From the NCBI GenBank assembly GCA_905479995.1, contig CAJQON010000005.1, forward strand, positions 1-63,933: a stretch of DNA of 63,933 nt, read 5' to 3'. Under the pieces are notes generated by a model. That model was given only the letters and a program-made list of their open reading frames with translations. It ran no database searches and was not told the DNA's origin. Of the stretch, positions 1-63,933 are shown piece after piece. Numbering within the stretch: the first letter of the stretch is position 1; every line of letters starts with the position of its first letter. The DNA is from an uncultured Flavobacteriales bacterium. Its GTDB lineage: Bacteria; Bacteroidota; Bacteroidia; Flavobacteriales_E; Vicingaceae. The translations under genes and the position numbers were made by a program.

Positions 1-564
1 CTTTCGTGTAATAATATTGAAGCTTTCTTTACACACATTTTAGAACGAGTTGATTGGACGAGAGATATTCATTTTCAAACTAAAACAACTATAGATACGT
101 TAGATTATAGCGGAACAGGAGTTAATCAAGGTTCTAAAGTAGTTATTGCAGCTGTTGGAGATAAAAAAAGAACCTTAATAGGATCAGATAATTCAGGAAT
201 GGCTATTCCTGGAGTTTTAGCAATGGATTTTGCAGCGTTTACTTCTTATGAAAATGCAGTGCAAGAAATTCAAGTTCTTAACTCTCAACTCAAAATCCAA
301 GATCTTAATGGAATCGCACTAATTGTCCTTGCTGACAATGCCAGCTTTATCGAAGAAAGTTTAAACAACTTTTTATGGACTACTTTTACTCGAAGTAACC
401 CAGCTAAAGATATTTATGGTGTAGATTCATTTACTGAACACAAACATTGGGGATGTAATGGTCCATTGATTATTGATGCCCGTAAAAAACCACATCATGC
501 TCCTGCTTTAATTAAAGACATTGAAGTTGAGAAACGTGTAGATCAAATTTTTAATAAATTTTAA
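1..564 (+). CDS. UbiD family decarboxylase, C-terminal part
   Basis: The reading frame is open from the first base of the window, so the start lies upstream and only the last 187 residues are visible. The stretch around WTTFTRSNPAKDIYG and HWGCNGPLIIDAR resembles, from memory, the C-terminal domain of the long UbiD-type decarboxylases of Bacteroidota, which are linked to menaquinone synthesis. UbiD enzymes use prenylated FMN to decarboxylate aromatic or unsaturated acids in the cytoplasm. The family is usually about 600 residues long, so roughly two thirds is outside the window. No partner genes of quinone synthesis are visible. The family call is moderate; the substrate is not determined. 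Confidence 0.7.
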   Translation, partial: LSCNNIEAFFTHILERVDWTRDIHFQTKTTIDTLDYSGTGVNQGSKVVIAAVGDKKRTLIGSDNSGMAIPGVLAMDFAAFTSYENAVQEIQVLNSQLKIQDLNGIALIVLADNASFIEESLNNFLWTTFTRSNPAKDIYGVDSFTEHKHWGCNGPLIIDARKKPHHAPALIKDIEVEKRVDQIFNKF

Positions 565-586
565 AAAAGTATGATTCAAGGTGTTT

Positions 587-739
587 TTAAGCCCAATTTA
601 AGGGACAAGACTTACAACAACTCTTCCCTTTTTTTTCGAACTTTTTGCAACATTTGTCTTTAACCTTCTTTTTCTTTTTGAACACTTTTGGTTCAAAAGA
701 TTCTGCTGCAGGTAATTGGTATGTCGAAATCTGTTTCAT
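587..739 (-). CDS. Small Cys- and Lys-rich protein, 50 residues
   Basis: A short frame runs from ATG at 739 to TAA at 587. It encodes 50 residues: an ordinary N-terminus (MKQISTYQLPAAESFEP), a run of five lysines, and then three cysteine clusters (DKCCKKFEKKGKSCCKSCPL). The five Cys spaced as CC, CC, C within 17 residues suggest metal binding or disulphides. There is no signal peptide or membrane segment. Small Flavobacteriia proteins ending in a CCKK/CKSCP motif occur in my recollection, but I cannot name a function. It sits alone between the convergent UbiD-like gene and the haemoglobin gene. Conservation of the cysteines in relatives would confirm that it is coding. Confidence 0.6.
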   Translation of the reverse strand: MKQISTYQLPAAESFEPKVFKKKKKVKDKCCKKFEKKGKSCCKSCPLNWA

Positions 740-800
740 TTTGTGAAACAAACTTACTATTTAGAACAAATCTAAACAATACCACATTTGTGGTATTCTG

Positions 801-1175
801 TTAAGAATAATGTCCGAGCTTAGCTTGCATCGTCATGCCTACCTGACTAGCTCTTAGCTTCATTTTATCAGCTACTTCACCTTTAAAATTAGCATCAATG
901 GTATTCTCCAAGAGTAACAACCATCGTTTAAAGTGATCTGGTGTTAGGGTTTCTTTCTCGTTTAAATCTTTGTGAATTTGAACGACATTGCTCTTATAAC
1001 CTCCAGCATGGAATAAAGCATTGTTCCAAAAATCTGCCAATAAAGGCAAATGATTTTCTAAATTTAGTTGGGCCACATCCGTAAAAATGTATCCTATGTT
1101 TTCGTCTTTAAGCATTGTCCCATAAAATGCTTCCATCAGAAATAATAAATCTTCTCTATTTTCTATATCTCTCAT
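801..1175 (-). CDS. Group III truncated haemoglobin
   Basis: A 124-residue protein with the layout of group III (P-type) truncated haemoglobins: the B helix with FYGTML (Tyr18 at B10), a PLLADFW stretch (residues 44-50), a candidate proximal haem His68 in QIHKDL, and HFKRWL with Trp85 in the G helix. The family binds O2 or NO; roles in NO detoxification or oxygen handling are known for some members, but the role here is open. The start codon overlaps the stop of the upstream DUF1801 gene by one base (TAATG), so the two are probably translationally coupled. No other nitrosative stress gene is adjacent. Confidence 0.85.
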   Translation of the reverse strand: MRDIENREDLLFLMEAFYGTMLKDENIGYIFTDVAQLNLENHLPLLADFWNNALFHAGGYKSNVVQIHKDLNEKETLTPDHFKRWLLLLENTIDANFKGEVADKMKLRASQVGMTMQAKLGHYS

Positions 1176-1591
1176 TAATGTGGAATATTTGGGTTTTTAA
1201 AACCCTCATCAATCATTTCTTTTAATATTTCTTTGTCTACATCAGCCAATTTATTGATGTATAAACAGCCTTTACCTGTTGTATGCTTTCCAAGTTTTGC
1301 CAATTGTTCCTCGTGCATGGCAACATCACATCCACTGATGTACATAGATATTTTAGCTTTTCGTGGAGAAAACCCAACTTTAAACCAATCTCCCTCTCTT
1401 CCACTTGCATATTTATAACGAAGATCTCCAAAACCAATGATGGATGATCCCCACATGCGAGGCTCCTCGCTTGTAATGGTTTTCATCATGTCTAAAATTT
1501 CAAAAGCATCTTTTCTTTTACCTTCGTGGTCAACCGAATTGATAAAATCCTCTACGCTAAGTTTTGTCTTTTGGGTTTTATTTTCCGCCAT
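1175..1591 (-). CDS. DUF1801 domain protein
   Basis: About 138 residues from the ATG giving MAENKTQKTKLSVEDFI; an in-frame ATG six codons upstream (1609) is also possible. The order of VEDFINSV, WGSSIIGFGDLRYKYASG, WFKVGFSPRKAKISMYI and the closing GKGCLYINKLADVD segment is typical of DUF1801 (YdhG-like). This is a small soluble fold of unknown biochemical function, possibly ligand binding. The gene ends inside the start codon of the haemoglobin gene, so the two form a two-gene operon. That pairing is suggestive but does not define a role. Confidence 0.8.
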   Translation of the reverse strand: MAENKTQKTKLSVEDFINSVDHEGKRKDAFEILDMMKTITSEEPRMWGSSIIGFGDLRYKYASGREGDWFKVGFSPRKAKISMYISGCDVAMHEEQLAKLGKHTTGKGCLYINKLADVDKEILKEMIDEGFKNPNIPH

Positions 1592-1675
1592 AATAAAGTT
1601 GTGATTCAAACAGAGTATTCACTATTAGCAAATAAATCTAATCAAATAATTTTACTAAAATTAATTAAAACAAAT

Positions 1676-2332
1676 CTAACATCCACACCCCATATAAACG
1701 CCACATGTCTTAGCGTAAGCATCTTTATAAAAAACACGCGATTCTTTTAAAATCTCTTTTATTTCAGCGTCTCCTCGCTCTCCGCTAGCAACTACAACTA
1801 TATAATAGCCTTTTGTAAATCCTTTATAACCATCTGAATATTCAACTGAAACGTATTTGGATTTTTTCCAATGATTTCTAGGTAAATAAAGTGGATAATC
1901 TACCATAGCTCCGCCACAAATATTATCGCAAACTTCTTGTGAAACAGAAAGACCAATTGCTGAATTTTCATGTAATCCTCTTAAATCTAATGGATATTTT
2001 AAATTAACTGCAGCTTCTTTTGCTCTTTCCAATGCCGACTTATAACTTTTTGTTGATAGTATTATTACATAAGAATAATCCTTGGTCATTGCAGCTTCAT
2101 ATTCCGACCAATTAACATCATCATATTGCTCCGAGTCTTTATTTTTATCAATTTCTTCTACAATGGTTTCTGCAATAATATCTGCTATTTCAGGGTTCTC
2201 ATCTTCAACAACATTTACTGGCTGTTCAACAGCTAGTTCAATTTTTTCTAACACCGCATCTTCAGGCAGCTTATCCAAAGGTTCTGCACATGAGTATAAT
2301 AAAACTATTAAAGGTATAATGTAATAACGCAT
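1676..2332 (-). CDS. Cys-rich lipoprotein downstream of the thiamine receptor
   Basis: A 218-residue predicted lipoprotein: a short hydrophobic N-terminus ending in the lipobox LLYSC (Cys15), then an acidic linker, then a globular part from about residue 70. That part has two segments reminiscent of SPOR-like folds (YVIILSTKSYKSALERAKEA and YYIVVVASGERGDAEIKEIL). It contains cysteines in VCDNICGG and ends in CGVYMGCGC. It begins two bases after the stop of the TonB receptor, so it is co-transcribed with it and probably falls under the same TPP riboswitch. A periplasmic or outer-membrane role in thiamine uptake is inference from position only. I do not recognise a named family. Confidence 0.75.
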   Translation of the reverse strand: MRYYIIPLIVLLYSCAEPLDKLPEDAVLEKIELAVEQPVNVVEDENPEIADIIAETIVEEIDKNKDSEQYDDVNWSEYEAAMTKDYSYVIILSTKSYKSALERAKEAAVNLKYPLDLRGLHENSAIGLSVSQEVCDNICGGAMVDYPLYLPRNHWKKSKYVSVEYSDGYKGFTKGYYIVVVASGERGDAEIKEILKESRVFYKDAYAKTCGVYMGCGC

Positions 2333-2334
2333 AC

Positions 2335-4773
2335 TTAAAACTTAGCAGTTAATCCAACTAAAAAGTTGGCTCCCGCTTGAGGATAAAAGAAATTTTCGGT
2401 AATCATATCTCCATAAATATAGCTATAGGTATAACCGTTACTGCTGTACAAATTATTTAAAATATTGTTGGCCATAAAGTTTAATGTAAGCTCTTTCATT
2501 TTCTTTGGAAACACCGTATAAGATACTCTAGCATCAACTGTATAATAAGCATCTATAGTTCTGTAAGCATTTGACGTATTGTCTAAAAATTGTTCTGCAA
2601 CATATTTACCTTGCAACATTAAATTCAACGATTTTACAGGAACATACTCTACACCTATAGCAGCAATAGCATTTGGTGAGAATGCAATATCAGTATTGCT
2701 GTAAGTGTTTTCTATAATATCAAATCCATTGGTATAATCGTACAATACTTCAGTAAAGTCATTAATCTTATTTTGAGATAAAGTAGTATTAAAGTTAACA
2801 GAAACTCTTTTACTTATCAATACTTGTGCAATTAATTCAACCCCAGCACGGTAACTTTTATCAACATTAGTTCTAATAGAGGAACCAACATCGTTTAAAG
2901 CTCCGGTTAACACCAATTGATTGGTATAATCCATGTAATAAAAATTGGTTTGAAAAAGTGCTTTTTTGGTTTTAAAATCAAACCCAAATTCATAATCCAA
3001 CATGGTTTCATGTTGTGGTTGTTGATCGGCAGTATTGTCTATAAAATCGTTTCTTACTGGCTCTCTATTTCCTACACTTACCGAAACATAAGTTCTTAAC
3101 TTCTTATTTACTTGATAATTTAAACCTGCTTTAGGGTTAAAAAATGTAAAGTTGGTGTCTATCGCCAATGTTCTTTGATCACTATCTATTCCTTTGGTTT
3201 TATAATCTACCAATCTTAATTGTAAGTCTGCAAAAGCAGTTAGTTTTTCGCCAATTAAATAATCTACTTTTAAATAGGTGTTTAGATCTGTTTTGATCCC
3301 ATCGTTATCATAATATCTATCTCTAATTGATGATGTACTGGCATATTGTGCCCAAACAATTTCTCCATAATGACCACCATCATATTCATTGTAACCACCT
3401 CCTAAAACAACGTTAAGCTTACTAGTTGCATACTTTAAATTATAAACTACTCCATAAAAACGATTTTTCAACCAACGCCTTCTTATCAAATCTGTCGAAG
3501 TAATGATTGTTGTTCCTACTGCTACGTTTGACAATCCATAATCTACAAAATTATCTTGTTTTCTAAATTGCTCAAAATATCCTCTACCAAAAGTATAATG
3601 ACCAGCGATATTGGCTGATAATTTATCGTTAAACTGGTTGGTAATGTGCAACTGATAATGATCTTGATTGTAATTGTCAATTTCATTGTCGTACTCGTAA
3701 TAGTTGTAGGTTCTGCCAGCGTTAGAAAGATTATAAGCCTGCGCAGAATCCAAACCATTGTTAATAATATGATTGCCCAACACTTGTTCATTTCCTGTTA
3801 ATCGACCTTCTGGAGTTCCCCACCAGGATTGGTAGGTTTTTTCATGACCTGCAAAATGAATGGCTTTTACTACCGTTTTTTCCCCGTAATAACCTCCAGA
3901 AACATAATAACTCTTTAAATCTGATGAAGCTCTATCGATGTAACCATCAGAAGTAATATAAGAAGCACGACCATCAAAAGCCCACTTCCCATTTAACAAA
4001 CCTGTCCCAATTTTTGCAGTATATTTTTGAGTATTAAATGATCCGTAAGAAGTTGCTAATTCTCCATAAGCTTTTTCATTTAAAAGATTGGTTTGCAAAT
4101 TTACAGACCCTCCAAAAGCTCCAGTTCCATTGGTAGAAGTACCAACTCCTCGTTGAATTTGAATGTTCTCTGTTGAAGAGGCAAAATCAGGCATATTTAC
4201 CCAGTAAACTCCTTGAGATTCTGCATCATTAAGTGGAATACCATTAATGGATACATTTATTCTTGAAGCATCTGAGCCTCTTAAACGAAATCCGGTATAA
4301 CCAACTCCCGCACCAGCATCGCTAGTTGAAACGATAGAAACAGAATTTTGTAACAAGAAAGGAATGTCCTGCCCTAAATTGGTTTTTTCTAACTCTTTAC
4401 TCGATATATTAGTATGCGCTATTGGCGAGTTTTCACCAACTCTTGATGCCAATACTTTAAACTCATCCAATTGTTGGTTGGAATTTTTCAATTCAACATC
4501 TAAGGTTTCATCTTTAGATAAATCTATCGATTTTTGTAAGGTTTGGTAACCAACAAATGTTATTTCTAAATCATAAGTACCTGCTTCTAGGTTCTTTAAT
4601 TTGTAAAATCCGTTATTATCGGAACTAACTCCTTTGTAAGTTTTTACTATTCTTACTGTAGCACCTGGTATCGGTTCTGATAAAGAATCTTTAATTGTTC
4701 CTGAAATTGAAAATTGTGCGAAACAACTAACAGAAAAGCCAATTGCTACCGTCAAAAAAAATAATTTTTTCAT
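2335..4773 (-). CDS. TonB-dependent receptor, probable thiamine (TPP-regulated) outer-membrane transporter
   Basis: An 812-residue protein with signal peptide MKKLFFLTVAIGFSVSCFAQ, a carboxypeptidase-regulatory-like domain (about 22-105; ISGTIKDSLSEPIPGATVRI), a plug domain (about 115-225; LRGSDASRINVSINGIPLND) and a long beta-barrel ending in a terminal aromatic (LVGLTAKF). TonB receptors import scarce nutrients across the outer membrane using energy from TonB-ExbBD. The substrate is inferred from a TPP riboswitch directly upstream and from neighbouring thiamine transport genes; TPP-regulated outer-membrane receptors next to pnuT are a known arrangement in Bacteroidota. Siderophore uptake is the usual alternative but does not fit this regulation. 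Confidence 0.88.
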   Translation of the reverse strand: MKKLFFLTVAIGFSVSCFAQFSISGTIKDSLSEPIPGATVRIVKTYKGVSSDNNGFYKLKNLEAGTYDLEITFVGYQTLQKSIDLSKDETLDVELKNSNQQLDEFKVLASRVGENSPIAHTNISSKELEKTNLGQDIPFLLQNSVSIVSTSDAGAGVGYTGFRLRGSDASRINVSINGIPLNDAESQGVYWVNMPDFASSTENIQIQRGVGTSTNGTGAFGGSVNLQTNLLNEKAYGELATSYGSFNTQKYTAKIGTGLLNGKWAFDGRASYITSDGYIDRASSDLKSYYVSGGYYGEKTVVKAIHFAGHEKTYQSWWGTPEGRLTGNEQVLGNHIINNGLDSAQAYNLSNAGRTYNYYEYDNEIDNYNQDHYQLHITNQFNDKLSANIAGHYTFGRGYFEQFRKQDNFVDYGLSNVAVGTTIITSTDLIRRRWLKNRFYGVVYNLKYATSKLNVVLGGGYNEYDGGHYGEIVWAQYASTSSIRDRYYDNDGIKTDLNTYLKVDYLIGEKLTAFADLQLRLVDYKTKGIDSDQRTLAIDTNFTFFNPKAGLNYQVNKKLRTYVSVSVGNREPVRNDFIDNTADQQPQHETMLDYEFGFDFKTKKALFQTNFYYMDYTNQLVLTGALNDVGSSIRTNVDKSYRAGVELIAQVLISKRVSVNFNTTLSQNKINDFTEVLYDYTNGFDIIENTYSNTDIAFSPNAIAAIGVEYVPVKSLNLMLQGKYVAEQFLDNTSNAYRTIDAYYTVDARVSYTVFPKKMKELTLNFMANNILNNLYSSNGYTYSYIYGDMITENFFYPQAGANFLVGLTAKF

Positions 4774-4837
4774 TATTTAAAAAATTTTTGACGAACGATG
4801 TGGGGTAACACATTCGTTATGTTAATATTAAAATTTA

Positions 4838-4932
4838 TTTTACCTACGCCAGCATTATCTAGATCAGGTTTTTCTTTCTGATTACTCAGAAAGAATGGGT
4901 ATAATCTCAGCCTGATAAGTAAGGCACCCCAT
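4838..4932 (-). promoter_or_regulatory. TPP riboswitch (THI element) before the TonB receptor
   Basis: Read on the minus strand, the region begins GGGGTGCC, then has CAGGCTGAGATTATACCC, a variable stem (TTTCTGAGTAATCAGAAA), CCTGATCTAGATAATGC and GGCGTAGG. These are the conserved blocks of the thiamine pyrophosphate aptamer in the right order. The ATG of the receptor lies about 65 nt beyond the aptamer. Between them is an ACCCC segment (minus-strand read of 4802-4806) that can pair with the aptamer's 5' GGGGT, and also a local hairpin built on TGTG/CACA. Either could form the OFF/ON switch controlling translation or termination. Confidence 0.93.
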
Positions 4933-4941
4933 GAGATGCGA

Positions 4942-4949
4942 CAAAAGTA
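4942..4949 (-). promoter_or_regulatory. Candidate -7 box for the riboswitch transcript
   Basis: The minus strand reads TACTTTTG, a perfect match to the Bacteroidota -7 element TAnnTTTG, placed 11 nt before the first G of the TPP aptamer. No TTG is found at the expected -33 position. The box lies next to the end of the kinase gene (stop at 4954), implying that the receptor and lipoprotein have their own promoter and are not only read through from the upstream genes. Confidence 0.5.
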
Positions 4950-4953
4950 AAAT

Positions 4954-5463
4954 TTAAATTAAACTTTCGATGACTTCTTTACCTTTTTTTTCTCGAGTTG
5001 TGCTGTCTCCTGAAATGATGTAATATTTTAAATTAAAATGCTCCAATAAATTCTGGTATTCATTAAAAAGTCGTGTTCTATCTTCTAGTCTTGGATGCTC
5101 TCTTAGTGCATCTTCTTGCCATGGAAGATCAATAGCACACAACAAGTAAATTTTGTTTTTCGCTTGAGCTAAATGAGCATTAATCCAATCAACTTCTTGG
5201 TTGTATTTCTCTTTTATCCATATCGAAAAGACAGTGAGATCTGTATCGCAAATTACAAGCTCATCGGATAATTGTTGTTCATAGCTCAATTGTTTTTTTG
5301 CCATGGTTAGTACATCTTCAAAGGTATAATCTCCTTCAAAGTTTTGTAAATATTCGCGGGCATATTCTTTAATTATTGGAAGAGAATATTTAGCTGATAG
5401 ATGTTCTGCCAATGTGGTTTTACCTGAAGATTCAGGTCCGGTTATAACAATCTGTTTAGTCAA
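4954..5463 (-). CDS. NadR-like P-loop kinase/ATPase, possibly thiamine-trapping
   Basis: A 169-residue soluble protein with Walker A GPESSGKTT at residues 9-17, then KEYAREYLQ (about 36-44) and CDTDLTVFSIWIKEKY (about 91-106). This matches the AAA_28 family, which includes the nicotinamide riboside kinase domain of NadR. It overlaps the permease gene by 8 bases, so the two are co-translated. In PnuC-type uptake the substrate enters by facilitated diffusion and is trapped by phosphorylation. In this thiamine setting the enzyme could phosphorylate thiamine in place of the usual pyrophosphokinase. The alternative is a genuine nicotinamide riboside kinase. The fold is clear; the substrate is inferred. 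Confidence 0.8.
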   Translation of the reverse strand: MTKQIVITGPESSGKTTLAEHLSAKYSLPIIKEYAREYLQNFEGDYTFEDVLTMAKKQLSYEQQLSDELVICDTDLTVFSIWIKEKYNQEVDWINAHLAQAKNKIYLLCAIDLPWQEDALREHPRLEDRTRLFNEYQNLLEHFNLKYYIISGDSTTREKKGKEVIESLI

Positions 5464-6046
5464 CTTTTACAACTTTTAATTTTTTCCATTCAATATAACC
5501 ATACACAACCAAAACAGTGTACACCAACATTAAAGCGGCATAAATTTCTAATCCTCTGGTGTAATATAAGTAAATGGAAATGCCATCAATTAGCAGCCAA
5601 TAAAACCAGTTTTCTATCCATTTTTTGGCCATTAAGTAAGTTGCAATAAAACTAAAAACTGTAGTAAACGAATCGATTAACGGCTTTTGTGCTTCTTCAA
5701 AAAAGTAAATCAACCCAAAATACATCAAAAATGAAAGTACTACTCCAATAGAAATTAGTTTAATATGGGTTATAATTGTTCGTTGATAAACCTCTTCAAT
5801 TACTTCTTGTTTTTTCCACATTATCCAACCGTAAATACCTGCAAACACATAAAACACAGACAGCAATGCTTCAGCATATAGCTTAGCATAAATCGCAAAT
5901 AAATAGATGCTTAACAACGACCCAATGATTCCAAAAATCCAACACGAAATTTTATTTTTTGCCATTAATACAGTGTAGAGCACACCAAAAATTACGGCTA
6001 CAATTTCAAGTAATAATTCTATATGATTAGATATCCAGAGCACCAT
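5456..6046 (-). CDS. PnuC-family vitamin transporter, probable thiamine transporter PnuT
   Basis: A 196-residue inner-membrane protein with about seven hydrophobic segments and the family features CWIFGIIGSLLSIYLF and GIYGWIMWKKQ near the N-terminal half, plus a second WKK near the C-terminus. PnuC proteins move nicotinamide riboside; PnuT relatives move thiamine by facilitated diffusion. The thiamine assignment rests on its neighbours: it overlaps the thiamine-binding gene by 20 bases upstream and the P-loop kinase by 8 bases downstream, and the next gene is a TPP-riboswitch TonB receptor. Substrate specificity cannot be read from sequence alone. Confidence 0.83.
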   Translation of the reverse strand: MVLWISNHIELLLEIVAVIFGVLYTVLMAKNKISCWIFGIIGSLLSIYLFAIYAKLYAEALLSVFYVFAGIYGWIMWKKQEVIEEVYQRTIITHIKLISIGVVLSFLMYFGLIYFFEEAQKPLIDSFTTVFSFIATYLMAKKWIENWFYWLLIDGISIYLYYTRGLEIYAALMLVYTVLVVYGYIEWKKLKVVKVD

Positions 6047-6275
6047 TTAATATTTTCATTACAAAAATTGCTTTACCATATTTTTCAAAAGAAGCTTTTA
6101 TTTCTTTTTGGAGGATGCGCATTACCTCATCGTATTCACCAACAATATGCGTGCTAGTAGCATTTGTCTTAACTGTAATATTAGTCTCGGATTTTAGCCT
6201 CCCAATAAAATCTAAAATTGGTGGTTCATAATCTGCATTTAACGGGTACTTACTTATTTCAACAGTTGTTTTCAT
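6027..6275 (-). CDS. Thiamine-binding protein, YkoF/MTH1187 (DUF77) family
   Basis: An 82-residue cytoplasmic protein with the family pattern VEISKYPLN near the N-terminus, KTNATSTHIVGEYDEVM in the middle (about 37-53), and SFEKYGKAIFVMKI at the C-terminus. The family is a ferredoxin-like fold binding thiamine or its pyrimidine moiety. It is the first gene of the run thiamine-binder, permease, kinase and overlaps the permease by 20 bases. No TPP aptamer is visible upstream of it, only a short leader and the bidirectional terminator of the neighbouring gene, so its control differs from that of the receptor. Confidence 0.82.
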   Translation of the reverse strand: MKTTVEISKYPLNADYEPPILDFIGRLKSETNITVKTNATSTHIVGEYDEVMRILQKEIKASFEKYGKAIFVMKILNGALDI

Positions 6276-6330
6276 AGTACAAAGGAATTAAATTCTACCG
6301 AGATAACCCAAATTAGTATTTTATTGACAA

Positions 6331-6362
6331 AAAAAAGCCATCTGATAATCAGATGGCTTTTT
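6331..6362. terminator. Bidirectional intrinsic terminator
   Basis: A perfect 10-bp stem, AGCCATCTGA / TCAGATGGCT, with a 3-nt loop is flanked by six As on the left and five Ts on the right, so it can terminate in either orientation. It ends the T9SS gene transcribed on the minus strand and insulates the thiamine-binding gene promoter region. Confidence 0.88.
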
Positions 6363-6382
6363 AAAATTTTGTTTGTAATGAA

Positions 6383-7123
6383 TTACTTCACGTAAATTTT
6401 TGTTGTAGCTGCTTCACCATTAACTTGGAAAGTAACTAAATACAATCCTGTAGCTAAGTTGTTTACATCTAATCTGTTTCTACCTTCGTTTAATTGAACT
6501 GTTTCAGACAAAACAGTTTGACCATTAATGCTAGTCATTCTTACGATAGCTTCGTTAGCTTCATTTATGTTTGTCCAATCATAAACCAATTGATTGTTTG
6601 CAAAGAAAACTTTGTCAGCCATAGCGTTTAATTCTTGAATAGACGTTACGTTTGGATCATACGTGATACAAGTTTTGTTGTCTCCAAAATTAGCATCCCA
6701 AGTAGAAATCATTGGAAATGGACTTGATGGGCTTGCATTTGTATCAACAGAAGCAATACCTATTCCATAAACCACTGCACAAACAGCAATTGGATTTCCT
6801 GATGCAGATGTTACATTAAATGTATAAGGAATGTTCAGACTTTGTCCTGGTGCTAATGCTGAAGACAATGTTATAACACTAAAGTTATTAGCTGTTAATG
6901 CAAAACTATAAGGAGAATCGTCTAAGTTTAATCCGATAACCAATGTATCTCCAATATTAAGAGTAGTACTTCCTTCGTTAGTAATGTCAACGGCCATATC
7001 TACAGAGTTTTGGTATGTACCACCAGCTGAAATGTTTGTAAAAGCAATTGATAAATCATCTGTTTGCGCAAAAGCAGAAGTTGATACTGCAGCAATTGCT
7101 AAAATTGTAAAGATTTTTTTCAT
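6383..7123 (-). CDS. Secreted protein with T9SS type A sorting domain
   Basis: A 246-residue protein with signal peptide MKKIFTILAIAAVSTSAFAQ, a central beta-rich region of about 130 residues (NITNEGSTTLNIGDTLVIGL-like, resembling CARDB or Ig-like folds) and a C-terminal sorting domain of about 75 residues (NNLATGLYLVTFQVNGEAATTKIYVK). Such proteins cross the outer membrane through the type IX system and are attached or released. The usual YPNP motif of the sorting domain is replaced by a VFFANNQLVYDW segment. It stands alone with a strong terminator. The function of the central part is unknown. Confidence 0.82.
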   Translation of the reverse strand: MKKIFTILAIAAVSTSAFAQTDDLSIAFTNISAGGTYQNSVDMAVDITNEGSTTLNIGDTLVIGLNLDDSPYSFALTANNFSVITLSSALAPGQSLNIPYTFNVTSASGNPIAVCAVVYGIGIASVDTNASPSSPFPMISTWDANFGDNKTCITYDPNVTSIQELNAMADKVFFANNQLVYDWTNINEANEAIVRMTSINGQTVLSETVQLNEGRNRLDVNNLATGLYLVTFQVNGEAATTKIYVK

Positions 7124-7249
7124 ATTTTTTATTTTTTAAATTAATATAAGTTGCGAAATTATATAATTTATTTACAATCATATAGTGTCGCTGCCTTTTT
7201 TCACAGAATATCTTGCCTTGATTATATTTATTGCAAACCATCGCGCTAT

Positions 7250-9472
<2,223 letters not shown>

Positions 9473-9502
9473 TTATTGAGTGAATCGATTAAAACTGAGT
9501 TG

Positions 9503-9533
9503 CGAAGCTACTTATTTTAAGCCTTTTATTCAA
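9503..9533 (-). promoter_or_regulatory. Candidate icd promoter
   Basis: On the minus strand TTG (9533-9531) is followed after 20 nt by TAGCTTCG (9510-9503), one base off the TAnnTTTG consensus. The spacing fits the primary sigma factor of Bacteroidota. A similar TAATTTCGCAAC lies before the T9SS gene at 7123. Confidence 0.5.
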
Positions 9534-9625
9534 ACGATTTTGAAGGTAAATTACCACTATTTATCCCGCTATCTATTTAGTCGTAATTTTAGCATAATGT
9601 GACTAAAAAAAAGATTCACAATTAA

Positions 9626-9660
9626 TTGTTTGAATATTCAAATAAAAATGACTTATTTTG
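9626..9660 (+). promoter_or_regulatory. Candidate rpmB promoter
   Basis: TTG at 9626-9628 and TATTTTG at 9654-9660 lie about 30 nt before the rpmB start. The -7 box lacks one base of the consensus, so this is a weaker match than others in the window. Confidence 0.4.
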
Positions 9661-9688
9661 CAGTCCTCAAATTTTAAAGAGAAAAGCA

Positions 9689-9925
9689 ATGTCAAGAGTT
9701 TGTCAAATAACAGGAAAGAAAGTAATAACAGGTAATAATGTTTCTCACTCTAAGAGAAGAACAAAACGAAAGTTTTACCCGAACTTACAAACAAAGAAAT
9801 TTTTTATCCCTGAAGAAGATTCATGGATTACGTTAAAAGTTTCTAAAGCTGCATTAAGAAATATCGATAAAAACGGTATTACAGCTACTTTAAAAACAGC
9901 TAAAGAAAAAGGTTTCTACAAATAA
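9689..9925 (+). CDS. rpmB: 50S ribosomal protein L28
   Basis: A 78-residue ribosomal protein beginning [20 protein letters not shown], with the family's [18 protein letters not shown] basic stretch. The reading frame extends 21 codons upstream, but the conserved N-terminus and an AGAGAAAAGC leader place the start at 9689. L28 binds 23S rRNA in the large subunit. Bacteroidota often carry rpmB followed by rpmG and a small DUF4295 gene; here a terminator follows 20 bases after the stop, so rpmG must lie elsewhere. Confidence 0.95.
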
Positions 9926-9944
9926 TAGAACACTATTTATACAG

Positions 9945-9978
9945 AAACGCTGTTACAACCTTGTAGCAGCGTTTTTTT
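9945..9978 (+). terminator. Intrinsic terminator after rpmB
   Basis: AACGCTGTTACAA pairs with TTGTAGCAGCGTT (13 bp with one G-U pair) around a 2-nt apex, followed by seven Ts. Strong rho-independent terminator. Confidence 0.9.
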
Positions 9979-10051
9979 GTTGCCCAATTTTAGTGTATAA
10001 AAACCACACGAGTTTGTCCATCTGAACTCCAGAATTTTATACTTTAGTAAA

Positions 10052-11467
10052 ATGAAAACGTTCCTATCTTTAGCGTTACTTCTATCTTTAAATGTATGTG
10101 CTCAAAACCCCGAGCTAATACTCCCCATTGATTCAAATTCTATCCTAAACAACACCCCTGATGACCTTCCTGCATCTTTTTTTTTAAAAAATAGAGCAGC
10201 ACTTCGAGCACAATTACCTGAAAATTCTGTTGCTGTATTTTTTGCCAATCCTATAAGAAACCGATCCAATGATGTGGATTACGAATACCATCAAGACCCT
10301 AATTTTTATTACTTAACAGGATTAACAGAGCCTAATGCTGTACTTCTTTTGTTTAAAGACGACCAACTGTTTAATGATTACCAAACCAATGAAATTTTAT
10401 TTCTACAACCAAAAGACCCGCAAAACGAACTTTGGACAGGAAAAAGATTAGGCATAGTTGAAGCAAAGAAAAAACTGGGAATTTCAAAAAACTTACCGAA
10501 TACTGCATTTTTAAACTTTGAAGCTAAGCTCGAAAAATTTGACAAAGTACTTTCTTTTAAAATTAGAGACGACATCAACAACAATAATAACGAAAATGGC
10601 AGTTTACACGCCCTAACAAAGTCCTTTCAAATCAAAATTACTCCTTTAAACAATGTTAATTTCGATGAGCTGGAATACATGATGGCCGTGCTAAGGGAGG
10701 TAAAGTCTGAAGAGGAAATTGTATTGATGCGGAAAGCAATTGACATGACTTGCGAAGCTCAAATAGAACTCATGAAGGCGCTAAAACCGGGAATGAAAGA
10801 ATACGAGTCTGAAGCAATTGTAGAGTATGTTTTCAAAAAAAATGGTGCTGAATACCCTGGTTTCCCATCTATTTTAGGTGGTGGAGAGAACAGCTGCATC
10901 ATTCACTATACGAGTAACAGAAAAAAACTATCAGGAAAAGACATCTTGGTCAGTGACATTGGTGCAGAATACCATGGCTATACTGCTGATGTAACGAGAA
11001 CAATTCCTGTTGATGGCCATTTTTCTACTGAAGAAAAAATAATTTATGAGCTGGTGTTAAAAGCGCAACAAGCTGGAATAGATTCCTGCAAAGTAGGCAA
11101 CAAGTTTTGGGGCCCACACCGAACAGCAACTAAAATAATTACCGATGGATTATTAGAACTCGGTATTATTAAAAAATCCTTCCACGTACAACGTTATTTT
11201 ATGCATGGCACTTCTCACTATTTAGGGTTAGACGTTCATGACTTAGGTCTTCATGGACCGTTAAAAGCTGGCAATGTAATTACAGTAGAGCCTGGGATTT
11301 ATATTCCTAAAAATTCAGATTGCGATCCAAAATGGTGGGACATTGGAATTAGAATTGAAGATGATATTTTAATTACGCTACTCGGTCCTGAAAACTTATC
11401 GGCAAAAGCACCTAGAGAGATTAAAGAAATAGAAGCATTAATGCTTGAAAAAGGAAGTTTTGAATAA
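10052..11467 (+). CDS. Secreted Xaa-Pro aminopeptidase (aminopeptidase P, M24B)
   Basis: A 471-residue protein with signal peptide MKTFLSLALLLSLNVCAQ, an N-terminal creatinase-like AMP_N domain (about 45-190; PEDLPASFFLKNRAALRAQL-like) and an M24 metallopeptidase domain (about 220-460). Metal ligands are visible as VSDIGAEYHGYTADVTRT (two Asp), HGTSHYLGLDVHD (His), ITVEPGIY (Glu) and IRIEDD (Glu). It removes N-terminal residues preceding proline. The signal peptide places it in the periplasm or outside, unlike cytoplasmic PepP. The stop is two bases from the convergent T9SS gene. Confidence 0.92.
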   Translation: MKTFLSLALLLSLNVCAQNPELILPIDSNSILNNTPDDLPASFFLKNRAALRAQLPENSVAVFFANPIRNRSNDVDYEYHQDPNFYYLTGLTEPNAVLLLFKDDQLFNDYQTNEILFLQPKDPQNELWTGKRLGIVEAKKKLGISKNLPNTAFLNFEAKLEKFDKVLSFKIRDDINNNNNENGSLHALTKSFQIKITPLNNVNFDELEYMMAVLREVKSEEEIVLMRKAIDMTCEAQIELMKALKPGMKEYESEAIVEYVFKKNGAEYPGFPSILGGGENSCIIHYTSNRKKLSGKDILVSDIGAEYHGYTADVTRTIPVDGHFSTEEKIIYELVLKAQQAGIDSCKVGNKFWGPHRTATKIITDGLLELGIIKKSFHVQRYFMHGTSHYLGLDVHDLGLHGPLKAGNVITVEPGIYIPKNSDCDPKWWDIGIRIEDDILITLLGPENLSAKAPREIKEIEALMLEKGSFE

Positions 11468-11469
11468 GC

Positions 11470-12090
11470 TTAATGCCTAACTACTAGCTTACCAATAACT
11501 TGTTCTTGAGCAAAACTCTTTCGCAGCCTAAACATATACATTCCGGCTGCCAAATTAGAACAATCCACTTGAAACTCATTAGTATAACTAACCTGATTTA
11601 ACACTTGAACCCCAGACAAACTATAAAGTATCATTTCAACTTCATCATTGTGTGGATTTTCAAAATAAATTTTAGTTGAAACATTGGCTGGATTTGGCCT
11701 TACCTGATACCCAAACTCTTCGGTATCAATAATTGTAATTCCAACAGCATAAGTATATCCTACATGACCCAATTCTACACGATAGAATATTCTTTTGTTT
11801 TTAATTGGGTTGGAGTCGGTAAAACTATATGAAACCGCTCTAACTGTGCTTCCGCAAGTGCCCGACACCTCTCCAACAACTTCATAAGAAACACTATCAA
11901 CCGACCTCAAAACCTTTATTCCTCTACAAGTATTACCAGAACTTACTGTAACATTTATAAACACTTTGCCACTAATCTCAAAAACACTATAGCTATCTAA
12001 TATAGGATGCCCATTTGTATCATATTGAGCCATTACATTAAACGACAACAAAACGAGCAGTGCCACAAGTATTTGTTTTAATTTTTTCAT
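11470..12090 (-). CDS. Small T9SS type A cargo protein
   Basis: A 206-residue protein with signal peptide MKKLKQILVALLVLLSFNVMAQ, a single beta-sandwich-like domain (about 25-125, fibronectin-type pattern with RIFYRVELGHVGYTYA) and a C-terminal sorting domain beginning near QVRPNPANVSTKIYF and ending MYMFRLRKSFAQEQVIGKLVVRH. Two cysteines (TCRGIKV and GTCGSTV) may form a disulphide. It is probably exported by the type IX system and attached to the surface. The function of the sandwich is unknown. Confidence 0.82.
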   Translation of the reverse strand: MKKLKQILVALLVLLSFNVMAQYDTNGHPILDSYSVFEISGKVFINVTVSSGNTCRGIKVLRSVDSVSYEVVGEVSGTCGSTVRAVSYSFTDSNPIKNKRIFYRVELGHVGYTYAVGITIIDTEEFGYQVRPNPANVSTKIYFENPHNDEVEMILYSLSGVQVLNQVSYTNEFQVDCSNLAAGMYMFRLRKSFAQEQVIGKLVVRH

Positions 12091-12162
12091 TATTAAAACA
12101 AAGTTAACGAATTGATTTTTAAATTATTGCGAAAGAATGTCTAGCTAAAGACATTGACACCT

Positions 12163-14361
12163 TTAATTGGCAACGTCAGACATAAATTTAATACGCATTA
12201 AGCGCATTTCTTCTTCGGTATATGCATCTTCAAACTCATCCATAGCGTCCTCAATGTCGTCCGTTTCAGTTTCCATAAAATACTCAAAAACCTCATCTTG
12301 ATCGCCTTCGTCAATATCATCGTTAATAAAATAATCTAAATTAACTTTAGTACCCGACTGCACAATAAGTTCAAGTTCTGTAATAATATCATCTACATCT
12401 TTTCCTTTAGATTTTGCAATATCCTCTAAAGGCATTTTACGATCTATACATTGTACTACAAAAACTTTTAATCCAGATTTATTTACCACCGATTTTACCA
12501 CCATATCCAATGGCCTTTCAATGTTATTGTCTTCTACATACCGATCAATTACAGCAATAAACTCTTCACCAAATTTTTCAGCTTTACCTTGTCCAACCCC
12601 AGAAATATTGGTTAACTCTTCAATGGTAATTGGGTATCTAGTGGCCATATCATCCAAAGAAGGATCTTGAAAGATTACATATGGAGGTAAGTTTTTCTTT
12701 TTTGCTATTGATTTTCTTAAGTCCTTTAAAATATTGTACAAGGCCTCGTCTGCTGCTCCACCACTTTTTTGTGGCAGCATTACATCTCCATTATCCACAT
12801 CACTATAATCATGTGCTTTTACCAATTGAACTGAAGTTGGATTCTCAATAAACGCTCTTCCTTTTGGGCTTATTTTGAGTACACCATAATTTTCAATTTC
12901 TTTAATAATTAGCCCTTCAATTATACATTGACGAATAATGGCATCCCAATATTTATGATCTTTTTCTTCTCCTCTTCCGCAACCAAAAAATTTGTGCGAA
13001 TCATGGCCAAAAGATTTAATATCTGAACTACCGTTTCCTGCAACAAAATTAGCTACATACTTTGCTTTAAACACTTCGTTTAAGCCTAAAACTGACTGCA
13101 ACAAAATCTTCACTTCATCCTTCCCTTCAAATCGTTCTTTAGGATGATTACAGTTGTCACACATTCCTCGATCAGAACAATCAGTATCCTTATATTCTTC
13201 TCCAAAATAATGAAGGAGTTGTCTACGCCTACAAACTGCAGTCTCAGAATAAGACACCATTTCAAAAATTAGCTGCAACCCAATTTCAAGTTCAGCTACT
13301 GGTTTTCCATGTAAAAACTTTTCTAGTTTTTCAATGTCTTTATAACTATAAAAAGCAACACAATTCCCTTCTCCTCCATCTCTTCCTGCTCTTCCTGTTT
13401 CTTGGTAATAACTTTCTAAACTTTTAGGGATATCATGATGCACCACAAATCGAACATCAGGTTTATCAATCCCCATTCCAAAAGCAATAGTCGCAACAAT
13501 AACATCAGCATCCTCCATCAAAAACATATCTTGGTGTCTTGCCCTTGTATTAGAATCTAAACCAGCATGATAAGGCAAAGCGTTTATTCCGTTTACCTGA
13601 AGTAATTCGGCAATTTCTTCTACCTTTTTTCTACTTAAACAATATACAATACCTGATTTACCTTCATGTTGTTTGATATAGCGAATTATTTCTGCCTTTA
13701 CATCCTTTTTGGGACGTATTTCATAATAAAGATTATCTCTATTAAAAGATGCTTTGAATACTTTCGCATCTGTCATCCCTAAATTCTTCTGAATATCTTC
13801 TTGAACCTTTGGCGTAGCAGTAGCAGTTAAAGCTATTATTGGCACCCGATCTATTTCCTCAATAATCGTTCTTAATCTTCTATATTCTGGTCTAAAGTCA
13901 TGTCCCCATTCCGAAATACAGTGCGCCTCATCAATTGCAAAAAACGAAATTTTAACACTCTTTAAAAAAGCTATATTTTCTTCTTTAGTTAATGATTCTG
14001 GTGCAACATAAAGCAATTTAGTAATTCCATTGGTTACATCTTCCTTTACCTGCCTCGCTTCTGTTTTGGTTAATGACGAATTATAAAAGTGAGCAATTCC
14101 ATGCTCGGTAGAAACACCTCTAATGGCATCCACCTGGTTTTTCATCAATGCAATTAAAGGAGATACAACAATTGCTGTACCTTCACAAATTAAAGAAGGC
14201 AACTGATAGCACAGCGACTTACCTCCACCTGTAGGCATGATAACAAAAGTGTCATTTCCTTTAAGCAAGTTTAGAATAACTTCTTCTTGCTCCCCTTTAA
14301 AGGTATTAAATCCGAAATACTTTTTTAAGTACTCAGAAAGTGGTCCGCTTAGTGTTTGCAT
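12163..14361 (-). CDS. recQ: ATP-dependent DNA helicase RecQ
   Basis: A 732-residue superfamily 2 helicase: Walker A PTGGGKS at 43-49, DEAH box in AIDEAHCISEWGHDFRP, motif VI in ESYYQETGRAGRDGG, the RecQ zinc site (CRRRQLLHYFGEEY followed by CSDRGMCDNC), a winged-helix RQC domain and an HRDC domain (PPYVIFQDPSLDDMA). It unwinds DNA 3'-5' in recombination repair and replication restart. An acidic C-terminal tail of about 60 residues (YFMETETDDIEDAMDEF) follows HRDC. It is transcribed away from kdsD, and the two share a palindromic promoter region. Confidence 0.97.
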   Translation of the reverse strand: MQTLSGPLSEYLKKYFGFNTFKGEQEEVILNLLKGNDTFVIMPTGGGKSLCYQLPSLICEGTAIVVSPLIALMKNQVDAIRGVSTEHGIAHFYNSSLTKTEARQVKEDVTNGITKLLYVAPESLTKEENIAFLKSVKISFFAIDEAHCISEWGHDFRPEYRRLRTIIEEIDRVPIIALTATATPKVQEDIQKNLGMTDAKVFKASFNRDNLYYEIRPKKDVKAEIIRYIKQHEGKSGIVYCLSRKKVEEIAELLQVNGINALPYHAGLDSNTRARHQDMFLMEDADVIVATIAFGMGIDKPDVRFVVHHDIPKSLESYYQETGRAGRDGGEGNCVAFYSYKDIEKLEKFLHGKPVAELEIGLQLIFEMVSYSETAVCRRRQLLHYFGEEYKDTDCSDRGMCDNCNHPKERFEGKDEVKILLQSVLGLNEVFKAKYVANFVAGNGSSDIKSFGHDSHKFFGCGRGEEKDHKYWDAIIRQCIIEGLIIKEIENYGVLKISPKGRAFIENPTSVQLVKAHDYSDVDNGDVMLPQKSGGAADEALYNILKDLRKSIAKKKNLPPYVIFQDPSLDDMATRYPITIEELTNISGVGQGKAEKFGEEFIAVIDRYVEDNNIERPLDMVVKSVVNKSGLKVFVVQCIDRKMPLEDIAKSKGKDVDDIITELELIVQSGTKVNLDYFINDDIDEGDQDEVFEYFMETETDDIEDAMDEFEDAYTEEEMRLMRIKFMSDVAN

Positions 14362-14392
14362 TAAATTAAATTGTAGTTTTCTTTAATTCATT

Positions 14393-14412
14393 TACATTTG
14401 TATATAAATGTA
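14393..14412. promoter_or_regulatory. Palindrome over the recQ/kdsD divergent promoter
   Basis: TACATTTGTATATAAATGTA contains the arms TACATTT and AAATGTA around a 6-nt centre. On the plus strand the first eight bases, TACATTTG, are a perfect -7 box for kdsD; on the minus strand TACATTTA is a one-mismatch box for recQ. It is either two overlapping divergent promoters or an operator over them. Confidence 0.45.
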
Positions 14413-14459
14413 CAACATTAATTCGTTACCATTTTATTTTTTTTTAAAAACTTATTGAC

Positions 14460-15425
14460 TTGAATACTCCAGAAGAAATTATAAAAACTGCCCAAGAAAC
14501 AATAGCCATTGAGGCTCAATCTATAAATGGTTTAATCGCTCAAATAAATGATAATTTTTCTGCTTCAGTCCAGCTCATTTTAAAAAGTAAAGGACGAGTT
14601 GTTATTAGTGGAATTGGCAAAAGTGCCAACATTGCACAAAAAATTGTTGCCACACTTAACTCTACTGGAACACCTGCAATTTTTATGCATGCTGCAGATG
14701 CAATACATGGAGACCTCGGCAATATTTTAAAGGATGATGTGGTTATTTGTATTTCAAAAAGTGGTGACACTCCTGAAATTAAATCATTAATACCTTTAAT
14801 TAAGAATTTTGGAAATTCGGTGATCGCAATTACTGGGAATGTTAATTCTTTTTTAGGAAAACAAGCTCATTTTGTGCTTAACACTTTTGTAGAAAAGGAA
14901 GCTTGCCCAAACAATCTAGCTCCTACGAGTAGCACAACAGCACAACTGGTAATGGGAGATGCTCTTGCAGTATGCTTATTAGAAAGCAGAGGGTTTGATA
15001 GTAAAGATTTTGCTAAATTTCATCCTGGCGGTGCTTTGGGGAAAAAACTGTTCTTAAAAGTGTCAGATATTTATCCCAACAATGAAAAACCAGAAATTTC
15101 AGCATCCGCCTCACTAAAAGATGTTATACTAGAAATTTCTTCTAAACGCCTTGGGGTAACTGCCGTTACTGAAAACAATAAACTTATTGGCATTGTTACC
15201 GATGGAGATTTAAGGCGGATGCTTGAAACAACTAGCAATTTTGATTCTTTACAGGCTTCTGAAATTATGACAACATCGCCAAAGACAATAGAAAAAAACA
15301 CCTTGGCTACTGAAGCTTTAGCAATAATGCAGTCCAACAATATTACTCAACTAATGGTAGTTAATGACCACAACTATTTAGGTGTAATTCATTTGCATGA
15401 TTTGCTTAAAGAAGGAATAGCCTAA
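14460..15425 (+). CDS. kdsD: Arabinose-5-phosphate isomerase, KpsF/GutQ family
   Basis: A 321-residue protein: an SIS domain (about 30-170; SGIGKSANIAQKI, SKSGDTPEIKSLI, PTSSTTAQLVMGDAL) followed by two CBS domains (about 205-320). It converts ribulose-5-phosphate to arabinose-5-phosphate, the first step to KDO for lipopolysaccharide. A stop codon lies five codons upstream and there is no ATG near the N-terminus, so the start is a TTG at 14460 (NTPEEIIKTAQ follows). The DNA encoding its end abuts the convergent rodA with one base between them. Confidence 0.93.
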   Translation: MNTPEEIIKTAQETIAIEAQSINGLIAQINDNFSASVQLILKSKGRVVISGIGKSANIAQKIVATLNSTGTPAIFMHAADAIHGDLGNILKDDVVICISKSGDTPEIKSLIPLIKNFGNSVIAITGNVNSFLGKQAHFVLNTFVEKEACPNNLAPTSSTTAQLVMGDALAVCLLESRGFDSKDFAKFHPGGALGKKLFLKVSDIYPNNEKPEISASASLKDVILEISSKRLGVTAVTENNKLIGIVTDGDLRRMLETTSNFDSLQASEIMTTSPKTIEKNTLATEALAIMQSNNITQLMVVNDHNYLGVIHLHDLLKEGIA

Positions 15426-15426
15426 A

Positions 15427-16959
15427 CTATCTCAACACGTTTAATCTTTCTGAATCTAACTTTATAAATATAAAAAGTAAGATTGTAAACGACCACAATG
15501 AAGATCCTCCATAACTTATAAAAGGGAGTGGAATTCCTATTACTGGCGCCAATCCGATTGTCATACCTATATTGATGACGAAGTGAAAAAACAATATTGA
15601 GGCAACAGAATAGCCATAAACCCTACTAAATATAGAGCGTTGACGTTCCGCTAAAAAGATTATCCTTAAGAATAAAGCTGTATAAAGTACCATCAAAATA
15701 AAGGTTCCGAGAAAACCCCATTCCTCCCCTATTGTACAAAATATAAAATCGGTACTCTGCTCTGGAACAAAATCGAACTTAGTTTGAGTTCCTTCCAAAA
15801 ACCCCTTCCCACTAAAACCTCCTGATCCAATAGCTATTAACGATTGCTTAATGTTCCAGCCATTACCTTGCCTAAGCTGTCGCAAACTATAACGCTTCTC
15901 GCCAATATCATCTCTAAGTTCTTGCTTTTTTTCGGCACTAATATCAGGCATATCTCTCTCAACCTTAAGTTGCTCTATTTGTTCAATCAGCTTATCCTCC
16001 TCACCCAACAAAACTGTTATTCGAGTTCGTTGATGTTCTTTTAATACCTTATTAAAGGTAAAATCAATACTAATGATATACAAACATGCCATCACAAAAA
16101 TAGCTACTCCTACATAATGAGTTCGCTTGCCTTTAAGCTCTTTTTTTATGATTAACCAACCTACTAACAAAAACAAGCAGGCACCAATAATGTAATAAAT
16201 TACATGTTGACTGAGTTGGTAGTTAAAATAAACAAATACAGCTAAGCCAAACATTGCCAATGCAGCTAGAGTTACTTTTAAATTAAATTTTAATAAGCCA
16301 TACACAATTATATAACCAAAAACAGCTGTAATAACTATGTTTATTGGTCCAAAAATTAGCGTTAAAACAAAAACAATAATGGCCAAAATTCCAAATAATA
16401 AAATATTCCCAGAAAGACCTTCTCGATATAAAACAAAAACAAAAGCTGCATAAACCAATGTAGATCCAGTGTCGTTTTGCAATAAAATTAACACCGCTGG
16501 CAAGCCAATAATTACCATGGCCATCATTTTGGTTTTAATATCTTTCATATTAATACTTAAAGTAGAAAGGTACTTTGACAAGGCCAATACTGCTGCAAAC
16601 TTGGCAAATTCTGATGGCTGTATTTTAAAACTTCCTATTTGAAACCACGAAGTAGCACCATTCACTTTTGCGCCTATCAACAGCACAGCTACTAAGGAAA
16701 ACATTACCACTCCATAAATGGGATAGGCAAAGGAGGTAAAAAACTGCCCTTCGAGCATTAATATTATTAAAGCCAACACAAGTGCAAACCCTATCCACAT
16801 TAACTGCTTTCCATAACGCTGAGAAATATCAAAAATACTGTGGTGATCTTCACTATAAACAGCGGCATAAATATTAATCCAGCCTATAAAAACAAGTGCC
16901 AAATATATTAAAATGGTTGCCCAGTCTACATTTGCGAATATGTTGCCGTACTTTCTCAT
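15427..16959 (-). CDS. rodA: Rod shape-determining glycosyltransferase RodA (SEDS)
   Basis: A 510-residue polytopic protein with SEDS features: WIGFALVLALI, IQPSEFAKFAAVLALSKYL, LLQNDTGSTLVYAAF, GSGGFSGKGFLEGTQTKFDFVPEQSTDFIF and PFISYGGSS near the C-terminus. It polymerises lipid II with PBP2 during elongation. It is longer than typical RodA (about 370-430) owing to an additional membrane stretch and a charged, coiled-coil-like insert (EEDKLIEQIEQLKVERD through KRYSLRQLRQGNG, about residues 320-365) in the large loop before the GSGG motif. It overlaps mrdA by 4 bases and closes the elongasome operon. Confidence 0.95.
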   Translation of the reverse strand: MRKYGNIFANVDWATILIYLALVFIGWINIYAAVYSEDHHSIFDISQRYGKQLMWIGFALVLALIILMLEGQFFTSFAYPIYGVVMFSLVAVLLIGAKVNGATSWFQIGSFKIQPSEFAKFAAVLALSKYLSTLSINMKDIKTKMMAMVIIGLPAVLILLQNDTGSTLVYAAFVFVLYREGLSGNILLFGILAIIVFVLTLIFGPINIVITAVFGYIIVYGLLKFNLKVTLAALAMFGLAVFVYFNYQLSQHVIYYIIGACLFLLVGWLIIKKELKGKRTHYVGVAIFVMACLYIISIDFTFNKVLKEHQRTRITVLLGEEDKLIEQIEQLKVERDMPDISAEKKQELRDDIGEKRYSLRQLRQGNGWNIKQSLIAIGSGGFSGKGFLEGTQTKFDFVPEQSTDFIFCTIGEEWGFLGTFILMVLYTALFLRIIFLAERQRSIFSRVYGYSVASILFFHFVINIGMTIGLAPVIGIPLPFISYGGSSLWSFTILLFIFIKLDSERLNVLR

Positions 16960-18788
16960 TCTTTAAACTCAACATTCATTAAATTCGCCTCCAACACTCT
17001 TTTTTCTTTTGCCAAGTTATTCGTCCCGATAGAATCTATTAAATATTGTTCCATCATTAAACTCGCAATAGGAGCTGCCCATGCTCCTCCAAATCCAGCA
17101 TTCTCCACATAAACAGCAATAGCAATTTTAGGATTGTCTTTTGGCGCAAAAGCAATAAAAACGGAATGATCTGCACCATGCGGGTTTTGAGCAGTTCCTG
17201 TTTTACCACAAACCACAATGCTATCATTAATTCGCGCTCTTCTTGCCGTTCCTCCCGGTTCATAAACCACACCAAACATACCTTCTACGATCGGATCAAA
17301 ATGTTTCTTTTTTATTCCAACGCTGTTTTTTTTCATAAATATGGAAGGAATCGTATCTGAGTTTTCTACATTTTTAATTAAATGCGGAACATAATAATAT
17401 CCTTTGTTAGCTATTATTGCGGATAAATTAGCCATTTGTAAAGGAATTACTTCCACTTCTCCTTGGCCAATACTTAAGGAATAAATGGTACTAAAAGCCC
17501 ACCGACCCTCTCCATACCACCTGTTGTAAAAATCTATACCCGGAACAGTCCCTCTTTTAATTGCAGGTAAATCTGTTGGAAGCCGTTGACCAAAGCCAAA
17601 TTTTAACACCTGTTTATTCCAAATACCCAAACCGATTTCACTATCTTTAAAAATACTTTTCGCTCTTCTTTGTTGTAATATTCTTTTAAAAACACTGTAA
17701 TAATAAGGATTACAAGACATCTTAACCGATTGTGCTACATTTTGTGCAGAAGGATGATTGTGACAGTTTACCAAACTTTTTATACAAGGGAATCCGGAGT
17801 TTTCTGAGATAACGCCATCCTCTAATCCTATTAATGCCTGCACAGTTTTAAAGATAGAACCTGGAGGATATTGAGCCATTAAAGCCCTATTAAATAAAGG
17901 ATTTAAACTATCAGTACTCAAAATTGGATAGTTTTTTCGAACAGCTCTACCTACCAACATATTTGGGTTATAGTTTGGTGCAGATACTAATGCCAAAATT
18001 TCACCTGTTTGTGGCTCTATCGCAACAATACTTCCCTTTTTATTTGCCATTAACCGCTCTCCATACTCTTGCAATACAATATCTAATGTAGTATTAATTG
18101 TTGTTCCCCGAACAGCCATTGTATCGTTTGTGCCATCTTTATAACTTCCTTTTTCCCTATTGTGCACATCCACCAACACTCGTTTTACACCTCTTTGCCC
18201 ACGCAATAATTCCTCATAAGAATATTCCAAACCACTCTTCCCAATATAATCGCCAGACTTATAATAAGGCTTCTTTTCAATTGTAGATTGATTTACCTCA
18301 CCAATATACCCCAATATGTGAGCTGCACTATTTCGTGGATACCTTCTTAATGTTCTTGTTTGAACATAAAACCCAGGGTATTTATACAATTGTTCCTGAA
18401 TGCTAGCATAAGATATAGAGGAAATTTCCTTAACCAATGTAGAAGGCTTGTAGGTTGAATAAGCTTTGGCTTTGTTAAATTTTGTTACAAATTCTACCTT
18501 TTCAATTTCCAATAATTTACAAAATGCCAGCGTATCTAGTGTGTCTACTTGTTTAGGGATTACCATTAAATCATAGGCAGCTTCGTTGTAAACCAGCAAC
18601 TCCCCTTCTCTGTCATAAACTAACCCACGAGCTGGATATTGGACAATTTCCCTCAACACATTTTGATCAGAATCATTCTTGTAATCATCATTCACCACTT
18701 GAATAGTAAAAAGACGAATAGAAAAAATAACACCTATAACAAGGAAGATTAATCCAACAATAAACTTTCTGTTGGATAAATTGTTCAT
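16956..18788 (-). CDS. mrdA: Penicillin-binding protein 2 (elongation transpeptidase)
   Basis: A 610-residue class B PBP: an N-terminal membrane anchor (FIVGLIFLVIGVIFSIRLFTI), a dimerisation domain, and a transpeptidase domain with the catalytic serine in PPGSIFK (about residue 311), an SCN motif in KMSCNPYYY and KTG in VCGKTGTAQNPHG. It crosslinks peptidoglycan in the periplasm and works with RodA and MreBCD. Four-base overlaps with mreD upstream and rodA downstream show tight operon packing. Confidence 0.96.
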   Translation of the reverse strand: MNNLSNRKFIVGLIFLVIGVIFSIRLFTIQVVNDDYKNDSDQNVLREIVQYPARGLVYDREGELLVYNEAAYDLMVIPKQVDTLDTLAFCKLLEIEKVEFVTKFNKAKAYSTYKPSTLVKEISSISYASIQEQLYKYPGFYVQTRTLRRYPRNSAAHILGYIGEVNQSTIEKKPYYKSGDYIGKSGLEYSYEELLRGQRGVKRVLVDVHNREKGSYKDGTNDTMAVRGTTINTTLDIVLQEYGERLMANKKGSIVAIEPQTGEILALVSAPNYNPNMLVGRAVRKNYPILSTDSLNPLFNRALMAQYPPGSIFKTVQALIGLEDGVISENSGFPCIKSLVNCHNHPSAQNVAQSVKMSCNPYYYSVFKRILQQRRAKSIFKDSEIGLGIWNKQVLKFGFGQRLPTDLPAIKRGTVPGIDFYNRWYGEGRWAFSTIYSLSIGQGEVEVIPLQMANLSAIIANKGYYYVPHLIKNVENSDTIPSIFMKKNSVGIKKKHFDPIVEGMFGVVYEPGGTARRARINDSIVVCGKTGTAQNPHGADHSVFIAFAPKDNPKIAIAVYVENAGFGGAWAAPIASLMMEQYLIDSIGTNNLAKEKRVLEANLMNVEFKE

Positions 18789-19303
18789 GATTTAGTGGTG
18801 GATTTGTAATTGAACAACTGAAGTATAAACAACATTATAAGGGTTAAACTAACACTGGTAAAAGCGCGCCATATAGTTGAGAAAAATTGAGTTATTTTAA
18901 ATGACTCAACAAAGAATAAAAACAGGTGATGTAAGACTATTAAAATAACTGAATACAATAAAAACCAGGTCAAACCCATGTGCTGAACATTAGGTTTTAA
19001 TCCAAAATCATATCCTCCTCGTGGTTGAATTAATTTTATCAAATAAGTTCTAGCAAAAGCCATAAACACCGTTGCCGAAACATGCATTCCGTAAGTACTG
19101 GTAAACACATCTATGGTTAAGCCCAGTACAAACCCAATAACCAATACCAACCAGCTTGGTGTTTCAAATGGTAACATTAAAATAAACACAACATACAAGT
19201 AAGGGTTTGCATAACCACCAAACTCGATATTGTTTAATATTAATCCTTGAAAAAGAACCAATAAAATAAAACTCCCTATGTATTTTAAAATTTCAACAAT
19301 CAT
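18785..19303 (-). CDS. mreD: Rod shape-determining protein MreD
   Basis: A 172-residue membrane protein with about five hydrophobic segments, including GSFILLVLFQGLILNNI, PYLYVVFILMLPFETPSWLVL and VLGLTIDVFTSTYGMHVSATVFMAF. It is identified by topology, the FxxGLxxDVF-like motif and its place between mreC and mrdA. MreD stabilises the elongasome at the inner membrane. It overlaps both neighbours by 4 bases. Confidence 0.9.
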   Translation of the reverse strand: MIVEILKYIGSFILLVLFQGLILNNIEFGGYANPYLYVVFILMLPFETPSWLVLVIGFVLGLTIDVFTSTYGMHVSATVFMAFARTYLIKLIQPRGGYDFGLKPNVQHMGLTWFLLYSVILIVLHHLFLFFVESFKITQFFSTIWRAFTSVSLTLIMLFILQLFNYKSTTKS

Positions 19304-20133
19304 TCTTCAATTACACTTAATTCTTCTAAATTTTGTTGTTCAATTTTTTGCTTGTTTTTTACAATAAACACGTGCGACAACTGTCTATAATCAACAGAAA
19401 ACTGAACGTCAATGTTGTAAAAATTATTCCCTTCAGGCAAATCAAAAGATTTTACAGTTCCAATCATTATTCCATCTGGATAAACCATAGAATAGCCAGT
19501 TGTTGTAACAGTATCTCCTATCGCCAATTTTACATGGTTGGGAATTTCCTTTAACTGAGCTTCTCTATAATTACCTAAAACCCAAACCAATGATCCAAAA
19601 TGATCCAAGCCTTTTAGCTTGGCACTCACGGCATTGTCTTCGTGCAAAACAGACATTACAGAACAGTAGTTATCAGAAACATTCTTAATTGTGCCTATTA
19701 CACCTTTTGCAGACACAACCCCCATCCCTGCTTCAACTCCGTTTAAAGCACCTTTATCTAGCGTTATATAATTCATTCTTCTATTGGTAGAGTTGTTTAC
19801 CACTTTAGCCGAAGTATATAAATACTTTTGAGCATATGCTGTATCATTAATCTCTACAGTATTTCCAAAAATTTTGGTAAATGAAATTATACTTTTGGTT
19901 TGAAGTCTCGCGTTTTGCTCAGCCAACTCAGCATTCACCTCTTTTAAATTAAAATAATCGTTAACGTTTTCTATAGTAGAATATAGGTTTCCTACTAAAA
20001 AATTTGATGAATTAAATATTTTTGAGTTTTGGTAATTGTTGTTTTGAGCTAAAAATATAAAGGCAATAATCTCAAGAAAAAGGAAAATAAATACAACTGA
20101 ATTTTTAGATAAAAACCGTATTAAATTCCTCAT
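19300..20133 (-). CDS. mreC: Rod shape-determining protein MreC
   Basis: A 277-residue bitopic protein: N-terminal membrane helix (VVFIFLFLEIIAFIFLAQN), coiled coil (ENVNDYFNLKEVNAELAEQN), then the periplasmic beta-rich domain with KGALNGVEAGMGVVSAKGVIG and MVYPDGIMIGTVKSF, typical of MreC. It links MreB to PBP2 and RodA. It lies 18 bases downstream of mreB and overlaps mreD by 4 bases. Confidence 0.95.
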   Translation of the reverse strand: MRNLIRFLSKNSVVFIFLFLEIIAFIFLAQNNNYQNSKIFNSSNFLVGNLYSTIENVNDYFNLKEVNAELAEQNARLQTKSIISFTKIFGNTVEINDTAYAQKYLYTSAKVVNNSTNRRMNYITLDKGALNGVEAGMGVVSAKGVIGTIKNVSDNYCSVMSVLHEDNAVSAKLKGLDHFGSLVWVLGNYREAQLKEIPNHVKLAIGDTVTTTGYSMVYPDGIMIGTVKSFDLPEGNNFYNIDVQFSVDYRQLSHVFIVKNKQKIEQQNLEELSVIEE

Positions 20134-20151
20134 TAGTCAATTAAAGTTTTT

Positions 20152-21177
20152 TTAATTTTTAATTAAGAAAGGTAACTTAGCTATGTTTTTAAGTGCAATC
20201 CCCGTCCCTCTAGCTACACATCTCAATGGATCTTCAGCAATATGAACTGGCAACTTTGTTTTCATAGATATTCGTTTATCCAAGCCTCTTAACATAGATC
20301 CGCCACCAGCTAAGTACAGGCCTGTTTTATAAATATCGGCCGATAATTCTGGTGGTGTCATTTCTAAAGCGCTTAAAACTGCATCTTCAATTTTTGCAAT
20401 TGACTTATCTAAAGCATGTGCAATTTCTGAGTATGAAACCACAATTTCCTTTGGAGTTCCTGTCATTAAATCTCGCCCTTGAACTGCATAATCTTCAGGA
20501 GCAATTTCTAACTCTGTCAAAGCCGATCCTACTTCAATTTTTATTTGTTCGGCAGATCGTTCTCCAATCAATAAGTTGTGTTGTCTTCTCATGTATTCCA
20601 CAATATCATTGGTAAAATCATCTCCAGCAACTCTAATTGACTTGTCACAAACTATACCTCCTAAAGCGATTACAGCAATTTCAGAAGTCCCTCCACCTAT
20701 ATCAATAATCATATTACCCATTGGCTCCAACACATCAATTCCAATTCCAATTGCAGCTGCCATTGGTTCATGTATTAAATAAACTTCCTTACCTCCAGCA
20801 TGTTCTGCCGAATCTTTTACCGCTCGCTTTTCAACTTCAGTAATTCCAGAAGGAATACAGATTACCATTTTTAACGATGGAGTAAACCATTGTTTTTTGG
20901 TGCTCATCATTTTTATCATCCCTCTAATCATGTGTTCTGCCGAATCAAAGTCTGCAATTACACCGTCTTTTAATGTACGAATAGTTTTTATGTCTTCATG
21001 GGTTTTCCCATGCATCTGCATGGCTCTTTTTCCTACAGCAATAACTTTACCAGTCATTCTATCCTTTGCGACAATAGAAGGTTCATCAACCACCACCTTA
21101 TCGTTATGAATAACTAACGTGTTAGCAGTACCTAAATCTATGGCTATGTCTTGCGTTAAAAAGTTGAATAATCCCAT
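20152..21177 (-). CDS. mreB: Rod shape-determining actin homologue MreB
   Basis: A 341-residue cytoskeletal ATPase: phosphate-1 motif IDLGTANTLV, DIGGGTSEIAVIALGG (phosphate-2), LAGGGSMLRGLDKRI (adenosine). The N-terminus MGLFNFLTQDIAIDLG is typical. It forms membrane-bound filaments that orient cell-wall synthesis. It is probably the head of the mreBCD-mrdA-rodA run, with a 116-base spacer from purH that contains an inverted repeat. Confidence 0.97.
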   Translation of the reverse strand: MGLFNFLTQDIAIDLGTANTLVIHNDKVVVDEPSIVAKDRMTGKVIAVGKRAMQMHGKTHEDIKTIRTLKDGVIADFDSAEHMIRGMIKMMSTKKQWFTPSLKMVICIPSGITEVEKRAVKDSAEHAGGKEVYLIHEPMAAAIGIGIDVLEPMGNMIIDIGGGTSEIAVIALGGIVCDKSIRVAGDDFTNDIVEYMRRQHNLLIGERSAEQIKIEVGSALTELEIAPEDYAVQGRDLMTGTPKEIVVSYSEIAHALDKSIAKIEDAVLSALEMTPPELSADIYKTGLYLAGGGSMLRGLDKRISMKTKLPVHIAEDPLRCVARGTGIALKNIAKLPFLIKN

Positions 21178-21249
21178 TGGTAGATATCTATAAATATTTT
21201 TAAAAACTAAGTAAATTTAATACTTAAAAGCGCTTCTTTATTAAGCCTC

Positions 21250-21278
21250 TTAACAATTGATAAACACCAAATTGTTAA
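21250..21278. other. Inverted repeat between purH and mreB
   Basis: TTAACAATT and AATTGTTAA form a perfect 9-bp stem with an 11-nt loop, 16 bases after the purH stop as read on the minus strand. There is no T-run after it, so it is not a clear terminator; it may be an mRNA processing or stability element. Confidence 0.4.
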
Positions 21279-21293
21279 TGAAATTTCACTTAT

Positions 21294-22817
21294 TTAATGC
21301 CTAAAATGACGTATTCCCGTCATCACCATAGACATATCATTATCGTCACAATATGCTATTGAATCTTTATCTTTAATAGACCCTCCAGGCTGAACTACTG
21401 CAGATATCCCTGCATTTTTTGCAATTTCAACACAATCTGGAAACGGAAAGAATGCATCTGACGCCATTACCGCCCCATTCAAATCAAACCCAAATGCTTC
21501 AGCTTTAACAATTGCCTGTCTTAATGCATCAACTCGAGAGGTTTGCCCTGTACCACTTGCTAACAATTGTTGTCCTTTTGCAAAAACAATAGTGTTAGAT
21601 TTCGTGTGTTTAACAATTTTGTTTGCAAACTCAAGGTCTTTTATTTCTAACGAGGTAGGAGCCTTTTTTGTTGCAGTTTCAAAATCATTTGCATTGGCAG
21701 TTTTCACATCTTTATCTTGAGCCAACACACCATTTAATACCGTTCTAAATTGCTTAGTTGGCATTTCAATTGATTTTTGAACTAAAATAATTCGATTCTT
21801 TTTCTCTTGTAAAATGGCTAAAGCCTCAGCATTATAACTTGGAGCAATTACAACTTCACAAAACAATTTATTTATTTCTGAAGCAGTCACAACATCAATC
21901 TCTCTGTTGGTTATTAAAACTCCACCAAAAGCAGAAACTGGATCTGCAGCCAAAGCGTCATTCCAAGCCTCAAGCAACGTATCTCTAGAAGCCAAGCCAC
22001 AAGCATTATTGTGCTTTAATACCGCAAATGTTGGCGCATCAGGGAATTCTGAAATTAAACTCACTGCAGAATCAACATCTAACAAGTTATTGTAAGACAA
22101 AGCTTTTCCGTGTAACTGCTCAAACATGGCATCTAAATCGCCATAAAATGTCCCTTTTTGATGAGGGTTTTCTCCATATCTTAAAGATCGAGACTCTGTA
22201 ATGCTTTGCTTAAAATTATCATCACCATCGTGATCAAACCAATTAAAAATAGCCGTATCGTAATGAGACGAAACATTAAAAGCTTCTTTTGCCAAAAACT
22301 TTCTGTCTTCTATATCGGAAACACCACTTTTTTCATTTAATAGATTTAAAGTATAATCATATTGACCTCTTGAGGAAACAATTAAAACATCTTTAAAGTT
22401 TTTAGCGGCTGCTCTAATTAAAGAGATTCCACCGATATCTATTTTTTCAATAACATCTTGTTCTACTGCTCCAGAAGCAACAGTATCTTCAAAAGGATAT
22501 AAATCCACAATCACCAAATCAATTTCAGGAATTTCAAACTCGTCCAATTGAGCCACATCACTATCCAACTCTCTTCTACTTAGAATACCTCCAAAAACTT
22601 TTGGGTGTAAAGTTTTTACTCTACCGCCCAAAATTGACGGATAAGAAGTTAAACTTTCTACCGCAGTTACTGGAGCACCAAGCTCCTCAATAAAACTTTG
22701 AGTCCCTCCTGTAGAATACATCGTTATTCCAAGCTCATTTAACTTGTTTATGATTGGCTCCAAGTTATCTTTATGAAACACTGAAATTAAAGCGTTTTTG
22801 ATCTTTTTTTGGCTCAT
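21294..22817 (-). CDS. purH: Bifunctional AICAR transformylase/IMP cyclohydrolase
   Basis: A 507-residue enzyme, starting at ATG 22817 (MSQKKIKNALISVFHKDN); the frame stays open 16 codons upstream, but that segment is not family sequence. IMP cyclohydrolase domain about 1-190 (GITMYSTGGTQSFI, SYPSILGGRVKTLHPKVFGG), AICAR transformylase domain after it (LKHNNACGLA, GTGQTSRVDALRQAI, ASDAFFPFPDCVE). It performs the last two steps of IMP synthesis. The purH-mreB neighbourhood is common in Bacteroidota. Confidence 0.96.
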   Translation of the reverse strand: MSQKKIKNALISVFHKDNLEPIINKLNELGITMYSTGGTQSFIEELGAPVTAVESLTSYPSILGGRVKTLHPKVFGGILSRRELDSDVAQLDEFEIPEIDLVIVDLYPFEDTVASGAVEQDVIEKIDIGGISLIRAAAKNFKDVLIVSSRGQYDYTLNLLNEKSGVSDIEDRKFLAKEAFNVSSHYDTAIFNWFDHDGDDNFKQSITESRSLRYGENPHQKGTFYGDLDAMFEQLHGKALSYNNLLDVDSAVSLISEFPDAPTFAVLKHNNACGLASRDTLLEAWNDALAADPVSAFGGVLITNREIDVVTASEINKLFCEVVIAPSYNAEALAILQEKKNRIILVQKSIEMPTKQFRTVLNGVLAQDKDVKTANANDFETATKKAPTSLEIKDLEFANKIVKHTKSNTIVFAKGQQLLASGTGQTSRVDALRQAIVKAEAFGFDLNGAVMASDAFFPFPDCVEIAKNAGISAVVQPGGSIKDKDSIAYCDDNDMSMVMTGIRHFRH

Positions 22818-22912
22818 TTTACCCTTTTTTTTAGATTCTACTTTTATTGATAAATTCAGGTACAATTTTACACCTTTTATACCCCTTAACCTAAGTTGAA
22901 AATCGCTAATTT

Positions 22913-22920
22913 TAACTTTG
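22913..22920 (+). promoter_or_regulatory. Candidate -7 box for the DUF4286 gene
   Basis: TAACTTTG matches TAnnTTTG exactly, 67 nt before the start codon; a TTG at 22896-22898 lies 14 nt upstream, closer than ideal. Confidence 0.4.
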
Positions 22921-22987
22921 TTGATAAATGATTTAAATTGTTTATAACCACCAATTATTGGTAATTTTATAGCAAATTATTTAAGGC

Positions 22988-23293
22988 ATGATTATATACA
23001 ATGTAACGGTTAATGTAGAAGACGAAATTCATAATGATTGGATTAAATGGATGAAGGAAGTTCACATTCCAGAAGTAATGAAAACGGGCTATTTTTTAGA
23101 CAATAGAATGGCCAAAGTAATTACAACTCAAGAGGGCGAAACAGGACACACCTACGCAATTCAATACACATGTAACTCAATGACTGATTTGGAGGAATAT
23201 CAAGAAAAATGCTCCGCACCATTGCAAGAAGAACATGGAAAAAGATACCGAGGAAAATTTGTTGCTTTTAGAACACTTTTGGAAGTGGTTTAA
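22988..23293 (+). CDS. DUF4286 family protein
   Basis: A 101-residue cytoplasmic protein: IIYNVTVNVEDEIHNDWIKWM at the N-terminus, HIPEVMKTGYF, and TYAIQYTCNSMTDLEEYQE in the middle. This is the pattern of DUF4286, a ferredoxin-like small family common in Bacteroidota with no known function. It lies 33 bases upstream of the vWA-like secreted protein and may be co-transcribed with it. Confidence 0.85.
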   Translation: MIIYNVTVNVEDEIHNDWIKWMKEVHIPEVMKTGYFLDNRMAKVITTQEGETGHTYAIQYTCNSMTDLEEYQEKCSAPLQEEHGKRYRGKFVAFRTLLEVV

Positions 23294-23326
23294 ACAACTT
23301 CTTGCCAAATTAAACGTTTAAACTTC

Positions 23327-24964
23327 ATGAAACCCCATTTCTTAATAGTGGCATTAATTGCACTTTCTTTTGATGCTCTTTCGCAAAACATAGACCAAAT
23401 TATTAAAAGAAGTGCAACTAGTTACACCGAAATATTTGATACTTCGGCTATAAAAAAGAACAATATTTTAATTCCCTTAAAGCATTCATCTAGCAAAATT
23501 GAAAATCCCGAATTATTTAACACCCTTAAAGGAAAAGTAATTTACGCCATAACTTTAATTTATACAGAACCCGACAGAAGGCTTTTTGATCAGGAAAAGC
23601 TAAACAGAAAGCGCTTAATCGAATTGAATAAAATTGCCCCAGACATTATCGGAAATAGTTTAATTTCTTGGGGTTTTATAGAGCAAAAAATGACCGATAA
23701 ATACGATGATAAAAATCTATTTCATGGTTATTTAATCACTTTAAGACCTCAGCTTGATGGTAAAAATGGATTGACCGAATTCCAAGTGCTAAAAAAAATG
23801 GTTACAAGCTACCAAAGTCTATGTAACGACACTTCCAAAAAAGAATCAATAGCCTTAATAGAAGATAGTTCTGAATTTAGCTCAACTGCCCTTGCTAAAA
23901 AAATTAAACATGCCACATCAGAAAAGCCGATCTTCCCTAAAGGTGAAAATGTATTTTTTGACTACTTAAGAACCAACATAATATACACAAAGGCTATGCA
24001 GAAACAAGCTGTTTCTGGCGAACTAAACGCCACCTTTTATATTAACAACAAAGGAGAGCTAAGTAAAACAAAAATAAATGATGACCTAACAAAAGAAGCA
24101 AGAAAAGCAGTGACAGACGCTTTAAAAAAAATGCCAAATTGGCTCCCAGGAGTTAAGTGGATTCCAGGTGTAAACCCTCCAAAAAAAGTAATCATTGGAG
24201 GTTCATTTAGGCTCGCACTCTTCTTTTCACTAGAACAACAAAAAGTATATGTAAAATACCTCTATCACCAAGGCCCATATTATGAAAAATCTATTTCCGA
24301 AACACTCGGTGATTACGATATTTCTAACGACATACTCTGTGACAACGCAGTCTTTGAAGCTCTAGAACGGAACAAACAATGGAAAAACATGAACATTGTT
24401 GCAGATTTAACCGGAAGCATGTTTCCTTACACCAGCCAACTTATACTTTGGTTTAAACTAAAAAGTCAAGATGGAGATGAAAAATCATTTACCTTCTTTA
24501 ATGACGGAGACGATACTCCTCAAAATTTCAAAAAGACAGGAGAGGTTGGTGGAATATATCAAACCAAAACATCCTCTTATCTCGATATAATGGATTTGGC
24601 TCAACAAACCATGCGATACAGTGGCGGAGACGCTCCCGAAAACAATATTGAAGCAACAATTGCCGCACTAGAAAGCTATCCTGAAGTGGATGATTTAATT
24701 ATGATTGCAGACAATTATGCTACTCCGAGAGACCTCAAACTCTTAAGAAAAGTTAAACAACCCATTCATTTAATTTTGTGCGGAACGAAATACGGTATAA
24801 ATATAGAATACCTCAATTTAGTTCGGAAAAATGGCGGAACGTTACACACCATTGAAAACGACCTGACAGGTTTAACTAAAATGAATGAAGGAGAAATCTT
24901 AAACTTTAACTCCCGATACTTTAAAATAGTTAATGGAGAATTTCTAGAAGTATATAAATTGTAA
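23327..24964 (+). CDS. Secreted protein with TonB_C-like and vWA-like regions
   Basis: A 545-residue protein with a signal peptide (MKPHFLIVALIALSFDALSQ). Residues about 222-300 read like a TonB C-terminal domain (NATFYINNKGELSKTKI, then KKMPNWLPGVKWIPG and GSFRLALFF). Residues about 370-540 look like a von Willebrand A fold: a first strand NIVADLTGSMFPYTSQ with a DxTGS variant of the metal site, then DDLIMIADNYATPRDLKLL and IHLILCGTKYG. Neither region is fully canonical. It ends three bases from the convergent lipoprotein gene. Periplasmic or outer-membrane location is likely; the role is unknown. Confidence 0.7.
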   Translation: MKPHFLIVALIALSFDALSQNIDQIIKRSATSYTEIFDTSAIKKNNILIPLKHSSSKIENPELFNTLKGKVIYAITLIYTEPDRRLFDQEKLNRKRLIELNKIAPDIIGNSLISWGFIEQKMTDKYDDKNLFHGYLITLRPQLDGKNGLTEFQVLKKMVTSYQSLCNDTSKKESIALIEDSSEFSSTALAKKIKHATSEKPIFPKGENVFFDYLRTNIIYTKAMQKQAVSGELNATFYINNKGELSKTKINDDLTKEARKAVTDALKKMPNWLPGVKWIPGVNPPKKVIIGGSFRLALFFSLEQQKVYVKYLYHQGPYYEKSISETLGDYDISNDILCDNAVFEALERNKQWKNMNIVADLTGSMFPYTSQLILWFKLKSQDGDEKSFTFFNDGDDTPQNFKKTGEVGGIYQTKTSSYLDIMDLAQQTMRYSGGDAPENNIEATIAALESYPEVDDLIMIADNYATPRDLKLLRKVKQPIHLILCGTKYGINIEYLNLVRKNGGTLHTIENDLTGLTKMNEGEILNFNSRYFKIVNGEFLEVYKL

Positions 24965-24967
24965 TTT

Positions 24968-25753
24968 TTAAACTACTGGCTTAACTGCAAAACTCCTATC
25001 ACCAGAATCGTTAAAAGGACCATCAATTAAATTACCCTCATTATTAATTAATTGAATGCGAATAGTATTCTCTAAGTTTGATAATCCAGTAATTTGATAG
25101 GCTGCCCATTTATCAATAATAAATTCGGTGCTATTAATGATCACCTTTACCTTGTTTCCATCTTTAGACAAAGAACTGTTAACTAAATAAAAATCCAAAA
25201 CTGGCTGTTCAGAAACTGATTCTGGCAAGTAATAAAAAAGATGTTCTTGATTCATTTCAAACATATTTTCAGCACCTCCAACAACAGCATTTTTAAGCAC
25301 AGAGCCATTGTTGTTTTTAACGCTCACCTTATTTTCATCAGTTAAAAATGCCAAAAACACATTATTACCATACATAAATTCCTTTTCAAAAACATCGGTT
25401 GAATATTCGCTCAGTAAATAATTGTTTGCCAAATAGGCAATATTGTAAGACGTAATTCCTTCTACTTTAAAGTTTAAAGCATTAACTCCTTCTTTAAATT
25501 GATTGGTATTTAAGTGAATAGATGCAGCCGCATTGTTTTGAGATTTTATCTCAGTCAAAATTACACCATCCTGCTCCAATACCACTAACTCATCATCTAT
25601 TAGCGGTTCAATAATTTTTGCTACCTCCATACTAGAAGACACCTGAAGAGTGTTATCCAACACATTTTTCTCAGCGTTATTGGAGTCGTTTCCACAAGAA
25701 AAAAGAAAAATGCTCAATAGTACTATTACAAAAAATTTAAGACTTCCCATCAA
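24968..25753 (-). CDS. Lipoprotein of unknown function
   Basis: A 261-residue lipoprotein: signal FFVIVLLSIFLFSC with the lipid-modified Cys20, an acidic and Asn-rich linker, then a beta-rich globular domain. No known family was recognised. It starts 4 bases after the stop of the biotinyl carrier gene, so it is co-transcribed with it, an odd pairing of a surface or periplasmic lipoprotein with a cytoplasmic carboxylase subunit. Confidence 0.75.
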   Translation of the reverse strand: MMGSLKFFVIVLLSIFLFSCGNDSNNAEKNVLDNTLQVSSSMEVAKIIEPLIDDELVVLEQDGVILTEIKSQNNAAASIHLNTNQFKEGVNALNFKVEGITSYNIAYLANNYLLSEYSTDVFEKEFMYGNNVFLAFLTDENKVSVKNNNGSVLKNAVVGGAENMFEMNQEHLFYYLPESVSEQPVLDFYLVNSSLSKDGNKVKVIINSTEFIIDKWAAYQITGLSNLENTIRIQLINNEGNLIDGPFNDSGDRSFAVKPVV

Positions 25754-25756
25754 CGC

Positions 25757-26266
25757 TTATTCAAAATTTAAAATTACCTGATTCTTTTCTACTGTATCTG
25801 CCTTATTAACAGACACACTCTTAATAACACCATCTGTTGGCGATTTTATTACATTTTCCATTTTCATGGCTTCCAATATCAATAAGGTTTCTCCCTTTAC
25901 AACTTCCTGCCCAATTTCTACGGAAATTTCTAGCACTAAACCTGGCATTGGAGCTTTTAAGTCCGAAACTTTTGCCGCAGCTAAATTGTCCATCCCTAAA
26001 CTGTGCAATAAATCATCAAATTGATCTTTAACCGTAAACTTAAATTGCTCTCCATCAACCTTAACAAAAAATAATTTCTGTTCCTTATTTACATTAAGTA
26101 CTTCCAAATTATACGATTTGTTGTCCTTTATTATATGATAAGCATTCCCTTTGATGTGCTCTACATCCCACTCAAACTTGTTGCCATTCAATAAACCTGA
26201 AGTATCGTTTTCTACTTCAACCTTATATTCTTTATTGTTTGCCGCAATTACTTTTAATTCACTCAT
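25757..26266 (-). CDS. Biotin carboxyl carrier (biotinyl) domain protein
   Basis: A 169-residue protein. The last 75 residues form a biotinyl domain: KAPMPGLVLEISVEIGQEV, the biotinylation site EAMKMEN (Lys about 134) and DGVIKSVSVNKADTVEKNQVIL. The N-terminal half is the beta-rich linker domain seen in acyl-CoA carboxylase carrier subunits of Bacteroidota. It would carry CO2 between biotin carboxylase and a carboxyltransferase (acetyl-, propionyl- or methylmalonyl-CoA related). Neither partner gene is adjacent, so the complex cannot be fixed. A strong promoter lies just upstream. Confidence 0.88.
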   Translation of the reverse strand: MSELKVIAANNKEYKVEVENDTSGLLNGNKFEWDVEHIKGNAYHIIKDNKSYNLEVLNVNKEQKLFFVKVDGEQFKFTVKDQFDDLLHSLGMDNLAAAKVSDLKAPMPGLVLEISVEIGQEVVKGETLLILEAMKMENVIKSPTDGVIKSVSVNKADTVEKNQVILNFE

Positions 26267-26293
26267 TGGTTTGTCAACTTATTTAAATTTCCT

Positions 26294-26323
26294 CAAAGAT
26301 AGCTATTCTCAATTACAACAAAA
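26294..26323 (-). promoter_or_regulatory. Candidate promoter of the biotinyl carrier gene
   Basis: The minus strand reads TATCTTTG (26301-26294), a perfect -7 box, with TTG 17 nt upstream and a second TTG 14 nt upstream. The start codon is 28 nt downstream. Confidence 0.5.
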
Positions 26324-26349
26324 AAACGAACTTTGTAGTTTTTTAATTT

Positions 26350-27114
26350 ATGCAACTAAACTTCAAGAAAGTTGGCGCTGGTCAACCACTAATTATATTA
26401 CATGGCCTTTTTGGTTCGTTAGACAATTGGATGACCCTATCTAAAAAACTAGGTGAATCTTACGAGATATTTATTGTCGATGCTAGAAATCATGGTTTTT
26501 CACCGCATTCAGATGATTTTAATTATGATGTTATGGTGGAGGATTTATACCAATTCATTGAAGAGCATGAACTACAAAGCCCAATTATATTAGGCCATTC
26601 TATGGGAGGAAAAACAGCCATGCAGCTCACTACTAACTACCCTCATTTAGTATCAAAATTAATTGTTGCAGATATCGCCCCAAAATCTTACCCTGTTCAT
26701 CATACAGCAATTATTGACGGAATGTCGGCCTTAAATTTCGACATCATTAACTCAAGAAAAGGTGCAGATCTTGAATTGTCAAAACATATTACAGACTTAT
26801 CTACCCGACAATTTATTTTAAAAAACTTATACTGGAAAGAAAAGGGAATTCTAGACTGGAAATTTAATTTGACAGCCATAAAAAATAACATTTCCAATAT
26901 TGGGGTTGAACTAACCTCTAAAAACACCTATGAAAAACCTACCTTATTTATAAGAGGCACAAAATCTAACTATATTTTAAAAAGTGATTATTCTGAAATA
27001 AAAACATTATTTCCACATGCAACAATTGAAAGTATTGAAAGCGGACACTGGGTTCATGCTGAAGATCCTGCAACGTTTCTTAAATTAGTCACAGAGTTCC
27101 TTGAATCAGAATAG
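26350..27114 (+). CDS. Alpha/beta hydrolase, YbfF-like esterase
   Basis: A 254-residue protein: LHGLFGSLDNWMTL (oxyanion loop), DARNHGFSPHS, nucleophile elbow GHSMGGKTAM (Ser about 84), and catalytic His in ESGHWVHAEDP near residue 233. The order and spacing match YbfF-type acyl-CoA or short-chain esterases. It has no signal peptide, so it is cytoplasmic. It is transcribed divergently from the biotinyl carrier gene with 83 bases between starts. Confidence 0.9.
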   Translation: MQLNFKKVGAGQPLIILHGLFGSLDNWMTLSKKLGESYEIFIVDARNHGFSPHSDDFNYDVMVEDLYQFIEEHELQSPIILGHSMGGKTAMQLTTNYPHLVSKLIVADIAPKSYPVHHTAIIDGMSALNFDIINSRKGADLELSKHITDLSTRQFILKNLYWKEKGILDWKFNLTAIKNNISNIGVELTSKNTYEKPTLFIRGTKSNYILKSDYSEIKTLFPHATIESIESGHWVHAEDPATFLKLVTEFLESE

Positions 27115-27190
27115 TTTATGATTTAAAGCTGATTTAATACAACCCTTAACGGGAAATAAACGTCTTACTGTGTATAACTATCAAATTATA

Positions 27191-27222
27191 TTGCATAAAT
27201 CGCAACATATTTAGTATCATTG
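27191..27222 (+). promoter_or_regulatory. Candidate promoter of the giant adhesin gene
   Basis: TTG (27191-27193), 21 nt, then TATCATTG (27215-27222), one base off TAnnTTTG; the start codon follows after 35 nt. Confidence 0.45.
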
Positions 27223-27257
27223 CGTAATAACAGCATTGTCTTAACTAACACACGTTA

Positions 27258-30200
27258 ATGGGGTTCAAGAGGTCTTATCTATTATTAGCTATCAGCTTAC
27301 TTTTAAGTGGCGAATTTTTCGCTGGAGATTACTATTGGGTAAACAATAGTGGAAACTGGAATGATCCAGCTCATTGGTCTAGCATTTCTGGTGGTGCTGG
27401 AGGAAAAGGAATTCCTTCCCAAAATGACAATATTTTTATAGACGCTAATTCTTTTAACGCTTCTGGCCAGTCAATAGCCATTAATGGAACCATCTCTTTA
27501 AACAACCTTTCCATTTTTTCTGCTCAAATTGAATTAAAGTCCACATCAAGCAGTATTATAAATATTTATGGAGACGTATACACTCCTATTGTATTTAAAA
27601 ATGAACTGAAAGGCTCTATTTTCTTTAAAGGCTCAAAAGCAGTTACACAGTTAGATTTAGGTTATGGAAACTGGCACACCAACCTCTATTTCGAATCCAA
27701 TAACGATTTTACACTTAATAGCCCACTACAATTACCAAAAAACAGTGTAAACTTATTAAAGGGTGATTTAAATTTAAATGGACACGACATTAAATGTAGT
27801 GAGTTTAATGCTATCTCTAATAGTAAAAAAAGCTTAAACTCAGTAGGTAGTACTCTTATCGCGATTAATCAATGGAACACCAATACTAATAAGTTTAGTT
27901 ACGACTTTTCTAATACTATTATTGCTGTTGACAATTTAGATAAAAACGCAGTAAATAAAGGTGGAGATACCTATAGTGTTACCCAACCTAAAGGTCCAAA
28001 TAACAAAACTATTCTTGTTGCAGCTATTATTACAGATACCGCTTCTTGTGGAGATGTTTGTGATGGAATGATTGTTGTCAATTTTTCATCTCCAAATTGT
28101 GATAGTATTTACGTAGACTGGAGTCCTCTTTCTCCTGTAGGTGACAACAACGGTACAGTTGCAATTACAACAGGTAGTGATACTATTTTTAACATCTGTC
28201 CGGGTATTGAATATACAGCAGTAATTACCAATGATTGTGATTTGACTGCTGCTTTTCCAAAAGCAACAGTCTTAGGGCATTCTCTAATTACCCTTCCAAT
28301 TCCCGAAATAATAACAGAACCTACTTGTAATGGTGATTGTGATGGTGGAATTAACACTTTTATAGATGCTGCTGGATTTACCCTCCCTTTCTTATCATAT
28401 CAATGGATTCCTGGAGGTGTTGGAGATACAACAACAGCAATAGCTGGACTTTGTGCTGGACCCTACAGCCTTAGGGTACAAGATGGCTTTGGTTGTGACA
28501 CTACCTTTAATTTTACGGTTACTGAACCAGATAGCGTTTATGCTAATGTTACTGTAACCCCAATTGACTGTAGTGGAGATTGTACGGGTAGTGCAACAGC
28601 CAATCCAGTAGGAGGTAATCCAGCGTATTTATACTCATGGTCCCCAGCTACCGGAAATCCTTTAGTGGATAGCGTAGCAACATTTGGAAATTTATGTGCA
28701 AATACCAACTATACTGTTACTGTTTCTGATGTTAATGGATGTACTAATGACACTACAATCACTGTTCCAGAATCACCTCCAATGGTTATAGATACTGTTA
28801 GCTCTATGGTGAATTGTGGTGGAGCCTGTGATGGAACAATTACAGTTACTGTATTAAGTGGAGGTACTCCTGGTTACTCTCACCACTGGAGCACAGGTCA
28901 AATTGACAATGGAGCCGTTGGTAGTTTAACTGGATTATGCCCTGGAAACTACACCGATACTGTTAGGGATGCATTGGGTTGTGATTCTATTATATCATTT
29001 ACGATAACTGAACCAAGTATTTTAACTACCTCAACTACTACTGCAAATATAACTTGTAATGGAGCATGTGATGGAAAAGCGTTCACTGTTCCTGCTGGAG
29101 GCGCTGGAGGGTATTCTTACACTTGGAGTTGTGGGCCATCTGTTTTTGACAGCATTACTGGTTTATGTCCTACAGCACTCTGCTTTGTTGTTGTAACAGA
29201 TGCTAATAATTGTACTGTAAATGACACTTTTAGTATTACAGAACCCCCAATCTTAGTTGTTAATCCAAGCTCAACAGATGTAACTTGTCCCACTTTTTGT
29301 GATGGAACAGCAACGGTTGCTCCAACAGGAGGAACAGGAAACCCTGCAATAGATTTTACTTATGTTTGGACAGGTCCAGGAGGGCCATACAATACACAAT
29401 CTATTTCTAGCTTATGTCCAGGAACATACATTGTTACCGTAACAGATTCATTTGGATGTCAAATGATTGATTCTGCTATTGTTCTTGAACCACAACCAAT
29501 CACACTTACTATGTCAGCTACAGATGAAAGTTGTGCTGGTTCTTGTGATGGAACGGCTGCAGTTCTTGTGACTGGTGGAACAGGGAATCCAGCAGTAGAC
29601 TTCACTTACATTTGGACTTCTGTACCAATTGGACAGGTTACTTCTGGTCAGGGAACAGACTCTATTTTTAATTTATGTTCTGGTGATTATACCGTAAACA
29701 TTACCGATTCAGTTGGGTGTCCGGCAAATGCTACCATTACAGTAAATCCAAAACTACCTATTGTTGACAATTTGGTTACTGCAGACTTAAGCTGTAATGG
29801 TGTTTGTAATGGAACTGCAACGGTATCTCCAACAGGAGGTCTTGCTCCTTACACTGTTTCATGGAATGGAGGAGCCCCAATAGTTGTAATTGCAGCTGGA
29901 TCTAGTACTGAAATTGGCTTATGTGCTGGTCCTCAAACTGTAACTATATTAGACGCAAACAACTGTCCACTCATTATTCCATTTAATATAAACGAACCCT
30001 TACCTCTATTAACAAATACTAATACTGAAGATGTTTCTTGTTTTGGCGCTTGTGATGGAACTGCCATTACTATTCCTTCTGGTGGTGTTACGCCTTACGT
30101 TTTTCAATGGAATTCAATTCCAACAAGTGCACCTTTCCCTTTAGCAACAGATTCTATAAGCAGTTTATGTGCTGGAACTTATTATGTAATAGTTACCGAT

Positions 30201-33200
30201 GATTCATTATGTACCGTAAACGATACTATTGTAATAATTGAACCAGCAGAAATTTTTCCAAACGCTACTTTTACAGATATTACATGTAATGGTTTAAATG
30301 ATGGAACAGCAATATCACTTCCTTCTGGAGGAGTTGCTCCTTACACATATTCTTGGACAGGACCCGGAGGTCCTTACAATACTCAAAATATTGGTCCTTT
30401 GGTTGCTGGACAATACATTGTAACTGTTACCGATTCAAATTTATGTACCGGAATTGATACTATTGTGATTACGGACCCTCTTGTATTAACTGTAGATGCA
30501 AGTGCAACTAGTGCTAGTTGTGGAACTATTTGTGATGGAGTTGCCACTGCTACTCCTTCTGGCGGTACTCCTGGATACACTTACTCTTGGAACACTTTAC
30601 CGCCACAAACTACACAAGCAGCTACTGGATTGTGTGCAGGAATTTATACGGTTACTGTAACAGATACTAACGGATGTACTGCTCAAGATACTACAGAAAT
30701 AACCAACCTTATTGTAATTACAATAAACCCTGCAATTATTACAATTAGCTGTAATGGCCTATGTGATGGAGAAGCAACAGCAATTCCTTCTGGAGGTTTA
30801 GCTCCATACACTTATAGTTGGAGTAATGGTGATACTACCGCAACTGCAGACAGCCTTTGTCCTGGTTTTGTTTACGTAACTGTTACAGATGCTAATGGTT
30901 GTGCATCAACCGACTCTGTTAATATGCCAACAGCTCCTCCAGTATTAATTCCAAATGGAACAATTGTACAACAAATTAGTTGTAATGGGCTTTGTGACGG
31001 AATGGTTGCTTCTGCTCCAACAGGAGGAACAGCCCCTTATAGCATTGTATGGTCATTGCCAAATGGTATAGACACCAACAATGTTTGTGCAGGATCTGTA
31101 GTCGTTACAGTAACAGATGGTGCAAATTGTACTATTAGTGATACGTTAGTATTAATTGAACCTGACACGATAACTCCAAATGAAACAATTGTAGATTTAG
31201 ATTGTAATGGGGATGGAGACGGAAGTATTACATTCAATCCTTCTGGAGGAACTCCTGGATACGCTTATGTTTGGAATCCAAATGTAAGTACAAGTTCAAG
31301 TGCCACAGGATTATCGGGAGGTACTTATCAAGTAACTATATCTGATACTAACGGATGTACTCGTGTAGACAATTATGTTGTTAATGAGCCTGCAGTACTA
31401 TCCTCAACTCCTATTGCTGTTGATGTAAGTTGTGATGGAGCATGTGACGGAATGGCTGCAGTTATAGTTGGTGGAGGAACACCTCCTTATACTTACAACT
31501 GGGCTCCAAACGGACAAACAAATGACACTATTTTTAATCTATGTTCTCCATTTTTATCCAATAGTGTTACCATTATAGATAGCAACGGATGTATTACCAA
31601 TCAAAACATTGTAATAGCCGAACCACTTCCTTTAGATCCAAATGTAACAGGTACACCTGTAGGATGTAGCAGTGTCTGTAATGGAACAGTCGTTTCAAAC
31701 CCTATCGGTGGAACACCAGGATACAGCTACCAATGGTCTGTTAATGCAGCTCCAAACCCATTAAATGGCTCAACAATTACAAATCTTTGTCCTGACACAT
31801 TTACTGTAACAGTAACAGACACAAATGGATGTACAGCCGTTGGTTCATACATTGTTACATCACCACCAGCACTCTCAGTAATACTAGATAGTACAAACGT
31901 AACTTGTAATGGATTAGATAATGGAACAGGAACAGTAACTCCAACAGGAGGAACCGCTCCATATACTTACTCATGGGTAGGTGGTTGCTTAACTAGTCCA
32001 AACACCAACCCGGCAATAACAGGTTTATGCCCCGGAATATACACCGTAACTGTTACCGATTCTAACAACTGTATTTTTATTGGTTCCATAAACATTACAG
32101 AGCCTAATGTTCTTGATGATAATGAGATAGTAATTGACGCAAATTGTGGAATTTGTGATGGATCAATTGTTGTATTCCCTTCTGGCGGAACGCCAGCATA
32201 CAGCCACTCATGGTCTAATGGAGTAACCAATCAAAACAACCCTAACTTATGTGCTGGCTTTTATACTGATACTATTACAGATGGAGCAGGTTGTGTTTCT
32301 ACATTTACTATTGGTGTAAGCAATCCTACTGGTCCTTCAGGAATTGCAGCTACTGTTAACGATGCTACTTGTTTTGGAGCATGCGATGGATCATTAAACG
32401 TAATAGCAATTGGTGGAACTTCTCCTTTTAGTTATGCTTGGACATCTAATCCAGCTGGTGGACCTTATGCCAACGATAGTACTTTAACAGGTTTATGTGC
32501 AGGAACATATAATTTAACGCTTACCGATTTTACCAATTGTATTTTAGCAACAACTTTAGTTGTAAATGAAGCGGATAGCATTACTGCTAACAGCATATTT
32601 ACAGATGCCACCTGTAATGGAAACTGTGATGGAACTGCCAATGTAACACCTACTGGAGGAACTGCACCTTACACTTATTTATGGTCGCACAATGGATCAA
32701 CATCTTCATCTGCTTCAGGCCTATGTGCAGGCGCTGTAAATGTTACTATTACCGATGACAATGGATGTACTAAAGTGGTAACTTTCAACATTAGCGAACC
32801 AAATATTCTTTTAGTTGGATCTAGTTTTACTGATGCTTTATGTAATGGGAACTGTGATGGAACTGCAACAGCAACCCCTACTGGAGGAAGTTCTCCATAC
32901 ACTTATTCATGGAATGACCCATTATCTCAAACCTCTCAAACAGCAACTGGCCTTTGTGCTGGTTCTTACGTTGTAACTGTTACAGATAATAACGGATGTA
33001 CCACAACAGAAACTGTAACGATTAGCGAACCTAATTTAATTGATGACAATGAGATTGTTGTAAACGCAACGTGTGGAATTTGTGATGGTTCAATAACATT
33101 AGCTCCATCTGGAGGGGCTGGAGCATACAGCTATAACTGGCCAACTATTGGAGCAATTACTCCTACTGTTAATGCTTTATGTGCTGGTTCTTATCCAGTT

Positions 33201-36200
33201 GAAATAACAGATATCAACGGATGTACACAATCTTTCTTAATTGCCGTAAGTAATACTACTGGGCCAAGTGTTTCAACAAATTCTACTAATGCAAGTTGTA
33301 ATGGCGTTTGTGATGGAACTGCATCAGCATCTGTTCTTTCTGGAACACCTAACTATCAATTTTTGTGGTCACCAGGTGGACAAACAACCCAAAATGTAAC
33401 AGGTTTATGTGCAGGAAGCTATACTGTTCAAGTAACTGATGGTAATGGCTGTATTACGGTAATACCTGTTAATATTAGCGACAACATTACTCTTAGCGCT
33501 ACTGTTTCTCAAGTAGATGCAACTTGTAACGGTAATTGCGATGGTTCTGCTCAAATAACTCCAACAGGAGGTTTACCACCATATTCTTACAGTTGGGTTG
33601 GAGGAAACGCAACAGGTCAAACTGTTAATGCTGTAGGTGGTTTATGTGCAGGAAATTACACCATTACTATAACAGATGCATTAGGATGTTCTTTCATTCA
33701 AAATTTAACAATCAACGAAAGCAATGTATTAACTGTAACAACTTCTGGTATTGCTGCAAATTGTAATGGAAGTTGTGATGGACAAGCAACAGCAACACCA
33801 TTAGGTGGAACTGGCCCTTATACTTTCGCATGGTCTACTGGAGCAACCACTCCTACTATTTCAGCGCTATGTGCAGGTACTTACACTGTAATTGTTACAG
33901 ACAGTAATGGGTGTATTAGCAATGGAAATGTAGTTATAGGTGACGGAATAGCAATTACATCAACCTTTACAATTGTAGATGCTACTTGTGGTCAATGTGA
34001 TGGATCCATAACAGCTACTGCTGGTGGTGGGTCTGGAGCACCGTACAGCTACTCATGGTCGCCAAGTGGTCAAATAACACCATCACTAAGCAACCTATGT
34101 CCTGGAGCACATATTTTAACTATTACCGACAACTTGGGTTGTTCTGAAGTATTTACAACTTTAATAAATAACGCTAATGGTCCAACGCTTGCAACATTTG
34201 CAGATAGTGTAACTTGTTTTAACGATTGTGACGGACTAGCATATACAACTGTATTAGCAGGTAATCCAGGATATGTATTCCAATGGGATGATCCTCTTTT
34301 ACAATTAAATGACTCTGCAACGGCATTATGTGCTGGTTTATATACTGTAATAGTACAAGACACTTTTGGATGTATTACTGTAGATTCAGTTACTGTTGAG
34401 GAACCAACCGAAATATTATCAAACTTAACATTTACCGAGCCTACTTGTCCAACCGTATGTGATGGAACAGCTACTGTTGCTCCGTCTGGCGGGATTGGAC
34501 CATATTCAATACAATGGGCAGCTAGTGCAGGAAATCAAATTACACCAACTGCAACAAGCCTTTGTGCAGGAACTCACCTTGTAACAATAACGGATGGTAA
34601 AGGTTGTATTTTAATAGACAGTGTTACAATAACCGACCCAGCACCTATTTCAATAACGGCTAGTGCAACTCCTGTAACTTGTAATGGTGATTGTGATGGA
34701 GTTGTTATAGCAAATGGTTCTGGAGGAACTCCTGGATATACTTATTCTTGGAATACTGTTCCAGTTCAACCAAACTCACTTGCTGCTCCATTATGTCCAG
34801 GAAGATATATTGTTACTGTAACTGATGCCAATGGTTGTTTTGACACTACTAGCGTAAATGTTGTTGATCCACCTGTATTAACAACAACATCAACACCAAC
34901 ATCTCCTACATGTAATGGCTTATGCGATGGAAGCATAACTACAACTCCAGCTGGTGGAGCAGTTCCTTACACCTACATATGGAGCAATGGAGAAACTACG
35001 CAAACAACTTCATCAACTTTATGCGCTGGAACATACACTGTAATAGTTGTTGATGCAAACAATTGTACAGCTTACGACACCATTATTATTGCTACTGCAC
35101 CATTATTAAATGATAGTTCAGTAATTAACCAGCCAACCTGTGGCGCTTGTGATGGGTCTATTACTTCAACTCCAGTTGGAGGTGTTGGACCATTTGACTT
35201 TATATGGACAGATCAAGCCAACCCATTAATTGTTTTACAAACTGATCTTAACACGAATACTTCAACTTTACCAGGTTTATGTGCAGGAACGTATAATTTA
35301 GAAATTACGGATTTAGGTAGTGGATGTATTTTCAATTACACTATAATTGTGAGTAGTTCAAATGGACCAGCTCTAGTAATGACTTCTACGGATGAGACTT
35401 GTGCCAATGCTTGTGATGGTACAGCAACAGCAACTCCATCAGGAGGAACAACGCCATATACTTACAGCTGGACTCCAACAGGACCTCCTACTGTTACCAA
35501 TCAAACTGCTACAAGTTTATGTGTAGGAACCTATACTGTAACTGTTACCGATAGTAACAACTGTATCACTATTGATACCATTTCCATAACAACTACCACA
35601 TTAAATCTTTCTATTACTAGCCTAGTACCAGAAAGTTGTTTTGGAAACTGTGATGGGGTTGCAACTGTTACAGTAGGAAGTGGAGCTTCACCATTCCTTT
35701 ACAATTGGAACCCAACTGGTCAAATAACAGCAACAGCTACTGGTTTATGTACAGGAAACTATGTTGTAACAGTAACTGACAGTTTAAATTGTGCAGATTC
35801 AATAAGTGCAAATATTACTGGACCAAATGCTCTTTTAGTAACTGCTGGAGTAAATACACCTATTGCATGTAATGGAGACAACAATGGAGCTCTTATTGCT
35901 GTAGTAACTGGAGGAACTCCTAACTACACTTATTCTTGGAATGACCCACTTAATCAAAACACACAAATTGCAACAGGTTTATCGGCTGGAACATACATTG
36001 TAACTGTTACTGATGACAATGGATGTAGTACAATGGATACAATAATTTTAACTGAACCAACAGCAATCATAGACAATGAAGTAATTACTTCTCCAAATTG
36101 TAACCAATGTGATGGAGCTATAACTGTTGCAGCATCGGGTGGAACTGGACCATACACCTTCTCTTGGACTACTCCTTCAATTCCACCGGGAACTTTGCCA

Positions 36201-37730
36201 GTAACAGCAGCATTAAACAACCTTTGCCCTGGTGCTTATACATTAGTTATTACTGACACAACAGGATGTCAGGCTAGTTTTGCTTATCCATTAAGTAGTG
36301 TAAATGCCCCACTGCCAAATACTACTGTAGTTAACGCTAGCTGTAATGGCGATTGTGACGGATCAATTGTATCTAATCCAACAGGTGGAATAACACCATA
36401 TTCATATTTCTGGTCTCCATCTGGAAATTTAAGCAATACAATTACCGGACTATGTTCTGGACAATACACCCTTAACGTAACTGACTCTGTAGGATGTGTT
36501 GGCGTAGCTATTGATAGCATTACTCAACCAGATGTTTTATTAGCCAACATCAATTACGCAAGCTCTATTTGTGCCGGTTCTTGTGATGGCTGGGCTGTTT
36601 CAAATACATTTGGTGGAACTGCACCATTTACTTACAATTGGACTCCAGGAGCTTTATCACAAGATTCTATTTCTAATTTATGTGCTGGAACATACTTTAT
36701 AACTATTACTGATAGCAACAATTGTGTGGTAAATGATAGTGTTACAATAATTGATCCTGTTGCAATTACTTATACCAATGCAACAATTGATGCTTCTTGT
36801 TCATCAGTTTGTGATGGATCAGCAACAATAACTACTTCTGGAGGAATTGCTCCTTATACTTATCAATGGAACGGAAACACCTTACCTGGTCAAACAAATA
36901 CATTAACTGGGCTTTGTTTTGGACAAAACACAGTAGTTATTACCGATCAAAGTGGATGTAGTATTATAGATACAATAAACATTGCTTCTACAGATACTGT
37001 TTTAGCAAATGCGGGTAACGACACCACTATATGTTTAAGTGATGTATTGACTCTAATGGGAACTCCTGGAGGAGTATTTACTAGTGTTCAATGGTATGAA
37101 TTGCCTGCTATGACGCCTATAGGTTCAACAGATACAATAACATATACAGGAACCACAGCTGGTACCATCTGTTTTGTTTATGAAGTAACTGGTCCTTGTG
37201 TTGTAATGGATACGGTTTGTATAACATTTGATGCTGCACCGAATGTTGATGCAGGAGTAGACATAACAATTTTTGAAGGACAAAGTACAACACTAAGTGC
37301 AACTGGTGCTACAACTTATTTATGGACGCCTGGTTCTACTTTAAGCGACTCTACTATATCAAACCCAATAGCTACACCAATAGAAACTACCACTTATTAT
37401 GTAACTGGTTATTCAGCCAATGGATGTCCAGCAACCGATAGTATTATAGTAACTGTTCTTCCAGAAATTAAATTTCCTGATGGAATTTCTCCAAATGGAG
37501 ATGGGAAAAATGATGTTTGGATAATTGACTTTATTGAGCAATTCCCAGACAATGTAGTTGAAATTTATAACCGTTGGGGAGAATTACTATTCCATGCAGA
37601 TGGCTACCAACAAGATTGGGACGGAACTTATAATGGTAAAGAATTGCCTATAGGAACTTACTACTATGTAATTGAACTAAATGAGGACGGAAGAGAGCCT
37701 TTTGCTGGACCAATAACTATATTGAGATAG
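27258..37730 (+). CDS. Giant SprB-like repeat adhesin with gliding-type C-terminal (type B T9SS) domain
   Basis: A 3490-residue surface protein. The N-terminus has a signal peptide (SYLLLAISLLLSGEFFAG) and a YYWVNNSGNWNDPAHWS motif common in Bacteroidota surface proteins. From about residue 262 to 3250 come about 38 SprB-type repeats of 70-90 residues, each with Cys-x-x-x-CDG, GGT-PYTYSW, LCAGTYTVTVTD and NGC. A PKD/Ig-like region follows (about 3260-3400). The last 85 residues (FPDGISPNGDGKNDVW, VEIYNRWGELLFH, GTYYYVIELNEDG) are the gliding motility-associated C-terminal domain, a type B sorting signal. Related proteins act as gliding adhesins or cell-surface fibres. The next gene, 3 bases on, is the PorP/SprF-type partner. 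Confidence 0.93.
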   Translation: MGFKRSYLLLAISLLLSGEFFAGDYYWVNNSGNWNDPAHWSSISGGAGGKGIPSQNDNIFIDANSFNASGQSIAINGTISLNNLSIFSAQIELKSTSSSIINIYGDVYTPIVFKNELKGSIFFKGSKAVTQLDLGYGNWHTNLYFESNNDFTLNSPLQLPKNSVNLLKGDLNLNGHDIKCSEFNAISNSKKSLNSVGSTLIAINQWNTNTNKFSYDFSNTIIAVDNLDKNAVNKGGDTYSVTQPKGPNNKTILVAAIITDTASCGDVCDGMIVVNFSSPNCDSIYVDWSPLSPVGDNNGTVAITTGSDTIFNICPGIEYTAVITNDCDLTAAFPKATVLGHSLITLPIPEIITEPTCNGDCDGGINTFIDAAGFTLPFLSYQWIPGGVGDTTTAIAGLCAGPYSLRVQDGFGCDTTFNFTVTEPDSVYANVTVTPIDCSGDCTGSATANPVGGNPAYLYSWSPATGNPLVDSVATFGNLCANTNYTVTVSDVNGCTNDTTITVPESPPMVIDTVSSMVNCGGACDGTITVTVLSGGTPGYSHHWSTGQIDNGAVGSLTGLCPGNYTDTVRDALGCDSIISFTITEPSILTTSTTTANITCNGACDGKAFTVPAGGAGGYSYTWSCGPSVFDSITGLCPTALCFVVVTDANNCTVNDTFSITEPPILVVNPSSTDVTCPTFCDGTATVAPTGGTGNPAIDFTYVWTGPGGPYNTQSISSLCPGTYIVTVTDSFGCQMIDSAIVLEPQPITLTMSATDESCAGSCDGTAAVLVTGGTGNPAVDFTYIWTSVPIGQVTSGQGTDSIFNLCSGDYTVNITDSVGCPANATITVNPKLPIVDNLVTADLSCNGVCNGTATVSPTGGLAPYTVSWNGGAPIVVIAAGSSTEIGLCAGPQTVTILDANNCPLIIPFNINEPLPLLTNTNTEDVSCFGACDGTAITIPSGGVTPYVFQWNSIPTSAPFPLATDSISSLCAGTYYVIVTDDSLCTVNDTIVIIEPAEIFPNATFTDITCNGLNDGTAISLPSGGVAPYTYSWTGPGGPYNTQNIGPLVAGQYIVTVTDSNLCTGIDTIVITDPLVLTVDASATSASCGTICDGVATATPSGGTPGYTYSWNTLPPQTTQAATGLCAGIYTVTVTDTNGCTAQDTTEITNLIVITINPAIITISCNGLCDGEATAIPSGGLAPYTYSWSNGDTTATADSLCPGFVYVTVTDANGCASTDSVNMPTAPPVLIPNGTIVQQISCNGLCDGMVASAPTGGTAPYSIVWSLPNGIDTNNVCAGSVVVTVTDGANCTISDTLVLIEPDTITPNETIVDLDCNGDGDGSITFNPSGGTPGYAYVWNPNVSTSSSATGLSGGTYQVTISDTNGCTRVDNYVVNEPAVLSSTPIAVDVSCDGACDGMAAVIVGGGTPPYTYNWAPNGQTNDTIFNLCSPFLSNSVTIIDSNGCITNQNIVIAEPLPLDPNVTGTPVGCSSVCNGTVVSNPIGGTPGYSYQWSVNAAPNPLNGSTITNLCPDTFTVTVTDTNGCTAVGSYIVTSPPALSVILDSTNVTCNGLDNGTGTVTPTGGTAPYTYSWVGGCLTSPNTNPAITGLCPGIYTVTVTDSNNCIFIGSINITEPNVLDDNEIVIDANCGICDGSIVVFPSGGTPAYSHSWSNGVTNQNNPNLCAGFYTDTITDGAGCVSTFTIGVSNPTGPSGIAATVNDATCFGACDGSLNVIAIGGTSPFSYAWTSNPAGGPYANDSTLTGLCAGTYNLTLTDFTNCILATTLVVNEADSITANSIFTDATCNGNCDGTANVTPTGGTAPYTYLWSHNGSTSSSASGLCAGAVNVTITDDNGCTKVVTFNISEPNILLVGSSFTDALCNGNCDGTATATPTGGSSPYTYSWNDPLSQTSQTATGLCAGSYVVTVTDNNGCTTTETVTISEPNLIDDNEIVVNATCGICDGSITLAPSGGAGAYSYNWPTIGAITPTVNALCAGSYPVEITDINGCTQSFLIAVSNTTGPSVSTNSTNASCNGVCDGTASASVLSGTPNYQFLWSPGGQTTQNVTGLCAGSYTVQVTDGNGCITVIPVNISDNITLSATVSQVDATCNGNCDGSAQITPTGGLPPYSYSWVGGNATGQTVNAVGGLCAGNYTITITDALGCSFIQNLTINESNVLTVTTSGIAANCNGSCDGQATATPLGGTGPYTFAWSTGATTPTISALCAGTYTVIVTDSNGCISNGNVVIGDGIAITSTFTIVDATCGQCDGSITATAGGGSGAPYSYSWSPSGQITPSLSNLCPGAHILTITDNLGCSEVFTTLINNANGPTLATFADSVTCFNDCDGLAYTTVLAGNPGYVFQWDDPLLQLNDSATALCAGLYTVIVQDTFGCITVDSVTVEEPTEILSNLTFTEPTCPTVCDGTATVAPSGGIGPYSIQWAASAGNQITPTATSLCAGTHLVTITDGKGCILIDSVTITDPAPISITASATPVTCNGDCDGVVIANGSGGTPGYTYSWNTVPVQPNSLAAPLCPGRYIVTVTDANGCFDTTSVNVVDPPVLTTTSTPTSPTCNGLCDGSITTTPAGGAVPYTYIWSNGETTQTTSSTLCAGTYTVIVVDANNCTAYDTIIIATAPLLNDSSVINQPTCGACDGSITSTPVGGVGPFDFIWTDQANPLIVLQTDLNTNTSTLPGLCAGTYNLEITDLGSGCIFNYTIIVSSSNGPALVMTSTDETCANACDGTATATPSGGTTPYTYSWTPTGPPTVTNQTATSLCVGTYTVTVTDSNNCITIDTISITTTTLNLSITSLVPESCFGNCDGVATVTVGSGASPFLYNWNPTGQITATATGLCTGNYVVTVTDSLNCADSISANITGPNALLVTAGVNTPIACNGDNNGALIAVVTGGTPNYTYSWNDPLNQNTQIATGLSAGTYIVTVTDDNGCSTMDTIILTEPTAIIDNEVITSPNCNQCDGAITVAASGGTGPYTFSWTTPSIPPGTLPVTAALNNLCPGAYTLVITDTTGCQASFAYPLSSVNAPLPNTTVVNASCNGDCDGSIVSNPTGGITPYSYFWSPSGNLSNTITGLCSGQYTLNVTDSVGCVGVAIDSITQPDVLLANINYASSICAGSCDGWAVSNTFGGTAPFTYNWTPGALSQDSISNLCAGTYFITITDSNNCVVNDSVTIIDPVAITYTNATIDASCSSVCDGSATITTSGGIAPYTYQWNGNTLPGQTNTLTGLCFGQNTVVITDQSGCSIIDTINIASTDTVLANAGNDTTICLSDVLTLMGTPGGVFTSVQWYELPAMTPIGSTDTITYTGTTAGTICFVYEVTGPCVVMDTVCITFDAAPNVDAGVDITIFEGQSTTLSATGATTYLWTPGSTLSDSTISNPIATPIETTTYYVTGYSANGCPATDSIIVTVLPEIKFPDGISPNGDGKNDVWIIDFIEQFPDNVVEIYNRWGELLFHADGYQQDWDGTYNGKELPIGTYYYVIELNEDGREPFAGPITILR
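28040..37010 (+). repeat. About 38 tandem SprB-type repeats, with a four-unit super-repeat
   Basis: Each unit is about 230-240 bases, with strongly diverged DNA but conserved protein motifs. Five units are a shorter form with only two residues between the first two cysteines (CGICDG, CGICDG, CGQCDG, CGACDG, CNQCDG) at about 32145, 33070, 33985, 35139 and 36097. They are usually preceded by DNE-type motifs and followed by a unit opening with a xGPS/xGP motif. Spacing is about 920, 915, 1150 and 960 bases, that is four, four, five and four units, showing duplication in blocks. Confidence 0.85.
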
Positions 37731-37732
37731 AT

Positions 37733-38650
37733 ATGAAAAAGATTTTAGGCATAGCACTTTTACTCATTTGCTCGAACGTTTTGTTTTCGCAGCAACTGCC
37801 TCAGTTTAGCCAATATTATTTAAACGACTTTATGCTTAATCCTGCCATTGCTGGTAGTAGAGGCTATTTCGAAGGCGTTTCTGCTCACCGTTACCAATGG
37901 GAAGGAATTACTGATGCACCAAGAACTTATACACTGAGTGTACATGGCCCTTCAAAAAATAAAAAAATGGGTTTTGGTGGATATGTTTTTACAGATAATG
38001 TTGGTCCAACAAGAAGAACAGGTTTCAACGCATCATATGCTTATCACCTTAACATAAATTCTAAGTTAAAATTAGGGCTTGGATTAAATTTTGGGGTTTT
38101 ACAATTTAAAATTGATGGCTCCAAAATTACATTGCGAGATGCTAATGACAATGTAATTACTGGGGGAGTTCAATCTACTTTAAATCCAGATGCAGGATTT
38201 GGAGCTTATCTATATCACGAAAATTATTATGTTGGATTTTCTGCACCACAATTATTAAACTCGGGTGTAAGTTTTGAGGATGTAGATCCAACTGGAACTT
38301 TACCTACTCACTTCTTTTTAACTGGTGGATACAAATTTAGACAGATTGAAGATTTTGTTTTTGAGCCTATGGTATTTGTAAAATATATTTCTCCTGCTCC
38401 TATTCAAATTGAAGGAACTGTGAAAGTAACTTATAAAGATCAGGTTTGGATTGCTGGTTCATACCGAGACAAAGATGCCATGTCAATTGGAGTTGGTTAT
38501 ATTATGAATTCTAGCTTTACCATTGGTTATGCTTATGATTTTACCACAACCAATCTTAAAAACTACAACAACGGTTCTCATGAGTTAATTGTTGGCATAA
38601 GATTTTACCAACAAAGCAGTAAAGAAGCTGCTGCACCAAAAATAGAATAG
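37733..38650 (+). CDS. PorP/SprF family outer-membrane protein
   Basis: A 305-residue beta-barrel protein with a signal peptide (MKKILGIALLLICSNVLFSQ), then QLPQFSQYYLNDFMLNPAIAGSRG, the hallmark N-terminus of PorP/SprF, and GFGGYVFTDNVGPTRR and LGLGLNFGVLQFKIDG. SprF-type proteins are needed for secretion or surface anchoring of the type B adhesin encoded just upstream. The start is 2 bases after the adhesin stop, so they form an adhesin/partner operon. Confidence 0.94.
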   Translation: MKKILGIALLLICSNVLFSQQLPQFSQYYLNDFMLNPAIAGSRGYFEGVSAHRYQWEGITDAPRTYTLSVHGPSKNKKMGFGGYVFTDNVGPTRRTGFNASYAYHLNINSKLKLGLGLNFGVLQFKIDGSKITLRDANDNVITGGVQSTLNPDAGFGAYLYHENYYVGFSAPQLLNSGVSFEDVDPTGTLPTHFFLTGGYKFRQIEDFVFEPMVFVKYISPAPIQIEGTVKVTYKDQVWIAGSYRDKDAMSIGVGYIMNSSFTIGYAYDFTTTNLKNYNNGSHELIVGIRFYQQSSKEAAAPKIE

Positions 38651-38682
38651 ACTCTTTTTCCTTTCATTTAGAATGATAAAGA

Positions 38683-41600
38683 TTAGAAGAAAGCTCTAAC
38701 CTGAACTCCTGCGGTATGAATTACTGGAGAATTATCTGAAACCCTACCATTATAATTAATACTTAACTGCATGTGCTGTGATAAATTTTGCTGGTAATTA
38801 AATTCCCAAGTCATATTAGTTCCTTCTTGCAAACCCTCCATCATTTCATAAGCTAAGGCTGTATTTGTAGTGACAGAAAATTCATTATCAATAACACTAA
38901 AAGTGGCTCTAAAACTTCCTTTTGTTGCCACATTATACCTTAACTCGCCTCCTACTGTTTGACTAATTAATTCTTCACCACCAAAATCAACTCTATTGGT
39001 TTTTTCTTGATAATTATAAAATACACTCGCTCTAAATTTTAAGTTTGGCTGAATACTAAACTTTGGCTCAGCTTCATACCGTTTTAGCACATAATTTCTA
39101 CTGGTAAAAAATTCAGAAAAACTTGACTTTTCTCCATTTACTGCCAACATAGTTAAGGTGTATACTCGAGTTATATTCCACCTCGATTTAAGGGTTCTAT
39201 TTACATTTTGACGAGCTTCTACTCCATTGGTCAATAAAGATCTATCTCTATTGTCTTGGTATGTAAAATCGGTTCCAAATTTAGTTCCTGTTCTATTAAA
39301 ATAAATAGTATTTAAAAACCCCAAATTTAACGTCACCAAACTGCTATCTGCAATGTCTCCAACAAAAGGATTATAGTATTCATCTTTTTCAGAAACTTTT
39401 CTACTAATTCTATAATTGGTTCGGTTAGAAAATCTAGAAACCATTTTTTTTACACCCTTTTTATTTGCCCACTTGGTTTCTGGTCTTAAAAATAATCCTT
39501 GATTAAATTGGTTGGTATAAGTTCTAACATAATTATTAGTTGGTGTAAATATTTTAATAAAATTAGCCTGATCTTGAAAAGCCGCAATATCAAATTCATT
39601 TAAATCTTTTACTCCATTCCCATTAACATCACCAATATAAGCATGAGTTCCTTGGCCGGTTTGAACCTCCAAATACGAAAATTCTTTTTTCACTTCTAAT
39701 CCAGATCCAATCTCATAATAGGTATTAGAAGTAATGGCATTTTTTAAAAATTTTGCGACATATTCTACTCGAGCTAAAACATTTTCTTCGGGTTTTAAAC
39801 CGGATAATGAATTAGATATAATATCTAACTTACGATAGGTAAGTTTAGTTCTAAACTTATGATTCTTACTCTTTATTAAACCCAAAGAAAAGCTTACATC
39901 TTCAGCCCTTGTAGCCAAGCTAAAATCATTTAATGTTGGCACATTATCCTCACGTTGCTTATAACTAATTCTAAAATTATTAACTGTTGAGTCGGCACTA
40001 CCAAAAAACACTTCATAAATGCTAAAATCAAAACTATTGGTTAAAAGAGAATCGGAAGATTGGCTTGTAAAAAACCTGTTTTGTTCTACCTCTTCACTAA
40101 CACCAAGTTTAAACCATTTTATAATTTTAGAAACAGTTCCTTTATGCCTAATAAACTCTGTATTATTAACTCCTTTAGTTGTTAAATAACTTGCTGCACC
40201 ATCTAAAACAAAACCTTTCCATTTGTAAGCTCCTATCACCGAATTTTTTAATCCTTCATATTCACCAATATTTTGTAAAACACCAACCTCATAATTTAAG
40301 TTAGCCACATTCTTTTTCTCAATACCCGTAAAAATATTAGCTACGTGTTGGTTAGATAAAAATCTAGTATTACTAATGTTCCAATCTCTTTCAAACTCAA
40401 CAGTTCTAAAACGCTCTAGAGCCGTAAATTTATTTTCAATAAACTCATAACCAGAACCAATTTTAAATTTCCAAGGCTCTTTAGCTTTTCCCAATTTAAT
40501 TTTATTGTATGAATTAACTTTTAAGGCATAGCCAACATCATCATCACTATCTTTATCGGAAAATGTATTAATATCGTTATTAGAAATAGCACCTTCCCAT
40601 GTCACAAAAGATTCTTTAGTAAAATTGTATTGTCCACCAAACGTTGCCATTTGCTTCGTTTTAGGAGTCACCAATAAAATTACTGGTTCATATTCTCCCT
40701 GAGGAATACCATTTATTGGTGCAATCCATTCGTAAACTTTCCCATTGGCTGAACTCTGAATTTGTATGTAATTTCCTTTTCCAGGACCCAAGTACGAAAA
40801 GCCCAATTGATAAATAGCACTATCAGGATTGGTAGAATATACAAAGACAGTATCAAAACCCAATGAATCTATTAAGGCATACAAAACAATGTTTTCAGAA
40901 AAATCTACTTGAGAAATATTTCGAACAATTGCCTGATCCAAACTATCTCCTATATTAGAAAGTAACAATTTATCGCTGTCTGTTAATTCTTGTTGTAAAG
41001 GCTGATTTTTAGCATCTTGCTCAGAATACACATTTAATCTCAACTTCAATTTTTTACTATTATAATCTGTCCCATAATGTATTAAAGATCTAGTATAATT
41101 CTTATCTGAATATTGAAATTCGGCAACAATTCTCGAATCTTTTGTAATTAGTTTATTTGCCGTAAATACCAATTCAGCTGTATTATAGTCTATAACATAG
41201 TCAAATTCATTTCCTCGTTTCATTAACTTTCCGTCAACATATACTTTTTCTGTACCCGACAATATAATTACAAAGGTTTCACTTTCGGCACCAACTAATC
41301 TATAAGGTCCCTGATTTCCTTCTATTCCTTGAATTTTGTTTCGAGCAAATTTACCCTTAGATACTGCAGCACTAATTGTTGGTTTTATAACATTAAAATG
41401 ATCTCTCCCATTCGGTTTTATGTCCATCTTAAAGCTACCTCCTTTCACTTTCTTATTAAAGTTCATAAAATAACTTTTAGGTCTTTGCATATAAAAATCA
41501 CCCGCAGTTAACTCCCAATCATCACCATATAATTGTATAAATACCCTATCAAACTCTTGCAGTTGTTGTGTATTACCATCGGCCTGAATAGGAATATTAT

Positions 41601-42144
41601 CATCTGAAATACTTGCCAAAATATTTATCGTATTACTTAAACGTCCAGACAATTGGAGGCTTAAACTTGAGTTTACAGAAAGATCTTGATTATTTCCCAT
41701 AAGCACTCCTCTAGAAATACTTCCACTTTTATTCAATCCATTTAAATGAAAAATATCTTCAGGTTCATGAGTATACTCCAATAAAAAAGGGTTTTTTACT
41801 GGTTTTTTTCTATCATCAACAATAGCCGTTTGTTTATGGGCAACACTTTTCTCAAACGAGTACCGAAACACACGATATTTAATCCTTACAACCTTCAATT
41901 TCAACATAGGATCATTCACTATAAAATGTCCTTTTGAATAATCAACTTCATACCTTCCAGGAGAAACAAGATTACCATTAATAAAAACAATTTCAGATCC
42001 GGGTATAACACTTAAACTATCTAATAAAACCGTGTCTGAACTAATCAACAATGCCTTTTCTTTTAAATTGCTAATATCCTGACCACTAGCACTGATAGAA
42101 TAGCACAAAAGCACCAAAAGTAATATGTGTAATTTAAATTTCAA
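38683..42144 (-). CDS. Large outer-membrane beta-barrel protein of unknown function
   Basis: A 1153-residue protein with a signal peptide (LHILLLVLLCYSISASGQ), an N-terminal region with SISRGVLMGNNQDLSVNSSL and IPIQADGNTQQLQEFDRVFI (about 140-200), and a long run of alternating beta strands ending in VRAFF. The GNNQ and DGNTQQLQEFD segments resemble, from memory, parts of the SprA gliding/T9SS translocon family, but this protein is half as long. It includes an EF-hand-like DVNGNGVKDLNEFD (about 840). Outer-membrane location is likely. It stands alone. Confidence 0.72.
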   Translation of the reverse strand: MKFKLHILLLVLLCYSISASGQDISNLKEKALLISSDTVLLDSLSVIPGSEIVFINGNLVSPGRYEVDYSKGHFIVNDPMLKLKVVRIKYRVFRYSFEKSVAHKQTAIVDDRKKPVKNPFLLEYTHEPEDIFHLNGLNKSGSISRGVLMGNNQDLSVNSSLSLQLSGRLSNTINILASISDDNIPIQADGNTQQLQEFDRVFIQLYGDDWELTAGDFYMQRPKSYFMNFNKKVKGGSFKMDIKPNGRDHFNVIKPTISAAVSKGKFARNKIQGIEGNQGPYRLVGAESETFVIILSGTEKVYVDGKLMKRGNEFDYVIDYNTAELVFTANKLITKDSRIVAEFQYSDKNYTRSLIHYGTDYNSKKLKLRLNVYSEQDAKNQPLQQELTDSDKLLLSNIGDSLDQAIVRNISQVDFSENIVLYALIDSLGFDTVFVYSTNPDSAIYQLGFSYLGPGKGNYIQIQSSANGKVYEWIAPINGIPQGEYEPVILLVTPKTKQMATFGGQYNFTKESFVTWEGAISNNDINTFSDKDSDDDVGYALKVNSYNKIKLGKAKEPWKFKIGSGYEFIENKFTALERFRTVEFERDWNISNTRFLSNQHVANIFTGIEKKNVANLNYEVGVLQNIGEYEGLKNSVIGAYKWKGFVLDGAASYLTTKGVNNTEFIRHKGTVSKIIKWFKLGVSEEVEQNRFFTSQSSDSLLTNSFDFSIYEVFFGSADSTVNNFRISYKQREDNVPTLNDFSLATRAEDVSFSLGLIKSKNHKFRTKLTYRKLDIISNSLSGLKPEENVLARVEYVAKFLKNAITSNTYYEIGSGLEVKKEFSYLEVQTGQGTHAYIGDVNGNGVKDLNEFDIAAFQDQANFIKIFTPTNNYVRTYTNQFNQGLFLRPETKWANKKGVKKMVSRFSNRTNYRISRKVSEKDEYYNPFVGDIADSSLVTLNLGFLNTIYFNRTGTKFGTDFTYQDNRDRSLLTNGVEARQNVNRTLKSRWNITRVYTLTMLAVNGEKSSFSEFFTSRNYVLKRYEAEPKFSIQPNLKFRASVFYNYQEKTNRVDFGGEELISQTVGGELRYNVATKGSFRATFSVIDNEFSVTTNTALAYEMMEGLQEGTNMTWEFNYQQNLSQHMQLSINYNGRVSDNSPVIHTAGVQVRAFF

Positions 42145-42169
42145 CAGGATAAATATAAAGCCTAACCTA

Positions 42170-42177
42170 CAAAGATA
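42170..42177 (-). promoter_or_regulatory. Candidate -7 box for the large beta-barrel gene
   Basis: The minus strand reads TATCTTTG, a perfect TAnnTTTG, 25 nt before the start codon at 42144. No good TTG lies at -33. Confidence 0.45.
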
Positions 42178-42354
42178 CGATTTGTAAAAAAGGAATAGTT
42201 AAACTCTTAATGGCACTTAATAATTGTACCCATTTCACCAATAAGGTCAACTAATGTCGACAAACAACCATAATTAAACATTATCTTTCACTCCATTATC
42301 GCAAAATGGGCAACACTTTCCTCTGTTTTAGTTAGGAAATTCTGCCCGAATAGT

Positions 42355-42362
42355 TATATTTG
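42355..42362 (+). promoter_or_regulatory. Candidate -7 box for the peptide-binding lipoprotein gene
   Basis: TATATTTG matches TAnnTTTG exactly, 29 nt before ATG at 42392; TTA rather than TTG sits at the -33 position. Confidence 0.45.
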
Positions 42363-42391
42363 TACTTAGCTTAAAATTTATCAAAAAAAAT

Positions 42392-44134
42392 ATGAAAAAG
42401 TTAATCTACTTATTTATTGGTGCTGCAGTTATACTATCTAGTTGTGGAGGATCAAAAACTGAAGATCAAAAAAACACAGCAATTGCTAAAGGCGATGTAA
42501 AATATGGTGGCGTTTTTAAAATGAACGAAACCGAGGATTTTAAGAGTTTATACCCGCTAAACGTTACCATGGCATTGGAACAACGAATTGCAAATCAACT
42601 TTTTGAAGGTCTAGTTCAATTAAATCAAGAAGATTTAAGCATTGTTCCTGGTCTTTCTGATACATGGGAAATTAATGATGATGCTACTGAATATGTTTTT
42701 CACATTAGAAAAGGTGTAATGTTTCATGACAACACTTGCTTTGAAGGTGGAACTGGAAGAGAATTAAAAGCACAAGATTTTAAATATTGTTTTGATAGAA
42801 TTGCTGTAAGCGACCCTAGCAATCAAATGTATTGGTTATTTAAAGACAAAGTTAAAGGAGCTAATGAATACCACGATTCAGCTAAAAACGGAAAACCTCT
42901 TGAAGGCGGTATTTCTGGAGTTACTGTTGTTGACGACTACACCATAAAAATTGAATTAAATTATTCTTTTGCTGGATTCTTAAACATTATAAGTCACAAC
43001 GCTTGTCAGGTTTATCCTAAAGAAGCTGTAGATACTTACGGTGCAGAAATTAGAATTAACTGTGTAGGTACAGGTCCATTTAAAGTAAACAAAATTAAAG
43101 AAGGTGAAACTGTAATTTTAGGTAGAAACACCAACTACTGGAAATCTGATAAACTAGGAAATAAACTACCTTATTTAGATGGTCTTAAGTTTTCATTTAA
43201 CAAAGAGAAAAAAGCTGAATTGCTAGAATTTAAAAAAGGGAACCTTGATTTAGTTTTTAGACTTCCTTTAGAAATGATTAGCGATGTTGTTGGTGAATTA
43301 AATGATGCACAAAAAGGTGGTAATAGACCTTATGTTATGCAAGTTGTTCCAGCCTTAAGTGTATATTACTTAGGTTTACAACACAAACTTCCTCCTTTTG
43401 ACAATGTTGATGTAAGAAGAGCTTTTAACTATGCTGTTGATAGAGAATCTATTGTTACTTACACACTACAAGGAGAAGGAAGAGCTGCAACACATGGTAT
43501 TGTACCTCCATTTAAAGGCTACGATTTTGAAAACGTAAAAGGATATGAATATTCTCCAGAAAAAGCAAAAGAGCACTTAAAAGCTGCTGGATATCCAAAT
43601 GGAGCTGGTTTTCCAGAAATAACACTACAAATTAATCCAGGTGGTGGAGACAGAAACGTTCAAATTGCTGAAGTTGTTCAAAAAATGTTGAACGAAAACT
43701 TAGGGATTAATGTAAAGATTGAACAAATGCAGTTTGCTCAGCACTTAGAAAATCTTGAAACAGGAAAAGCTACATTTTGGAGAGCTGGATGGATTGCAGA
43801 TTATCCAGATCCAGAAAACTTCTTAAACCTTTTATATGGTGGACATGTACCTGCTGACATTGAAACGAAAGCATACATCAATGCAATGCGATACCAAAGC
43901 CCTAAATTTGATTCTGTTTTCAACTCCGCTTTAAGAGAAATTGACGATGTAAAACGTTTTGATTTATTCCGTCAGGCAGATCAAATTGCAATTGATGACG
44001 CTGCAATTATGCCAATTTTTTACGATGAAAATACAAGATTAATTCAGGTATATGTTAAAAACTTCCCTTCCAATGCAATGGAGTATAGAGATATGAGTGA
44101 AGTTTACTTTGACCATGATGAAGATTCAGAATAA
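42392..44134 (+). CDS. ABC transporter substrate-binding lipoprotein, family 5 (peptide type)
   Basis: A 580-residue lipoprotein with lipobox LSSC (Cys19) and the two-lobed family 5 pattern of DppA/OppA: GGVFKMNETEDFKSLYPLN, LEQRIANQLFEGLV, FHDNTCFEGGTGRELKAQDF, NCVGTGPFKVNKIKEGE and VRRAFNYAVDRESIV. It should bind oligopeptides or similar ligands in the periplasm and deliver them to an inner-membrane permease. No permease or ATPase gene is adjacent, as is common when the subunits are scattered. A perfect terminator follows. Confidence 0.92.
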   Translation: MKKLIYLFIGAAVILSSCGGSKTEDQKNTAIAKGDVKYGGVFKMNETEDFKSLYPLNVTMALEQRIANQLFEGLVQLNQEDLSIVPGLSDTWEINDDATEYVFHIRKGVMFHDNTCFEGGTGRELKAQDFKYCFDRIAVSDPSNQMYWLFKDKVKGANEYHDSAKNGKPLEGGISGVTVVDDYTIKIELNYSFAGFLNIISHNACQVYPKEAVDTYGAEIRINCVGTGPFKVNKIKEGETVILGRNTNYWKSDKLGNKLPYLDGLKFSFNKEKKAELLEFKKGNLDLVFRLPLEMISDVVGELNDAQKGGNRPYVMQVVPALSVYYLGLQHKLPPFDNVDVRRAFNYAVDRESIVTYTLQGEGRAATHGIVPPFKGYDFENVKGYEYSPEKAKEHLKAAGYPNGAGFPEITLQINPGGGDRNVQIAEVVQKMLNENLGINVKIEQMQFAQHLENLETGKATFWRAGWIADYPDPENFLNLLYGGHVPADIETKAYINAMRYQSPKFDSVFNSALREIDDVKRFDLFRQADQIAIDDAAIMPIFYDENTRLIQVYVKNFPSNAMEYRDMSEVYFDHDEDSE

Positions 44135-44154
44135 TAATTTACATTCAGTTGTTC

Positions 44155-44190
44155 AAAAGCCTTTCGAAAAATTTCGAAAGGCTTTTTTAT
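44155..44190 (+). terminator. Intrinsic terminator
   Basis: AAAAGCCTTTCGAAA and TTTCGAAAGGCTTTT form a 15-bp perfect stem with a 2-nt apex and a T-run, 20 bases after the stop of the substrate-binding protein. Confidence 0.92.
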
Positions 44191-44200
44191 TTTATGTTGC

Positions 44201-44220
44201 TTTGTAATCATAATTACAAA
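44201..44220 (+). promoter_or_regulatory. Perfect inverted repeat directly before a start codon
   Basis: TTTGTAATCATAATTACAAA is an 8-bp perfect inverted repeat with a 4-nt centre, ending two bases before ATG at 44223. It also overlaps a candidate -7 box (TTGCTTTG, 44197-44204). It may be an operator, or a leader hairpin next to the start codon. Confidence 0.45.
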
Positions 44221-44222
44221 CT

Positions 44223-45185
44223 ATGCGCATTTTTATTACTGCAATCATATTAACCATAACTGCTTTTGGCAGTAAGTCTCAAATACTAGACATTAACCAA
44301 CCGCTATTTAGTGATGAACCTTTTTTTAACGCTAACTTTATTAAACGAAACAACATAAAATCAATAACTGGGTCAATTTCATCAAAAAAAGTGCGTGACA
44401 TAATAAGAACTAAAGGTTTAGATTATTTCTATGCCTTTAATAAAAATGGAACGTTAAAAACCCAATTATCCTCCCATTTTGCAAGCGGCCTTAAAGACTC
44501 TACCACTGTTGCATATCAATACAACAATAAAGGATTACTCTCTGTTAAGCGTAAAAACGATAGTTATGGATTTTTTTCATACAACTACAAGTACAATGAC
44601 AATGATTTAATAGTGCTGCAAACATATTGCAGAGATGAAAACAAGCATAAATCTAAGAGTGTCTTTGAAATAAAAAAACAATACATTATTTCTACAGACA
44701 GTTTTTCATATCAACAACACGATACTTCACAAACTAAAAAATATTTCTATAACGCTTATAAAAAAGTTTACAAAGAGCAAACCAACTACTATAATCAATA
44801 CGGATACCTTACAGAAGAATACACCAAATTTATTATAGGTAACAACAAAAAAAAAATTACTTATGAATATGATGAGTATGGACGAATTTTTAAAAAGCAT
44901 ACCTACACCAGTATTGCACAAGACAAAAAAACAACTGAAACATTTACCTATGATAAAGTAGGAAATGTACTTGACATTAAAATATTCAACAACAACGAAC
45001 ACATAACAACCAAACAGTTTTTGTACGACAACAAAACAATGCTACTTACCGCACAAATTATACAAGATATTGCATCTCAATACCTAAGAATTTTACAATA
45101 TGATTACTCTTTTTATGATGGAACCTCCAACTTTAGTTCATCAAAATCAATTGTTGACACAAGCCAAATAGAAGGCTCTGAATAA
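44223..45185 (+). CDS. Secreted YD-repeat-like protein
   Basis: A 320-residue protein with a signal peptide (MRIFITAIILTITAFGSKSQ) and repeated tyrosine/aspartate turn motifs resembling RHS/YD repeats (YEYDEYGRIFKKHTYT, FTYDKVGNVLDIKIF, YQYNNKGLLSVKRKN). Such beta repeats build open scaffolds in secreted proteins; here there are only a few units and no toxin domain. There is no T9SS sorting domain, so it is probably periplasmic or outer-membrane associated. The function is unknown. Confidence 0.7.
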   Translation: MRIFITAIILTITAFGSKSQILDINQPLFSDEPFFNANFIKRNNIKSITGSISSKKVRDIIRTKGLDYFYAFNKNGTLKTQLSSHFASGLKDSTTVAYQYNNKGLLSVKRKNDSYGFFSYNYKYNDNDLIVLQTYCRDENKHKSKSVFEIKKQYIISTDSFSYQQHDTSQTKKYFYNAYKKVYKEQTNYYNQYGYLTEEYTKFIIGNNKKKITYEYDEYGRIFKKHTYTSIAQDKKTTETFTYDKVGNVLDIKIFNNNEHITTKQFLYDNKTMLLTAQIIQDIASQYLRILQYDYSFYDGTSNFSSSKSIVDTSQIEGSE

Positions 45186-45247
45186 AGCGATCGTAACAGA
45201 TTTATAGCAATTCACCCAAGAGTTCTGTATATTTGAAGACAGGCAAT

Positions 45248-46849
45248 ATGCGTTATTTCATCCTAAATATCATTCTCTTCTTAAGCCTTAGCATAGCTGC
45301 TAAAGGAAAAAGCAATACTATAACCAGAGAAGATGTAAAAGATGATATTATAGATACCAACATAATTGATGCAAAACTATATCAACGACAAGGTAAGGCG
45401 GAGGAATCGCTCAAAAAAGGGCTAGAAGTATTGTCATCAGCAATTCAACTAACTCCAAAAGACAGCTTTCATATCTACAGCATATTAGCGAGTGGATTTT
45501 CAGCTATAAATGTTCATGAAACAGCATTTGAACATGCCAACAAATCTGCTAAAATACTAGCACGAATAAGCAACAACAAAGCAGCTGCAGCAGCATGGAT
45601 GCCCAAATACTGTATTGCTGCAAAACAATACACTTTGGCCATAAAGTATCTAAAACTAGACCTTGAAAATTGCTCAAAAACTACTAATACCCATAAGCTA
45701 CTCCGCCTCTACAATGACATTGGTTTTATTTACTATAAAAACCACCAACAAGACTCTTCTATTCATTATTACCTTAAAGTAATTGAATACGAACCGGACA
45801 GCAAAAGACCAATAGTAGGCGTTACCACAGGCAATTTAGGAATGATCTATTTTGACAATGCCGACTACAAAAAAGCCATCAAATACCTACAAATTGATGT
45901 AGAAATAAGCAAAGGAAAAGTCTGGGAATCCTATTGCAATGCAATGAATGGAATTGCAGATTGTCATTATCAACTGGGCAATTACTCTAAAGCAAACAAA
46001 GTGGTTGTTGAATTATTAGCAAGCAACAAACAAAGTGACAGATCATTAATTAAAAGCTATAAGCTACTTGCCAATATTTATCAAAAAACAAACCAAGAAG
46101 CCAAAAGCGCCCGTTATTTAAGAAAATATTACGCATTAGAAGAGGCCTTACGTAAAAAACAAGCCCCAAAATCGGATATGGCCAAACAAATTGCAGACTA
46201 TAAACTAAAATCTATTCAGTTAAATCTAAAACTCGCCAACAACGAGGTTAAACTTTTGGATGCACAATTAACCTCCGAAGCACTACAAAACAAAATGTAT
46301 CTCTTCATTCTCATTATGATTATACTTGCCATTACTATGGCAATAATATACTACAACACTAGGCAACGAAAAAATAAAGCAATACATCAGTTAGAGAGCG
46401 ACTTGCTTTCTGCTGAGCTAAAAAACAAGCAGAGTGATTTAGTTAATTTCAGTACCAACCTTAGCTATAAGAGAAAATTTATAAATGACCTGCAAGATAA
46501 GCTGAAGCAACTACAAAATAGCTCTCAAGAAGATTTGGATAAAAACTTAACCTTATTAATTAGGGAGTTAAACAGTTATGAAAATTCTGATAAAGGAGTA
46601 GAAACCATCCAAGCAGATATGGACAAAGTAAACAGTTCTTTTTTCAACAAATTGGGCGAAAAATTTCCTGCACTCACCCAAAACGAAAAAGAATTGTGTG
46701 GCCTTTTTATGTTAAAACTTTCTTCTAAAGATATTGCAACCATAAGAAGTGTTTCTGTTGGCGCTATAAAAAAGGCACGCCACAGGATACGAAAAAAATT
46801 ACCCATTAATGAGAGTGAAGAAATCATCACTTTTCTAGAGAACCTATAA
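45248..46849 (+). CDS. TPR sensor-like protein with membrane helix and HTH C-terminus
   Basis: A 533-residue protein, start at ATG 45248 (MRYFILNIILFLSLSIAAKG signal), with tetratricopeptide repeats (about 40-300; DIGFIYYKNHQQDSSIHYY, GNLGMIYFDNADYKKAIKY), one membrane helix (MYLFILIMIILAITMAIIYYN, about 350), a coiled coil and a C-terminal LuxR-type helix-turn-helix (LTQNEKELCGLFMLKLSSKDIA, then VSVGAIKKARHRIRKKL). This is a known Bacteroidota architecture in which periplasmic TPRs are linked to a cytoplasmic DNA-binding domain. It may regulate nearby T9SS genes, but that is inference. Confidence 0.85.
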   Translation: MRYFILNIILFLSLSIAAKGKSNTITREDVKDDIIDTNIIDAKLYQRQGKAEESLKKGLEVLSSAIQLTPKDSFHIYSILASGFSAINVHETAFEHANKSAKILARISNNKAAAAAWMPKYCIAAKQYTLAIKYLKLDLENCSKTTNTHKLLRLYNDIGFIYYKNHQQDSSIHYYLKVIEYEPDSKRPIVGVTTGNLGMIYFDNADYKKAIKYLQIDVEISKGKVWESYCNAMNGIADCHYQLGNYSKANKVVVELLASNKQSDRSLIKSYKLLANIYQKTNQEAKSARYLRKYYALEEALRKKQAPKSDMAKQIADYKLKSIQLNLKLANNEVKLLDAQLTSEALQNKMYLFILIMIILAITMAIIYYNTRQRKNKAIHQLESDLLSAELKNKQSDLVNFSTNLSYKRKFINDLQDKLKQLQNSSQEDLDKNLTLLIRELNSYENSDKGVETIQADMDKVNSSFFNKLGEKFPALTQNEKELCGLFMLKLSSKDIATIRSVSVGAIKKARHRIRKKLPINESEEIITFLENL

Positions 46850-46942
46850 ACAAGTGATCAGTCCCCTCATTGTCTCCCCATAAATTTTTAGTACATCAGT
46901 AGAGTTTAGTTGTTTTGTAATAACTAATAAGCTACTACCACA

Positions 46943-49108
46943 ATGTTCTATTCAATTCGTTTTCTCCTACTCGGAGTAATATTTATATCTTATCAAATTA
47001 CACAAGCACAAAACTTTGTTGTTACTACTACTTCCGATGCAGTAGACGCCAACATTGGTGATGGCACTTGTGATGATGGAGCAGGAAACTGTTCCCTACG
47101 AGCAGCCATACAGGAAAGCAATGCTCTTGGAGGTTCACATACCATTACTTTAGCTGCAGCAACATACACACTTACAATTGCTGGAGCAAATGAGAATGGA
47201 AGTGCAACAGGCGATCTAGACATTTCCAGTACAATTACCTTAAATGGTGTTTCAGCTCAAACAACACTTATTGATGCCAATGGTTTAGATAGGGTAATGC
47301 AAATTCTAAACACAGGAACCTTAACTGCAAGTAACATTTCATTTACTAGTGGAAGTATAACTGAAAATTATGGTGGAGGAATATTAAATAAAGGCACATT
47401 TACCTTTAGCAATGGTGAAATTTATTCAAATACAGCAAAATTATTAGATGGAACAACAAGCTTATATGGTGGTTTTGGTGGTGGATTGGCCAACTTTAAT
47501 ACAGCAACACTTACTAATGTAACAATAAGGACAAACTATGCATACGGGTCTGAAGGACCACAAGGCATAAATGGTGGAGGTGGAGGTGGTTCTACCCCGG
47601 GGTTTGGTGGTGCAATTTACAATTCGGCCACTGGAGTACTTGTAATAACAAATTCTACTCTTTCAGGAAATATGGCTGTAGGTGGGCTTGGCTCTAGAGG
47701 AATGGCAAACAATGGCAATAGCACATGGGCGGGTTCTTCCGGAGGGGGCGACTCTCCTGGTACAGGAGGAACAACTACTGGTAATCCTGGGACAAATGCT
47801 ACTGGAGAATATTCTGGAGGCGGTGGTGGCAGTAGCGAATGGACTAATGGTGGTAGTGGTGGTGATGGTGGCTATGGAGCTGGTGGAGGAGCTGTTGGTG
47901 CAAAAGCTGGTAGCGGATCGAGTGCAAATGCTGCTGGACTAGGTGGTTTTGGCGGTGGAAATGGTGGGAATGGCTGTTGTTCTTCAGGTGGAGGCGGTGG
48001 CGCTGGCGCTGGTTTTGGAGGTGGAATTTTTAACAATGGTGGAGATATAACAATTACCAACTCAACAATTGCCTACAATCAAGCCCTCGGTGGTGGTGGA
48101 AGTGGTGGTTTATATGGCTGGGCTCAAAGAGGTCTTAGAGGAACTGGACTTGGTGGTGGACTATTTAACCGAACAGGAACAATAAACATAAACAATACTT
48201 TAATCTCCAACAACAATGCTACTCAAGCAAACGGAACCTATACTGCATTAGATACTATTTATGGAGACCTTAGCGGAACCTTTACATCAAACACAGGTTA
48301 CAACCTAATTTATACACCTGGCACAGCAATAATTGGAGGAACAACTACCGGAAATATAACTGGAGCTGACCCACTTCTTTTGAGTTTAGGGTTTTGGGGC
48401 GGATCAACATTTACCCACGCTTTAAAAGATTGTACAACACCAAGTCCTGCCATTGATGCTGGACTAGATGCTGCTGCCCCTACTCTTGATCAAATTGGTG
48501 TGGCACGATATGATGTGACGACTATTGCTGGCACTAACATTTCTGACATTGGCTCATTTGAAAGTGTTTGTTATGTTTTGCCTGTTGAATTATTAGAATT
48601 TAACGCAAAATGTGAAAAAGGTCATGTAAAATTAATTTGGAGTACTTCCTCAGAAGTAAACAATGCATTTTTTACTATTGAAAAGAGTGATGACGGTATT
48701 CACTTTGAAACTATTAACAATATCGGAGGGAATGGAAACTCAAAACATCATATAGATTATGAATGGATAGATTTTGCCAATTCTAATTTAACCCAATATT
48801 ATAGACTAAAACAAACCGACAACAACGGAGACTTTGAATACCTTGGAATTCGAACAGCAAATTGCTATAATAAAAGTCAAATTAATGTTTATCCAAACCC
48901 TACTTCTGGTAATTTCACCATCAACCTTGGTCAAACTTACAACCAAATAGACGTAAAAATAAAAAACGTTTTAGGTCAAACAATAAGTAATAGTTCCCAC
49001 ACATCTTTGGAGCAAATAGTCCTAAGTGTTCTTGACAAAAATGGACTTTATTTTGTAGAAATAAGAATAGACAACAACGTTGAAGTGTTTAGAATTTTGA
49101 AAAAATGA
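46943..49108 (+). CDS. Glycine-rich CSLREA-type surface protein with T9SS sorting domain
   Basis: A 721-residue protein: signal peptide (SIRFLLLGVIFISYQITQAQ), a CSLREA-type N-terminal motif (GDGTCDDGAGNCSLRAAIQE, about 34-53), beta-helix-like strands, a glycine-rich region (about 200-390; blocks such as GGGGGSTPGFGG and GGNGGNGCCSSGGGGGAGAGFGGG), another beta-helix part, and a type A sorting domain with INVYPNPTSGNFTI. It is a probable surface-exposed parallel beta-helix with glycine loops. Downstream lies a GTAGTAGT hairpin module ending in a terminator. Confidence 0.85.
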   Translation: MFYSIRFLLLGVIFISYQITQAQNFVVTTTSDAVDANIGDGTCDDGAGNCSLRAAIQESNALGGSHTITLAAATYTLTIAGANENGSATGDLDISSTITLNGVSAQTTLIDANGLDRVMQILNTGTLTASNISFTSGSITENYGGGILNKGTFTFSNGEIYSNTAKLLDGTTSLYGGFGGGLANFNTATLTNVTIRTNYAYGSEGPQGINGGGGGGSTPGFGGAIYNSATGVLVITNSTLSGNMAVGGLGSRGMANNGNSTWAGSSGGGDSPGTGGTTTGNPGTNATGEYSGGGGGSSEWTNGGSGGDGGYGAGGGAVGAKAGSGSSANAAGLGGFGGGNGGNGCCSSGGGGGAGAGFGGGIFNNGGDITITNSTIAYNQALGGGGSGGLYGWAQRGLRGTGLGGGLFNRTGTININNTLISNNNATQANGTYTALDTIYGDLSGTFTSNTGYNLIYTPGTAIIGGTTTGNITGADPLLLSLGFWGGSTFTHALKDCTTPSPAIDAGLDAAAPTLDQIGVARYDVTTIAGTNISDIGSFESVCYVLPVELLEFNAKCEKGHVKLIWSTSSEVNNAFFTIEKSDDGIHFETINNIGGNGNSKHHIDYEWIDFANSNLTQYYRLKQTDNNGDFEYLGIRTANCYNKSQINVYPNPTSGNFTINLGQTYNQIDVKIKNVLGQTISNSSHTSLEQIVLSVLDKNGLYFVEIRIDNNVEVFRILKK

Positions 49109-49151
49109 TTCTGAAAACAACACAAAATCATTAAAAACAAAACACCAATAA

Positions 49152-49221
49152 TGTCTTTTAAGTATGTAGTAGTGCTTAATAGATAAAGAATGGCTATCCC
49201 TATAAGAGATGGCCATTTTTA
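49152..49221 (+). repeat. GTAGTAGT hairpin plus terminator module, copy A
   Basis: Hairpin 1: TCTTTTAAGT / GCTTAATAGA around a 10-nt loop ATGTAGTAGT. Hairpin 2: AATGGCTATC / GATGGCCATT followed by Ts, a working terminator for the glycine-rich protein gene. The same two-part layout recurs at 50568 and 50761. Confidence 0.75.
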
Positions 49222-49383
49222 AAATACCCCTTCTCAATTCAAATTAAAACGAGAAACCCAACCTTAAAAGACAACAACATTTGCCTACCAAAGAGAGCAA
49301 ATAAAATAAGTCACATTTAACCGAAAAGCCCAAAAACTCTAAAAAACAAGGACTTACACTCGCCAATACACTCCCTTTATTCT

Positions 49384-49436
49384 TCACGTATGTCCGTGAA
49401 TTCAAAAGCTCCAACAATTATCACTCATATGCGTGA
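49384..49436. promoter_or_regulatory. Two 16-bp palindromic sites upstream of the LamG gene
   Basis: TCACGTATGTCCGTGA (49384-49399) and TCACTCATATGCGTGA (49421-49436) share TCAC-N8-GTGA and are 37 bases apart centre to centre. Their centres are about 81 and 44 bases before the predicted transcription start, the usual positions for activator binding. The promoter between them and the gene has a perfect -7 box but no -33 TTG. Confidence 0.55.
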
Positions 49437-49458
49437 AATAAAATCAATGTAAGCAGTC

Positions 49459-49466
49459 TAAATTTG
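49459..49466 (+). promoter_or_regulatory. -7 box of the LamG gene
   Basis: TAAATTTG matches TAnnTTTG exactly, 33 nt before the ATG at 49500. The expected -33 TTG is missing, consistent with activator dependence. Confidence 0.5.
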
Positions 49467-49499
49467 AAGCATATTAATCATTACATAAAAATAAACTTT

Positions 49500-50486
49500 A
49501 TGAAAAAAATATACACTATTATACTTGCAAGCTTTTTTGCAATTTCTGTTAACGCTCAAACAGCATTAACCTTTGATGGAGTTGATGACCAAGTTAATTT
49601 CTCTAACTCAACACCATTTGATGTAATTGGAAATGTAACAGTTGAAGCAAAAGTAAAAATGAACACAGTTCTTGACTATCAAGCCTTTGTTACTAACATG
49701 GATTATGACGCCAACTCAGCTTATAGAGGCTATTGGTTAGGAACAGATGACTTAGGCTATGCATTGTGGTTTATTGGTGATACTAACTTGGTAGAAGATG
49801 GAGAGTACTTGTATTCTCAAAACTTAATTGACGATGGAAGCTGGCATCACGTAGCTGGAGTTGTTAAAGGAGATTCTGCATTTTTATATGTTGATGGAGT
49901 TTTAGATACTGCAGCAAACATTCCAAACTTAAGCTTAGCATCTGCTGGACTTTTTACTTTTGGAACTGATGTTGATGGTTACTTATACGCAGGAGAATTA
50001 GATGATGTTAGATTTTGGAATGTTTCTCAAACAGCTAGCGATATAAGTCTTCTTAAAGATTCTTGTTTAACAGGATCAGAAACTGGTTTAGTTATGTTCC
50101 AACATTTTGAACAAGGTGCTGGTGGTTTAACAACTTATGATTTAACTTCTAATGGATATGACGGAACAATGTCTAACATGGACATGAACGGTAGTTGGGT
50201 TGCAGGAATTAACTGCCAACAGGTTAGCACTAATGTTAATATCCATAACAAAAAGGAATTAACTTCAGTTTACCCAAACCCAAACAAAGGAACAATAACA
50301 GTTCAGTTAAACGGACTAAACAACGTTTCAATTAACATTTACAATGTAACTGGTAAGTTAATTTACAACGCAAACAGCATTAATGAAACAACACATCAAA
50401 TTAATTTAAATGGTAACCCTGGTTTATACTTATTAGAAATTAATTCTAATGAAGGAAGCCAATACCATAAACTAATGAAGAACTAA
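49500..50486 (+). CDS. LamG-fold secreted protein with T9SS type A sorting domain
   Basis: A 328-residue protein starting at ATG 49500 (MKKIYTIILASFFAISVNAQ signal); the frame is open 12 codons further up, but that part is not signal-like. Residues about 20-215 are a concanavalin-like LamG_3 domain (LTFDGVDDQVNFSN, GSWHHVAGVVKGDSAFLYVDG, GELDDVRFWN), followed by a cysteine-containing tail and a sorting domain (LTSVYPNPNKGTITVQLNG). It probably binds glycans or proteins at the cell surface. A hairpin begins at its stop codon, and two hairpin/terminator modules follow. Confidence 0.87.
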   Translation: MKKIYTIILASFFAISVNAQTALTFDGVDDQVNFSNSTPFDVIGNVTVEAKVKMNTVLDYQAFVTNMDYDANSAYRGYWLGTDDLGYALWFIGDTNLVEDGEYLYSQNLIDDGSWHHVAGVVKGDSAFLYVDGVLDTAANIPNLSLASAGLFTFGTDVDGYLYAGELDDVRFWNVSQTASDISLLKDSCLTGSETGLVMFQHFEQGAGGLTTYDLTSNGYDGTMSNMDMNGSWVAGINCQQVSTNVNIHNKKELTSVYPNPNKGTITVQLNGLNNVSINIYNVTGKLIYNANSINETTHQINLNGNPGLYLLEINSNEGSQYHKLMKN

Positions 50487-50510
50487 ATCTATTCATAGGA
50501 AATAGATTTA
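50484..50510 (+). other. Hairpin at the stop codon of the LamG gene
   Basis: TAAATCTATT and AATAGATTTA form a perfect 10-bp stem with a 7-nt loop, and the stop codon TAA is the first three bases of the stem. There is no T-run after it. Confidence 0.5.
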
Positions 50511-50567
50511 GAATACAACCATTAGCTTTCCTATTGTAAGGTTAGGAATGTAGTAAGATTAGTAGTT

Positions 50568-50650
50568 AGATCTTTTAAGTGTGTAGTAGTGCTTAATAGA
50601 TAAAAAATGATTGGCTCTTTTTAATTACCTTTAAGAGTCAGTCATTTTTA
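50568..50650 (+). repeat. GTAGTAGT hairpin plus terminator module, copy B
   Basis: Hairpin 1: ATCTTTTAAGT / GCTTAATAGAT with loop GTGTAGTAGT. Hairpin 2: AATGATTGGCTCTT / AAGAGTCAGTCATT followed by Ts. The stem sequence differs from copy A while pairing is kept. Confidence 0.75.
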
Positions 50651-50730
50651 AAGCCTTCAAAACAACAGAAAATAACCCTAACATTTCAACGGAAATGTGA
50701 TATAACATAGTAGTAGTATAGGTTGTTTAG

Positions 50731-50760
50731 ATCTAAAAGTAGGTAGTAGTATTTTTAGAT
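50731..50760 (+). repeat. Lone GTAGTAGT hairpin
   Basis: ATCTAAAAGT / ATTTTTAGAT pairs along all ten positions (one G-U) around the loop AGGTAGTAGT. The stem differs from the neighbouring copies but the loop is the same. Confidence 0.7.
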
Positions 50761-50832
50761 GAATCTTTTAAGTGTGTAGTAGTACTTAAAGATTAAGAAT
50801 GGCCGTCTCTTCTCAGAGGCGGTCATTTTTTA
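50761..50832 (+). repeat. GTAGTAGT hairpin plus terminator module, copy C
   Basis: Hairpin 1: AATCTTTTAAGT / ACTTAAAGATT (one bulged T) with loop GTGTAGTAGT. Hairpin 2: AATGGCCGTCTCT / AGAGGCGGTCATT with a 4-nt loop and a T-run. It also separates the convergent DUF420 gene. Confidence 0.75.
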
Positions 50833-51348
50833 TTACACATAATAAGGGGAAATCATTAAATACACCACTACCCCGGTAACAGCAACATAAAGCCATAGAG
50901 GAAATGCTATTCGAGCAATTTTTTTGTGTTCATCAAACAATTCCGACAAAGCTCTGGTATATGTAATTAATACCAAAGGAATAATAGCAATAGACAGTAC
51001 GATGTGCGTAATTAAAACAAAGTAATAAACGTAGCTTATAATGCCTTCACCTCCAAATTCAGTAGAATTTGAAGTCATATGGTAAGCAATATACATCCCT
51101 AAAAAAAGAATAGAGAGGATTAAATTTGTTTTCATTAACCGCTCATGTAACACACGCTTTCCATTTTTAATAGCTATCACCGCCAACACTAATAAAATTG
51201 CTGTAAGTCCATTAATACTAGCATAAATTGGAGGTAAAAAACTTAAAGGTTCTACATTAGGTATTTTAACACCAAACAAAGCCGCAACAGCAAGTGGTAA
51301 AACAATAGAAATTAAAACGGTAAGTTTCTTATACTTGTTTTTTGTCAT
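50833..51348 (-). CDS. DUF420 membrane protein
   Basis: A 171-residue protein with about five membrane helices (VLISIVLPLAVAALFGV, ILLVLAVIAIKNGKRVLHERLMKTN, YYFVLITHIVLSIAIIPLVLITY). The KRVLHERLMKTNL segment and closely spaced histidines are typical of DUF420, a family that accompanies haem-copper oxidase assembly genes. It overlaps ctaB by 4 bases, in line with a role in cytochrome oxidase biogenesis. Confidence 0.85.
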   Translation of the reverse strand: MTKNKYKKLTVLISIVLPLAVAALFGVKIPNVEPLSFLPPIYASINGLTAILLVLAVIAIKNGKRVLHERLMKTNLILSILFLGMYIAYHMTSNSTEFGGEGIISYVYYFVLITHIVLSIAIIPLVLITYTRALSELFDEHKKIARIAFPLWLYVAVTGVVVYLMISPYYV

Positions 51349-52235
51349 ATCAATCTATCTATCAGAAGTACTGTTAAGGATAATATCAAATATAAATAAG
51401 ACATTAATAAAACACGTAAGGCAAACTTGTCATCTTTGGTTTGCACCAATTTTACTGCAGGATACAACATTAATAAAGATAGAACAGACAATCCGATAGT
51501 CGTAATTCTTCCAGACATACCAACCAACTCAGGTATAAAGCTTGCTCCCAAAAGTGTAATTACACTCAACAAAATAATAACGGCAGTAGTGGTATTTTTT
51601 TTACCAAAAGGCAACATTTTAAACCCAGCTTTTTTGTATTCGTCATTTACGCGCCAAGCAATGGCCCAAAAATGAGGGAACTGCCAAATAAATTGCAGTA
51701 AAAACAAAATCCCTGCTTCCAAACTAAAGCTTCCTGTTGCAGCAACCCATCCTAACATTGGAGGAATAGCCCCAGGAAATGCACCAACAAAAACCGAAAT
51801 GGTAGATACTCTTTTTAAAGGAGTGTAAAGCGCAACATACATTACAATTGCTAACAACCCTAAAATTCCACTCAATGAGTTCAACATGCAAAGCATAGCA
51901 ACACCTAGAATTCCAAAAATTGACGCAGAAATCAACACTTCAGCAACCGACATTTTACCAGTAGGTAGTGGCCTGTTTTGAGTCCGCTTCATTAACTTAT
52001 CATGGTTTCTTTCTATTGCCTGATTAAAAGCATTTGAAGAGCAAGTCACCAAGAAACCACCAACAATTAAATAAACAATGTCTAACAAATTATAGGCTGG
52101 TGCTCCAATAAAATAACCAAAAACAGCCGAGATAACTACAAAAGAAGTTAACCTCAATTTAAACAACTGCGCATAACAGCCCATTCTTTCTGAGAAAGAC
52201 AATGTAGTTATTTTTGATGTTTCTGTAATGGCCAT
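51345..52235 (-). CDS. ctaB: Protohaem IX farnesyltransferase (haem O synthase)
   Basis: A 296-residue UbiA-family membrane prenyltransferase with about nine helices and two substrate-binding motifs: NAFNQAIERNHDKLMKRTQN (about 66-85) and NDEYKKAGFKMLP (about 195-207). It adds farnesyl to haem B to make haem O for terminal oxidases. It is co-transcribed with the DUF420 gene; no oxidase subunit is in view. The symbol cyoE is also used for this enzyme. Confidence 0.94.
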   Translation of the reverse strand: MAITETSKITTLSFSERMGCYAQLFKLRLTSFVVISAVFGYFIGAPAYNLLDIVYLIVGGFLVTCSSNAFNQAIERNHDKLMKRTQNRPLPTGKMSVAEVLISASIFGILGVAMLCMLNSLSGILGLLAIVMYVALYTPLKRVSTISVFVGAFPGAIPPMLGWVAATGSFSLEAGILFLLQFIWQFPHFWAIAWRVNDEYKKAGFKMLPFGKKNTTTAVIILLSVITLLGASFIPELVGMSGRITTIGLSVLSLLMLYPAVKLVQTKDDKFALRVLLMSYLYLILSLTVLLIDRLI

Positions 52236-52522
52236 TTGTTTGGTTACTCAATCTATTGAGCTGGCAAATATAACCATTCAAAAACAGATTACGAAATACT
52301 TTTAGCCTTCTCCGGAAAGAATAAAACGAGCATTATCAATTTATTCATCAATAAATTAAGCTTTCAGAAAACCCTACTGCCAATCACTGCTTTTTTTTGA
52401 GTTTTGACGACCTACAAAAGCCATAAATAGTTACATTTACGGATTGTTAAGTCAATATGTCATAAAACCACAATTTGGTAAACTTTTTGACTAACCTTTT
52501 GAAATTAATTTAAGAATAGAAG
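52236..52522. other. Intergenic region between ctaB and secA
   Basis: 287 bases between divergent genes. A TAACCTTTTG sequence at 52492-52501 could be a secA -7 box with one extra base. Nothing else was recognised. Confidence 0.5.
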
Positions 52523-55500
52523 ATGAGCGGAATATTAAGTAAAGTACTTAAAACATTTGTTGGCAGTAAAACCGATAGGGATTTTAAAGAATTATCTCCA
52601 ATTATAGAAGAAGTTGCCACTGCATTTAACTCTTTCACGTCATTTACCAATGATGAGTTAAGATCCAAAACTATAGAGCTAAAAGCAAAAATTAGCGCCA
52701 AAACAAAAGCCAGTGATGACGAAATTATAGCCTTAAAAACTCAAATAGAAGAAGACAATTCTTTATCTATTGCTGACAAAGAAGGCATTTACAATCAAAT
52801 TGATGCGATAGATAAAAAAATACTAGAACAAATTGAAGAAGTATTGGCTGAAATTAAAGGTGAAGCTTTTGCTGTTGTAAAAGAAACAGCTAGAAGATTT
52901 ACTGAAAATGATACGGTTGAAGTTACAGCTTCTCAAATGGATAGAGACACTGCTGCCACAAGAGACCACGTTGCTATTAATGGTGACAAAGCTACCTACA
53001 ACAGCACTTGGCTAGCTGCAGGAGTTCCTATTGCATGGGAAATGGTACACTACGATGTACAGTTAATTGGAGGTAGAGTTTTACACGAAGGAAAAATTGC
53101 TGAGATGATGACTGGTGAGGGTAAAACCTTAGTAGCAACATTACCTGTTTATTTAAATGCCTTAGTTGGAAGAGGTGTTCACGTAGTAACCGTAAACGAT
53201 TACCTAGCAAAAAGAGATTGTGAGTGGATGGCACCAATATTTGAGTTTCATGGATTAACCATAGACTGTATTGACAACCACCAACCCAACTCTGAAGAGA
53301 GACGAAAAGCCTATATGGCTGACATTACTTACGGAACTAACAACGAATTTGGTTTTGATTATTTGAGAGACAACATGGCACGTTCACCAGAAGATTTGGT
53401 GCAACGTAAACACCATTATGCTATTGTTGATGAAGTAGATTCTGTTTTAATTGATGATGCTAGAACTCCTTTAATTATTTCTGGACCAACACCAAAAGGA
53501 GACATTCATGAGTTTCATGAACTGAAGCCTAGAGTAGAAAAATTAGTTAGCGCACAACGTAAATACGTTCAAACAGCATTAACAGAAGCTAAAAAATTAC
53601 TATCACCTTTAAGTAACGGTGAAAAAATTAGCAAAGAAGACCAAGAAGTTGGTGGAATGGCTTTATTGAGAGCTCACCGTGGATTACCAAAAAATAAAGC
53701 ATTAATTAAGTTTTTAAGTGAGCACGGAATTAAAGCCATGCTTCAAAAAACGGAGAACCATTACATGCAAGATCAAAGTAAAGAAATGCATAAAGTAGAT
53801 GCTGAACTTTATTTTGTAATTGATGAAAAATCGAATGGTGTTGAATTAACCGAGATTGGTGTTGATTTAATTACAGGTTCTGGAGATGACAACAACTTTT
53901 TTGTAATGCCAGACATTGGTTCTGAAGTGGCTGAAATTGAAAAGCAAAACTTACCAGAAAACGAAAAGCTAGTTCAAAAAGACAAAATGATTCAGGATTA
54001 CTCTGTTAAAGCAGAGCGAATTCATACCATTAACCAATTACTTAAGGCTTACGCCATGTTTGAAATAGACGTGGAATATGTAGTAATGGACAACAAAGTA
54101 AAAATTGTTGATGAGCAAACTGGCCGTATTATGGATGGAAGACGTTATTCTGACGGATTACACCAAGCCATTGAAGCAAAAGAAAATGTAAAAGTTGAAG
54201 CAGCTACACAAACTTATGCTACGGTTACTTTACAAAATTACTTCAGAATGTACCATAAGCTTTCTGGGATGACCGGAACAGCAGAAACAGAATCGCAAGA
54301 ATTGTGGGATATTTATGAATTAGATGTGGTTGTAATTCCTACCAATCGTCCAATTCAAAGAGATGACAAAGAAGATTTAGTTTACAAAACAACACGAGAA
54401 AAATACAATGCAATTATTGAGGAAGTTGTTTCTTTAGTAGAGCAAAAAAGACCTGTATTGGTCGGAACTACTTCAGTAGAAATTTCGGAACTATTAAGTA
54501 GAACCTTAAAAATGAGAGGCATTAAGCACAATGTGTTAAATGCAAAACTCCACCAACGTGAAGCAGAAGTAGTTGCCGAAGCTGGTTTACCAGGAGCTGT
54601 TACCATTGCAACCAACATGGCTGGTAGGGGAACAGATATTAAGTTAGGTGAAGGCGTTAAAGAAGCCGGTGGTTTAGCCATTGTAGGTACAGAACGTCAT
54701 GATTCTAGAAGAGTGGATAGACAATTAAGAGGTCGTTCAGGAAGGCAAGGAGACCCAGGATCTTCTCAATTCTTTGTATCTTTAGAAGATAATTTAATGC
54801 GATTGTTCAACTCTGAACGTATCATTAAATTAATGGATAGAATGGGACTGGAAGAAGGCGAAGTAATTCAGCATTCTATGGTTTCTAAATCCATTGAAAG
54901 AGCGCAGAAAAAAGTAGAGGAAAACAACTTTGGAATTAGAAAGCGTTTGTTGGAGTACGATGACATTATGAACTCTCAGCGTGAAGTAATTTATGCCAAA
55001 AGAAAAAATGCACTTTACGGTGAACGTTTAGGAGTAGAAGTTTCTAACATGGTATACGACATCTGCGAATCTATTGTAAATGAATACCAAGATTACAGAG
55101 ATTTTGATGGTTTCAAATTAGAGTTAATTCGATTGTTATCGATTGAATCTCCTTTTTCAGAAAAACAATTTTTTGAAGGAAACCCTCTTGAGTTAATCGA
55201 AGAACTGCATGAGTTAGGTGTGAATCACTATATCAAAAAATCAGAATTAATAGCCAATACTGCTTATCCAGTAATTAAAGATGTATTTGAAAACCAGGGT
55301 GCTCAATACGAAAACATTATTGTTCCAATTACCGATGGTAAAAAGACCATTAACATTTCTACACACTTAGAAAAAACATACAATACTCAAGGTAAAGAAC
55401 TCATAAAATCAATTGAAAAGAGCGTTATTTTAGCCCTAATTGATGACGATTGGAAAGAGCACTTAAGAGAAATGGATGAGTTAAAACAATCGGTTCAAAA

Positions 55501-55864
55501 TGCGGTACACGAGCAAAAAGATCCCTTGTTAATTTACAAGTTTGAAGCCTTTAAATTGTTTAACGAAGTATTGCTAAAAATTAATAAAGAAGTAGGAAGC
55601 TTTATTATGAAAGCAAGTTTACCACAACAAGAAGGTGGGATTGAAACACGTGCTGAACAAGCTCCAGTAAAATCAGACAACTCTCAATTGGAAATGAGTA
55701 GACCAGAAACGGTAAGCAATTCTGCTCAGCAAGGAGAAGGTGCTCCACCAGCTCCAGCTCCAAAAACGCAACCAGTAAGAGTAGAAAAAAAGGTAGGTAG
55801 AAATGAAGCTTGTCCTTGTGGAAGCGGCAAGAAATTCAAACAATGTCACGGTAAATTGGCTTAA
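52523..55864 (+). CDS. secA: Preprotein translocase ATPase SecA
   Basis: A 1113-residue SecA: Walker A in [16 protein letters not shown] (about 196-211), [55 protein letters not shown] and a C-terminal zinc motif [13 protein letters not shown]. It drives export through SecYEG. It carries the Bacteroidota-type insertion (about residues 330-450) and an extended C-terminal linker with [10 protein letters not shown]. Its TAA stop is in the same frame as the following gene, 12 bases before that gene's proposed start. Confidence 0.97.
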
Positions 55865-55876
55865 TCTAACCACCCA

Positions 55877-57073
55877 ATTAAACAATTAAAATATATTATC
55901 CTTACAATAGCCCTTGCAACTTTTGCAAGTGGCTATTCGCAGGAAAACACTATAAATCAATCCTACTTCCAACCAGAATATTTTGTAGGAAAAGTAATTC
56001 CTAATTATCCAGATACCTTTCCAAAAACAAACTTACAACATGGGTTTACCTTAAACTTTGGTCGTCAGCAAAACGACACAAACGGATGGGGAAAATATTA
56101 CAACTATCTTGAAAGTGGAATTTCATTAAACTACTTCCATTTTGGAAATACTGCCATTTTTGGGCATATGGTTAGTGCGAATCCTTACGTTGCATTTCCA
56201 GTATTTAATAAATCCAAAGCAGATTACCACCTAAAAATAGGAATGGGTGTTGCTTATTTCAATACTATTTTTGACAGTATCCAAAACCACACAAATTTGA
56301 TGGTTAGCTCTCATGTCACTTGGGATTTTAAGCTATTTCTTTACCGCACACTAATTAATAAAGAAGATTTTAGTTTACGAATGGGCTTAGGATTTTCTCA
56401 TGAATCAAATGGCCATACAGTAATTCCAAATAAAGGAATCAACTCAGGTTTAATAAGTCTTTCCGGTCAGTTTTACAAAAACAAAAACAATCTTAACCAA
56501 CTTCCATCTCGTGTAAAAGGCAAAAACCATTCACCAAAAAAATTCTTTATTAATTATAGAGAAGGCTTTGGGTGGCACGCTCAAAATGAAGCTGAAGGAC
56601 CGCAAGTAGGAAGAATAAAACCCGTTTATGCGCTATCCCTTTCTGCAGGAAACATCTACAACAAACACATTAAATTACGAGCCGGTTTTACATACAAACT
56701 ATACGAGCAATACAGAACACACTTAACTGAAAATAACATTGAAGGCTTAAGCGACAATGTAACCTTATCTTCATCGGCCATTGTAGCTTTTGTAGGAACC
56801 GAATTTTTAATGAGTCATTTTAGTATGGACATGGAAGTAGGAATAAACCTTTACAAACCCTTTTACAGAGAATATAATCCAAGTAACAAAATAGGAATAA
56901 GCTTAATGAAACTTGTCGCTACTCGCCTTGGAGTAAATGCTTATTTATTTAACACCAACAAACTCCCAAAACATAACTTTTTTGTTGGCGGAAACATAAA
57001 TGCCAACCTAGGTAAAGCCGACTTTACCGAATTTAGTTTAGGCTATACTTATACTTTCAAAACCGACAAATAG
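55877..57073 (+). CDS. PagL-like acyloxyacyl hydrolase family protein, copy 1 (apparent ATT start)
   Basis: A 398-residue outer-membrane protein if started at ATT 55877, which gives a clean signal peptide (MKQLKYIILTIALATFA, then a GYSQ cleavage region). No ATG, GTG or TTG occurs between the in-frame secA stop and residue 98, and a start at the first ATG (56168) would remove the signal and first strands. FSHESNGHTVIPNKGINSG has the HxSN motif of PagL-type lipid A 3-O-deacylases. It likely removes an acyl chain from lipid A at the outer membrane. Next to it lies a paralogue. Confidence 0.72.
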   Translation: MKQLKYIILTIALATFASGYSQENTINQSYFQPEYFVGKVIPNYPDTFPKTNLQHGFTLNFGRQQNDTNGWGKYYNYLESGISLNYFHFGNTAIFGHMVSANPYVAFPVFNKSKADYHLKIGMGVAYFNTIFDSIQNHTNLMVSSHVTWDFKLFLYRTLINKEDFSLRMGLGFSHESNGHTVIPNKGINSGLISLSGQFYKNKNNLNQLPSRVKGKNHSPKKFFINYREGFGWHAQNEAEGPQVGRIKPVYALSLSAGNIYNKHIKLRAGFTYKLYEQYRTHLTENNIEGLSDNVTLSSSAIVAFVGTEFLMSHFSMDMEVGINLYKPFYREYNPSNKIGISLMKLVATRLGVNAYLFNTNKLPKHNFFVGGNINANLGKADFTEFSLGYTYTFKTDK

Positions 57074-57086
57074 CGTATATTTACGC

Positions 57087-58304
57087 ATCAAAATTTTACA
57101 TTACATACTCATATCATTCTGTTTTTTGTCTATTTCAACAATAGCTCAAGACACTACCAAACGCGCTGTATTTGTAGAGCCAGAATACATGCTAGGTCGA
57201 ATAATTCCAAATTACCTTGCAAACTTTCCCAACACTCATCTTCAGCATGGAGTGGCTTTAAGCATTGGCTCTTTTAAAACAGACACTTCCAGTTCTTGGG
57301 CTAAATATTATAATTTTCCTCAAACTGGCGTTTCTTTATTTTATTCTAATTTAGGTAACAACGATATTTTTGGTCACGAGTTTAGTGCCATGAGTTTTAT
57401 TTCCTTTAACATTTTTAACAAAAAAGTTAAGCCTTATTACCTTAAACTAGGAATTGGTGCAGCATATTTTACAACGTATTATGATAGTATTACCAACCCT
57501 AGGAATGTTGACATTGGCTCTCCATTTACCTGGTCATTCCAAGCAGGAGCTTATAAAACAATATCCGAAAAAAATGGAATGAATTTAAAAGTCGGATTTG
57601 TGTTTTCTCATGCTTCCAATGGTCATACACAATTACCCAACTTTGGCGCCAACTCCGCTTTATTAAGTTTATCCGCTCAATTTTACGACAAAGAACTCAA
57701 AACCTACCAACATATAAACCCTAAACAAAAGGCCGCTAAAAAAGAAAGAAGTTATGACATAGGATTGAGCTATGGATTAGGTTTTCATGAATATGGAGAC
57801 AAAGATGGACCCGTTGGAGAACCAAAAAAAGGTGTTCACTCTTATTCGGTTTTTGCAGGAAGAACGACCAACAACCATTTTAGATGGGGATTAGGTTTAA
57901 CCTATCGCTACTACCCCATTTACAAAGATCAAATCGTAAATAGAAATTTAACTGAATACATTGATGCTCCAAAAAAATCAGCCTCAAATATTGTGCTTTT
58001 TAGCAATGCCGAACTATTAATGAGTCACTTTAGCATTGACATTGAACTCGGTTTTAACCTCTACAAACCATTTTACGAACAATACGAAGAAGACTTTCCT
58101 TTAGACACTCAAATTGAGTCATATTCTAAGTTTAAATCTTACTTTAAACAACTCTTAACCACTCGACTTGGTTTAAATCTCTATGCATTTAACACCAACA
58201 AATTACCCAAACACAATTTCTTTGTTGGCCCGCACATTAAAGCAAATGCCGGTCAAGCCGATTTTACCGAAATTGCTTTTGGTTATGTTTATAGAATCAA
58301 TTAA
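57087..58304 (+). CDS. PagL-like acyloxyacyl hydrolase family protein, copy 2 (apparent ATC start)
   Basis: A 405-residue paralogue of the preceding protein. Started at ATC 57087 it has a typical signal peptide (MKILHYILISFCFLSIS, with TIAQ cleavage). The frame has no ATG, GTG or TTG between the in-frame stop at 57039 and a TTG inside the hydrophobic core (57126). FSHASNGHTQLPNFGANSA carries the HxSN motif. Both copies share FxxPEYxxGxxIPNYxxxFP near the N-terminus and TNKLPKHNFFVG near the C-terminus, so they come from duplication. Enzyme activity is inferred. Confidence 0.72.
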   Translation: MKILHYILISFCFLSISTIAQDTTKRAVFVEPEYMLGRIIPNYLANFPNTHLQHGVALSIGSFKTDTSSSWAKYYNFPQTGVSLFYSNLGNNDIFGHEFSAMSFISFNIFNKKVKPYYLKLGIGAAYFTTYYDSITNPRNVDIGSPFTWSFQAGAYKTISEKNGMNLKVGFVFSHASNGHTQLPNFGANSALLSLSAQFYDKELKTYQHINPKQKAAKKERSYDIGLSYGLGFHEYGDKDGPVGEPKKGVHSYSVFAGRTTNNHFRWGLGLTYRYYPIYKDQIVNRNLTEYIDAPKKSASNIVLFSNAELLMSHFSIDIELGFNLYKPFYEQYEEDFPLDTQIESYSKFKSYFKQLLTTRLGLNLYAFNTNKLPKHNFFVGPHIKANAGQADFTEIAFGYVYRIN

Positions 58305-58330
58305 AAGTCAGTTTTATACAACTATTGAAT

Positions 58331-58360
58331 TTGCCAAACGCTCATTATGAATTAGCTTTG
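58331..58360 (+). promoter_or_regulatory. Promoter of the acyltransferase gene
   Basis: TTG (58331-58333), 19 nt, TAGCTTTG (58353-58360): a full match to the Bacteroidota consensus, 22 nt before the start codon. Confidence 0.65.
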
Positions 58361-58382
58361 AGTTAAACTTAAAACAACAGCA

Positions 58383-59726
58383 ATGATTTATGCTATTTTA
58401 AAAACCATTTGCAAATTAGCGTTAAACGTTTATTTCAGAAAGTTCCAGGTGGTAGGAAAAGAAAAACTACCAAAAAAAGGGCCTTTTTTAATTGTAGCCA
58501 ATCATCCAAGCTCTTTCCTCGACCCACTAACTATAGCAACTCAGATAAAGCCCAAAATAAATTTTTTAGCCAAAGGAATGATGTTCAAGAACAAAATTGT
58601 TGCATCGTTATTAAGAGGCTTAAACATGATTCCTGTTTATAGAGCTCAAGACGATCCATCTATGCTAAATAAAAATGCCGATGTTTTTAAAGGTTGTTTT
58701 GACAAACTCGGAAAGAAACAAGTGATTATGATTTTTCCTGAAGGAACCAGCGAAATGGAACGCAGGTTAAGAAAAATAAAAACTGGTGCAGCCAGAATAG
58801 CGCTTGGAGCTGAAAAAGAACATGGTTTTGATTTAAACTTAAAAATTGTTCCTGTAGGATTAAATTATACCAAATCGAGCAGATTTAGAAGCGAGGCTTT
58901 TATCAATTTTGGAACGCCAATCAACGTTTCAGATTATTTTGATACATACAAAAACAACGAAATTGAAGGTGCTAAATCGCTAACCGAAAAAATAGAAACA
59001 GATATTAAAAGTTTAATTATAGCAATTGAAAAGGAAGAAAATGATGAGTTAGTTGAGCGTATAGAAAGCATTTACAAAACTACACTCAACAAAAAAGAGT
59101 CTACCGATAATGAAGCCATTAACAACTTAAATTCTTCTAAAGCCATAACCGAGGCGGTTAGCTATTTCCAAGTAAACAACCCAGCTTTATTTGATGCAAC
59201 AGCCAACAAAATTGATCAGTACTTTTTAAAACTAAGACGAATAAAAGTTTCCGACAAAAGTCTTGATCAACAGAGTAATAATAATGGCGCTTTATCAGGA
59301 ATACTTCAATCGATTCTAACACTTTTTTTAGGTTTCCCCTTGTGGCTATTTGGATATATATCGAGCTACATTCCGTACAAGTTACCTCGAATATTAGCCT
59401 TGAAAATTAGCGATAGTGAAGCTTTTTATGGCGCCTTATTAATGTCGTTTGGAACATTATTATTCATCCTATTTTATGCGTTAGAAATTTACTTGTTTTG
59501 GATACTCACACATCAAGCAACACTCACACTAATGTTTGGCACTTTACTTGTTTTAAGTGGGTTCTTTACCATTTACTATGCAAGAAACGCACGCAGGTTA
59601 TTTTTTAATTTAAAACTGTACAGTAAAAAACATTTTTTAGATAGTTTAAAAAAGGAAAGAGCAACCTTAATTCATGAATTTGATGCGATAAGAAAACAAT
59701 ACCAGCAAGAAAACAACATTACTTGA
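58383..59726 (+). CDS. PlsC-like acyltransferase with C-terminal membrane region
   Basis: A 447-residue protein. The N-terminal part is a glycerolipid acyltransferase: NHPSSFLDPL (HxxxxD-like as NHPSSFLD), FPEGTSEMERRLRKIKTGAARIAL and IVPVGLNY. From about residue 305 are two pairs of membrane helices (SILTLFLGFPLWLFGYISSYI, LMSFGTLLFILFYALEIYLFW). It transfers acyl chains, probably to lysophosphatidate or a lipid at the inner membrane. It follows two lipid A deacylase-like genes and overlaps the next gene by 4 bases. Confidence 0.88.
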   Translation: MIYAILKTICKLALNVYFRKFQVVGKEKLPKKGPFLIVANHPSSFLDPLTIATQIKPKINFLAKGMMFKNKIVASLLRGLNMIPVYRAQDDPSMLNKNADVFKGCFDKLGKKQVIMIFPEGTSEMERRLRKIKTGAARIALGAEKEHGFDLNLKIVPVGLNYTKSSRFRSEAFINFGTPINVSDYFDTYKNNEIEGAKSLTEKIETDIKSLIIAIEKEENDELVERIESIYKTTLNKKESTDNEAINNLNSSKAITEAVSYFQVNNPALFDATANKIDQYFLKLRRIKVSDKSLDQQSNNNGALSGILQSILTLFLGFPLWLFGYISSYIPYKLPRILALKISDSEAFYGALLMSFGTLLFILFYALEIYLFWILTHQATLTLMFGTLLVLSGFFTIYYARNARRLFFNLKLYSKKHFLDSLKKERATLIHEFDAIRKQYQQENNIT

Positions 59727-60643
59727 ACAAAAAAACACTCATACTTACAACCTTAATAGTTCACCTCCTTGGAGGTGTTGCAGCACAACAGTACCAACAA
59801 AATAATATTGGATTAAACATTGGTATTGTTGCGGCAATAGGAACAAAAATAGATCGTTTTGGTGTAACAATAAATGGGTATTATGCCAAAAACAACTTCC
59901 AGTTTAATAGTGGAGCACGTTTTTACTTTAATTTTAAAAACATTGGTCCAAATAAACAACACTTTGAAGCTGTTGGAAGCTTAGGAATAGTTTATGGATA
60001 TGGAAATTCAACTTCCGATTCTTCTTTATTTTATACGCCAGTTGGTAATCAAACTCAACATCAAAATAGTTTTGGTTATGCGTATAATTACTACCTAAAC
60101 AACATCAAAACAAGTCAACAAACCGGAACAATAGCTATACAAATTAATGAGTTTAGCCTAATTGCCGAAAACGACATTTTTGCACGACCAAAATTAGATC
60201 GATATAGAACGGGTGCTTTTGCGCTTCAATATCAAAAAAAAGACATTGCATTGGGTGTAAATACAACTCTTTTTACTGGTCAAATGGGCAGAAAAATAGA
60301 AGACCCCAACTACCCCAATTCTTATATCTACAAATCTAGCGAAGGAGGAAATCATACTAAGTTCTCCAACGGATTATTGAGCTTACAAGGCCAATATATT
60401 GGTAAATACCATCAACAGTATCAAGCAAACATTGGTATTGATGCTGAACAGGTAAGGCATGTTGTACAAAACAGGCTAATTCATGACATGGTATTTTTAC
60501 CAAATGCATGGCGCAAAAAAACAAATGCGCACATTCCAATGTTAGACCAAGAAGGAAATCAATATTTATTTAAGGAAAATCAAAAAATAAGAAAGCCGAG
60601 TATTTACCTCAACCTTTATCAAAACTCTGGACTTTTCTACTAA
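59723..60643 (+). CDS. Outer-membrane beta-barrel-like protein, unknown
   Basis: A 306-residue protein starting at TTG 59723 inside the stop of the acyltransferase gene (ACTTGA), with a signal peptide (KTLILTTLIVHLLGGVAAQQ). The body alternates beta strands with many Tyr/Asn residues (NIGLNIGIVAAIGTKIDRFG, FNSGARFYFNFKNIG), like a small outer-membrane barrel. The C-terminal third resembles, with low certainty, proteins annotated polymorphic toxin type 23 in Bacteroidota. It overlaps the convergent lipoprotein gene by 4 bases. Confidence 0.7.
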   Translation: MNKKTLILTTLIVHLLGGVAAQQYQQNNIGLNIGIVAAIGTKIDRFGVTINGYYAKNNFQFNSGARFYFNFKNIGPNKQHFEAVGSLGIVYGYGNSTSDSSLFYTPVGNQTQHQNSFGYAYNYYLNNIKTSQQTGTIAIQINEFSLIAENDIFARPKLDRYRTGAFALQYQKKDIALGVNTTLFTGQMGRKIEDPNYPNSYIYKSSEGGNHTKFSNGLLSLQGQYIGKYHQQYQANIGIDAEQVRHVVQNRLIHDMVFLPNAWRKKTNAHIPMLDQEGNQYLFKENQKIRKPSIYLNLYQNSGLFY

Positions 60644-61065
60644 TATTTTCCAACTTCACAATGAATATTAGAGAGTATTGGAGTCATTGTAATCGAATCA
60701 GAAGGAATAAACTCAAATTCTACACCAGCACTGGTTAGGGTATTAATAAAAATACAACACTGTACATCGTCACCAATATTACCATTGGCAAATGCCATCG
60801 ATAAAACACTTGTTCCTGAGGCTGGATAATATACCAACTTAGTCAGGTCTACTGTGTTTTTTACCCCTCTTGTTTGGTTGGTATATTCAATGCTATCTAC
60901 AATGGCTGGATTACCGTTTATCTTCACCATCAAATAGCCAACATCATAGCTAGCAGGAGTGTATTCATATGGTTTAACTGGCTCCTCCTCTTTAGAACAC
61001 GCAATTAACGTGAGTAAAGAAGTAAATAATACAATTGAAATTTTTACAGATTTACAACAAATCAT
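60640..61065 (-). CDS. Small lipoprotein
   Basis: A 141-residue lipoprotein: signal with lipobox LIAC (Cys23) after SVKISIVLFTSLL, an acidic linker (SKEEEPVKPYEY) and a single beta-rich domain with two adjacent cysteines (DVQCCIF). No family recognised. A full promoter match lies 25 nt upstream, so it is transcribed independently of the truncated gene before it. Confidence 0.72.
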   Translation of the reverse strand: MICCKSVKISIVLFTSLLTLIACSKEEEPVKPYEYTPASYDVGYLMVKINGNPAIVDSIEYTNQTRGVKNTVDLTKLVYYPASGTSVLSMAFANGNIGDDVQCCIFINTLTSAGVEFEFIPSDSITMTPILSNIHCEVGKY

Positions 61066-61089
61066 TTTCTACAATTTGTGTTAAAGGTA

Positions 61090-61119
61090 CAAAAGAAAAT
61101 AGATTCATAACCGAGCCAA
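61090..61119 (-). promoter_or_regulatory. Promoter of the small lipoprotein gene
   Basis: On the minus strand TTG (61119-61117), 19 nt, TTCTTTTG (61097-61090), one base off consensus. Confidence 0.5.
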
Positions 61120-61133
61120 ACTCTGAACGGTTC

Positions 61134-61481
61134 TTATTGTATCGTTATCTTTTTAACAAAAGGTTCTTGTTGTCCTGTAAGTCTTAAAAAATAAACCCCT
61201 TTAGGAAGCTTACTCACATCCAACTGATTTGTAAAACCTTGTTCTAAGACTTTCGTGCCTACTGCATCCATCAAAGCAACAGTTGTAAAGACATTTTTTT
61301 CAACTTTAATGTTAACGATAGCTGTTGAAGGATTTGGGTAAATACTGATGTTATTTAACACCTCCAAATCACTTAATCCTAAGCCAAATTCATGTCTATA
61401 TTTAACACGGGTAGTTACCAAATCATTCACATTTGCTATTGGAGCAACAACAGTTAATGCACAAAAATTTTTTAACGACAA
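61134..61481 (-). pseudogene. 5'-truncated T9SS protein, sorting domain only
   Basis: The frame encodes a complete type A sorting domain (NISIYPNPSTAIVNI, KVLEQGFTNQLDVSKLPKGVYFLRL, FVKKITIQ) preceded by about 20 plausible residues (DLVTTRVKYRHEFGLGLSDL) and then by sequence that is the reverse strand of the neighbouring gene's signal peptide. The cargo part and signal peptide are missing. Native coding probably stops near 61435. A deletion of the 5' ends of two divergent genes would produce this; a misjoined assembly is the alternative. Confidence 0.65.
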
Positions 61482-62238
61482 CGGAGCTGCTGGAACAGCA
61501 GTAGATTTTACAATGACTTCTTACTCTGAAACAGGAAGCAAACAGGTTCATCTTCAAACAGAACTTAACGCTGGGAAAATCGTTTTATTAGATTATTTCT
61601 TTACAACTTGTTTTTACTGTCAAGTGTCTGCTCCTGAATTGGAAGATATTTATACTGACTTTGGTCCAACTGGTTCTAACAAGTTAGAAATTCTTTCTTT
61701 AGATGTAAATACTTCTACTCACTCTAGTACTTCTGTTGCAAGTTATATTAGTACTTATTCTGTAAGTAACCCAATGTTTGACATTGCGTCTCATACTTCA
61801 ACTTTTTATGGAGCTCCTTACCATACTAACTCGGTAACAAGCTACGGATTGCCACACTTTATTGCTATTTGTCCCGATGGATCTTGGGCTTCTTTACACC
61901 AAGATGATGCATTTCCAGCTTCAAGTTCTGCTGTAAATGCTTCTTTAAGATCACTATTAACTAGCACTTGTCCAGGTGTTGCTTTGGATGTTGTTACAAT
62001 AGATCCTGCAGTAAAAGTTGCAATATCTCCTAATCCAGCTACAAACAACTTAACAGTTAACTATACAAACAACAACACTGTTACTGTAAACATGGTTAAT
62101 GTATTAGGTGAAACGGTTTACACTGCTACAATGAATTCTGAAATTACAATTGACATTTCTAAATTCAACAAAGGAATTTACTTTGTAAACATCATTGATA
62201 ACAATGAGAAAGTAACTCAAAAAGTTATTGTTCAGTAA
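61348..62238 (+). CDS. Thioredoxin-like protein with T9SS sorting domain, N-terminus disturbed
   Basis: The recognisable protein begins near 61436 with the end of a signal peptide (GATTVNAQKFF), then a thioredoxin-like domain (KIVLLDYFFTTCFYCQVSAPE, CxxC as CFYC; cis-Pro in YGLPHFIAICPDG) and a type A sorting domain (VAISPNPATNNLTVNY). The first 30 residues from ATG 61348 are antisense to the neighbouring sorting domain and are not signal-like. So the true start and the first half of the signal peptide appear lost. As it stands, export is doubtful. A terminator shared with the comM remnant follows. Confidence 0.7.
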   Translation: MLFNTSKSLNPKPNSCLYLTRVVTKSFTFAIGATTVNAQKFFNDNGAAGTAVDFTMTSYSETGSKQVHLQTELNAGKIVLLDYFFTTCFYCQVSAPELEDIYTDFGPTGSNKLEILSLDVNTSTHSSTSVASYISTYSVSNPMFDIASHTSTFYGAPYHTNSVTSYGLPHFIAICPDGSWASLHQDDAFPASSSAVNASLRSLLTSTCPGVALDVVTIDPAVKVAISPNPATNNLTVNYTNNNTVTVNMVNVLGETVYTATMNSEITIDISKFNKGIYFVNIIDNNEKVTQKVIVQ

Positions 62239-62258
62239 TCAAGTATTACTTTCAACTA

Positions 62259-62291
62259 AAAGAGGCTTCCATTGGAAGCCTCTTTTTTTTA
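62259..62291 (+). terminator. Terminator between convergent genes
   Basis: AGAGGCTTCC / GGAAGCCTCT, a perfect 10-bp stem with a 3-nt loop and eight or more Ts; an A-run on the other side is short, so it works mainly for the plus strand. Confidence 0.88.
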
Positions 62292-62304
62292 TTTTATCTA
62301 ATAT

Positions 62305-63018
62305 TTATCCTGCCCAACCTTCTCTATCCAAACTTCTGTATTGAATTGCTTCTGCCAAATGATTGACTTTTATTTTTGGCTCATTTTCTAGATCGGCAAT
62401 GGTTCTGGCTACTTTTAAAATTCTATCATAAGCTATAGCAGACAAACCTAATTTTTCCATAGCCTTTTTTAAAAGCACAACTCCTTCTTGATCAATTACA
62501 CAAGTTTGCTTTAAGGTCTTTGATGAAATCTGTGCATTGGAATGTACATCTTGCTTTTCGCTGTATCTTTTTTCCTGTATAGTTCTCGCCAAAATCACTC
62601 TTTCTCTAATTTTGTTACTGCTTTCACCAAGTGATTTTTCACTTAGTTTCCCAAATGAAACAGGTGTAACCTCAACGTGCAAATCAATTCTATCCAACAG
62701 CGGCCCAGAAATTTTACTTAAATATTTTTGTACCACACCCGGTGAACAAACGCATTCTTTTTCGGGATGATTGTAATACCCACAAGGACAAGGGTTCATA
62801 GATGCAACCAACATAAAACTAGCTGGATAATCTACCGTAAACTTTGCCCTCGATATAGAAATTCTTCGGTCTTCTAAAGGTTGTCTCAATACCTCTAAAA
62901 CAGTTCGTTTAAACTCTGGTAATTCATCTAAAAACAATACTCCATTGTGGGCTAAAGATATTTCTCCTGGTTGTGGAAAACCACCCCCACCTACCAAAGC
63001 TACATCTGTTATAATATT
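62305..63018 (-). pseudogene. comM: Mg-chelatase-like protein ComM/YifB, C-terminal half, interrupted
   Basis: About 237 codons of a roughly 510-codon gene remain: ALVGGGGFPQPGEISLAHNG, FLDELPEFKRTVLEVLRQPL, MNPCPCGYYNHPEKECVC, DRIDLHVEVTPV and the C-terminal Mg_chelatase_C domain. The frame hits TAG at 63021-63019, just where the conserved HHTISDVALVGGG motif should continue into the Walker A domain; only ITDVALV is kept. The rest is replaced by the promoter and gene of a serine recombinase. ComM is an AAA+ branch-migration helicase that helps natural transformation; the remnant lacks the Walker A motif and should be inactive. Confidence 0.85.
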
Positions 63019-63037
63019 CTATGTGGTGGAGAATGTA

Positions 63038-63045
63038 TATATTTG
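63038..63045 (+). promoter_or_regulatory. -7 box of the recombinase gene
   Basis: TATATTTG matches TAnnTTTG exactly, inside a short inverted repeat (GTATA / TATAC, 63035-63050), 36 nt before the start codon. Confidence 0.5.
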
Positions 63046-63081
63046 TATACTAAACGAATCATTGATTATTTAACACCAAAA

Positions 63082-63933
63082 ATGAAAGTCCTTATATACG
63101 GTAGAGTTTCAACAATTTCTCAGGATGTCACTAGACAAATAGAAGAGTTATCTGACTATTGTGAATCTCAAAATCTTGAAGTAGTCAAAATATTTACCGA
63201 AACAATCTCAGGAACAAAAACTCGTAAACAACGAAAAGAGATAAATCAACTACTTGAATATGTTTCTAAAAATAAAGAGATAAAAGGGATATTGATTTGG
63301 GAACTATCTCGTCTTGGTCGAAACACTCTTGATGTGTTAAACACTATAAACGAGTTAACATCTAGGAGGATTTGGGTCTATTCGAAAAAAGAGAATCTTT
63401 ATACATTAAATCAAGATGGTACAGAAGATCCAACGACTAAATTAACCTTGACAATTCTAAGTGGTGTATCCACATTAGAAAGAGAAACAACTGTAAGTAG
63501 GTCAATTTCAGGTTTAAGAAAAACTGTTATGGATGGAAATTGGGTTGGAGGAAAATTCCTTCCCTATGGATATAAACGACAAGACAAAAAACTTATAATT
63601 GACGAGGAAGAAAGTGAAGTCATTAAATTGATTTTTAAACTATATCTCGAAGGGAATGGTACTAAGAAAATTTCAAATGAATTGAACAAACTTAAAATAT
63701 CAACTCGTTATAACAAATCTGTTTCTTCTGTTATCATAAATGATATAGAAAAGAAAGGAGTTGACTTCACTTGGAAAGATGGTACCGTTTATAGTATACT
63801 TACTAACCCAGTATACATTGGGAATAAGATTGGTAAAGGAACAATTGAAGGGTTAAAAATATTTTCACCTAGAATTATTAGTGATGAAGATTTTAAATTA
63901 GTTCAAACTAAATTGAAAAATTCTACTACAAAA
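63082..63933 (+). CDS. Large serine recombinase (integrase), 3' end outside window
   Basis: 284 codons are visible from ATG 63082 to the last base, with no stop. The N-terminal resolvase domain has the catalytic serine in YGRVSTISQD (Ser10), and the conserved LSRLGRNTLD (about 75-84) and LERETTVSRS region (about 133-142). A recombinase domain follows (GKFLPYGYKR, ESEVIKLIFKLYLEGNGTKKIS, VYSILTNPVYIGN), the hallmark of large serine recombinases that integrate phages or mobile islands. It is absent from normal comM neighbourhoods and is oriented away from the junction. Confidence 0.93.
   Translation, partial: MKVLIYGRVSTISQDVTRQIEELSDYCESQNLEVVKIFTETISGTKTRKQRKEINQLLEYVSKNKEIKGILIWELSRLGRNTLDVLNTINELTSRRIWVYSKKENLYTLNQDGTEDPTTKLTLTILSGVSTLERETTVSRSISGLRKTVMDGNWVGGKFLPYGYKRQDKKLIIDEEESEVIKLIFKLYLEGNGTKKISNELNKLKISTRYNKSVSSVIINDIEKKGVDFTWKDGTVYSILTNPVYIGNKIGKGTIEGLKIFSPRIISDEDFKLVQTKLKNSTTK

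Follow-up and report, generated by a model that had tools for sequence, protein, structure and literature searches.

Small RNA structures at the 3' ends of secreted surface-protein genes: an apparently undescribed family in one genus of Vicingaceae

Introduction

What is the role of hairpins that share a loop motif and stand behind genes for secreted surface proteins? This question is raised by a contig of an uncultured Flavobacteriales bacterium (family Vicingaceae), in which four hairpins (A to D) with loops ending in GTAGTAGT are placed 3' of two cargo genes of the type IX secretion system (T9SS). Bacteroidota have many such genes, and to our knowledge the co-ordination of their expression is poorly known. 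An element that recurs behind them provides a sequence tag for a possible regulon and a bait for a binding partner. Here we analysed the window, meaning the whole stretch of 63,933 nt, together with the genome it belongs to and other genomes of the family. The hairpins are apparently members of an undescribed family of small RNA structures found in one genus.

Results

Four hairpins behind two T9SS cargo genes

The hairpins lie in a module (45186-50832) that holds a TPR-HTH gene and two T9SS cargo genes. The module and its surroundings contain the following features.

44223-45185: RHS-like gene, recognised by eye
45233-46849, plus strand: first gene of the module, encoding a TPR protein whose C-terminal region is HTH-like; HTH assigned only from weak, sub-cut-off matches to sigma70 region 4 and response regulators
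46943-49108, plus strand: CSLREA / choice-of-anchor Q / T9SS type A cargo gene, preceding hairpin A
49152-49185, plus strand: hairpin A, loop ATGTAGTAGT, in the 3'UTR of the CSLREA/T9SS gene; element A spans 49150-49225 and is matched by models R2 and R3
49186-49220, plus strand: terminator-like hairpin after A (AATGGCTATC...GATGGCCATTTTT), from folding; not called by the terminator scan
49383-49400, plus strand: inverted repeat TTCACGTATGTCCGTGAA before the LamG gene, a possible operator
49464-50486, plus strand: LamG / T9SS type A cargo gene, preceding hairpins B-D; the likelier start is the ATG at 49500
50487-50832, plus strand: LamG 3'UTR with six TAGTAG motifs (50560, 50584, 50708, 50711, 50744, 50777), from a motif count
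50570-50601, plus strand: hairpin B, loop GTGTAGTAGT, in the 3'UTR of the LamG/T9SS gene; element B spans 50567-50654
50603-50649, plus strand: terminator-like hairpin after B, from folding; not called by the terminator scan
50731-50760, plus strand: hairpin C, loop AGGTAGTAGT, with a different stem and without its own terminator, in tandem with D; fold z-score -4.0
50762-50794, plus strand: hairpin D, loop GTGTAGTAGT; element D spans 50760-50835
50795-50830, plus strand: terminator-like hairpin after D, from folding, abutting the convergent DUF420 gene; not called by the terminator scan
50833-51348: DUF420 gene, convergent

The DUF420 and RHS-like genes are adjacent and directly convergent, as judged by eye, in six relatives, five from the same genus and one from another genus of the family. 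This suggests that the 5.6-kb module is a local insertion or was lost in these relatives. The nearest named record to the DUF420 gene is a Vicingaceae MAG (87% identity). Comparison with plasmid DNA, phage DNA and viral contigs gave nothing informative.

All four hairpins described in the initial annotation are present and above chance. Three matches to TTTTAAGTNTGTAGTAGTNCTTAA with up to three mismatches were found against 0.01 expected, and the fold z-scores were -6.2 for A and -3.1 for B, each with its terminator, and -5.7 for C and D with theirs. Folding supports hairpins A, B and C. Hairpins C and D compete: they are not both formed in the minimum-energy fold of 50700-50835, and the centroid retains C and part of D. 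The core AAGTRTGTAGTAGTRCTTAA, with up to three mismatches, occurs at seven places in the 3.1-Mb genome, exactly only at A, B and D, and its reversed control gave no matches there. Core matches on contigs C2, C17, C36 and C37 were rejected as members, having three mismatches each and lying inside open frames of 242-726 codons.

The annotation had also described a constant 10-nt loop on differing stems that keep pairing. The shared motif stands, while the loop length does not: positions 1 and 10 are pairable (A-U, G-U or G-C) in every copy compared, so that at most the 8 nt KGTAGTAG remain as the loop, and 6 nt in hairpin A when folded at minimum energy. As to the stems, the upper stem is nearly identical in A, B and D, and a truly different one is found within the window only in C; the exchange is clearer on contig C50 of the same genome and in relatives. 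Among 50 distinct KGTAGTAG sites from the window and 42 loci of its genome, a subset of the genome's sites, seven are flanked by at least five contiguous pairs. These seven are hairpins A-D, two hairpins on C50 and, on contig C11, the loop of a terminator hairpin.

Terminator-like hairpins were found directly after A, B and D, in agreement with the annotation. A mechanical consensus scan of the window called none of the three, so the label "terminator" rests on folding and inspection of the T run. Pairing between their A and U tracts may be why the scan missed them. The 346-nt LamG 3'UTR holds six TAGTAG motifs, where the remainder of the contig would predict 0.08 (Poisson P 2.5e-10, an optimistic value because motif and region were picked after viewing the sequence).

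Relatives of the hairpins occur throughout much of one genus

Searching with R2, a covariance model built on A, B and D, we recovered one more copy on C50 behind a LamG paralogue of 72% identity (E 9.9e-6), where two hairpins AAGTG-GGTAGTAG-CACTT stand in tandem. R2 also gave weaker matches in other genomes of the genus, part real and part noise. Model R3, built after inspecting the R2 matches, has 12 training members including A, D and the C50 copy. We searched R3 in 46 genomes of the family, 14 from the genus and 32 others. At E<=0.01 it gave 50 matches (the weakest doubtful) in 10 of the 14 genus genomes, with 2-9 per genome and eight in the genome of the window; 38 of these were not training members and 12 were. 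The genus genomes without a match at this threshold are G003, G006, G007 and G012. Relaxing the threshold to E<=0.5 gave some match in each of the 14, and the extra ones were treated as noise. None of the 32 other genomes had a convincing match, and three of them had one weak match each.

Copies in relatives had thus been rightly anticipated, and the family reaches beyond the window, but across the 46 genomes searched it belongs to one genus rather than to Flavobacteriales. Matches in nine other genomes, behind diverged cargo genes, lead us to reject the view that the hairpins are recent tandem duplicates of one terminator. Both homologues beyond the starting copies and pair-preserving changes, the marks of a new structured-RNA family, were found.

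For the context counts, 10 of 54 R3 matches with scores below 44 bits were dropped, leaving 44. Several of the dropped matches resemble generic hairpin-terminators, and at least one (L195) has a typical hairpin 1. The sole match from outside the genus among the 44 (L190, genome G030) lacks the conserved loop and is not regarded as a member; it follows a T9SS gene and stays included in the counts of 40, 34 and 39 given below. Another hairpin, TTAAATGT-ATGTAGTAGT-ACATTTAA (L203 1501-1526, on contig C28 of the same genome; R1 E 8e-4), forms a perfect 8 bp and is intergenic. It lies between two minus-strand genes without a same-strand upstream gene, and we left it uncounted as doubtful.

The element is bipartite and both helices covary

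In its common form the element begins with an AU-rich hairpin 1, mostly TTCTTTTAAGT-TTTAAATGACYGG-RCTTAAAAGA, followed by a linker of about 7 nt and a terminator-like hairpin, AATGGCYRT...CAGCCATTTTTT. Covariation of the stems, as first proposed from the window, was recovered on model-fitted and on independent alignments. In alignment A7, 8 of 21 pairs changed on both sides against a shuffled mean of 4.0. A model-fitted alignment of 54 sequences, which is biased towards the structure and includes weak matches, showed both-side changes in 19 of 21 pairs, including all 11 of helix 1, with 127 double-change cells against 38.0 after shuffling. In an independent MAFFT alignment of 35 sequences, RNAalifold recovered both helices, and 14 of 18 pairs had a kept double change. 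The number of sequences with such a change was at most two per pair in helix 1 and up to 14 in the terminator hairpin. Because these alignments contain paralogues of related genomes, part of the covariation reflects shared descent.

Conservation reaches 2 bits per site inside the element and drops to background at its edges. The flanks average 0.13-0.28 bits per site (10-nt means), except for 0.54 in the last 10 nt upstream. Hairpin 1 is weak, with a mean of -7.9 kcal/mol for the first 42 nt (n=39). A weak hairpin with a conserved sequence suggests recognition rather than mechanical protection.

The elements follow T9SS cargo genes

We next considered what lies upstream. For 40 of the 44 elements, an ORF of 100 aa or more on the same strand terminates no further than 1.5 kb upstream, compared with 24 when the opposite strand is read. 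The exceptions are L168 and L188, both at contig ends, L172 and L130. The nearest such ORF carries a Por_Secre_tail domain in 34 of 39 distinct proteins by Pfam and likewise by NCBIfam, and a cruder regular expression for the T9SS tail matched 31/44. The cargo tails are only 11-24% identical to the first of the 39. This location behind ORFs with T9SS tails supports the proposal that T9SS genes have a structured element in their 3'UTR. Only a minority of T9SS transcripts would end in it: the genome of the window has eight matches against 40 LamG-query hits, many of which cover the sorting tail only.

A small gene often stands between the cargo gene and the element. It encodes a single-TM protein of 45-52 aa (MEKVIKTVYTSLYQ...), a protein of 30-39 aa (...NIHAYLFW...) or a protein of 80 aa. 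The small-TM-gene family is wider than the element. Of its 38 matches, 29 were tried and 26 had downstream DNA that was read correctly; eight of these 26 have an element within 130 nt downstream. The element is therefore not obligatory after the small TM gene.

One loop motif occurs in either hairpin

The GTAGTAGT loop, initially taken as constant, is not the hallmark of the family. In hairpin 1 it was found only in the genome of the window, and the genus-wide loop is TTTTAAATGACYGG. The motif KGTRGTAG is present in 12 of the 44 elements, five times in hairpin 1, seven times in the terminator hairpin and never in both. The hairpin-1 cases among these matches of at least 44 bits are elements A, B and D and two elements on C50. 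Two more GTAGTAG loops, without their own terminators, are found in hairpin C and in the second tandem hairpin of C50. In a C50 copy situated 21 nt downstream of a T9SS gene, the loop sits on a stem of unrelated sequence, AACCATT-GGGTAGTAGC-ATATGGTT, that requires one bulged base. The genome of the window has at least two different hairpin-1 loops, so loops are not uniform even there. The element on its contig C21 has the hairpin-1 loop TTTTAGTAGATGG, perhaps an intermediate form.

The seven terminator-hairpin cases come from contigs C11 and C21 of the same genome, from G010 (four) and from G005 (one). They resemble one another and may share descent. Their motif need not be an open octaloop, since minimum-energy folds of terminator hairpins often pair part of it. 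The C11 terminator hairpin and hairpin A have the loop TGTAGTAG in common on different stems. That different stems carry a single loop motif is the strongest sign of the loop being read, and the occurrence of the motif in either of two hairpins predicts that the loop, not the stem, is read.

Comparison with known RNA families

No Rfam family, Flavo-1 (RF01705) included, fits at the cut-off, and the whole window has no match at the gathering thresholds. The best weak scores in 49000-51000 were 19.9-23.5 bits, all under cut-offs of 38-115. GibS (RF04182), with its gathering score of 115, reached 21.5 bits at E 4.3, and no FopS model was among the matches. At eight loci holding relatives, one weak match of 28.2 bits against a cut-off of 55 lies outside the element. 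A literature search, with most subscription papers outside its scope, found no description of the element.

The 3'UTR-derived sRNAs of other bacteria consist of a hairpin and a terminator at the mRNA end. The present element, with its terminator-like hairpin, resembles this layout but has no Rfam similarity to them. CsrB/RsmZ-type sponge RNAs repeat a short GGA motif in hairpin loops; here the motif is UAGUAG instead of GGA, and it stands within an mRNA 3'UTR. Flavo-1 is likewise a structured Bacteroidetes RNA motif of unknown function (PMC2864571). In F. psychrophilum, Flavo-1 is reported to overlap several 5' transcribed regions (PMC9723704), whereas ours is a 3' element without an Rfam match.

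The nearest conceptual relative is FopS of Bacteroides. It has 14 members, nine intergenic, four antisense and one derived from a 3'UTR, with a single-stranded 5' seed, a terminator and own promoters, and is bound by RbpB (PMC11697453). Like FopS and GibS as described there, our elements are multicopy paralogous Bacteroidota RNAs that have a terminator hairpin and are linked to surface-protein genes (PMC11697453). They differ in structure, location and partner: the conserved loop is in an additional hairpin, the elements are at 3' ends of T9SS operons, no promoter was found before them, and no RRM protein was found in the carriers.

Proposed function and alternative explanations

We propose, with a probability of about one half, that transcripts of T9SS cargo operons end in a bipartite RNA element specific to this genus, and that its loop is read by a candidate trans-acting factor. 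The computational observations are a family, a covarying structure with sharp edges, a site behind T9SS genes and the same loop motif in either hairpin. From these we infer transcription of the element, termination, recognition by a factor and an effect on the mRNA. The downstream hairpin would end transcription. The weak upstream hairpin would present the conserved loop, UUUUAAAUGACYGG in most copies and KGUAGUAG in the subclass of the window's genome, as a recognition site for the factor, most likely an RNA-binding protein or a processing enzyme. This factor could set the stability of the 3' end or co-ordinate T9SS cargo messages. A more speculative extension, to which we give little weight, is an RNA-level T9SS regulon. 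Here, a factor specific for the UGUAGUAG and sister UUUUAAAUGACYGG loops would mark cargo 3' ends and co-ordinate the messages, the LamG 3'UTR with its six UAGUAG would titrate the factor, and the motif in either hairpin would be the footprint of selection on the loop alone.

The main rival is a small RNA derived from the 3'UTR, in which cleavage would release the last 75-80 nt of the T9SS transcript and the loop of hairpin 1 would be a seed pairing with other messages. Multicopy paralogues made of a hairpin and a terminator-like hairpin have the shape of many small RNAs, and FopS sets a multicopy precedent, one of its 14 members being derived from a 3'UTR (PMC11697453). However, the conserved loop has no excess of perfectly complementary sites: the exact 14-mer loop TTTTAAWTGACYGR occurs 26 times in 14 genomes, 21 times in the elements and five times elsewhere, which does not exceed the seven of a reversed-pattern control. 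In the genome of the window TGTAGTAGT is not enriched either (22+34 versus 41+55 in the control). RRM_1 proteins (PF00076, RbpB-like) were found in one of the 14 genus genomes, several of which are only 71-84% complete; this one (G006) lacks an element at E<=0.01, and no carrier had such a protein. Bacteroidetes-type promoters follow the consensus TTG-N17-21-TAnnTTTG. The full consensus was absent from the 250 nt upstream of all 43 elements searched (0.64 expected), and the -7 box alone was present there in five of 43 against 7.5 expected. Given neither a promoter nor an excess of complementary sites, the positive evidence for a small RNA is its shape, and we consider this explanation unlikely.

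Alternatively, the elements may be ordinary terminators inherited with duplicated T9SS modules, with hairpin 1 a mere 3' protector whose loop has no role. Copies do occur in paralogous modules, such as that of the LamG paralogue on C50 (72% identity), and C and D, standing in tandem, have the appearance of a local duplication. Simple inheritance is nevertheless difficult to reconcile with cargo tails of 11-24% identity behind which hairpin 1 and its loop are nearly constant in most copies while the flanks are unconserved, or with the same loop on the different C50 stem. This makes ordinary terminators a doubtful explanation, about on a par with the small RNA. Distinctly less probable is a protein-sequestering RNA, CsrB/RsmZ-like in principle, in which the LamG 3'UTR would titrate a candidate UAGUAG-binding protein. 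The six UAGUAG against 0.08 expected, three of them in hairpin loops, and the tandem hairpins on C50 are consistent with it. The array is limited to one 3'UTR, though, with A having one motif and C50 two; its sites include overlapping and unpaired copies, its P value is optimistic, and there is no known partner. We regard as very improbable a mobile DNA hairpin, REP/MITE-like or a cassette end, that spreads between module ends. It would fit a multicopy element of one genus, the position of the window module between genes that are neighbours in six relatives, and a G002 copy between DEAD-box helicase and molybdenum-cofactor genes (by eye) that has no ORF of 100 aa or more on its strand within 1.5 kb. 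Against it stand the orientation bias (40/44 versus 24/44 reversed) and the counts of attC and REP signatures: paired integron attC boxes (GTTRRRY / RYYYAAC) within 40 nt occur in 0/44 elements, with one box in 14/44, and a REP foot (GTAG/GGAG) at the 5' end of the palindrome in 1/44.

Small proteins and repeats near the elements

Members of the small single-TM family (45-52 aa, MEKVIKTVYTSLYQKTTGVTYREQ...) at T9SS operon ends include L125 8403-8558 and copies at L165, L169 and L124; the copies searched had no significant Pfam or NCBIfam match. The 30-39 aa protein (...NIHAYLFWFF...) is also found at T9SS operon ends. A protein of 80-81 aa recurs between T9SS genes and the element (L131 3772-4014, L126 7664-7909), and its L131 copy has a sub-cut-off match to DUF7793 (E 8.6e-5). 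At L130 (7761-8168) the element is antisense at the end of an apparent DEAD-box helicase gene, with TATCTTTG 143 nt upstream; an independent transcript or a module relic is possible.

The inverted repeat before the LamG gene follows the pattern TCACG-N6-CGTGA, which was absent from one shuffled control. The pattern was found at six distinct places: 49383-49400 in the window, L126 7961 and 9103, L132 8775 and 8811, and L184 880. It is possibly an operator of the linked TPR-HTH regulators. Four of the six places precede LamG/T9SS genes by 47-99 nt, in three genomes, and a fifth is just past the end of a LamG gene.
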